From Chitinivibrionales bacterium (GTDB taxonomy: Bacteria; Fibrobacterota; Chitinivibrionia; Chitinivibrionales; WJKA01): DNA of 35,134 nucleotides. The stretch spans positions 1-35,134 of the forward strand of contig WJLZ01000008.1 in assembly GCA_014728215.1 (NCBI GenBank), read 5' to 3'. The number at the start of each line of letters is the position of its first letter. The first letter of the stretch is position 1. Below, in pieces: positions 1 to 35,134 of this stretch. The translations under genes and the position numbers were made by a program. The notes beneath the pieces were generated by a model. It ran no database searches and had not been told where the DNA came from. It worked only from the letters and a program-made list of their open reading frames with translations.

Positions 1-2063
1 CCACTAATGAGTTGGTGCCGATTATCCAGGTTACAGATGAGCCGCAAGGAGTGTCCGGTCCTCCGCAAATGACCGGCTATAGCATGCACGGAAGATATTT
101 TGAAATAAGCGGCAATGTAATGGATGGTAAAACGATTTCCATGGCATTTCCTTTCAACGACAGAAAAGGCTTTGTCCCGGCGAAACGGCTGAAAGTGGAC
201 CACCATACCGGCAATTGGGGAAATGAACTGGTCATAGAAAAAGTCACGCCGGAAGCAATCTATGCTCAGGTCGGCTCGTTCTCTCCCTTTGCAATACTGG
301 AACCCCAAAAGCAATCGGCGGTTGCTTATGTCGACGGCGCCATGGTGTATGAAGGTGAAACAGATGCGGTATCAATTGTGGACTATTCAGTAACCATTTA
401 TAATCCTCTGCAAGGCCAGGCATTTCAGCCAAAGGCTGTTTTGAATTTTACCGACGGCACTTCTTTCGAGGTGCCAATGAGAATAATCGATGGGCAGGAA
501 GCATTACCGGATGATCATGAAAAGCTGATTGTCAGCGGCTCATGGTGGATAAGCGGTGGCAAAACCGTTGAGAATGTGACATTCTACTCTTATGAAAGAC
601 AATATCAGTTTGAAATTAACAAAACTCTCGGCGTCGGCGAGCGGCTTGTAATGGAGGGGTTCTGGATCGATGATACCAGCCCTGAAAAATGGTATTTCGT
701 TAATAATATCGAACCCTATAACAAAGGCATGTCCCCGGCATACCACAATATCATAACCCCCGAAGGGCATGAAGGAAGAATCAATAAAGCGCTCAGCGGC
801 TCGGCTGAACCACGATACTACTATGTCACCGATCACCTGGGCTCGACACGAGCGACTATTGACGATGAAGGCGAAAGAATCGAGCTTACCATGTTTGCCT
901 CGTATGGAAAATATGAAAATCTTGAGCCGCTGCCGGGGAGTGTGGAAGAGGCGAGAGAGAAGTTTACCGGCAAGGAATTTGATGAGGAAGGGGAAGAGAT
1001 AGCGAATGGGGTGAGTGGGATTCAGGCATATTATTTTGGTGCGAGATTTTATGATCCTGAAGTTGGTATTTGGTTAAGCACGGATCCTCAAAATCAATTC
1101 TTCACACCTTACGGTTATGCAACTAATCCTATATTTTACATTGATGAAAATGGTGAATCTTTTACTGCGTTTTTTATAGCAGCATGTATAGGTGGAGTAA
1201 TAGGTGGTGGAGTTAGTGGTGGCGTTTATGCTGCAACAGCGGGTGAAAACTTTACAGCAAAGGGTTTTTGGAGTGCTGTTGGGTTAGGTGCTGTTGGGGG
1301 GGCAATTACAGGTGGTTTTGGTTCATTAGGCTCAACAGCTATAGGGAGTGCATTATATGCATCCTTGGGAAACACTATTAGTTATGGAGCTACATCCCTC
1401 TTTACAGGAAGTGAAATAACGGGTGGAGGTATAATAGCTGCAGGACTGACGGGTTTAGCAGGTGGATTAGCAGGTGCAGGTACAGAAAGATTACTTGGAG
1501 GAGCACTCAATATGCACCCTGTAGCTAATGCATTTTCTGAGATTGGGCTACGGGGTACGAGTGGCTTTTTGATAGATGCAATGGGACAATCTATTGCAAA
1601 TGATGGTAAAGTCGATTGGAAACAATCTGTAATTAGTGGTGGAATTGCCGCAGGTGGGGCAACTGCTAAAGTTCTTGTGCAAGGAGCAATTGCAAATCGA
1701 AAATGGTTCTATGAACAGCTTACCGAAACAGAAAGATCAAGATTAAACACAAAATTGTCAGATTATAGCGGTAAAAATATTGATATTAGTAAAAAATATG
1801 TACCCATAAGATATGGTGGTTTGATGACAAGGCTAAAATTTGGAAGCGGCGCAGCGGGGTATACCGTTCGTGGTGGTTTTATTAAAGATCGTGGCTTAAA
1901 GGTGTATATGAGAAATTTAGGTCAACAAGTAAGGACACGAGGAAATTTGAATACTTTTATCGAAGAATTGTATCATTATTTTGTTGGGCCCGAAGAATAT
2001 CGTTCAGGTAGATTTCCTGGAGGTAGAAATTTCCCAGGAGAAATTTTTGAATACAACTATTAA
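1..2063 (+). CDS. Rhs-family protein, 3' part, with C-terminal polymorphic toxin tip (5' end outside window)
   Basis: The frame is open to the left edge with no stop before the first possible start (TTG at 12), so the gene is cut by the window. Residue numbers here count from that TTG. Residues 1-260 form a stalk without clear YD repeats. The Rhs core follows: YYYVTDHLGSTRA near residue 268, then GIQAYYFGARFYDPEVG at 336-352, ending near DENGE at about 383. After the core, composition turns visibly AT-richer. A glycine/alanine-rich hydrophobic stretch (about 386-535) leads to a roughly 120-residue charged C-terminus containing an EELYHYF segment. This is the standard Rhs layout, in which the core shell is constant and the tip is a variable toxin. 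I do not recognise the toxin domain. The downstream lipoprotein gene starts 10 bases after the stop and is the obvious immunity candidate. Confidence 0.85.
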   Translation, partial: TNELVPIIQVTDEPQGVSGPPQMTGYSMHGRYFEISGNVMDGKTISMAFPFNDRKGFVPAKRLKVDHHTGNWGNELVIEKVTPEAIYAQVGSFSPFAILEPQKQSAVAYVDGAMVYEGETDAVSIVDYSVTIYNPLQGQAFQPKAVLNFTDGTSFEVPMRIIDGQEALPDDHEKLIVSGSWWISGGKTVENVTFYSYERQYQFEINKTLGVGERLVMEGFWIDDTSPEKWYFVNNIEPYNKGMSPAYHNIITPEGHEGRINKALSGSAEPRYYYVTDHLGSTRATIDDEGERIELTMFASYGKYENLEPLPGSVEEAREKFTGKEFDEEGEEIANGVSGIQAYYFGARFYDPEVGIWLSTDPQNQFFTPYGYATNPIFYIDENGESFTAFFIAACIGGVIGGGVSGGVYAATAGENFTAKGFWSAVGLGAVGGAITGGFGSLGSTAIGSALYASLGNTISYGATSLFTGSEITGGGIIAAGLTGLAGGLAGAGTERLLGGALNMHPVANAFSEIGLRGTSGFLIDAMGQSIANDGKVDWKQSVISGGIAAGGATAKVLVQGAIANRKWFYEQLTETERSRLNTKLSDYSGKNIDISKKYVPIRYGGLMTRLKFGSGAAGYTVRGGFIKDRGLKVYMRNLGQQVRTRGNLNTFIEELYHYFVGPEEYRSGRFPGGRNFPGEIFEYNY
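999..1036 (+). repeat. 38-nt identical Rhs core block, copy 1
   Basis: This block lies inside the Rhs core of the first gene (codons IANGVSGIQAYY). It is identical to 3002-3039 in the orphan cassette, and the flanking sequence is similar but not identical. It marks the homology through which the two tips could be exchanged. Confidence 0.85.
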
Positions 2064-2073
2064 AGGAGTAATT

Positions 2074-2559
2074 GTGAAGCTTCTTTTGCTATCTGTAATA
2101 TTATTGTTGTCGAGTACACAATGTGTATACAGAACAATATATTGTAGAGATGATGGAATATTTGCTCAAAAAATTGCAGAAGGTTGTTATACAATAAGTG
2201 TAGGAATGAATGCTCAAAAAATCAAATATAAAAAGAGGAATTTCCCGAATGGATTTGAATGTAATACAATAAAAAATGGAATAAAATTTAAAATGCTTGT
2301 AGATAGCTCATATATAAGAGTGAGTGAAACCGCAAGTGGTTATCAGAACTTAGAAGAATATAAAATCAGCATAATTGATTCAACTATTGCAAAAATTGAT
2401 AGCGTAATTCTTCATAGAACCCAAGGTGTTGGCAAACTATTCTTAAGCCCAATAAATGATGGTAAAACTCAAATTGAATTCATTTCAAAAAACTTAAATG
2501 CGAATCATAAATTGTATCTTAAGGTAGAAAACAATAAAATCTTTATAGTGGAACCGTAA
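2074..2559 (+). CDS. Small lipoprotein, candidate immunity protein to the preceding Rhs tip
   Basis: The GTG start at 2074 is chosen because an AAGGAG ribosome-binding site lies at 2063-2068 and the reading frame then begins with a lipoprotein signal: a Lys, a run of Leu/Val/Ile, and the lipobox-like LSSTQC. The mature part would be about 140 residues with many Lys, Ile and Ser. A longer reading from a TTG at 1981 would overlap the Rhs gene and hide the signal peptide. The gene follows the Rhs stop by 10 bases, as cognate immunity genes do, and shares its AT-rich composition. I recognise no family. An immunity role is inferred from position. A lipid anchor would place protection at the periplasmic face of a membrane, so the toxin may act in the periplasm or on membranes. 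Confidence 0.75.
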   Translation: MKLLLLSVILLLSSTQCVYRTIYCRDDGIFAQKIAEGCYTISVGMNAQKIKYKKRNFPNGFECNTIKNGIKFKMLVDSSYIRVSETASGYQNLEEYKISIIDSTIAKIDSVILHRTQGVGKLFLSPINDGKTQIEFISKNLNANHKLYLKVENNKIFIVEP

Positions 2560-2596
2560 AAAATATAGGCAGTCACCCATAGGTAACCACCTGAAT

Positions 2597-3964
2597 TTGA
2601 AAGCAAGCTATAATCAGAGAGAAGTGAAGAGAGTCGAGAGAGAAGATGGAAGAAGCAGACAAGATAGAGAAGCAGCTGAAAAAACTGAGAAAATGATGTG
2701 TAAAGAATTACGTTACAAACAGGAAAAATACAGGATGACAGGCACGCTTTCGGAATCGATAATAACAACTGTCGGATACACAAGTATCTTTCCCTTTAGC
2801 TGTCTCACTTCCCTTCGGCTCACTCAGGGCGCTGCTTTCGCCGCGAAAAGCGATGTCCCGAGCTTGTCGAGGGGAAAACCTCCCGCAATCCAGGTCCCGC
2901 ACCTCCGGCTGAAAAGACCTTCCGTTCAAAAACCGCTTTTAGGCGATTTTGGGAATGAGCTTTACCACATCAAAAAGGAATTTGATCAGGAGGGAGAAGA
3001 TATAGCGAATGGGGTGAGTGGGATTCAGGCATATTATTTCGGGGCGAGATACTATGATGCTGAAATAGGTTTATGGTTTTCTTGCGATAAAGCAGGGCAG
3101 TTTATTAATCCCTATGCATACAGTACAAATCCCATATTAATGGTTGATAAAGACGGGAATTTCTTTTGGTTGATTCCTGCAGTTGGTTTTACAGTAGGCT
3201 ATATCAGGCATGGTGTAACGAATGATCAGTGGGGTTGGCAAGCTGTTAAGTCGGGATTATGGACGGGTGCTGCTTTCACATCGGCAGTTTATGCACCAGG
3301 AATAACAGCAGGTGCTCTTGCATTAAACCAGGGAGTTGCTAATGTAGCACAGAATAAAGCACAAGGCTTTTTCCCAAATGTTGGTCAATTTTTCATGGGA
3401 GCAGCGGAGGGTGGACTTGATTTTGTAAATATTGCAACTTTGGGATTTGCGAATAGACAAATTTCTCACGTATCTGGTACAATAAGAGGGCATGCCTACA
3501 ATAGCGCACAAGGAATAACAGGTGATGAAGCTAAACTGAATATTAAAGAAGCGAGGGTTATGAATAGAACCTTTGGAAACTATTTGGGGCAGGGCTCAAT
3601 TGTTAAGGCTGCTTCAGATTATGTTTGGGCTTTAGAGGGTGGCAACTACTCAATTGGGTGGGATGAAAGATACAAATATGCAAGAGCAAAAAGGTATTAT
3701 GCTGAGGGGGGATATTCGAGTACCAACAGCAGATATCAAAACTATCGCAAGGCGAAAGATATTCATCCAAGCAGGATAGAGATGAGATCCAAAAATCAGG
3801 GCAAGTGGAATCCCCAGTTTGTTCACGGGCTGGGAGGAACACTTTTTGCCCATAAAGTTTGGCATGATGGTTTTGAGACATATGGGGAACCGTACGAGTC
3901 CTTTAATCTACAGGATTATTCCGATGATAGGGGCTTAGTGCAATGGTATAACAACTATTGGTAA
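2597..3964 (+). CDS. Orphan Rhs C-terminal cassette (core remnant plus toxin tip), probably silent
   Basis: Only the part from about 2971 onward resembles a protein. It re-enters the Rhs core at KKEFDQEGEDIANG, continues with QAYYFGARYYDAEIGLW, and then has a new tip of about 285 residues ending in WYNNYW. The frame stays open upstream to a TTG at 2597, but that part translates a purine-rich repeat and apparently non-coding DNA, with no ribosome-binding site, so the 5' end is not a real gene start. The tip differs completely from that of the first Rhs gene. It has a hydrophobic segment after the core and an aromatic, basic C-terminus (HGLGGTLFAHKVWHDGF near the end) that I do not recognise. 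Orphan rhs tips of this kind are known to be reservoirs that can recombine into the main gene through the core. A lipoprotein gene follows, as in the first cassette. Confidence 0.75.
   Translation: MKASYNQREVKRVEREDGRSRQDREAAEKTEKMMCKELRYKQEKYRMTGTLSESIITTVGYTSIFPFSCLTSLRLTQGAAFAAKSDVPSLSRGKPPAIQVPHLRLKRPSVQKPLLGDFGNELYHIKKEFDQEGEDIANGVSGIQAYYFGARYYDAEIGLWFSCDKAGQFINPYAYSTNPILMVDKDGNFFWLIPAVGFTVGYIRHGVTNDQWGWQAVKSGLWTGAAFTSAVYAPGITAGALALNQGVANVAQNKAQGFFPNVGQFFMGAAEGGLDFVNIATLGFANRQISHVSGTIRGHAYNSAQGITGDEAKLNIKEARVMNRTFGNYLGQGSIVKAASDYVWALEGGNYSIGWDERYKYARAKRYYAEGGYSSTNSRYQNYRKAKDIHPSRIEMRSKNQGKWNPQFVHGLGGTLFAHKVWHDGFETYGEPYESFNLQDYSDDRGLVQWYNNYW
2616..2648 (+). repeat. 33-nt purine-rich direct repeat, copy 1
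   Basis: This 33-nt stretch (AGAGAGAAGTGAAGAGAGTC and following, ending GAAGATG) is identical to 4645-4677. It lies 57 bases after the first lipoprotein gene and just upstream of the orphan cassette. After the repeat the two copies diverge, though both remain purine-rich. Confidence 0.85.
3002..3039 (+). repeat. 38-nt identical Rhs core block, copy 2
   Basis: Same block as 999-1036, in the same reading frame, at the start of the orphan cassette. Similarity begins about 30 bases upstream at the EFD codons and fades within about 80 bases downstream. Confidence 0.85.
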
Positions 3965-3976
3965 ACTGGAGAGAGC

Positions 3977-4531
3977 ATGAAGAAACGACTTTTGATGATT
4001 TTTTGCCTATTGGGCTGTTGTTCTAATCCGAACTACATAAATTATCCTTTTACGTTCCAATTCAGGTCGGACGTAGAGGGAGTGGGTTTGTCCCAATTGC
4101 AAATAGCAATTAATGCTGAGCAGTTAAGCAGTCCATTAATAATTGATTCAACAGATTTTTTTACTTGCCCAGAGGAAAATGACACTTGTGATCGCAGAGA
4201 TTATTATGAAGAAATTCAAGGCTACACCCAAAAGGTACCAATGACCTCTCATGCTTCTTATAAATATGTGATAACCGAAGCGGACGGCTCCGCAACAATG
4301 CATATTTCGTTGGTGGATTCTACTGATACACTGTTAAGTGAAACCATTTGGGCAGATCCAATTAAGAAATATACATTTTTCTTAATATACCTTGGATACA
4401 AGTATGCAGAAGATGTAAATGCAATTGCTGAATTTAATACTTGCTTTGATGGTGATCTTGCACATTATGCTTTTGAAATAAACGGAACAGTAAGTAATAA
4501 TGATTCACTATATATAGTTTGGATTGAATGA
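3977..4531 (+). CDS. Small lipoprotein, candidate immunity protein for the orphan Rhs tip
   Basis: The ATG at 3977 lies 12 bases after the orphan cassette stop and follows a GGAGAG ribosome-binding site. The 184-residue product begins MKKRLLMIFCLLGCCSN, a lipoprotein signal with lipobox LLGC. The mature protein is rich in Asp, Thr, Ser and Tyr and looks like a small beta-rich domain. I recognise no family and see no similarity to the other lipoprotein in this locus beyond the signal. Its position directly behind a toxin tip suggests an immunity role, which is an inference. It may keep its own expression even though the toxin cassette has no start, as is seen in other orphan toxin/immunity cassettes. 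Confidence 0.75.
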   Translation: MKKRLLMIFCLLGCCSNPNYINYPFTFQFRSDVEGVGLSQLQIAINAEQLSSPLIIDSTDFFTCPEENDTCDRRDYYEEIQGYTQKVPMTSHASYKYVITEADGSATMHISLVDSTDTLLSETIWADPIKKYTFFLIYLGYKYAEDVNAIAEFNTCFDGDLAHYAFEINGTVSNNDSLYIVWIE

Positions 4532-4644
4532 AAACATAAAATGTCTGGTATAGATTCAAATGGAAGACATGTTGTATTTGTATCTATAATATGTAAAAGG
4601 ATTTATATCACCCCCCTCACAAAATCTCATTCCCCCAACACTGG

Positions 4645-4677
4645 GAGAGAGAAGTGAAGAGAGTCGAGAGAGAAGAT
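4645..4677 (+). repeat. 33-nt purine-rich direct repeat, copy 2
   Basis: Identical to 2616-2648. Here it lies about 113 bases after the second lipoprotein gene and 31 bases before the four-helix-bundle remnant at 4709, followed by short CAAGAG hexamer repeats. It may be the 5' end of a mobile four-helix-bundle element or a cassette boundary. Confidence 0.85.
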
Positions 4678-4708
4678 GAATAACAAGAGCAAGAGCAAGA
4701 GATAGAAG

Positions 4709-4875
4709 ATGGCAGAGAGCATTGCACGAGACAAGAGTTATGCATTTGCGTTGAGGATTGTGAAGTTGTACCAATACCTTATCGAACAGAAAAAGGAATA
4801 TGTCCTTTCAAAGCAGATTGTGAAGAGTTACTTAAAATCCTTGGGAGCACACAGAAAACGTTGCAGGGCAAATAA
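4709..4875 (+). pseudogene. Four-helix-bundle (S23/23S rRNA-intervening-sequence type) protein, internally deleted
   Basis: The first 40 codons from the ATG at 4709 read like the N-terminal helices of the four-helix-bundle family (PF05635/TIGR02436): DKSYAFALRIVKLYQYL, then YVLSKQIVKS. The sequence then jumps, in another frame, to the family's usual C-terminus: ADCEELLKILGSTQKTL, with a stop at 4873-4875. The 15 bases at 4813-4827 read sensibly in both frames, as KQIVK in the first and ADCEE in the second. The middle of the gene, roughly 60 codons given a usual length near 120 residues, therefore appears to have been lost by recombination between short matching sequences. In the original frame translation runs on to 4900 into nonsense. 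The product cannot fold as a complete bundle. Family assignment is by motif recall. Confidence 0.7.
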
Positions 4876-4989
4876 ATTTTCTCTTTTCTCTTTCTTATGA
4901 ACCATCCATAAAGATAGTATTCACAAAATGCCTATAAATGCTAGTTTAATTATGCTGGTTTTATTTCTATGTAGAAGGATAGTTTTGTT

Positions 4990-5778
4990 ATGGTGTATAA
5001 TTTAAAAAATTTCTCTCTAATCATTATTGTTTATGTGCTAAACGCATTCGCATTGCGAACCTCCTCCGAATCAGTTAATCCATTCAACGAATTAATGTCT
5101 CCATCAGGAGGTGTGAATCTATATTCTGGTGATGCCGCCTTTACACACCCGCTATTTACTTTGCAAGGGAGAGGTGGGCTCAATACAAATTTAATTCTGA
5201 AATATTCAAGCAACGTATACCTTAATGTGCGATGTCGTAATGATAAGGCACCTGCCGGTTGGGTTGGATTGGGTTGGCGATTAGATTTTGGATCAATACA
5301 ATGCAATCATAACGGGACGGCTAATTTTCGTGATGATGAATATTACTGGATTTCTCCGGAAGGTGTAAGACAGGAAATAATTTGGGTTGAAGAGTCTGCA
5401 GGGGTATGGTCCTATTATTTAAAAGATAAACCGTATTGGAAGATTGAAAGAAAAGATCTGGACCAGACTCTAGAGGATGCTGAGGGCTGGATATTAACCT
5501 CACCGGATGGGACAAAATACAAATATGGCCAACAAGATTTTTCGAGAGAGACCTATGCAACACGCTACGTTTTCTGCTGGGTTAACACTGGGTATATTGG
5601 ACAAGGGGTGCCATATTCAGATGAGATAGAATTATATGCACACCATTGGGATTTAGCAGAAATTGAGGATGTTTACGCGCGGGTGCCCTGTCCATGTGTG
5701 AAGATTTATTTTTCTTGTGACATTGATAAGAACAAGAAGCGTGTGGCACGTGCCTTTAGGCCGTGCTCTTGCGTGTGA
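4990..5778 (+). pseudogene. Rhs/SpvB-type protein, N-terminal fragment truncated by a mobile element
   Basis: The ATG at 4990 has an AGAAGG sequence 11 bases upstream. The product starts with a signal peptide (LIIIVYVLNAFA) and then carries the N-terminal region typical of SpvB/YD-repeat secreted proteins: SPSGGVNLYSGDAAF, then LQGRGGLNTNLILKYSS and GWVGLGWRLDFG, with YWISPEG and LTSPDGTKYKYG further on. Such proteins usually exceed 1,000 residues, but this one stops after 262. Sense coding fades after DLAEIEDVY (about 5,680), and the last codons translate the REP hairpin at 5743-5765. It looks like the 5' end of an Rhs gene whose remainder was lost when the REP/transposase sequence arrived. 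It is not obviously the missing 5' end of the gene at the left edge. Confidence 0.75.
5743..5765 (+). repeat. REP-like element: GTGG foot plus bulged hairpin
   Basis: A GTGG tetranucleotide (5743-5746) is followed by an imperfect palindrome. CACG (5747-5750) pairs with CGTG (5762-5765), T5751 is bulged, and GCCT (5752-5755) pairs with AGGC (5758-5761) around a TT loop. A GTRG foot next to a bulged hairpin is the hallmark of REP sequences recognised by REP-associated tyrosine transposases, and a remnant of such a transposase begins 28 bases downstream. Confidence 0.65.
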
Positions 5779-5792
5779 CGAAGAAGGAATGT

Positions 5793-6055
5793 GTGACCAC
5801 CTCAGAATCTGAACAGAAATACAAAGCACTCAAGCATTACAACACTGTCGGACACGCCCACGAGCTGACATTTTGCTGCTACCACCGTTACGATTACTTC
5901 AGCGATTCAATCGCGTGTGAAATATTTCTTACCGAGTTGGAAAAATCCCGAAAAGAACATGAATTTGAACTCTGGGCCTATGTTCTGACGCCGAATCATG
6001 TGCATTTGTTAATATGGCCGCGGCAGAACACGTACGATATTTCCCGTATCCTTCT
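5793..6055 (+). pseudogene. REP-associated tyrosine transposase (IS200-like, Y1/HUH), C-terminally truncated
   Basis: The fragment reads HYNTVGHAHELTFCCYHRY, then AYVLTPNHVHLLIWPR, and continues to YDISRILL near 6055. NHVHLL holds the HUH metal-binding motif of the Y1 transposase family (PF01797), and the spacing to the N-terminal strand matches the REP-associated branch. The likely start is GTG 5793, behind AAGAAGGA. The family's catalytic tyrosine lies C-terminal to this point, and the sequence switches there to the reverse complement of an antitoxin gene, so the transposase is dead. The open frame runs on to 6272 as unrelated translation. The REP hairpin just upstream makes this a REPtron remnant. 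Confidence 0.75.
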
Positions 6056-6206
6056 TGAGTTTCATTGTTACCGGCACGGTCTCCTGTTTTTTCAGCGATT
6101 CGGCGATGGTTCCGGGCGACGGCAGGAAATCATCGATTGCGACCGAGTTTTCGAGTTCTTCGGCGATGTCCGCCGGTGCGTTTGCGTAGCTTTTAGTCTT
6201 GCTCAT
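6048..6206 (-). pseudogene. CopG-like antitoxin partner of BrnT, C-terminally truncated
   Basis: On the minus strand the ATG at 6206 opens MSKTKSYANAPADIAEELEN and continues to PVTMKLKKD near 6048. This resembles CopG/ribbon-helix-helix antitoxins that accompany BrnT-type toxins, where the VTMKL strand begins the DNA-binding ribbon-helix-helix. Similarity ends exactly where the transposase remnant ends on the other strand, so the rest of the DNA-binding domain is missing. The start overlaps the end of the toxin frame by 14 bases, as in intact toxin-antitoxin operons. Confidence 0.6.
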
Positions 6207-6465
6207 AGATTTTTCTCCCTTCTCGCCAGTATCCGGCTCCGATTATCCGAACTTTGCTGCCCCGAACAATGAATCTGACCGTCAAAACCCGGTCACCGAC
6301 TTTTCCGAGGCAGTAGTAACGCATCTCGACAGCCGAATGCTTCGTATTGAGACGGATTTTGCGCTTTGGATCGAGAAACGCCTGCATCGCTTCTTCAAAC
6401 GAGAGGCCGTGTTTCTCGATGTTCGCAAGGTTTTTGTCTTCGTCCTATTCAAACTTCGGTAAAAC
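6193..6465 (-). pseudogene. BrnT-family ribonuclease toxin, inactivated by an in-frame stop
   Basis: Read on the minus strand, codons give LPKFE, a TAG at 6447-6445, then DEDKNLANIEKHGLSFEEA, and continue through MRYYCLGKVGDRVLTVRF to GAGYWREGRKIYE. BrnT toxins (PF04365) normally begin with FEWDE, so the TAG most simply reflects TGG (Trp) changed to TAG. No proper start codon remains upstream either, since a stop lies at 6474-6472 with only GTT and GGT codons after it. A shortened 64-codon frame from an ATG at 6387 would lack the conserved N-terminus. The toxin is therefore probably dead, consistent with the broken antitoxin next to it. Confidence 0.7.
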
Positions 6466-6508
6466 ACCTGTTTATACAAGATTTATTATAAATCCATTAA
6501 AAAACTGA

Positions 6509-6537
6509 TTGACTTACTTTTTCCTCTATGAAATAAT
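6509..6537 (+). promoter_or_regulatory. Sigma70-like promoter of the V-type ATPase operon
   Basis: TTGACT at 6509-6514 and AATAAT at 6532-6537, with a 17-base spacer, in AT-rich DNA. The leader to the atpE start at 6632 would be about 88 bases. No competing promoter was seen between the toxin remnants and the operon. Confidence 0.55.
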
Positions 6538-6631
6538 TATATTTCATTGTCTTAGCCGTTAGGGCATTTTGGGGGACAACGGACATTTAATCGTTTAGAT
6601 GCCGAAAAAACTTTGCTTATGAGGTAGTATC

Positions 6632-7246
6632 ATGAATCAAAAAATTTCTGAGTTAACAGACAAGATATACAAGGAAGGCGTTGAGAAGGGCGAAGAGGAA
6701 GCGAAGAAGATCATTGCCGACGCTAAAGAAAAGGCCGACAAAATTATTTCCGATGCAAAACAGGAAGCGGCAAAAATCGTGGTGGATGCCGAAAATCAGG
6801 CCCAGGAATTGCGCCGGAATACCGAATCGGAACTCAAGCTTTCCGGGCAGCAGGCGCTCAGTTCGATCAAGCAGCAGATTCTCGATGTTCTTTCGGATAA
6901 CGTTGTAGATAAACCCATTTCCGAAACCCTCTCATCACCCCAGACAGTCAAAGAATTTCTGAAAATTATCGTGCAGAACTGGAAAGTTGCGGAGCAGGAA
7001 GCTCCTCAGATGGAGCTGCTTTTGCCCGAATCCAAACGTGAAGAAATGGAAAAGGCTTTTAAAGGCGGTTTGATCGACACCATGAAAAAGGGTATGAAAA
7101 TCGATTTTTCCCGCCATATCAAAGGTGGGTTCCAGATCGGTCCCTCGGGAAACACTTTCAAGATCAGCATGACCGACGAAGATTTTGCGGAATTTTTCAA
7201 GGAATATCTCCGACCAAGAACAAAACAGTATCTCTTTGGCGAATAG
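6632..7246 (+). CDS. atpE: V-type ATP synthase subunit E (peripheral stalk)
   Basis: The 204-residue protein begins with a long charged helix rich in Ala, Lys and Glu (EEAKKIIADAKEKADKII, then DAKQEAAKIV), the coiled coil expected of the E subunit that forms the peripheral stalk with its partner. A compact C-terminal domain follows (from about 100). The family is normally about 190-210 residues. It is the first gene of the V-type ATPase operon, and the ATG at 6632 has a GAGG-containing sequence a few bases upstream. E holds the A3B3 head against rotation. No separate G/H stalk gene is present here, as is common in the short bacterial operons of this type. Confidence 0.9.
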   Translation: MNQKISELTDKIYKEGVEKGEEEAKKIIADAKEKADKIISDAKQEAAKIVVDAENQAQELRRNTESELKLSGQQALSSIKQQILDVLSDNVVDKPISETLSSPQTVKEFLKIIVQNWKVAEQEAPQMELLLPESKREEMEKAFKGGLIDTMKKGMKIDFSRHIKGGFQIGPSGNTFKISMTDEDFAEFFKEYLRPRTKQYLFGE

Positions 7247-7255
7247 AACAGTATT

Positions 7256-8092
7256 ATGTCGCGCAGTTATTACTATCTCATTGCAAGTTTGCCGGACCTT
7301 ACGATCGAAGGCAATAAAAATGTTCCCGGTTTCGCGGAATTTATCGATGATGTCATTCCTCAGGTACATCCCTCCGATGCCGGTCCTCTGAAAACATTGC
7401 GGCTCCCTGTGGATAATCGCAATCTCATTGCGATTCTTGAAAAGAAGGATACCTTTGAGGAGGGGGGCAATTTTTCAAAAGAGGAACTTGAAGAAGAGAT
7501 CAAGGTTCCATCGGAAGCGCCGGGGTATATGCAGATCTTTCTTGAAGCCCATAAGGAAGGCAAGGCGCTTTTTACCGGGTTTTCTTCGGAGGACCAGCTT
7601 ACCTGGCTGTTTTACGATGCAATGACCCGTCATGAGAATGAGTTTATCAGAGAATGGTTTACCTTCGACATGAACATGCGCAATGTGCTGGCCGGATTCA
7701 ATTGCCGTGATGCTGCAAAGCACGAAAAAGAGACGCCCTTCCCACTTACCACCACAATTCTGGGGCGCAACGATGTTGCCGAGCTTGTCTTGAAAAGTAA
7801 CGCGCCCGATTTTTCGGTGGCCTCCATGTTTCCCCAGGTTGAACGTTTGCTGTCCCTTGACAACAGCGATCTTGTCGAATACGAGAAGGGTGTCGACACC
7901 CTCCGGTGGGATTTCTGCAATGAATTAACGACTTTTACGTATTTCCAGATAGAAACAATGTGTGCATTTTGTATAAAACTGGGAATTGTTGAACGGTGGA
8001 TGCAGCTCGATCCGCAGGAAGGCAAAAAGAAGCTGGATCGTCTTGTTGACGAACTTGTGTCCGGATTTCAATTCTCAGAAGATTTTCAATAA
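7256..8092 (+). CDS. DUF2764 family protein of the V-type ATPase operon (possible subunit C equivalent)
   Basis: The protein has 278 residues and starts MSRSYYYLIASLPDL. This N-terminal YYYLIASLPDL motif is typical of the DUF2764 family (PF10962), whose genes lie between subunits E and A in Bacteroidetes, Chlamydiae and Spirochaetes. It is mostly helical with no membrane segments. The start lies 9 bases after atpE and the end 12 bases before atpA, so it is clearly part of the operon. No gene for subunit C (the d-type socket linking the D shaft to the K ring) is present, and DUF2764 occupies its place with a similar size. An equivalent role is my inference. Confidence 0.85.
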   Translation: MSRSYYYLIASLPDLTIEGNKNVPGFAEFIDDVIPQVHPSDAGPLKTLRLPVDNRNLIAILEKKDTFEEGGNFSKEELEEEIKVPSEAPGYMQIFLEAHKEGKALFTGFSSEDQLTWLFYDAMTRHENEFIREWFTFDMNMRNVLAGFNCRDAAKHEKETPFPLTTTILGRNDVAELVLKSNAPDFSVASMFPQVERLLSLDNSDLVEYEKGVDTLRWDFCNELTTFTYFQIETMCAFCIKLGIVERWMQLDPQEGKKKLDRLVDELVSGFQFSEDFQ

Positions 8093-8104
8093 GCGGAGGC
8101 GATA

Positions 8105-9913
8105 ATGAGCACCAAGGGAAAAGTCGTCGGTATCGTATCCAACCTCGTTACCATTGAAGTTGACGGTCCGGTCGGGCAGAACGAAATCTGCTATATCGAC
8201 CTGAAGGGCGTCAACCTCATGTCCGAGGTGATCAAGATTACCGGCAATAAAGCATTTGTACAGGTATTCGAGAGCACCCGCGGCCTTTATGTGGGATGTG
8301 AAGCCGAGTTTACCGGAAGAATGCTTGAAGTGGTTATGGGACCGGGGATGCTCTCGAGAAACTATGACGGCTTGCAGAACGATCTGAATAAAATGGCCGA
8401 TGTATTCCTGAAACGGGGAGAATACACAGCGCCGATCGATACCGGAAAGAAATGGGATTTCAAGCCCCTTGGCAAGGAGGGTGATGAAGTCAGTGCCGGT
8501 GAATGGATCGGCGAGGTCCAGGAAGGCTGGATCGCTCATAAAATCATGGTCCCCTTTACTTTCAAGGGTATCGGCAAGCTCAAGTCGATTGTTTCCCAGG
8601 GAGAATATACGGTCGAGGACACGATCGCGGTTGCGGTTGATGAAGACGGCAATGAGCAGAAGTTGACCATGACCATGCGGTGGCCGGTGAAAGTTGAAGT
8701 GAGTGCCTATAAAGAGAAGCCCCGTCCATTCAAGGTCATGGAGACCGGCGTACGGACGATCGATACGCTCAATCCCATGATGGAAGGCGGGACCGGTTTT
8801 ATCCCCGGACCTTTCGGATGCGGCAAAACGGTGCTTCAGCATTTGATCTCAAAATATGCCGAAGCCGATCTGATTGTGCTCGTTGCCTGTGGTGAGCGTG
8901 CCAACGAGGTGGTTGAAATCTTTACTGAGTTTCCCGAACTCGACGACCCCAGAACCGGCAGAAAACTGATGGAGCGTACTATTATAATATGTAATACATC
9001 GAACATGCCGGTCGCGGCCCGTGAGGCTTCGGTCTATACGGGGATGACAATCGCCGAGTATTACCGCATGATGGGCCTGAAGGTGTTGCTTCTTGCCGAC
9101 TCGACCTCACGGTGGGCCCAGGCGCTGCGTGAGATGTCAAACCGTATGGAAGAACTTCCCGGACCGGACGCTTTCCCCATGGACCTTCCTGCAATCGTCT
9201 CGAGTTTCTATTCCCGCGCCGGATTTGTGTACCTCAATAACGGACAGAGCGGATCGATTACCTTTATCGGAACGGTCAGCCCTGCCGGAGGTAACTTAAA
9301 AGAACCGGTTACCGAGTCGACCAAAAAAGCGGCCCGGGCATTCTATGCCCTTGCTCAGCCCCGCGCCGACAGTAAGCGGTATCCCGCAATCGATCCTGTC
9401 GACAGCTACTCCAAGTATCTGGAGTATCAGGAAGTTATCGACTACATGGATAAGCATCTTGAAAAAGGATGGATCAACAAAGTACTGAAGCTGAAAGATA
9501 TTCTTCTCAGAGGAAAAGAGGCGCAGGATCAGATCAATATTCTTGGTGATGACGGCGTTCCTATCGAGTATCATATCCTGTTCAACAAATCGGAACTCAT
9601 CGATTTCATTATCCTTCAGCAGGACGGATTCGACAAGGTCGATGCATCGACACCCATTGGGCGTCAGCAATATGTGGCAAACAAGATTCTCGATATCTGC
9701 GACAGCTCCTTTGATTTTGAGAATTTTGAAAATGTCACCACCTATTTCAAAAAAGTAATCAATATTATGAAACAGATGAATTATCAGGAATTCCAGAACG
9801 AGAAATTCAAAGAACTGGAAAAAGAGCTGGATGAGCTGCTTGCAAAACGGCAGGTAGATGAGAGCGGGGAACAAGCGGAACCCGCGCTTGCCGAGAAGGA
9901 GGGAGAGCAATGA
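8105..9913 (+). CDS. atpA: V-type ATP synthase catalytic subunit A
   Basis: The protein has 602 residues, within the family norm. An N-terminal beta-barrel (GKVVGIVSNLVTIEVDGPV) is followed by the non-homologous bulge domain specific to V-type A subunits. The P-loop GPFGCGKT lies at residues 235-242, then VACGERANEV and LLADSTSRWAQALRE, and a helical C-terminal domain follows. These are the complete nucleotide-binding and catalytic elements. The ATG at 8105 follows a clear GGAGG. The stop overlaps the atpB start (ATGA), which indicates translational coupling. The subunit hydrolyses or makes ATP in the A3B3 head on the cytoplasmic side. Confidence 0.97.
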   Translation: MSTKGKVVGIVSNLVTIEVDGPVGQNEICYIDLKGVNLMSEVIKITGNKAFVQVFESTRGLYVGCEAEFTGRMLEVVMGPGMLSRNYDGLQNDLNKMADVFLKRGEYTAPIDTGKKWDFKPLGKEGDEVSAGEWIGEVQEGWIAHKIMVPFTFKGIGKLKSIVSQGEYTVEDTIAVAVDEDGNEQKLTMTMRWPVKVEVSAYKEKPRPFKVMETGVRTIDTLNPMMEGGTGFIPGPFGCGKTVLQHLISKYAEADLIVLVACGERANEVVEIFTEFPELDDPRTGRKLMERTIIICNTSNMPVAAREASVYTGMTIAEYYRMMGLKVLLLADSTSRWAQALREMSNRMEELPGPDAFPMDLPAIVSSFYSRAGFVYLNNGQSGSITFIGTVSPAGGNLKEPVTESTKKAARAFYALAQPRADSKRYPAIDPVDSYSKYLEYQEVIDYMDKHLEKGWINKVLKLKDILLRGKEAQDQINILGDDGVPIEYHILFNKSELIDFIILQQDGFDKVDASTPIGRQQYVANKILDICDSSFDFENFENVTTYFKKVINIMKQMNYQEFQNEKFKELEKELDELLAKRQVDESGEQAEPALAEKEGEQ

Positions 9914-11229
9914 AGACGAAGGCTTTTCAGAAGATATACACAAAAATCGAAAATATCACCAAGGCGACCTGTACGGTTGAAGCCGAGGGGATTACCAACG
10001 AAGAGATGGCCTATGTGGACAACCGTCCGGCCCAGGTGGTGAAAATCAACGGAAAATTCATTACCCTTCAGATTTTCCCCGGCACCCAGGGCATTGCCAC
10101 CAATGCCGAGGTTGTTTTTACCGGCAAGCCGCCTACAATCAAGGTGAGCGATGAATTGCGGGGACGGTTTTTCAATGCCTACGGCAAGCCTATCGACGGT
10201 GGTCCTGAGGTAGATGGTGATGAACGGGAAATCGGCGGGCCGTCGGTTAACCCGGTGCGGAGAAAACAGCCCTCGGAGCTGATCGCTACCGGTATCGCCG
10301 GTATCGACCTGAATAATACTCTTGTGACCGGGCAGAAGATTCCTTTCTTTGCCGATCCCGACCAGCCTTTTAATCAGGTTATGGCCGATGTTGCCTTGCG
10401 GGCAAAGGCGGATGTTATCATTCTTGGCGGAATGGGAATGTCCAATGATGATTACCTTTATTACAAGAGCGTTTTCGACAACGCCGGTGCCCTTGACCGT
10501 ATTATTTCGTTCATGAACACCACCGAAGATCCGCCGGTGGAACGTCTTCTGGTGCCCGATATGTGTCTCACCGCGGCCGAATACTTTGCAACCGAAAAAA
10601 ATTACAAAGTGCTCACGCTGCTGACCGATATGACACTCTTCGCCGATGCGCTCAGTATCGTGTCGAACCGTATGGACCAGATACCATCAAAGGACAGTAT
10701 GCCGGGATCACTCTATTCCGATCTGGCGAAAATTTACGAAAAGGCGGTGCAGTTCCCGGATGGCGGCTCGATCACGATTATCGCGGTCACCACTCTCAGC
10801 GGCGGCGATATCACCCATGCCATTCCCGATAATACAGGATATATTACTGAGGGACAGTTGTTTTTGCGGCGGGATACCGATATCGGTAAGGTTATTGTGG
10901 ACCCTTTCCGGAGTCTGTCGCGGCTGAAACAGCTTGTTATCGGCAAGAAAACCAGAGAAGACCATCCGCAGGTCATGAACGCCTGTGTCCGTCTCTTTGC
11001 CGATGCCGCCAATGCAAAGACAAAGCTTGAAAACGGTTTCGATCTCACCGATTATGACAAACGGTGTCTGGATTATGCAAAGGATTATTCCAAAGAATTG
11101 CTTGCTATCGATATTAATGTGGATGTTGATACAATGCTTGATACCGGATGGGAACTCTTTTCGAAATACTTCTCCAAAGAAGAAGTTGGTCTTAAGCAGG
11201 AGATGGTAGACAAGTACTGGAAAAATTAA
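9910..11229 (+). CDS. atpB: V-type ATP synthase subunit B (regulatory nucleotide-binding subunit)
   Basis: The protein has 439 residues. It resembles subunit A in layout but has DPDQPFNQ where the P-loop would be, as expected for the non-catalytic B subunit. Recognisable blocks are FFNAYGKPIDGGP, TGIAGIDLNNTLVTGQKIP, LLTDMTLFADALSIVSNRMDQ (residues near 236-256) and YITEGQLFLRRD. It alternates with A in the hexameric head. The ATG at 9910 overlaps the atpA stop by four bases and is preceded by GGAGGGAG. The gap to the next subunit gene is unusually long for this operon and contains a repeat element. Confidence 0.97.
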   Translation: MKTKAFQKIYTKIENITKATCTVEAEGITNEEMAYVDNRPAQVVKINGKFITLQIFPGTQGIATNAEVVFTGKPPTIKVSDELRGRFFNAYGKPIDGGPEVDGDEREIGGPSVNPVRRKQPSELIATGIAGIDLNNTLVTGQKIPFFADPDQPFNQVMADVALRAKADVIILGGMGMSNDDYLYYKSVFDNAGALDRIISFMNTTEDPPVERLLVPDMCLTAAEYFATEKNYKVLTLLTDMTLFADALSIVSNRMDQIPSKDSMPGSLYSDLAKIYEKAVQFPDGGSITIIAVTTLSGGDITHAIPDNTGYITEGQLFLRRDTDIGKVIVDPFRSLSRLKQLVIGKKTREDHPQVMNACVRLFADAANAKTKLENGFDLTDYDKRCLDYAKDYSKELLAIDINVDVDTMLDTGWELFSKYFSKEEVGLKQEMVDKYWKN

Positions 11230-11235
11230 AGAAAA

Positions 11236-11307
11236 TTGGAGTTATGGAGTAATGGAGTGATTATTTGAATGTGCCGGTACTCCAGCACTCCACTATTCAA
11301 TAGTCCA
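11236..11307. repeat. GAGT-heptad inverted-repeat element, copy 1 (between atpB and atpD)
   Basis: The left arm reads TTGGAGTTATGGAGTAATGG and a little further. The right arm (about 11279-11307) carries the approximate complement, with ACTCC, CACTCC and ATTC units. The two arms could fold into an imperfect stem of about 25 bp. The element fills most of the 105-base gap between subunits B and D. A related copy follows atpK, and a half copy lies near 33182. Confidence 0.6.
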
Positions 11308-11334
11308 TTTTTCCCATTTCATACGGATTCATAG

Positions 11335-11937
11335 ATGGCAATAAAATTTCAATACAACAAGACATCGCTTCAGCAATTACAAAAGGAGTTGAAGGTTCGG
11401 CTTAATGCATTGCCGACCCTTCAGGCAAAGGAATCGGCGCTTCGGCTGGAAGTTAAGAAGGCCAAAGCCGAAGTGACTGAGATCGAAGAAAGGCTTGAGA
11501 AAAATGCCAAACAGATCGCTCCCACCCATCGTTTATGGGTAGAGTTCCCCGACCGTCTCATATCCATAACCGATGTTTCGCTTGATATTAAAAAGATAGC
11601 GGGGGTAAAGACGCCCATATTCAACGATGTGAAATTTGAGGTGGAACGGCTGAGTCTTTTCCTGCAGCCCTGGTGGATCCCGAGTGGACTCGAGCTTCTC
11701 AAGGATATTGCCCGGTTGAAAATTGAAAAAGAGGTTGTTCTTAAAAAAGTCGATATTCTTGAGTATGCCCGAAAAAAAACGACCCAGAAGGTGAACCTTT
11801 ACGAAAAGGTGCAGATTCCCAGCTATGAGGAAGCGATTTTAAAAATCAAACGTTTTCTGGAAGACGAAGAGAATCTGGCAAAGTCGTCACAAAAAATCCT
11901 GAAAAACAAAATCGCGGCAACGGAGGCGACGGCATGA
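11335..11937 (+). CDS. atpD: V-type ATP synthase subunit D (central rotor shaft)
   Basis: The 200-residue protein is almost entirely helical: long N- and C-terminal heptad-rich helices (KTSLQQLQKELKVRL at the start, ARKKTTQKVNLYEKVQIP near the end) flank a short middle part. This is the antiparallel coiled-coil shaft that turns inside the A3B3 head. The ATG at 11335 has no convincing ribosome-binding site, in contrast to atpA, atpB and atpK. The repeat element immediately upstream may have displaced it. The stop overlaps the start of subunit I by four bases. Confidence 0.93.
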   Translation: MAIKFQYNKTSLQQLQKELKVRLNALPTLQAKESALRLEVKKAKAEVTEIEERLEKNAKQIAPTHRLWVEFPDRLISITDVSLDIKKIAGVKTPIFNDVKFEVERLSLFLQPWWIPSGLELLKDIARLKIEKEVVLKKVDILEYARKKTTQKVNLYEKVQIPSYEEAILKIKRFLEDEENLAKSSQKILKNKIAATEATA

Positions 11938-13829
11938 TTGTTCCAATGAAAAAATTATCCCTCTTGCTTTACCATAAAGAAAAAGAGACCTTTCTTACGT
12001 CGTTGCAGGACCTTGGTGTTGTCCATGTGGTTGTCAATCCGGAAGCATCGTCGGAGATACTGGCGGAAAAGCAACTGGTGATCAAGGATGCCGAACGGGT
12101 TTTTCGGGCGCTCAAGCACCATGGGGCGGCCGAGAATGTTTCGCTTCCTCAGGCAAAGGACCTTTCGGCAGGGGAAGTCATTTCCCGCTTTGAAAAACTG
12201 GAAAATGAACGGGATACGGTCGACTCCCGGATACAGGCCATGAGGAAAAATATCACTGCACTCGAACCCTGGGGAGATTTCGATCCCGATTCGATCGGGA
12301 AGCTTACCGATCGGGATATTATTCTCCGGTTTTATGAATGTAACGAAAAGAAATTCGAAGAAATAAAAAGCGGCATTCCTTCCATGGAAGTCGTTTCACG
12401 CGGGGGAAGTACTGTTTACTTTCTGGTTATTGGCCGTGGAAAAGTCGAGTCCGTTGATGCCGATGAAGTACTGCTTCCGTCCATGTCGCTGACCAATGCA
12501 CAGAAACAGCTTGAGAACCTGGAGCAGGAAAAAAGCAAAATCCATGATTCGTTCAATAAATTGACCGCCTATACCGATGTTTTATCTTCTTTTCTGGCCA
12601 AACAGCAGTGCGGTCGCGATCTTGAGGCTGCCAGAATCAGTATGGAAGGTTCGGTTGAGGGACGGGTTGTATCATTGAACGGATGGGTCCCCCACGATAA
12701 AGAGAAAAATGTTGCCGAATTTCTGAATGATTTTCCGGCGTGGTACACTTTTGAGAATCCTTCTCCGGATGATACCATTCCGGTCAAATTGACTAACGGA
12801 AAATTTTCCATGCTCTTCGAGCCGATTGCAAAGATGCGGTCGTTACCCGATTATTTCGAACTCGATCCCACGCCCTTTTTTGCGCCCTTTTTTGCCCTCT
12901 TTTTCGGTCTCTGTTTTGCCGATGTCGGGTATGGTGCTATACTGGCAACGCTGGGATTTATCGCTTCACGGAAAGTACCGGTAAAATTCAAACGCTATAC
13001 CACGCTCGTAACCATTCTGGGTGTTTTTGCTATTATCTGCGGTATGTTTCTCAATACCTTTTTCGGTCATCCGATATTTTCCGTCCCTGGTTATGAAAAT
13101 GCCTTTTTTGAATCGGGAGCCTTTTTAGCGCCCCTCAGTGCGGTGAAGACGGAAACCGGCACCTATTTCCCGGCCATTCCCCTCTCTCTCTATGTGGGGA
13201 TTCTGCAACTTCTTATCGGTATGGGCATGCGGGCCTATAACAGGGCTCATTATGGAACGATAGTGCATGCAATCGATCCTGTCGCGACGATGACCATGAC
13301 CATTGGCGTAACGATCTTTTTGGTAAAAATAAATTTCATGGAGCTTCAAACGTTTTCCCTCTGGGCTTTTCCCCTGGGTCAAATGATTGCATTGCTTCCC
13401 AAGAATATCGAATGGATTATTGCCGGTTCCGGCCTGGCGCTTCTGATGTTTTTTAATAATCCCGAAAAAGGACTCGGGCTTCGGCTGCCGCTCGGGATAT
13501 ACAGTTTATACAATTTTGCCACCGGGATTATGGGAGACGGTCTTTCCTATTTGCGATTGTTTGCCCTAGGACTTGCCGGCGGACTTTTAGGCGCTGCTTT
13601 CAATCAGATCGCTTTTATGCTCGTTATGAAAGACGGTGCTGTACAGCTCGCTTCTCCAATGATAATATTTACAATTCTTATTCTGATCGCCGGACATGGC
13701 ATTAATTTTGTGCTGGCGCTTATCGGATGTTTTGTTCATCCTTTGCGTTTGACATTTGTGGAATTTTACAAAAATGTCGATTTTAAAGGCGGTGCGCCCG
13801 AATATTCACCTTTAGCGAATTTACAATGA
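11934..13829 (+). CDS. atpI: V-type ATP synthase subunit I (membrane stator, a-subunit homologue)
   Basis: The protein has 631 residues. The N-terminal half (to about 300) is soluble and coiled-coil rich, and starts MIVPMKKLSLLLYHKEKE as usual for the family. The C-terminal half has about seven to eight membrane helices. The segment SYLRLFALGLAGG contains Arg 541, matching the essential arginine of the ion half-channels, and PLRLTFVEFYKN near the end is also typical. It anchors the peripheral stalk and forms the ion path against the K ring. The ATG overlaps the subunit D stop. Confidence 0.95.
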   Translation: MIVPMKKLSLLLYHKEKETFLTSLQDLGVVHVVVNPEASSEILAEKQLVIKDAERVFRALKHHGAAENVSLPQAKDLSAGEVISRFEKLENERDTVDSRIQAMRKNITALEPWGDFDPDSIGKLTDRDIILRFYECNEKKFEEIKSGIPSMEVVSRGGSTVYFLVIGRGKVESVDADEVLLPSMSLTNAQKQLENLEQEKSKIHDSFNKLTAYTDVLSSFLAKQQCGRDLEAARISMEGSVEGRVVSLNGWVPHDKEKNVAEFLNDFPAWYTFENPSPDDTIPVKLTNGKFSMLFEPIAKMRSLPDYFELDPTPFFAPFFALFFGLCFADVGYGAILATLGFIASRKVPVKFKRYTTLVTILGVFAIICGMFLNTFFGHPIFSVPGYENAFFESGAFLAPLSAVKTETGTYFPAIPLSLYVGILQLLIGMGMRAYNRAHYGTIVHAIDPVATMTMTIGVTIFLVKINFMELQTFSLWAFPLGQMIALLPKNIEWIIAGSGLALLMFFNNPEKGLGLRLPLGIYSLYNFATGIMGDGLSYLRLFALGLAGGLLGAAFNQIAFMLVMKDGAVQLASPMIIFTILILIAGHGINFVLALIGCFVHPLRLTFVEFYKNVDFKGGAPEYSPLANLQ

Positions 13830-13869
13830 TATATTCCAACGGAAACCCAGTTTTGAAGGAGGCTTAGCA

Positions 13870-14334
13870 ATGGATTGGGGCAGTATTTTTTCAATGATCG
13901 GTCTTGGCATTATGGTTGGACTTGCAGGCAGTGGCTCTGCAATCGGGACAGTGAGTGGCGGGTCGGCGGTAGTCGGCATGCTGAAGAAACGTCCGGAAGC
14001 ATTTGGGCTGGGCATGGGTCTTGCCGCAATGCCGGCTACACAGGGTCTCTATGGCTTTGTCGGTTTTATCATGTACAATCAGGCGCTGATCGGCATGGGA
14101 GGATCGGTTTCGATTCTTCAGGGTGCGGTTGTTTTAGGCGCAGGCGTTGCACTCGGTATTGCCGGCCTTATTTCAGGCATACAACAGGGTAGAGTGGTCG
14201 CCAATGGAATTGCCGCTATTGGAAGCGGGCACAATGTTTTCGGTCAGACACTGATTATGGGTGCTTTTCCTGAATTCTATGCTATCCTTGCCCTCGTCGC
14301 TGCAATTCTCATGCAGGGTTTGCTCAATTTATAA
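13870..14334 (+). CDS. atpK: V-type ATP synthase proteolipid subunit K, Na+-type binding residues
   Basis: The protein has 154 residues and four membrane helices in two related hairpins. It carries the side chains that bind Na+ in Enterococcus hirae NtpK: Thr57 and Gln58 (PATQGLYGF; NtpK T64/Q65), Gln106 (GIQQGRV; Q110) and Glu135 (FPEFYAIL; E139). I aligned these by motif, not by computation. The first hairpin has no carboxylate, so each subunit should carry one ion, as in V-type rings. The ATG at 13870 follows a good AGGAGG. It is the last gene of the operon. Na+ coupling is a strong inference. Confidence 0.95.
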   Translation: MDWGSIFSMIGLGIMVGLAGSGSAIGTVSGGSAVVGMLKKRPEAFGLGMGLAAMPATQGLYGFVGFIMYNQALIGMGGSVSILQGAVVLGAGVALGIAGLISGIQQGRVVANGIAAIGSGHNVFGQTLIMGAFPEFYAILALVAAILMQGLLNL

Positions 14335-14363
14335 CAAAGTGATACAATTAGAATGCAGGATAT

Positions 14364-14511
14364 TAGAGTAATGAAGTAATCCCGATACAAAAGGGATGAG
14401 TGGAGTGGAAGAATGAAGGACATGGCATTGTGTTAAATCTTGCCAACTCGAATGCCGAACAGAAATGAGGCGCCGGTCTTTATCCTTTATGCTGATACTT
14501 CACTACTTCAT
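14364..14511. repeat. GAGT-heptad inverted-repeat element, copy 2 (after atpK)
   Basis: The left side has AGAGTAATGAAGTAAT and, near 14397, a second run with GAGTGGAGTGGAAG. The right side (14493-14511) has the complementary TGATACTTCACTACTTCAT. It has the same arrangement as the element between atpB and atpD but a longer interior. It takes up about half of the 280-base gap between atpK and the STAS gene. I see no gene in that gap. Confidence 0.55.
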
Positions 14512-14615
14512 ATACATCAGGCAACAGTTCCGGTTTAAGCAGTAACCGTTCCTGAGATTATTTATGGAATTCAACCAGGCGCCTCTCAATCTCTTCAGGA
14601 AGCGAGGAGTTCTGA

Positions 14616-14999
14616 ATGGCAGATAGGCCTGAAGATGGCAAAATCACTATGGAAGGGTTCAGTGATTTTGCTATTGAGAAAAAAGATGGGGACCTCTGGA
14701 TTACCCTTCCCGACTCCATCAATATGGATAATTATCAGCAGATAGAATCCCGTGTCGAATCCATCCTGAATGCTGATATCGGAAGAGTCATTATTGATCT
14801 CGGAAAAACAAAAAACATGTACAGTGCGGGCTTTGGGCTTATCGTTCGCCTCAAAAAACGAATTGATGACTGTAAGGGCACACTGTATCTTGTTAACGTG
14901 TCACCAAAGACCGCAGAGGGCCTTCATGGCGTAGGGCTCGACAGAATAATGCGCGTTTATGAGCAAGGAAAAAGTCCGGATTTTAGCAAGGATGAATGA
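14616..14999 (+). CDS. STAS-domain protein, anti-sigma factor antagonist-like
   Basis: The 127-residue protein consists of a single STAS domain. The conserved block is VIIDLGKTKNMYSAGFGLIV, where Ser70 sits at the position phosphorylated in SpoIIAA/RsbV antagonists (usual form DSSGL). The strand-helix order and length fit the family. An AGGAG precedes the ATG at 14616. No partner-switching kinase (RsbW type) or sigma factor is adjacent, so the partner is unknown. It may act with the stand-alone receiver encoded next, which has its own promoter. Confidence 0.85.
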   Translation: MADRPEDGKITMEGFSDFAIEKKDGDLWITLPDSINMDNYQQIESRVESILNADIGRVIIDLGKTKNMYSAGFGLIVRLKKRIDDCKGTLYLVNVSPKTAEGLHGVGLDRIMRVYEQGKSPDFSKDE

Positions 15000-15134
15000 T
15001 ATGCGCAAAGCGTGGACAATATTTACGAGATATATTTTCAGGCTCTAATGCGGCGTATATACCAGTTTTCTAAAATGTTTTACCCCGAAACAGGCGTGAT
15101 AACTCTGCTTTTCCGTAACCCGCAAAAAAAATTA

Positions 15135-15163
15135 TTGACGATATTATCCCTTTGCTGTACAAT
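15135..15163 (+). promoter_or_regulatory. Sigma70-like promoter of the receiver gene
   Basis: TTGACG at 15135-15140, a 17-base spacer and TACAAT at 15158-15163. Transcription would start near 15170, right at the first possible ATG (15172), which supports the internal start at 15208 for the downstream gene. Confidence 0.65.
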
Positions 15164-15207
15164 ATATCACTATGAACTGCAAGATTGTCAAAGGGAGCAA
15201 CATTAAT

Positions 15208-15573
15208 ATGGGAAAACCTCTTGAAATCATTGTTGTTGATGATGAGGTTCAGATTACCGAGCTCATTGAACTTTTCATGAAATCATCCGGCAAAGAGTCC
15301 AATATACATTCATTTAACGACTCGGTTGCTGCTCGTGAATACATCAGAAATAACAATGATAGCATCGATGTTGTGATTACCGATTACAAAATGCCCCGGG
15401 TAAACGGTCTCGAGCTTCTTTCGGTTGTATCAAAAAAAGCGAAAAAAATACTCATTTCAGGCTTTGTCTCCGAGATTGCAGAAGATAAGCTCAATTCACT
15501 CAAGGCGACTTTCTTTGAAAAACCGGTTCCTATGAACCAGTTAAAAAAAGTCGTTTTTGACCACCACGCCTGA
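15208..15573 (+). CDS. Stand-alone response-regulator receiver domain
   Basis: The protein has 121 residues and consists only of a receiver (CheY-like) domain. The acidic pair is Asp11-Asp12 (VVDDE), the phospho-acceptor is Asp59 (VITDYKMP), the switch residue is Ser84 (LISGF) and the conserved lysine is Lys105 (FEKP). No output domain is present. The start at 15208 is preferred over the ATG at 15172, because an AAGGGAG lies upstream of it, the predicted transcript begins at about 15170, and the 12 extra residues are not part of the fold. No histidine kinase is nearby. Confidence 0.9.
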   Translation: MGKPLEIIVVDDEVQITELIELFMKSSGKESNIHSFNDSVAAREYIRNNNDSIDVVITDYKMPRVNGLELLSVVSKKAKKILISGFVSEIAEDKLNSLKATFFEKPVPMNQLKKVVFDHHA

Positions 15574-15692
15574 ACCCTGCATATATACTTGCTCAATACC
15601 TTTTTGCTGAGAACGGTAGAGTATATTTTCATACCTCTGTATTTATTTATATCGACAAATAATTATTGACCTTAAAAAAAACAGGAGCGGTT

Positions 15693-16025
15693 ATGGCGGA
15701 CAATTCCATTTGCATGGTATACATTACCACAAAGGATAAAGCAGAGGCCCGGGCGGTCGGTAAAGTTCTTGTGGAAGAGCATTATGCAGCATGTGCAAAT
15801 ATAATTGACGGTATGCATTCACTGTTTTTCTGGGAAGGGGTGCTGGAAGATGATTCTGAAACTGTGCTTATTGTCAAAACTCAAACCTGTCTCGTGGATA
15901 AATTGACCGAAAGGGTGAAGACTATACACAGCTACGATGTTCCCTGTGTCGTAGCACTCCCGATTACAGGTGGCAATCCCGATTACATACAATGGGTATG
16001 TAAAGAAACCGCTGCTGCATTGTAA
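15693..16025 (+). CDS. cutA: CutA1-like divalent cation tolerance protein
   Basis: The 110-residue product matches the CutA1 family in length and motifs: ICMVYITTKDKAEARAVGK at the start, EEHYAACANI with the conserved Cys, then SLFFWEGVLEDDSE and the TYPIC-like ending HSYDVPCVVALPI, NPDYIQWV. CutA1 is a very stable cytoplasmic trimer with a ferredoxin-like fold linked to metal tolerance, whose precise role is still unclear. The ATG at 15693 is chosen because AGGAG sits at 15683-15687. A longer frame from 15666 would include that site. Confidence 0.92.
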   Translation: MADNSICMVYITTKDKAEARAVGKVLVEEHYAACANIIDGMHSLFFWEGVLEDDSETVLIVKTQTCLVDKLTERVKTIHSYDVPCVVALPITGGNPDYIQWVCKETAAAL

Positions 16026-16435
16026 AACATCGGAAATGATACCCGGCACCATTTCCCTCCTTTGCAGGCAATACCACCGCCAACAGGCCTTCCAAAATCT
16101 TCATGGCAATCGGGCATGAGTGCAATATGCCCGAACCCAAAGGGGAGCAGGATACGATTTATTGCCTGTAGATATGCTCCCGGTTCAACAAAATAAAGGC
16201 TGAATCAGGGGTGAATTTATTGTTTTTGGTGCTTTCATTTGCAATAAATAGTATTATATAAGGAGATAAATAGTGCCTATTTTGCTGAAAATCGCAGAAC
16301 TATTAGGGAAAAATGGGGTTTTTTAAATTATTTGAAGAAAAAAGCTTGCATTGGGATTGACACAGTGTTATTTTAAATGTTGGTCTTTCAGTAAAGTCTC
16401 ACCTATCAACACTTAAAAGAAGGAGTAATTCAATC
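16026..16435. other. 410-base intergenic region without a gene
   Basis: No coding signal was seen on either strand. A small perfect hairpin, CGGGCAT (16111-16117) with ATGCCCG (16127-16133), has no T-tract and is not called a terminator. The right half is AT-rich and leads into the regulatory region of the HTH gene. Confidence 0.6.
16346..16374 (+). promoter_or_regulatory. Candidate promoter of the double-HTH gene
   Basis: TTGCAT at 16346-16351, 17 bases, TATTTT at 16369-16374. A nearby TTGACA at 16358-16363 has no good -10 at the right distance. The leader would be about 55 bases and ends in AGAAGGAG before the ATG at 16436. Confidence 0.4.
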
Positions 16436-16741
16436 ATGGCCAGAATTACTAAGACAGAGCTGATCAGGTTGCAAAAGAAGCTGAAAACCGATGCTGCAAT
16501 TGGAGAGCAGTTCGGTATCACGCGACAGGCAGTTCATCAGTTAAGAAAGAAGTACGGCATTGAATCGGTTATTGCCAAAAATGCCGAACGAAACAAAAAG
16601 ATTGTCGAGATGTACAAAGCCGGCAAATCTGGTACTGCTATTGCAAAGAAATTCAAGCTTTCGGTATCGCAGACCTATCGCATTATTAATGAATCCAAAA
16701 AGAAAAAGCCTGCCAAGAAAAAAACCAAAAAAGGTAAATAA
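16436..16741 (+). CDS. Small basic DNA-binding protein with two HTH motifs and a lysine-rich tail
   Basis: The 101-residue protein has two helix-turn-helix-like segments: residues 18-42 (AAIGEQFGITRQAVHQLRKKY) without its first residue is typical of resolvase/sigma-type HTHs, and residues 55-86 (SGTAIAKKFKLSVSQTYRII) are the second. The last 14 residues are almost all Lys, with Pro, Ala and Thr, resembling histone-like tails. It has an excellent ribosome-binding site (AAGAAGGAG) and is followed by a strong terminator, so it is probably a single-gene transcript. It could be a nucleoid-associated protein or a recombination-derived regulator. I recognise no named family. Confidence 0.75.
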   Translation: MARITKTELIRLQKKLKTDAAIGEQFGITRQAVHQLRKKYGIESVIAKNAERNKKIVEMYKAGKSGTAIAKKFKLSVSQTYRIINESKKKKPAKKKTKKGK

Positions 16742-16772
16742 ACCAGCTGGTTTAAACTAAATTTTTCAAAGA

Positions 16773-16805
16773 GGGGTTCATGATTTATTATCATGAGCCC
16801 CTTTT
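16773..16805 (+). terminator. Rho-independent terminator after the double-HTH gene
   Basis: A 12-bp stem (16773-16784 with 16790-16801, one T-G wobble), a TTATT loop and a TTTT tract. It separates the HTH gene from murJ, whose start lies only 43 bases further on. Confidence 0.85.
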
Positions 16806-16847
16806 ATGTATTTTCTCATTTCTTTCTCTTTTCCAGGAAAGAGCTTT

Positions 16848-18497
16848 ATGAGTGTCTCAGGTTCTTCAACCTCCGGAAACGATTTAAAAAAGTCGATTGC
16901 CATTGCCGCGGTTATCATGGCCGGCTCGGTTATGCTCAGCCGGATATTGGGCCTGGTACGGGAAATGGTAATTGCCGATTTTGGCGGTATCAGTTCTGAG
17001 ATCGACGCATATGTTGCTGCGTTTCTCATTCCCGAATTTTTAAATCATCTCCTGGCGGGTGGTTTCTTATCAATTACCTTTATCCCCATTTTTCAACGGT
17101 ATATTATTGAAGGCCGGGATGAAGAAGCCTGGGATACATTTTCGAATTTATTAACGGTTGGTACAATTATTCTCACCATTCTTGTCGGTTTTGCAGTTAT
17201 ATGCACCGACAATTTTCTCTGGCTTATAGAATGGCTTAAAAGAATTTTCGGTACAAGCCAGTCGACTATGCGGAATGAAGAATGGATTTCATTAACCGTC
17301 CGTCTTACCCGGATTATTCTTCCCGCACAGCTTTTACTTTATTGTGGTTCTTTTTTAATGGCAGTACAGTATGCCTATAAGCAGTTTCTTATTCCTGCTT
17401 TGCTCCCTATCTGCTATAACGGTGGAATTATCCTGGGAGGAATTGTACTTGGTAAATGGTTTAACATGGGAATTGAAGGCTTCGCCTGGGGAGTGCTGGG
17501 AGGCGCCTTTGTTGGAGCAATTGTTATCCAATTGCCGGGTGCTCTTAAAATCGGTATGCGGTATAATCTTCGTTTTAATATACTCGACCCCAATCTCAAG
17601 AAGTTTGTTCTTTTGTCTTTGCCTTTTATTATCGGGATGAGTATGACATTTTCGAACGAATTTATTTTTCGATTCTTCGGCTTAATGCTGGAAAAGGGTT
17701 CGCTGGCCGGATTGAACTACGCTTTCAGGTTTATGATGATCATTGTGGGAGTTTTTGGGCAAGCCTTTGCTCAGGCCACCTATCCATTCATGACCCAACT
17801 GGCAGCCGAACAAAAAATTAAAGAAATGAATAAACTGGCATCATCGGTAATTAAAAAGACCGCCGGCCTGGCTATTCCCTTTTCTGCTGTAATATTTGTT
17901 CTGGCGGATATAATTATCATCATTTTATTCCAGAGAGGACATTTTACCGCTGCGGCGACCGAAATTACTGCGCCTGCACTCAGCTTTTATATCATCGGTG
18001 CCTTCGCCGTGGCTTGCAGTACAGTGGTGATACGATGTTTTTTTGCTGTCCAGAATACGCTTTTCCCCATGATAATCAGCACCGTACTGGTTGTCGGTTT
18101 TCTGCCGCTGTACTGGGTGGCTATTCAACCCTTGAATCTTGATTATCTGGGTATACCGATAGTGGCGGCCCTATCGATGCTTTTTCAATTTGTATTACTC
18201 TATTTTCTCTGGAGCAAAGAGAATGGAGACTTGAGTAATTTCAGGCGGAGCATGATATCAGTTTTGCAAATGACTCTCATTGCAGTATGTTCTGCCGGTA
18301 TTTGCTATGGTATCCGAATCGCTTTGGAGCCCTTTGTAAACGACCTGCATCACTTGCTTTCAGGGATAATCATTCTGATTGGAGCAGGTGTACCTGCACT
18401 TCTCTTTTCCTTCTATATAATGCAAATCACCGGCATTCAAGACTTACGGGAAATTTACATTTCTCTCTTTAGCCGAAGAAAAGTACCGTCCCGGTAA
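16848..18497 (+). CDS. murJ: MurJ-type lipid II flippase
   Basis: The product has 549 residues and about 13-14 membrane helices, with the family signature MLSRILGLVREMVIADFGG near the N-terminus and NEFIFRFFGLMLEKGSLAGL in the middle. MurJ/MviN flips the peptidoglycan precursor lipid II across the inner membrane. The ATG at 16848 is chosen because AGGAAAG lies upstream. An in-frame ATG at 16806 falls on the preceding terminator. No separate promoter was found, so expression may depend on read-through or an unrecognised promoter. Confidence 0.93.
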   Translation: MSVSGSSTSGNDLKKSIAIAAVIMAGSVMLSRILGLVREMVIADFGGISSEIDAYVAAFLIPEFLNHLLAGGFLSITFIPIFQRYIIEGRDEEAWDTFSNLLTVGTIILTILVGFAVICTDNFLWLIEWLKRIFGTSQSTMRNEEWISLTVRLTRIILPAQLLLYCGSFLMAVQYAYKQFLIPALLPICYNGGIILGGIVLGKWFNMGIEGFAWGVLGGAFVGAIVIQLPGALKIGMRYNLRFNILDPNLKKFVLLSLPFIIGMSMTFSNEFIFRFFGLMLEKGSLAGLNYAFRFMMIIVGVFGQAFAQATYPFMTQLAAEQKIKEMNKLASSVIKKTAGLAIPFSAVIFVLADIIIIILFQRGHFTAAATEITAPALSFYIIGAFAVACSTVVIRCFFAVQNTLFPMIISTVLVVGFLPLYWVAIQPLNLDYLGIPIVAALSMLFQFVLLYFLWSKENGDLSNFRRSMISVLQMTLIAVCSAGICYGIRIALEPFVNDLHHLLSGIIILIGAGVPALLFSFYIMQITGIQDLREIYISLFSRRKVPSR

Positions 18498-18529
18498 AAT
18501 TTGCTATCCTGCATAAAAATTTTTTTTCA

Positions 18530-18558
18530 TTGACCCTCCTGTCACGTTTAGTTACAAT
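18530..18558 (+). promoter_or_regulatory. Sigma70-like promoter of the barrel protein gene
   Basis: TTGACC at 18530-18535, a 17-base spacer and TACAAT at 18553-18558. The leader to the ATG at 18624 is about 58 bases. Confidence 0.65.
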
Positions 18559-18623
18559 TAATGGTAAATCAGTCCGGATAATTGCCGCCAACTATTATAT
18601 CCACAAAACCTGAAGGAGGGCGT

Positions 18624-19388
18624 ATGCGTTTTATTACCGGTTGCTTTCTGATAGCGGCCATGGTTTTCTCCGTTTCTGCACAGGACGGGATTTACGGGTC
18701 ATTTCTGGTCGGGCAGAAGTTTATCGATTTGGATCCGCTCAACGATGTTATAAAGGATGTATGGGGCTATGATGGCAATGAGTTCCCCAATAATCGCTGG
18801 ACATTTGGTGGTGAAGGACATCTTATTCTGGCAAAAAGACTAGTTTTGGGTGGAAGAGCATTTGGGATTTTTGATAATAGACCATGGGAACAAAAGGCTG
18901 ATCCTACAAAACCTGATTTTATAAAGTTAACCGCAGGTATGGGGGTAGCAAATATTGGCTTCAATCTCTTGCCCGAAAATCGTTTTGGGATGCGCTTATA
19001 CCCGATGGTTGGTGCCGGCGTTTCATCATTTATCTTCCAAGCAAAAACATATATCGACAATACAATTAGTACAGAAGATAATTTTAATGATATTCTGCTT
19101 AATAATAATGATTATATGATAACCTTGGGCAAAATAGGGTTTATTACCGATATTTCAGCGGGATTCGACTGGTATAAACCTTTTAAAAACTTTTTTACCA
19201 TTATCCCCGGCCTTGACTTTGGGCTTATGTTTCATTTTGAAGCTGGATACTCATTCCTTCCGATCAATCTGCAATGGCGTAGGGATATCGATCTTGGTGG
19301 AGAAGGTCAAATTTATGATGGTCCCGACCTGCAATTCAGCGGTCTGTATCTTAATGCAGGTTTCGGGCTGGGATTGACCCCTCGATAA
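18624..19388 (+). CDS. Secreted protein, probable outer-membrane beta-barrel, unknown function
   Basis: The ATG at 18624 follows GAAGGAGGGCGT and opens a classic signal peptide (MRFITGCFLIAAMVFSVSA, cleavage before QDG). The mature part, about 235 residues, alternates polar and aromatic/hydrophobic residues with many Gly, Phe and Tyr (LVLGGRAFGIF, MGVANIGFNL, LYPMVGAGVSSFIF, PGLDFGLMFHFEAGYSF). It ends GLYLNAGFGLGLTPR, which fits a transmembrane beta-barrel of about ten strands. No named family is recognised. It is a single gene with its own promoter. Confidence 0.8.
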   Translation: MRFITGCFLIAAMVFSVSAQDGIYGSFLVGQKFIDLDPLNDVIKDVWGYDGNEFPNNRWTFGGEGHLILAKRLVLGGRAFGIFDNRPWEQKADPTKPDFIKLTAGMGVANIGFNLLPENRFGMRLYPMVGAGVSSFIFQAKTYIDNTISTEDNFNDILLNNNDYMITLGKIGFITDISAGFDWYKPFKNFFTIIPGLDFGLMFHFEAGYSFLPINLQWRRDIDLGGEGQIYDGPDLQFSGLYLNAGFGLGLTPR

Positions 19389-19468
19389 TAACCTTGATCG
19401 CTGCTTCGGAGAATGAAAGAGCTTTCGGTTCATACCGGGAGTTCTTTTTTAATTTAACCTGGAGCGTT

Positions 19469-20017
19469 CTAATCTTCCAGAATGATATTCCAGTAGATAT
19501 AATCTTCCCACGATTCATGGGGGATTTCCGCGGCGACACGGCTGACCAGATTGGCGGGCGCGGCTTTATCGAGTTGAGGGGCAAAGGGGTTCCGCAGGAG
19601 CGTCATACCAGAGGCGCTTACATACCGGCCTCCTTTACGTGTATTGCAACGCATACAGCTGACCACGACATTTGTCCACGTGCTTTTACCGCCCCGGCAT
19701 TTTGGTATTACATGATCGAACGTAAAATTTGCCAGACTCACCTTTTTTCCACAATACATGCAGTGACCATTGTCTCTGATATAGACATTCCTCCGGCTGA
19801 ATGGAAGAATGCGGACAAAGCGGCGAGGCATGTAATCGGTTTTGAGGCATTGGATGACTGCCGGTGCCTTAATAGAAAAACTGATGGAATGTATCAATTT
19901 GTCTTCATACTCGGCAAGAATTATCGCTTTTTCGGCATAATAAAGTGTTACCGCCCGTTGCCATGAAACAATAGATACAGGAATACCTGCTGTATTTAAT
20001 ACTAAAGATTCCAACAT
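19469..20017 (-). CDS. HNH endonuclease family protein
   Basis: The protein has 182 residues from the ATG at 20017. The N-terminal half has the conserved lead LNTAGIPVSIVSWQRAVTL. The C-terminal half is an HNH nuclease domain with a zinc site: Cys86-Cys89 (CMYC) and Cys121-Cys124 (CMRC), with the active-site DH at 101-102, Asn116 and Asn125. This is a widespread stand-alone bacterial HNH family whose substrate is not established. It lies 80 bases downstream of trpF on the same strand. The open frame extends to 20080, but the extra N-terminus looks random (YIYIYY from an AT repeat). Confidence 0.88.
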   Translation of the reverse strand: MLESLVLNTAGIPVSIVSWQRAVTLYYAEKAIILAEYEDKLIHSISFSIKAPAVIQCLKTDYMPRRFVRILPFSRRNVYIRDNGHCMYCGKKVSLANFTFDHVIPKCRGGKSTWTNVVVSCMRCNTRKGGRYVSASGMTLLRNPFAPQLDKAAPANLVSRVAAEIPHESWEDYIYWNIILED

Positions 20018-20097
20018 ATCGTTACGCTGCCGGTTACTGGAGTAATATATATATATGTAAATTACTTGATAGAAAAACAAGACGCCAAATGAAGTTT

Positions 20098-20718
20098 CTA
20101 TTTCCAGTTTTTCACAATACCGATTGTATCCTTGAGTTTTTTCGGATTTTTGATTCCCGGTTTTATTTCAACGCCGCTGTTGACATCAACAGCATAGGGC
20201 ATTACATTTTCCAGTGCTTCAGCGATATTTGTCGGCCCCAGGCCACCGGCAAGAATGATATTGGGATATTTTCTACAGGTTTTTTCTGCTATCGCCCAGT
20301 CGAATGTTTTTCCGGTGCCGCCTCGGAGAGTTTTATCCCAGGTATCCAGAAGAAAACCCGAAACATCATATTTCTCAAGGAGTGTGATATCGGCATTGGA
20401 ATCGATTGAGAACGCTTTAATGACCGGGAGAGGAAAATATTTGCAGAATTCAGGAGGTTCAGTCCCGTGGAGTTGTATTGTATCGATACCCGATTCCTGC
20501 GTAATGGCCATGATCGTTTCGGCAGGCTCGTTAACAAAAACTCCAACTTTGGAAATCAGCGGGGGAAGTTTGGTGATAATTTCTTTTGCCGCGACGGGCG
20601 AAATGTAGCGAGGACTTTTGGGATAAAAAATGAATCCCAATGCATCAGCACCGAGACTTGCAGCAATACGGGCGTCTTCGTATTGCGTTATACCACAGAT
20701 TTTAATTCTTACCGACAT
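20098..20718 (-). CDS. trpF: Phosphoribosylanthranilate isomerase
   Basis: The 206-residue TIM-barrel enzyme begins MSVRIKICGIT. The motifs are LGFIFYPKSPRYI, QLHGTE, LLDTWDKTLRGGTGK with the catalytic Asp, and LAGGLGPTN. It converts phosphoribosylanthranilate to CdRP, the third step of tryptophan synthesis. The ATG at 20718 is preferred over the one at 20730 because the family usually starts just before KICG. Either start overlaps the end of trpC, so translation is likely coupled. Confidence 0.95.
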   Translation of the reverse strand: MSVRIKICGITQYEDARIAASLGADALGFIFYPKSPRYISPVAAKEIITKLPPLISKVGVFVNEPAETIMAITQESGIDTIQLHGTEPPEFCKYFPLPVIKAFSIDSNADITLLEKYDVSGFLLDTWDKTLRGGTGKTFDWAIAEKTCRKYPNIILAGGLGPTNIAEALENVMPYAVDVNSGVEIKPGIKNPKKLKDTIGIVKNWK

Positions 20719-21478
20719 TGTTGAGTTCATCCAGTAATTGCACCGGATTATCAGCTCGCATGAGCGATTCTCCGACTAATATACCTTTTACTCCTGCATT
20801 ATAGACGCGTTGAGCATGTTCCTGTGTAAAAATACCGCTTTCGGAGATAACGGTCACCTTTGAGGGAATATACTTCATTATTGTTACCGATGTATTGATA
20901 TCAACTGAAAATGTTGTAAGATCACGATTATTGATACCAATCAGTGATGGCTCCGCTTTCATCACCCGATCCAGTTCATCAATTGCATGTATCTCGATCA
21001 GTGGTTCGATATTAAATTCCAGAGCCGCACTGTGCAACTCCTCAAGCTGGGTATCCGAAAGAGCTGCGGCGATAAGAAGCATGGCATCGGCATTGTGTGC
21101 GGCGGTCTGTTTGACCTGAATCGGGTCGATTATGAAATCTTTTCTTAAAACCGGTAGTGCCACGCTGTTCCGGATAGCAACGAGATAGTCGAGAGAACCC
21201 TGAAAGTATTGTTCATCAGTAAGGACCGAGATCGCTGCTGCGTTGCCCTTTTCATAGGTTTTCGCAATCGATACCGGTTCAAAATCCTTTTTTATGACTC
21301 CCCTCGACGGGGATGCCTTTTTTACTTCGGCAATAATCCCCACATGATTACAATTATTCAGACTTCCCAGAAGGGAACGGCAATGGGCTGTTCTGCCGGT
21401 AAAACTATCGTGCTGTTTTTGAAGCCGGCGGACTTCATCTTTTTTTGTTTCGATTATTTTTTCGAGGATAGAAGCCAT
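20702..21478 (-). CDS. trpC: Indole-3-glycerol phosphate synthase
   Basis: The protein has 258 residues, the usual length for the single-function enzyme. Motifs in order are AEVKKASPSRGVIKKDF with the substrate-binding Lys, VLTDEQYFQGSLDYL, LRKDFIIDPIQV with the catalytic Lys, IGINNRDLTTF and VSESGIF (here VISESGIFT). It closes the indole ring from CdRP. The ATG at 21478 lies one base after the trpG stop, and its end overlaps trpF. The three genes therefore form a tight minus-strand unit. Confidence 0.96.
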   Translation of the reverse strand: MASILEKIIETKKDEVRRLQKQHDSFTGRTAHCRSLLGSLNNCNHVGIIAEVKKASPSRGVIKKDFEPVSIAKTYEKGNAAAISVLTDEQYFQGSLDYLVAIRNSVALPVLRKDFIIDPIQVKQTAAHNADAMLLIAAALSDTQLEELHSAALEFNIEPLIEIHAIDELDRVMKAEPSLIGINNRDLTTFSVDINTSVTIMKYIPSKVTVISESGIFTQEHAQRVYNAGVKGILVGESLMRADNPVQLLDELNNVGKN

Positions 21479-21479
21479 G

Positions 21480-22049
21480 TTATTTGAATGTTAATAAAAA
21501 GTTTTTAAGTAACGACTTTCCGGGTTCGGTCAAGATCGATTCCGGATGAAACTGGATGCCTTCAACCGGATATTCCTTATGGCGGAGCCCCATAATAATT
21601 TTATCTTCAGTTTCGGATGTGATATCAAGACAGTCGGGTAAACTCTCCCGTTCAACAATCAGGCTGTGATAACGGGTCGCGATAAACGGATTAGGGATAT
21701 CGGTATAAATGCCTTTGCCATTATGTAAGATTTTCGATACTTTTCCATGCATCAGGTAGGGAGCACGAATGACTTTGCCGCCGTAGGCTGCACCGATAGA
21801 TTGATGCCCCAGGCATACTCCGAGGATAGGTGTTTTCGGGCCGAGTTTTTGCACTGTTTCTACCGAAATGCCGGCTTCTTTGGGAGTACAGGGGCCGGGG
21901 GAAATGATTATGCCTGCAGGATTGAGTTTTTCAATCTCATTCACTCCGATCTTATCATTCCGGTATACCTGGATATCCTGATAAAACTCACCAATGTACT
22001 GAACCAGATTGAAGGTAAAAGAATCATAATTATCGATAATCAGCAGCAT
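21480..22049 (-). CDS. trpG: Anthranilate synthase component II (glutamine amidotransferase)
   Basis: The protein has 189 residues. The class-I glutamine amidotransferase triad is present: Cys79 in [10 protein letters not shown], with His168 and Glu170 in IQFHPES. The N-terminus [17 protein letters not shown] and the oxyanion block ISPGPCTP are characteristic. It supplies ammonia to TrpE. Its partner trpE is on the same strand but 2 kb upstream, separated by an opposite-strand kinase gene, so trpG must have its own promoter in the 254-base gap to the kinase. Confidence 0.95.
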
Positions 22050-22303
22050 AGAAAGGATCCTTGATTACAATGAACCCGAGTGTCTCATGTGTCTGATTTC
22101 CGGTGCAAGAATGTCTGGTTACACCCGGCATACACCGACACAGAAGAATTTATTATTATTGTACAAAATATTTTCTTGCGCCGTATCTTGTCACCTTACC
22201 CCGGCAAATACCCTGCATTTGAATTCTTACCTCATTTACGGTTATTTTTATCCGGTAATGTTGCCTTTGTATTTATCTCAATTAATATACCTTCTACAAG
22301 AAC

Positions 22304-24043
22304 ATGACTGTAAATAACGAAGAATTCTATCTCCCTGCTGTTGGGGAAAGAATCGGAAATTTGAAGATAACGGGGACCATAGCTTCGGGTGGTATGTCGA
22401 TTGTTTTCAAGGCGCTGCATGAGGAGCTGGAAGTCTTTCGGGCGCTTAAAATCCTCAAACCGGGGCATAAGCCGGAGAGCAGGAAAAGAATACAGACCGA
22501 AGCCAAAATCGCAGCCAATCTGAAACATCCCAATATTGTTCAGATCTACGGTGCATCATTATGGAGCGGTACACTGCCGTATATTGAAATGGAGTATGTT
22601 GACGGTATTTCTGCATATACATTTATTGCAAAAGCCGGAAGGGTCCCCTGGATTGTCGCTGCATCCATTACAGCAATAGTGTGCAGAGCATTAAAATATG
22701 CTCAAGAACGGAATATGACCGTCTATGGCAAAAATTATCAGGGACTCGTTCACCGGGACATAAAGCCGGCCAATATTCTCCTGTCTAATTCCGGTGAAGT
22801 AAAACTGGCGGATTTTGGAATCGCGTTACCGGGAACTGAAAGTATCCATACTACCGGGGCAACAGTTATGGGGACAGCTCCTTATATCAGTCCCGAGCAG
22901 ATTGACGGCAAACGTCTTGACCGTCGCACCGACATTTATTCTCTGGGTGCAGTGCTGTATGAAATGATAACCGGGACAAAGGCTTTTCCGGAGAAAGCAA
23001 TGTCCAAGCTGATCCGGGACAAGCTGCAAGGCTCCTATTTTCCTGTTCAGGGATTGGAACCCACGCTGCCCTCCGCAATGGTTCAGGCTATCGACAAAAG
23101 CCTTCATCCGGAAAGAGAAAAGAGATTCTCCTCTGCTTCCGAATTCGAAAGTATACTTGAATCATGTATTGCTGCAGAATCCGATTTGCCCGTCGATGAT
23201 ATAGTTTCTCGATATATAAAGAACAGAGAAGAAAAATCGGTGACTCAGACAATAGTCAATGCCGGCCGTGTACAATCAAGAAAAATTTTCCTTCCGGCGG
23301 TTATTGTAAGCGCCGGTACTCTCCTCGTTCTTGGAATACTGGCTTTTCATTTTTTCAAAGATGAAATTTCATCAGGACCTTCTTCCGAAGGAGTCTCTCC
23401 AGCCATTAAAGAAAGCATTGGAAAGAATAAGGTAAATAAAGGAGTGCCGGCGACAAAGAAGAGTGTCCGCCCCCGAAAAGAAGTGTTGATCGATTCTGTA
23501 AATGATACCACTGCCGCAAAAGAAATTCCTGAGCACTCAGAACCAAAGCTCGATCATGGAATAAAGGCTTTTCATAAAGGCGATTACCGGAAGGCTATTG
23601 ATATCCTGCAGAATTTTACGGTGAGTCAAACCGGTCACGATTCCGAAAACAGGATACGCTTATTGCTTTTTGAATCATATCTGAAAGTCGGGGACTATAA
23701 GAATGCAAAGCAACTTTCGATAAACAAATCTATTGACGATGGGTATTTTTATCTATTAAAAGGAAAGCTTTATCATGCTCTGGGCGACACTAAGCCGGCG
23801 GAAAAATATTTTTTGAAAGCACAATCAACTTCTTCAATAATGGGGCCGAAAGTGCTCCCTGAAGCGGTCTATTTCTGGGCGCTTAATCGCGATGTGGCGT
23901 ATAAAAAGAAACCGAATGTGGAAAACAGAAACAAAATGATACTGGCCTGGAAAAAATTCCATCAGGCTTTTTGCAATCGTTCCGGCCATGCCTCACATTG
24001 TTCTGAAGCCAGGGAGCGACTGAAAGAACTGAATGCGCTCTAA
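22304..24043 (+). CDS. Membrane-anchored Ser/Thr protein kinase with TPR-like C-terminus
   Basis: The protein has 579 residues. The kinase domain (about 17-290) is complete: glycine loop IASGGMSIVF, Lys49 (ALKIL), catalytic loop HRDIKPAN (150-157), DFG at 170-172, and SPEQ in place of APE. A single membrane segment follows at about 327-347. The outer part has a Lys/Ser/Pro linker and then TPR-like helices (AFHKGDYRKAIDIL, YLKVGDYKNAKQL, LYHALGDTKPAEKYFLKA). It is read in the opposite direction to the flanking trp genes and ends 10 bases from the trpE stop. Cytoplasmic kinase with periplasmic TPR sensor is the likely topology. The signal and targets are unknown. Confidence 0.93.
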   Translation: MTVNNEEFYLPAVGERIGNLKITGTIASGGMSIVFKALHEELEVFRALKILKPGHKPESRKRIQTEAKIAANLKHPNIVQIYGASLWSGTLPYIEMEYVDGISAYTFIAKAGRVPWIVAASITAIVCRALKYAQERNMTVYGKNYQGLVHRDIKPANILLSNSGEVKLADFGIALPGTESIHTTGATVMGTAPYISPEQIDGKRLDRRTDIYSLGAVLYEMITGTKAFPEKAMSKLIRDKLQGSYFPVQGLEPTLPSAMVQAIDKSLHPEREKRFSSASEFESILESCIAAESDLPVDDIVSRYIKNREEKSVTQTIVNAGRVQSRKIFLPAVIVSAGTLLVLGILAFHFFKDEISSGPSSEGVSPAIKESIGKNKVNKGVPATKKSVRPRKEVLIDSVNDTTAAKEIPEHSEPKLDHGIKAFHKGDYRKAIDILQNFTVSQTGHDSENRIRLLLFESYLKVGDYKNAKQLSINKSIDDGYFYLLKGKLYHALGDTKPAEKYFLKAQSTSSIMGPKVLPEAVYFWALNRDVAYKKKPNVENRNKMILAWKKFHQAFCNRSGHASHCSEARERLKELNAL

Positions 24044-24053
24044 TCGGCTCTCG

Positions 24054-25529
24054 CTATTTTTCGCCGATAATTTCACGGGCATTCCTGATTGCAGTAAAGA
24101 GTGCCATGGCCTTATTTACCGTTTCATCATATTCCCGCCACGGAACTGAATCGGCAACAATACCTGCGCCGGCCTGAATATAAGCCGTGTTGTTTTTGTG
24201 GAGAATAGTCCTGATTATAATACAGGAATCAAGATTGCCGCTGAAATCGATATAGCCCAGCGCGCCACCATAAATACCTCGGCGCAGTGTTTCGAGTTCG
24301 TCGATAATTTCCATGGCTCTGATTTTTGGTGCGCCCGAAAGCGTGCCCGCAGGAAAGCAGGAAAAAAGAGCATCCAGTGCATCACATTCCCTTTTCAATG
24401 TGCCGGAAACATTGGTCACAAGATGCATGACATGAGAATATTTTTCGATATGGATCATATCTTCGGCTTTAACCGAGCCGAATTCACAGACTCGTCCGAG
24501 ATCATTTCTTCCTAAATCGACCAGCATAACATGCTCGGCAATTTCTTTCGGATCCTTTTTCAACTCTTCGGCAAGCAGATCATCCTCATGTTCATCTTTG
24601 CCCCGGGGGCGTGTTCCGGCAATTGGCCGGGTTTCAACCACGCCGTCTTCAACACGAACAAGCATCTCCGGTGAGGCGCCGATAATTGATGCATCACCAC
24701 AGGAAAGGTAATACATATAGGGTGAAGGATTTACGGTTCGGAGTATCCGGTATAAATCGAAGGGGTCCGATTTTACCCCAAGAGAGAATCGCTGGGATAA
24801 AACGACCTGAAAAATATCCCCGGCTCTGATATATTCTTTGCATTGCTCGACCGCCTTTTCGTATTCCTTCCGCTCAAAGTTTGATTCAGGCTCATCGATC
24901 TGTTCTATTGAAATATGCGAGGACGCAAGGCGGACAGCCATTTTATCCTGTATTTTTCCAAGACGATATACTGCGTCTTTGTATACACTCTCGAAATCAT
25001 CATTCGAATCGGTAAAAATATTGGCGATAAGCAGAAGTTTATGCTCTTTATTGTCGAATACGATAAGATCCTTGTAAAAACCAAGAAAAATATCATCACA
25101 AAACGAATCGTCGGGATTGCTGTCGGGGATATTCTCCCGGAGTCGAACCGAATCGTAGGAGAAAAAACCGACCGCACCACCACAGAACCTCGGGAGCCCG
25201 GGAACAGCCACCGGTTTGAAGCCGGCCATTATCTCCCGGAGTTTTTCGAGCGGACGATCATCACCATGTTCATTATATTCACCGGTAAATTCCCAGGAAC
25301 CCTTGTTAACCTTAAAGGTCATAAACGGGTTGCCACCAATAAAAGAATAGCGCGCAACAGTATCATTGCCGGTAACACTCTCTAAGAGAAAACTATAAGG
25401 CTCATCCCGAAACAGTTTCAACCATATCGACACGGGGGTTTCGGTATCGGCAAGAATCGTTGTGTATAAAGGGATAATATTGCCCCTGGAGGCAAGTTTT
25501 TCGGCATCGGCTAATACAGGAAGTATCAT
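24054..25529 (-). CDS. trpE: Anthranilate synthase component I
   Basis: The protein has 491 residues. The C-terminal chorismate-binding domain has ETRPIAGTRPRG, LVDLGRNDLGRV, FPAGTLSGAPKIRAME and YIQAGAGIVADS. The N-terminal domain carries LLES at 48-51, the tryptophan-binding feedback motif, so the enzyme is probably inhibited by Trp. The ATG lies six bases after the valS stop, with no leader peptide or attenuator between them, so it is expressed with valS. It converges on the kinase gene. Confidence 0.96.
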   Translation of the reverse strand: MILPVLADAEKLASRGNIIPLYTTILADTETPVSIWLKLFRDEPYSFLLESVTGNDTVARYSFIGGNPFMTFKVNKGSWEFTGEYNEHGDDRPLEKLREIMAGFKPVAVPGLPRFCGGAVGFFSYDSVRLRENIPDSNPDDSFCDDIFLGFYKDLIVFDNKEHKLLLIANIFTDSNDDFESVYKDAVYRLGKIQDKMAVRLASSHISIEQIDEPESNFERKEYEKAVEQCKEYIRAGDIFQVVLSQRFSLGVKSDPFDLYRILRTVNPSPYMYYLSCGDASIIGASPEMLVRVEDGVVETRPIAGTRPRGKDEHEDDLLAEELKKDPKEIAEHVMLVDLGRNDLGRVCEFGSVKAEDMIHIEKYSHVMHLVTNVSGTLKRECDALDALFSCFPAGTLSGAPKIRAMEIIDELETLRRGIYGGALGYIDFSGNLDSCIIIRTILHKNNTAYIQAGAGIVADSVPWREYDETVNKAMALFTAIRNAREIIGEK

Positions 25530-25535
25530 AGTTTC

Positions 25536-28202
25536 TTATTCTTTCATCGATTCGAGGCTTTTTTCAAGTTTTTCTCGTGTTTGAATAAAACTGTCATATT
25601 TCTCCCGCTCCCGATTGATAACCTCCTGAGGAGCTTTCTGGATAAAAGATTCATTTTGAAGTCGCTTGCCGGTGCTGTCGGCAAGTTTGCTTACCCGTTC
25701 AATTTCTTTGGCAAGTCGGTTTATCTCCACCTGTCTGTCAATGAGGTCTTCAAGGAGGAGGAATACTCTGCAGCCTTTTACGACATTCTGGCCTGCAAAT
25801 GACGGTTTTTTTGCTTCAGGATCGACCGTTGTCTCCGAAAGACGGGCAAACATGTTTATCATGTCGCTTCGGCTTGCCAACTGTTTGGCGGTTTCCTTGT
25901 TATCGGGAATAATTACCGCTTTACCTTTCTTCTCGGGCGGAACATTGTTTTCGGATCGTATCGTACGTAATGCGGTAATTATCTCTTTCAAAAGATCGAA
26001 CTCACCTTCCAATTCGAGATTGATACGGGGTGCTTCACATTGAGGGAAGGAGGATTTCATGATAAATTTGTGGTCGATAACTTCAGGATAGGTGACTTTT
26101 TTTCTCATTGCGCCCCAAATCGCTTCGGTGATAAAAGGCATGACCGGATGCAGCATCTTCAGAATATGAGCCAATACATAGCTGCACATCTGAATTGCGT
26201 TATTGGTGCGATGAGGATCTTCCTCCTGATAAAGATCGGTTTTTTTCATTTCGATATACCAGTCGCAGAATTCATGCCAGGTGAAATCATAGATTAAACG
26301 GCATGTTTCATTAAACCGGAATTCTTTAAGCGCTTCCTCTACCGATTCGATAGTACGGTTAAGCCTGCTGAGTATCCAGCGATCTTCAGCTTTCAGATCG
26401 TTATCGGGAATCATCCCGGAAAAGACCATGGGTTGTTCGATATTGCTTAAAAGAAACCGGGAGGCGTTCCAGAGCTTGTTGCCGAAATTACGGCCGATAT
26501 CAAATGTGTCATTGGCAAGGAAGACATCCGCGCCCTGAGCGGTAATCATGATAATGGAAAATCGGAGTGAGTCGGCTCCGTAGTTATTAATTATCTCCAG
26601 GGGATCAATTGCATTCCCCAATGATTTACTCATTTTTTTGCCGCTTTTGTCTCTGACTGTTCCATGGAGAACAACGTCGGTAAAGGGAAGTTTATTGGTA
26701 AAGTAGAATCCGGCCATGATCATACGAGCTACCCAGAAGAAAAGAATTTCGGGCGCAGTTGCCAATGTATCGGTCGGGTAGAATTTTGTAAGGGTTTCGG
26801 TCTCTTCGGGCCATCCCATTGTTGAAAAGGGCCAGAGCCACGATGAAAACCATGTATCGAGTACATCTTCATCCTGTTTAAGACTGGTTGATGAGCATGA
26901 GGTGCATTGCTCAGGGGTCTCCTCGGCAACAATCATTTCATTACAGTCATCGCAATACCAGACCGGAATACGATGTCCCCACCAGATTTGACGGGAGATA
27001 CACCAGTCTCGAATGTTTTCCATCCATTCGAGATAAGTTTTTCGCCAGCGTGAGGGGTAAAAGGTGATTTTATTGTCCAGCGCCGCTTTGAGTGCGGGTT
27101 CCGCAAGAGGTTTCATTTTCACGAACCACTGATCAGAGTAATATGGTTCTACGACCGTATCACACCGGTAACAGTGGCCGACCGCGTGCTGATGGTCGGT
27201 TGTTTTTTCAACCAGACCCAGTTTCTCGAGGTCTTCAACCACCACTTTACGACATGCGAATCTGTCGGTGCCGATATACTTTTCGGGGATAGGACCGCGC
27301 ATCATACCGGATTCATCCATGACTACAATGGGTTCCATGTTATGGCGAAGACCCATCTGGAAATCGTTCGGATCATGAGCCGGCGTCACTTTGACCGCAC
27401 CGGTGCCGAATTCCTTATCGACAAAATCGTCCGCAATAACCGGAATTTCACGATTAACCAGGGGAAGAACAAGTTTCTTTCCGATCAGGTCTTTATAACG
27501 GTCATCCTTGGGATTTACCGCCACAGCGGTATCGCCGAGCATGGTCTCGGGACGAGTAGTGGCAACGGTCACACTGGTAGCGCCCTCTTTGGCGGGATAT
27601 TTAAAATACCATAATTTGCCTGCGGTTTCCTGATGTTCAGCTTCTTCATCGGACAATGCTGTTTGACATCGAGGACACCAGTTGATGATATATTTGCCAC
27701 GATAAATAAGGCCGTCGTTATAAAGGGTAACAAATACTTTCCGTACGGCCCGGGAGAGACCTTCATCCATGGTAAATCGTTCACGGTCCCAGGCGCATGA
27801 TGATCCCAGTTTTTTCAGTTGTCCTGTGATTGTGGCATGATATTCATGTTTCCATTCCCATACCCGTTTGATGAATTTTTCTCTTCCCAGCTCGTGGCGG
27901 GACTTTTTTTCTGTGCGGGCAATCTGCCGTTCAACCACATTCTGGGTGGCAATACCGGCATGATCGGTCCCGGGGAGCCAGAGTGATTCATATCCGCTCA
28001 TCCGTTTCCACCGGGTTAATATGTCCTGAATCGTATTATTCAGCGCGTGTCCCATATGGAGAATGCCGGTTACATTCGGCGGCGGAATTACTATTGAATA
28101 AGGCGGCTTTGAAGAATGCTCATCTGCGGCAAAAAGCTTGTTGCCGGTCCATTCGGCATATATTCGTTCCTCCACGGCGGAGGGATCGTAGGTTTTATCC
28201 AT
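25536..28202 (-). CDS. valS: Valyl-tRNA synthetase
   Basis: The protein has 888 residues. The class-I signatures are PPPNVTGILHMGHAL (HIGH equivalent HMGH, residues 49-52), DHAGIATQ and KMSKSLGN near 522. The editing domain has TTRPETMLGDTAVAV. There are zinc-type clusters at CPRC and CDDC/CTSC, and a C-terminal coiled-coil arm (from about 820). The ATG at 28202 has GGGAG six bases upstream and is preferred over the TTG three bases before it. It charges tRNA-Val. It is the first gene of a valS-trpE unit. Confidence 0.97.
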   Translation of the reverse strand: MDKTYDPSAVEERIYAEWTGNKLFAADEHSSKPPYSIVIPPPNVTGILHMGHALNNTIQDILTRWKRMSGYESLWLPGTDHAGIATQNVVERQIARTEKKSRHELGREKFIKRVWEWKHEYHATITGQLKKLGSSCAWDRERFTMDEGLSRAVRKVFVTLYNDGLIYRGKYIINWCPRCQTALSDEEAEHQETAGKLWYFKYPAKEGATSVTVATTRPETMLGDTAVAVNPKDDRYKDLIGKKLVLPLVNREIPVIADDFVDKEFGTGAVKVTPAHDPNDFQMGLRHNMEPIVVMDESGMMRGPIPEKYIGTDRFACRKVVVEDLEKLGLVEKTTDHQHAVGHCYRCDTVVEPYYSDQWFVKMKPLAEPALKAALDNKITFYPSRWRKTYLEWMENIRDWCISRQIWWGHRIPVWYCDDCNEMIVAEETPEQCTSCSSTSLKQDEDVLDTWFSSWLWPFSTMGWPEETETLTKFYPTDTLATAPEILFFWVARMIMAGFYFTNKLPFTDVVLHGTVRDKSGKKMSKSLGNAIDPLEIINNYGADSLRFSIIMITAQGADVFLANDTFDIGRNFGNKLWNASRFLLSNIEQPMVFSGMIPDNDLKAEDRWILSRLNRTIESVEEALKEFRFNETCRLIYDFTWHEFCDWYIEMKKTDLYQEEDPHRTNNAIQMCSYVLAHILKMLHPVMPFITEAIWGAMRKKVTYPEVIDHKFIMKSSFPQCEAPRINLELEGEFDLLKEIITALRTIRSENNVPPEKKGKAVIIPDNKETAKQLASRSDMINMFARLSETTVDPEAKKPSFAGQNVVKGCRVFLLLEDLIDRQVEINRLAKEIERVSKLADSTGKRLQNESFIQKAPQEVINREREKYDSFIQTREKLEKSLESMKE

Positions 28203-28336
28203 CAATGACTCCCGAAATCGTGATATATGATAATAAAGAATATCCTAAAATAATAACTGGAAATTGCGAGAGTATGAGTTGAGCGGGCGATTTTGAGGAA
28301 GAATATTCGATTGAAAAAAATACCCGGTTAATGGAA

Positions 28337-28365
28337 ATTGTATTTGTCAATTATGTATATTACAA
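28337..28365 (-). promoter_or_regulatory. Candidate sigma70-like promoter of valS-trpE
   Basis: On the minus strand, TTGTAA (28365-28360), a 17-base spacer and TACAAT (28342-28337). The leader to the valS start is about 130 bases. No T-box motif was recognised in it. The region also serves the divergent receptor-kinase gene. Confidence 0.5.
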
Positions 28366-28394
28366 AACCTTTTATTTGATGATGTCGAATAAAA

Positions 28395-31300
28395 ATGAAT
28401 TCAAATAAGAAAAATAACCAAAACACAAACGACAAATTAATGCCGGATCAGAAGCCTGAGCGTTATATTGGGCAAAAAAGCAGTCTTTCTATTGCCGGTA
28501 TAAATAAAACGATTCGCCTCGATCCCTATGAGGCACCTTCATCCATTCATGAAAATTCTTCGGAAAAAACCTCCCAGTCTGTTGAATCACTTCATATTCC
28601 GGAAAATATCCCGCAAAGCTTAAAATCGCTTCGCTATGAAATTATCCGGGAAATCGACAAAGGAGGGATGAGCAAAATATTTGAGGCCCGGGACCAGGAT
28701 TTAAATCGAACCATTGCACTCAAGAAGCTTATTGATGATTCCGATCCCAGGTGGCGAAGGCGGCTTATTGAAGAGGCGCAGATTGCCGGGCAGCTCGAAC
28801 ATCCGAACATTGTACCTGTCCACGAGTTGGGAATCAGTCGTGACGGCTCTCTTTTTCTCACCATGAAAATGATTAAAGGGACAAGCCTCAAGGATGTTTT
28901 TGAACAGCTTCGGAATGTTCGAAAAGGTGAAAAGTCGCCCTGGAAGCGGGGGAAGCTGCTCAGCATCTTTATCAGCATCTGCAATGCAATTGCTTTTGCC
29001 CATCACCGGGGCGTCATTCATCGCGATCTGAAACCCTCGAATATAATGCTTGGTGATTTCGGCGAAGTGCTTGTGATGGACTGGGGGCTGGCCAAGGTCA
29101 TAGGAAAGTACAAGGCCCGAAGAAAAAAAAGCAACCCGGCGCCGGAGTACGCCCAGACCCGTCAAAGTGATACCCGGTATGATCTTGCCGACAAGAAATA
29201 TGTTCGTCATTTTGAAAACCTTCGGGCGCAGGGGGTATCTGATGATGAAACGATTCATGGGAGTGTCCTGGGGACCCCGGCCTATGTCTCTCCCGAACAG
29301 GCGCGGGGTGAGATAGATAATATCGATGAGCAGAGCGATATCTATTCTCTGGGCGCTATTCTGTATGAAATGGTTACACTACGGCGGCCGGTTGAAAAAG
29401 ATGATGTCCGGGAGATGCTTCTGGATATAAGTTGCGGTGTATTAATTCCTCCCGATCAGCGGGCGCCGGAGCGCAGTATCCCGCGGGAGCTGATAGCAAT
29501 CATTAATAAAGCGCTCGCGCCGAGAAAAGAGTACCGCTATGCCGATGTCCTTCATCTGCAGAAGGATGTTCAATTGTTTCTGGATAATAAAAAGGTAAGT
29601 GTGAAGCACGACAGTATCTGGGAAACTGCAGTCAAAACGGTCAAACGGAACCGCAAAACGAGCATTGTGTCCGGTATTGCGGCAGGCGCACTTTTTACTG
29701 TTATTACAATTTCAATTATAATAAACAAACAGGCGCATCGCCTTACGGAAGAAGCTTTTAACGGTTTTACAAAAGAGCACCAGGCGCGTGAGGCAATGGT
29801 CCGTAAAGACCTGCAGGAACGATCCCCGGTGTGGAAACTGATTTTGAATGAAGATTTTTCGGACAGCGGCTGGAAAGATGAATTCGATATTATTTACGGA
29901 AGATATATAAGCCGCAACGGGAAAGTTTCCTTTCAAACGCTCGATCCGGATTATGAGCGTCGGGATGGAGTTTTATTGCTTCGTAACGGTACTCCTCAGG
30001 TGCTGGCTGTCAGACAATCGATGAAAGGAAATATCGCCCTGGAATTCGATTGTCGCCTGGTATCCGAACATGTTAATTCAATCGGGTGCTTTTTTGACGG
30101 TGTCCGGCAGAATAATCCGAAAAATGTCGCCTACTCGGGTTACCGAATCGAATATGGAGGATATGACAACAGTAAAAATTTCATTACCCGTGGAGGACAG
30201 ATAATCTGGGAGGAATTCGACTCTCCGCTGATTAATGACCATTGGTATCATGTCAGAGCCGAACGAATCGGAAAACGTATCAAACTGTTTGTTGATGGTG
30301 ATCTGGTTATTGATGTTATCGACAGCAGTCAGATTTACGGCGCCTATCAGGGAACTGTCGGTCTTTTCAATTATGGCTCTCATGTGGTGTTTGATAATGT
30401 CCGGGTTTACAGGATGGGGCCTGCGATCAGAGAAAACCTTCTGGATGTAGCCAATAGGTATGTGCATGAAAATGACTATGGGACCGCAAAAAAAATCTAT
30501 ACCGATATTATTCAGTCAAATATCGACCCGAAACGGTTACATGCTGCAAGAAAAGGGCTGGTGCGTATTGAAAAAATAATCAACTTACGAAAAAAACTTC
30601 CCCATATAATTCGCAAACTTAACAATGAGCTGGTTGATGAATCCCCAATGGTGAATATCGTTAATAATGGTCTTTCACTGGATATATCGGGTAAAGTCGG
30701 TTTGTTGTCGCTCGAACCTTTACGGGGTCTGCCCTTTGTACAGCTTACCCTTACCGAGTGCATGCGTATTGAAAGTCTCGAACCGCTTCGGGGAATGCAA
30801 CTGGAGGAACTCAATTTATCGTATACCGGTTCATATAAAAATCTCGAACCGATTGCAGACGCACCGGTAAACAAGCTTGTAATGAATTATTCATCGGTGG
30901 AGGATTGCCGGCCGGTCGGACGCCTTCCGGTTACTCATCTGGAACTCTGTTTTTCGGATTGCAGCACATGGAATTTTCTATCCCGCCTTGATCTGGAAAT
31001 ATTGCGTATTAGCTGGGCTGATCTGGGCAATCTCGAATTGTTGCGTTCGATGCCATTGCGAAAGCTAACGGCATCTCACTGCAACATTGAAAATATCGGG
31101 GTATTAAAACAGATGCCTCTGGAGGAGTGCCACCTTGCGGGCAACCCAGTTTCCGATTTAACTCCTCTGGCCGATAAGCCACTGAGGGTGCTCGATATAA
31201 GTGAGACCGCCGTATCCGATCTTTCGCCGGTAAAAAAAATGCCTCTGAAAAAACTCAGATGCGCAAAAACTCCATTGAGAAGAATTAATGCATTAAAAAA

Positions 31301-32066
31301 TATTGAGGATCTCAGATATCTTGATATTTCATTTACCGGCATTTCCGCTATACGATCCCTGGAAGATCTTCCCCTCAGAGAGCTTCACATGGATTTCTGT
31401 CCTATATACAATTTTGAACCTCTGAAAAACATGCCGCTGAAAATCGTCGGGTGCGAAGGAATTCCACTTTCCCGGAAGAATATCGCTATCTTGAAAAACC
31501 TGCCCCTTAAAGAATTATCACTCTCACTCCTGGATCCTGCTTCATCTGCCCTAATCGATTCTGTGGAAGGGATCGGTTATATAAACGAACATCGCCGAGC
31601 ATACGTAAAAAAATTACTCCCTGCACTACAGGATACATCAAAAGTATTTACCCGGAACAATTCTCCGCTCTATGCATCAGGTAAGGTAAAGGGCGATACG
31701 CGTTATTTGGCTATTCCTGTAAGAATGACCTGGGAGGAGGCCCTCGCGTTTTGCAGGAAACACGGTGGCACATTGGCCTCGGCGGCATCAAATCTCGAAG
31801 TCTACAGGCTCAGTAATTATCTTAAAAATGTCTGTAAAGCAGGTACCCGCTATCATCTGGGGCTGCGAACAGTCCCGAACACTCATGAACTGCAAAATGC
31901 CGAGGGTAAAACCTGTACCTACGAGCGATGGGCGAGCAAAAATGTCCGGAAAAGAACCATGGAGAACCACCAGTCGGTTACCCTGACTTCCAGGGCTCGG
32001 CTGTATGATTTCCGGTGGGAACCGGGGGATAAATTCGAACGAGCGTATTTCATAATCGAATGGTGA
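28395..32066 (+). CDS. Receptor-like Ser/Thr kinase with LamG-like, leucine-rich-repeat and C-type-lectin-like domains
   Basis: The protein has 1,223 residues. After an 80-residue polar leader comes a kinase domain (about 81-395): glycine loop IDKGGMSKIF, Lys110 (IALKK), HRDLKPSN (209-216), and DWG (229-231) in place of DFG, as in many bacterial Hanks-type kinases of this style. A membrane helix lies at about 424-446. The outer part has a LamG/concanavalin-like sandwich (about 480-675, ending FDNVRVYRM), a short helical part, about a dozen leucine-rich repeats (about 750-1055, units like PLRGMQLEELNLS), and a C-terminal C-type-lectin-like domain (about 1098-1223, with TWEEALAFCRKHGGTLASA). 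The start has no strong ribosome-binding site. Function is probably sensing of an external ligand; substrates are unknown. Confidence 0.9.
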   Translation: MNSNKKNNQNTNDKLMPDQKPERYIGQKSSLSIAGINKTIRLDPYEAPSSIHENSSEKTSQSVESLHIPENIPQSLKSLRYEIIREIDKGGMSKIFEARDQDLNRTIALKKLIDDSDPRWRRRLIEEAQIAGQLEHPNIVPVHELGISRDGSLFLTMKMIKGTSLKDVFEQLRNVRKGEKSPWKRGKLLSIFISICNAIAFAHHRGVIHRDLKPSNIMLGDFGEVLVMDWGLAKVIGKYKARRKKSNPAPEYAQTRQSDTRYDLADKKYVRHFENLRAQGVSDDETIHGSVLGTPAYVSPEQARGEIDNIDEQSDIYSLGAILYEMVTLRRPVEKDDVREMLLDISCGVLIPPDQRAPERSIPRELIAIINKALAPRKEYRYADVLHLQKDVQLFLDNKKVSVKHDSIWETAVKTVKRNRKTSIVSGIAAGALFTVITISIIINKQAHRLTEEAFNGFTKEHQAREAMVRKDLQERSPVWKLILNEDFSDSGWKDEFDIIYGRYISRNGKVSFQTLDPDYERRDGVLLLRNGTPQVLAVRQSMKGNIALEFDCRLVSEHVNSIGCFFDGVRQNNPKNVAYSGYRIEYGGYDNSKNFITRGGQIIWEEFDSPLINDHWYHVRAERIGKRIKLFVDGDLVIDVIDSSQIYGAYQGTVGLFNYGSHVVFDNVRVYRMGPAIRENLLDVANRYVHENDYGTAKKIYTDIIQSNIDPKRLHAARKGLVRIEKIINLRKKLPHIIRKLNNELVDESPMVNIVNNGLSLDISGKVGLLSLEPLRGLPFVQLTLTECMRIESLEPLRGMQLEELNLSYTGSYKNLEPIADAPVNKLVMNYSSVEDCRPVGRLPVTHLELCFSDCSTWNFLSRLDLEILRISWADLGNLELLRSMPLRKLTASHCNIENIGVLKQMPLEECHLAGNPVSDLTPLADKPLRVLDISETAVSDLSPVKKMPLKKLRCAKTPLRRINALKNIEDLRYLDISFTGISAIRSLEDLPLRELHMDFCPIYNFEPLKNMPLKIVGCEGIPLSRKNIAILKNLPLKELSLSLLDPASSALIDSVEGIGYINEHRRAYVKKLLPALQDTSKVFTRNNSPLYASGKVKGDTRYLAIPVRMTWEEALAFCRKHGGTLASAASNLEVYRLSNYLKNVCKAGTRYHLGLRTVPNTHELQNAEGKTCTYERWASKNVRKRTMENHQSVTLTSRARLYDFRWEPGDKFERAYFIIEW

Positions 32067-32153
32067 TATTATCAAATACTCTATCGATCGTCATGTCTCA
32101 GGGAATGCCGGCGATCTGTAGCAGAAAAGCAGGACACACCCGACACTGCCGGC

Positions 32154-32549
32154 TCATCCGATAGTAATCCCAAGGGGAATATGCCCGTTGCCGTATATAC
32201 TGCACATTGGGCAGTTCCATTCTGTCCCGACAGCTCTTTGGGGGTGAAAGGTATTCGGATTATTTTTAATTCCATGGCAATGATAAAATACGCATTGAAG
32301 ATTAAATGCTTCTTCCAGCGAGGATGCGCAGGAGTACATGAAACGATATTTGCCTTTGTTGCCGTTTTTTTCATTGCATGCGGCTAAAAGCGCTCGCTGA
32401 ATATCCGAATTTGAACGTTGTATGCGGCAGACTTCCCATGTGGTCCCCGACTTTTTGGTAAGGACGTATGCACCGGGTGTTTTTCCGGCAACTGTTTTCA
32501 GGATGGTCTTTCGATCAAGCGAATACGATTTTTCGCTTACTGTGTCCAT
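32154..32549 (-). CDS. Unknown small protein, degenerate GIY-YIG-like with a C-terminal CPMC
   Basis: The protein has 131 residues, with GGAG nine bases before the ATG at 32549. The order GAYVL, VCRIQRSNSDIQRAL, FMYSCASSLEEAF, NTFHPQRAVGTEWNCPMC resembles a family of short proteins with a GIY-YIG-like layout (GxYVL, then YVGRS, then an EC helix) ending in a zinc-type CPxC. The usual catalytic Tyr, Arg and Glu are not convincingly in place, so nuclease activity is doubtful. A 97-codon frame overlapping it in another phase is a shadow. The assignment rests on motif impression only. Confidence 0.6.
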   Translation of the reverse strand: MDTVSEKSYSLDRKTILKTVAGKTPGAYVLTKKSGTTWEVCRIQRSNSDIQRALLAACNEKNGNKGKYRFMYSCASSLEEAFNLQCVFYHCHGIKNNPNTFHPQRAVGTEWNCPMCSIYGNGHIPLGITIG

Positions 32550-32568
32550 AGTTTACAGCTCCGGTACT

Positions 32569-32796
32569 CTAATTAGCCCGATTGCTTTTTGAATATCCTA
32601 TGGTGTCGCAAGTGCTGATATTATTTATATCTGAGGCCAGGTGAATATGTTTTAATAAATGCTTCATATCGGTATCGAAATCAAGCTCCGAATAACGCCT
32701 GTCGCTGCGGATATTGCTGATTATTTGTTCTAAATCAAAAAATGCTTCTTCAAGCTGATATCGTATCCGGTCCCTGTTCATACGCTCATAGATCAA
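32569..32796 (-). CDS. Small hypothetical protein, helical
   Basis: A 75-residue charged, helix-prone product (RIRYQLEEAFFDLEQII, then DTDMKHLLKHIHLASDI), ending 19 bases before the start of the degenerate GIY-YIG-like gene on the same strand, so the two may be co-transcribed. A start at the internal Met (residue 6) is possible. I recognise no family. The amphipathic pattern favours a real gene, but there is no other support. Confidence 0.45.
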   Translation of the reverse strand: MIYERMNRDRIRYQLEEAFFDLEQIISNIRSDRRYSELDFDTDMKHLLKHIHLASDINNISTCDTIGYSKSNRAN

Positions 32797-32830
32797 AATA
32801 AAGGGTTACTACTTAGTTATAAAAAGCACA

Positions 32831-32878
32831 GATCCTTCAAGCTTCGAGCCCGGCAAGTCGGCAGGAAGTTGAAGGATC
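32831..32878. repeat. Long imperfect hairpin in the gap between 32797 and 33267
   Basis: GATCCTTCAA (32831-32840) pairs perfectly with TTGAAGGATC (32869-32878). With one bulged G the stem extends to 14 bp (CTTC with GAAG), and the loop has a further GCC/GGC pairing. There is no T-tract. It could be a structured leader or a small repeat element. The rest of this 471-base gap holds the terminator below and no supported gene. Confidence 0.5.
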
Positions 32879-33068
32879 CATGCCCAATTGAAACAATCAT
32901 GACCATTATAATGATAAGTCTTGAGCCGGGAAGAATCAATAAGTGTTGACAAAATACTGTACAACAAGGGGCGGAAATGGTGGTGGCATGGTTGACTTGT
33001 AGAAGCGAATAAAATAGACAAAAGCGATGGGAATACATAGAGAAAAAAACATGTCAACTCTTTTTTTT

Positions 33069-33100
33069 AAAAAGTGTACAATTTTTATTGTACGCTTTTT
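33069..33100. terminator. Bidirectional Rho-independent terminator
   Basis: A 14-bp stem with one T-G wobble (33069-33082 with 33087-33100) and a TTTT loop. Both sides carry A/T tracts, so it can work on either strand. No plus-strand gene ends here; it may insulate the next gene. Confidence 0.7.
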
Positions 33101-33267
33101 TTATGAAGAGAAGAAAAAACGCCGCCAAATTTACGTTTCAGACACGGTGATTTTGCCTGCAGGGATTTGTGATGCGGGTTTTTGAGTGGCGGAGTAATAG
33201 AGTGACATCATGTCCATGTAGTATATTTCCATCTACCGGAAACTGCACTATTGATCGAAAGTCAGGT

Positions 33268-33744
33268 ATGGAAAGAAAAATAATCAAGCTGCTGTTCCTT
33301 GTTTCAGCGATATCCCTAACATTCTGGGGCTGCGTTGATGATAATCCAACAGGTCCGTCAGCAGGTGGTATTGTCGGAAGATGGCGAACCGATTATCAGG
33401 ATCCCGAATATCCGGATTGTGATACAATAACCAGAACGCTCATTTTCGATTCCGACAATACATTCGAAATTGAAATGTATTGCAAATATTCGTATTTCTA
33501 TTCGGGGCCTGATGATAACGGGGGCACCAGGGAGATGGATCTTTTAATAACCGAAGGAACCTATTCCGCAGGCAAAGATATGATTACCTTGACTGTCACC
33601 GACAAATATTATGCCGACTTCGATAATCATACTCGCACCCTTGTTTCAGGGGGGTCAAATACTTCCTCCTACAATTTTTCACTAAATAGCAGTAAGTCTC
33701 AACTCACCTTTAACGGCCGGGTATACGATAAATCCGAGTTTTAA
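33268..33744 (+). CDS. Putative lipoprotein, unknown function
   Basis: The ATG at 33268 gives a 158-residue product with a lipoprotein signal (KIIKLLFLVSAISLTFWGC). The mature part is acidic and begins DDNPTGPSAGG, then GRWRTD, with short beta-like strands (TRTLIFDSDNTFEIEMYCKY). The layout resembles lipocalin-like or META-like small lipoproteins that measure deviation from a baseline, but no family is certain. A longer frame from 33169 would add a peptide unlike coding sequence and hide the signal. Confidence 0.75.
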   Translation: MERKIIKLLFLVSAISLTFWGCVDDNPTGPSAGGIVGRWRTDYQDPEYPDCDTITRTLIFDSDNTFEIEMYCKYSYFYSGPDDNGGTREMDLLITEGTYSAGKDMITLTVTDKYYADFDNHTRTLVSGGSNTSSYNFSLNSSKSQLTFNGRVYDKSEF

Positions 33745-33752
33745 GTAAATAA

Positions 33753-33950
33753 TTACTTTCTCTTATTCTGATTTTCCTTTTCTTCCCTTTCAACCCAGAT
33801 GTCATCTCCGCCAAATTCCAGGCAGCACGAGCCCATGATTTCAAAGCATTCTCTGCACAACCATGCACCAGAGTCGGCCTGGATAGCCCCTTCACGCCCA
33901 CAACGGGAACATTGGGGGGTCTTTTTGTCCGAATTATTTTTAGCGCTCAT
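33753..33950 (-). CDS. Zinc-ribbon miniprotein
   Basis: A 65-residue protein from the ATG at 33950. It has two CxxC pairs (CSRC and CREC) in the order typical of a zinc ribbon, then EIMGSCCLEFGGDD and a charged tail (EREEKENQNKRK). Extending the frame to 34085 would add a hydrophobic, random-looking N-terminus, so it is not used. It converges with the lipoprotein gene, which ends 8 bases away. Function unknown. Confidence 0.7.
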   Translation of the reverse strand: MSAKNNSDKKTPQCSRCGREGAIQADSGAWLCRECFEIMGSCCLEFGGDDIWVEREEKENQNKRK

Positions 33951-34078
33951 AATTATTCTTCTTTCTTTTAAATTGCAGGTTTTTTTATAATGATAAAGAA
34001 TGCAAATGTTGTGCCTGAGGAATGCATGGAAAAACCAAATATATATGGGCAGATGAACGTAATGTAAGCCTCTGTTCC

Positions 34079-34107
34079 TTGACAATAATTTCTCGGTATG
34101 AGATTAT
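34079..34107 (+). promoter_or_regulatory. Candidate promoter of the MarC-family gene
   Basis: TTGACA at 34079-34084, a 17-base spacer and GATTAT at 34102-34107, about 48 bases before the ATG at 34155. The -35 is perfect and the -10 is weak. Confidence 0.45.
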
Positions 34108-34154
34108 TAGATTTGTTACCGGCTTTCGCCACAAAGAAATAGTAGATAGGGTCT

Positions 34155-34766
34155 ATGAACGAGTTTTTAAAATCTATAGCATTACTGGTAATGCTTCTCA
34201 ATCCATTTTTGTTGATCATCTACATAATTGATGTAGTACAAAAACATAAGAAACGGCAGTTTTGTCACATTTTAACACGTGCCGGATTGATCGCCGGCGT
34301 AGTTTTTTGCCTTTTTTCTATTCTTGGTGACGCCGTTTTTTCCGACATTGTGAATGCCCAATTCGCCTCATTTCAGATATTCGGAGGATGCGTTTTTCTT
34401 ATAATCGGATTGCAATTTGTTTTTCGTGGTCCCGCAACGCTTGAATTTTTACGGGGCGAGTCTGAGCACCTCGCAGGAGCGATTGCAATGCCCATCCTGA
34501 TCGGGCCGGGCACAATCAGCGCCAGTGTCCTTATCGGCAAACGCCATGATCCTCTGACTGCCTGCACTGTGGTTCTCATTGCCGTTGTCATATCTGTTAC
34601 CATCATGATGTTACTCAAAATAGTCCACGATTTTGTGCGCCCACGGCGGGAACGGTTAATCCATCGCTATATTGAAGTTGCCGGGAGAATTACCGCACTC
34701 TTTGTCGGAACCGTTAGCGTGGAAATGATTATGGTAGGTATTCGTTCGTGGACAGAAAAATTTTAA
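34155..34766 (+). CDS. MarC family integral membrane protein
   Basis: The 203-residue protein has about six membrane helices. Family signatures are LNPFLLIIYIIDVV at the start, FQIFGGCVFLIIGLQFV in the middle and AMPILIGPGTISASVLIG. The MarC/UPF0056 family was named for drug resistance in E. coli, but that role was later questioned and its function remains open. It is convergent with the bioF-like gene. Confidence 0.88.
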   Translation: MNEFLKSIALLVMLLNPFLLIIYIIDVVQKHKKRQFCHILTRAGLIAGVVFCLFSILGDAVFSDIVNAQFASFQIFGGCVFLIIGLQFVFRGPATLEFLRGESEHLAGAIAMPILIGPGTISASVLIGKRHDPLTACTVVLIAVVISVTIMMLLKIVHDFVRPRRERLIHRYIEVAGRITALFVGTVSVEMIMVGIRSWTEKF

Positions 34767-34836
34767 CCCATAAGAGTAGTTGCCCGGCTTTCCCGGTATG
34801 AATGAAGAAATATTTAGCAGCGAAGTTCTCGGCGGG

Positions 34837-35134
34837 TTACTTCTGCAGTGCCCGAAGCACAACGCTCATTTCCTCATCCGTAAAGTCTACGTGAACCGAA
34901 AAACGTACCCGTGCCGTTCCTTGTGGAACGGTTGGCGGTTTGATTGCCGGAGCTTTGATCCCCTCTTCCAGTAAATGTCCGGCCATATCAGTGGCGGTTG
35001 ATGAATCGCCGGTTATTACAGGGATAATCTGAGTAGTTGAATTAAATGTATTAAAACCTCGTTTGTTTAATGCCACGCAGAAGGTTTTGGCTGTGATCTG
35101 AAGTTTTTTACCCATGGATGGATTATTTCTGATA
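34837..35134 (-). CDS. bioF: 8-amino-7-oxononanoate synthase-like PLP enzyme, C-terminal end only (5' end outside window)
   Basis: The frame has no stop up to the right edge, so an ATG at 35115 is internal. The visible 98 residues contain NTFNSTTQIIPVITGD, then LLEEGIKAPAIKPPTVPQG and ARVRFSVHVDFTDEE, the usual C-terminal domain of BioF/KBL alpha-oxoamine synthases. The PLP-binding lysine lies outside the window. Biotin synthesis (BioF) is likeliest from the PPTVPxG block, though a KBL-type relative cannot be excluded. Confidence 0.8.
   Translation of the reverse strand, partial: IRNNPSMGKKLQITAKTFCVALNKRGFNTFNSTTQIIPVITGDSSTATDMAGHLLEEGIKAPAIKPPTVPQGTARVRFSVHVDFTDEEMSVVLRALQK

Follow-up and report, generated by a model that had tools for sequence, protein, structure and literature searches.

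A predicted receptor kinase with LamG-like, leucine-rich repeat and C-type-lectin-like sensor domains in Chitinivibrionales (Fibrobacterota)

The sensor parts of bacterial receptor kinases are known mostly as PASTA, TPR, WD40 and similar domains. The PknB/Stk1 PASTA kinases have an N-terminal PknB-like kinase, one transmembrane (TM) helix and a C-terminal extracytoplasmic sensor, and the main text of a survey of Planctomycetota describes single-span Ser/Thr kinases with periplasmic DUF1080, TPR, WD40 or SUMF1 domains, DUF1080 being given there as exclusively periplasmic (PMC11032199). Plant receptor-like kinases join an LRR or lectin sensor through one TM helix to a Ser/Thr kinase; a survey whose data set took in 884 bacterial genomes reported plant-like LRR receptor kinases outside plants in some eukaryotes only (PMC3268121). 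The 35,134-nucleotide stretch of DNA analysed here (the window; contig WJLZ01000008.1 of a Chitinivibrionales bacterium) encodes a protein that shares parts of each of these plans.

The gene, its kinase and its topology

The window protein is encoded by a single ORF of 1223 codons that starts with ATG and has no internal stop. From N- to C-terminus it contains a Hanks-type kinase, one TM helix, a LamG-like (DUF1080/CBM66-like) sandwich, a helical segment, 13 LRRs and a C-type-lectin-like domain (CTLD), and in Pfam its Pkinase, 3keto-disac_hyd/DUF1080, LRR_4 and Lectin_C matches all exceed their own cut-offs. The features are as follows.

28395..32066 (+), whole gene, kinase-TM-LamG-helical-LRR-CTLD; from the ORF list, with a 61% identical full-length orthologue in genome G001 and the order kept in six proteins of family f1
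28395..28628 (+), N-terminal tail, residues 1-78, hydrophilic and poorly conserved (19-31% identity among homologues), no hydrophobic segment and no signal peptide seen
28629..29594 (+), PknB-like Hanks-type kinase, residues 79-400, with intact catalytic residues and a long activation loop; Pkinase E 1.9e-36, PknB best PDB sequence matches, motifs
29667..29723 (+), single TM helix, residues 425-443, with a basic flank towards the kinase; 19-residue Kyte-Doolittle mean of 2.29
29736..29813 (+), predicted helical stalk past the membrane, residues 448-473; AlphaFold helix at ectodomain residues 2-28, partly of low confidence
29829..30422 (+), LamG-like beta-sandwich of DUF1080/CBM66 type, residues 479-676; PF06439 E 2e-9, levanase CBM66 by sequence (E 3.4e-4) and by Foldseek (E 9.5e-9)
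30423..30629 (+), helical (TPR-like) segment joining sandwich and LRR, residues 677-745; AlphaFold helices at ectodomain 236-299, TPRs at the equivalent place in the C224 kinase
30735..31565 (+), 13 bacterial-type LRRs of 21-22 aa each, residues 781 to about 1057; repeat register, LRR_4 above cut-off, Foldseek matches to Roco and internalin LRRs
31689..32063 (+), CTLD without EPN/QPD or WND, residues 1099-1223; Lectin_C 34.1 bits (cut-off 22.6), model with Foldseek, motif scan

The Pkinase match starts at residue 81, and the motifs ALK (K110), HRDLKPSN (D211), DWG (D229) and SPEQ supply the VAIK lysine, the HRD aspartate, the DFG aspartate (as DWG) and the APE region (as SPEQ), by which the domain is classed from its sequence as a Hanks-type (PknB-like) Ser/Thr kinase. 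The nearest solved kinase by sequence is Mycobacterium PknB, and an activation-loop threonine aligned with one of PknB is not shared by all paralogues. The whole genome has about 23 kinase genes. Another of Hanks type lies 4.3 kb upstream in the window (22304-24043, +; 579 aa, kinase-TM-short TPR), and positions 8105-13829 (+) carry V/A-type ATPase genes for the catalytic subunit and a 116-kDa-type subunit.

Residues 425-443 are the sole helix of TM-level hydrophobicity, with the basic stretch KTVKRNRK just before them. The Kyte-Doolittle scan finds no second TM helix (the runner-up segment, at 1.25, is within the kinase) and the N-terminus does not look like a signal peptide, which gives an N-in, C-out topology. 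This strongly indicates that the PknB-like kinase would be cytoplasmic and about 780 residues periplasmic, with the C-terminus outside, as had been predicted. All six f1 proteins have one TM helix with a basic flank on the cytoplasmic side, and by sequence each would thus be a bacterial transmembrane receptor kinase, with a single inside-positive span between kinase and sensor. The genome has ten Omp85-type matches and therefore an outer membrane, so that the ectodomain should be periplasmic; the sensor most likely lies in the periplasm and not at the cell surface.

The sensor domains

The PF06439 match covers residues 515-671 (38.2 bits, gathering cut-off 26.8), and the Laminin_G_3 model reaches only E 0.076. 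Not every f1 copy reaches this cut-off: L002, L013 and the second of L017 score 21-26.5 bits. The levanase CBM66 is matched both by plain sequence and by Foldseek against the PDB. The score and the predicted ConA-like sandwich fold place the domain in the DUF1080/3keto-disac_hyd family.

The 13 LRRs are consecutive and regular, with LRR_4 matched at residues 951-989 (E 1.5e-8). An AlphaFold model of the ectodomain (777 aa, built from a six-row alignment of natural homologues) has a mean pLDDT of 77.6, and its LRR solenoid is mostly above 90. In Foldseek against the PDB the LRR region is closest to LRRs of Roco proteins and internalins (E 4.9e-13); both the tandem 21-22-aa repeats and the modelled solenoid assign it to the bacterial, internalin-like class. 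A search of a viral fold library returned nothing beyond LRR and LamG look-alikes.

Lectin_C is matched at residues 1110-1200 (E 4.8e-8). The C-terminal part was weakly modelled in the full ectodomain run and was remodelled alone from an alignment of 12 CTLDs; the stand-alone model has a pLDDT of 82.5 and in Foldseek matches CLEC9A, mincle, CD23 and other CTLDs (E 1.5e-7, TM 0.73-0.82). The Lectin_C match is independent of that alignment because the window protein alone exceeds the Pfam cut-off. All six f1 proteins exceed the Lectin_C cut-off, which together with the modelled fold identifies the domain as C-type-lectin-like. The original prediction of a cytoplasmic Hanks-type kinase linked by a single membrane helix to three distinct folds is thus borne out by Pfam, the hydrophobicity scan and AlphaFold/Foldseek: in the models, the sandwich matched CBM66, the LRRs Roco and internalin, and the CTLD CLEC9A, so that both a sandwich and a lectin fold are predicted.

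The sugar-binding motifs of classical C-type lectins, EPN/QPD and WND, are absent from all nine kinase-linked CTLDs scanned, one of which is cut by a contig end; the nine include that of a second, apparently broken or misassembled copy in genome G014 (L036 3368-5386). Both motifs are kept in the free CTLDs of Fibrobacterota (3/3). It is therefore unlikely that the CTLD binds sugar in a calcium-dependent way and likelier that it binds a protein or motif, and a classical calcium-dependent sugar-binding lectin was set aside as improbable. To judge from the sequence, the domain is probably a protein- or motif-binding cap. Lectin_C is present in just 9 of 168 Fibrobacterota genomes, and in the genome studied here CTLDs are found only on the two four-domain kinases. 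A very long protein with many haemolysin-type calcium repeats (L052 3600-7142, -; genome G026) has CTLDs that do carry EPN and WND.

Relatives and inheritance of the layout

The four-domain order occurs in five further proteins in three genomes of one family (f1), with ectodomain identities of 28-57%; all four domains are present in every one of the six, though the sandwich is below the cut-off in three. One of the five is an old full-length paralogue in the same genome (C159, 34% identical). Among 60 relatives, close full-length matches are confined to two Chitinivibrionales (Fibrobacterota) bins of the same family: G001 has the orthologue together with its own version of the second paralogue, and G002 has a tandem pair of four-domain kinases (L017 4226-11554, -) that are 87 bases apart. 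Two paralogues are retained in each f1 genome and differ in LRR count, which makes them a natural test of the contribution of each domain.

A profile search with the ectodomain through 168 Fibrobacterota genomes extends the LamG-LRR-CTLD combination to two other families. G158 encodes a 1256-aa protein that can be read as kinase, TM, LamG-like region, LRR and CTLD in the same order. In G014 a protein whose 5' end is lost at a contig end (L036 7100-10069, -) has kinase, LamG, LRR and CTLD, the kinase and LamG not being separated by a membrane helix; by its sequence the sensor domains would be on the kinase side, which would be unexpected. The second G014 copy appears broken or misassembled and is left out of the counts of full proteins. 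The search for the same order thus succeeded, and the original description of kinase, TM helix and three outer folds was accurate as far as it went; it overlooked the helical segment, the paralogue and other relatives, and the G014 protein that has no TM helix. The four-domain layout is real, conserved and unusual in its sensor, and as it stands this is an anatomical finding.

Shorter layouts also occur. A groundwater bacterium (L023) has kinase-TM-LamG-LRR without a CTLD, and the genome studied here has a kinase-TM-LamG-TPR protein (C224). A Planctomycetota locus (L024 2621-5497, +) joins an AraC-type HTH DNA-binding part to a LamG-like-TPR unit with no evident TM helix, so that soluble regulators may make use of this unit as well. 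Genomes outside Fibrobacterota were covered by a single pattern-based scan, so the distribution there is a minimum estimate. The kinase-domain tree groups the six f1 proteins with L023 and the G014 protein in one clade (support 98/94), separate from the genome's remaining kinases; G158 and C224 are placed near this clade without firm support. As eight kinase domains share one supported clade, the layout is most likely inherited. The apparent intermediates C224 (LamG-TPR) and L023 (LamG-LRR) suggest, as the simplest history, an inherited kinase-TM-LamG core to which the LRR and then the CTLD would have been added stepwise.

Between orthologues the kinase is 76% identical, the LamG-like domain 64%, and the LRR and CTLD 55-58%, the least of the folded domains, which fits a receptor whose output is conserved while its recognition parts drift. 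The only conserved neighbour is valS, beside the single orthologue; neither the paralogue nor the G002 pair shares that location. Spread by plasmids was rejected, since tblastn with the ectodomain gave no match among 72,556 plasmids.

Possible function and comparison with known systems

We think it rather probable that the window protein is a single-pass inner-membrane sensor kinase, with a cytoplasmic kinase, a periplasmic sandwich-helical-LRR-CTLD ectodomain and ligand-triggered pairing. From the membrane outward the periplasmic part would consist, by fold prediction, of the CBM66/DUF1080-like sandwich, the short helical piece, the 13-repeat LRR solenoid and the CTLD cap, whose presumed role in binding a protein or motif follows from its missing motifs. 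A periplasmic ligand would most likely be bound by the CTLD and the curved face of the LRR, and perhaps also by the sandwich; candidates are a partner protein, a fragment of cell wall or exopolysaccharide, and an imported oligosaccharide. Binding might pair two receptors through the post-membrane stalk (residues 448-473, a possible dimer-coupling helix), and the paired kinases would then phosphorylate each other and, after that, proteins further down the pathway, in the manner of PknB-type receptor kinases. Such a receptor could have arisen from the commoner kinase-TM-DUF1080 type by gain of the LRR and then the CTLD, as the relatives suggest. Against the single-pass periplasmic sensor count, at the level of sequence, the G014 relative without a TM helix between kinase and LamG, the apparently soluble LamG-like-TPR protein of L024, the activation-loop threonine that is not universal, and valS as the sole conserved neighbour.

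What such a receptor would sense can be read in several ways. One plausible reading, which we hold with some reserve, is by analogy an envelope checkpoint or partner-protein receptor: the LRR and CTLD would bind the second paralogue or some other protein of the envelope, and the kinase would tune envelope growth as PknB and Stk1 do. In its favour, the pairing of an LRR with a CTLD that lacks sugar motifs points to protein binding, every f1 genome keeps two paralogues (in tandem in G002) and the kinase is PknB-like, but PASTA domains and a conserved envelope-gene neighbour are both absent. Somewhat unlikely, in our estimate, is a carbohydrate receptor kinase whose CBM66-like sandwich, and possibly CTLD, would bind a periplasmic oligosaccharide and turn on genes for its use or for polysaccharide attachment. 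The likeness of the sandwich to levanase CBM66 in sequence and structure speaks for it, PF06439 takes its name from carbohydrate-active members, and the Fibrobacterota relatives are polysaccharide degraders; yet the sugar motifs are missing from every kinase-linked CTLD scanned, no carbohydrate-use genes adjoin the window copy, and LamG-type sandwiches often have other ligands. The carbohydrate sensing originally proposed thus finds no support through the CTLD and keeps a possible route through the sandwich.

The companion proposal, a surface receptor for other cells, hosts or particles, fares worse. Its LRRs are of the type of internalins, which bind host proteins, and the ectodomain is long; but the many Omp85 matches indicate an outer membrane, nothing suggests export across it, and the single TM helix must sit in the inner membrane beside a kinase that uses ATP, which makes this reading very improbable. 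That unrelated genes were fused by chance or misassembly can practically be dismissed: the source is a fragmented draft genome of 229 contigs, but the fusion recurs in independent genomes (another bin, genus and family) and in the in-genome paralogue at 34% identity, and these homologues refute it.

Among described systems, the PASTA kinases differ in their sensor: the window protein has no PASTA match in Pfam and scores 219.8 bits against a cut-off of 450 for the Stk1/PknB equivalog, so that membership was rejected. The best NCBIfam match is chlamydial PknD (NF009651), on the kinase, and it was also rejected (231.9 bits against a cut-off of 839; outside the kinase only E 0.043). The nearest solved folds for its LRR and sandwich belong to internalin (surface proteins), Roco (a GTPase module) and levanase CBM66 (an enzyme module), none with a role as a kinase sensor. 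Plant LRR receptor-like kinases have the opposite order (signal peptide-LRR-TM-kinase), whereas the window protein is kinase-first with a C-terminal LRR of bacterial class and no signal peptide; membership among them was rejected, and the inverted topology agrees with the separate origin that had been proposed. In the literature searched, of which coverage is partial, no paper describing the kinase-TM-LamG-LRR-CTLD order was found, in line with the original impression that it is undescribed. The single-span kinases of Planctomycetota are the most similar in plan, with a cytoplasmic kinase, one TM helix and a periplasmic DUF1080 sandwich, and their SUMF1 (FGE-sulfatase) domain shares the C-type lectin fold with the CTLD; LRR and lectin domains go unmentioned in the survey's main text, whereas the window protein has an LRR and a Lectin_C-type CTLD after DUF1080 in one chain (PMC11032199). 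As far as that main text goes, kinase-TM-DUF1080 is already known in Planctomycetota and the LRR and CTLD extension is new. A stable LRR and CTLD family offers a bacterial system in which to study the switching of a Hanks kinase by LRR and lectin-fold sensors, a question pursued mostly in plants and animals. We tentatively suggest, as something close to an even prospect, a vertically inherited and previously undescribed class of receptor kinases in which CBM-like sandwich, LRR solenoid and CTLD cap would function as a single composite sensor in the periplasm; such a class would be a counterpart in bacteria, independent and reversed in topology, to the LRR and lectin receptor kinases of plants.
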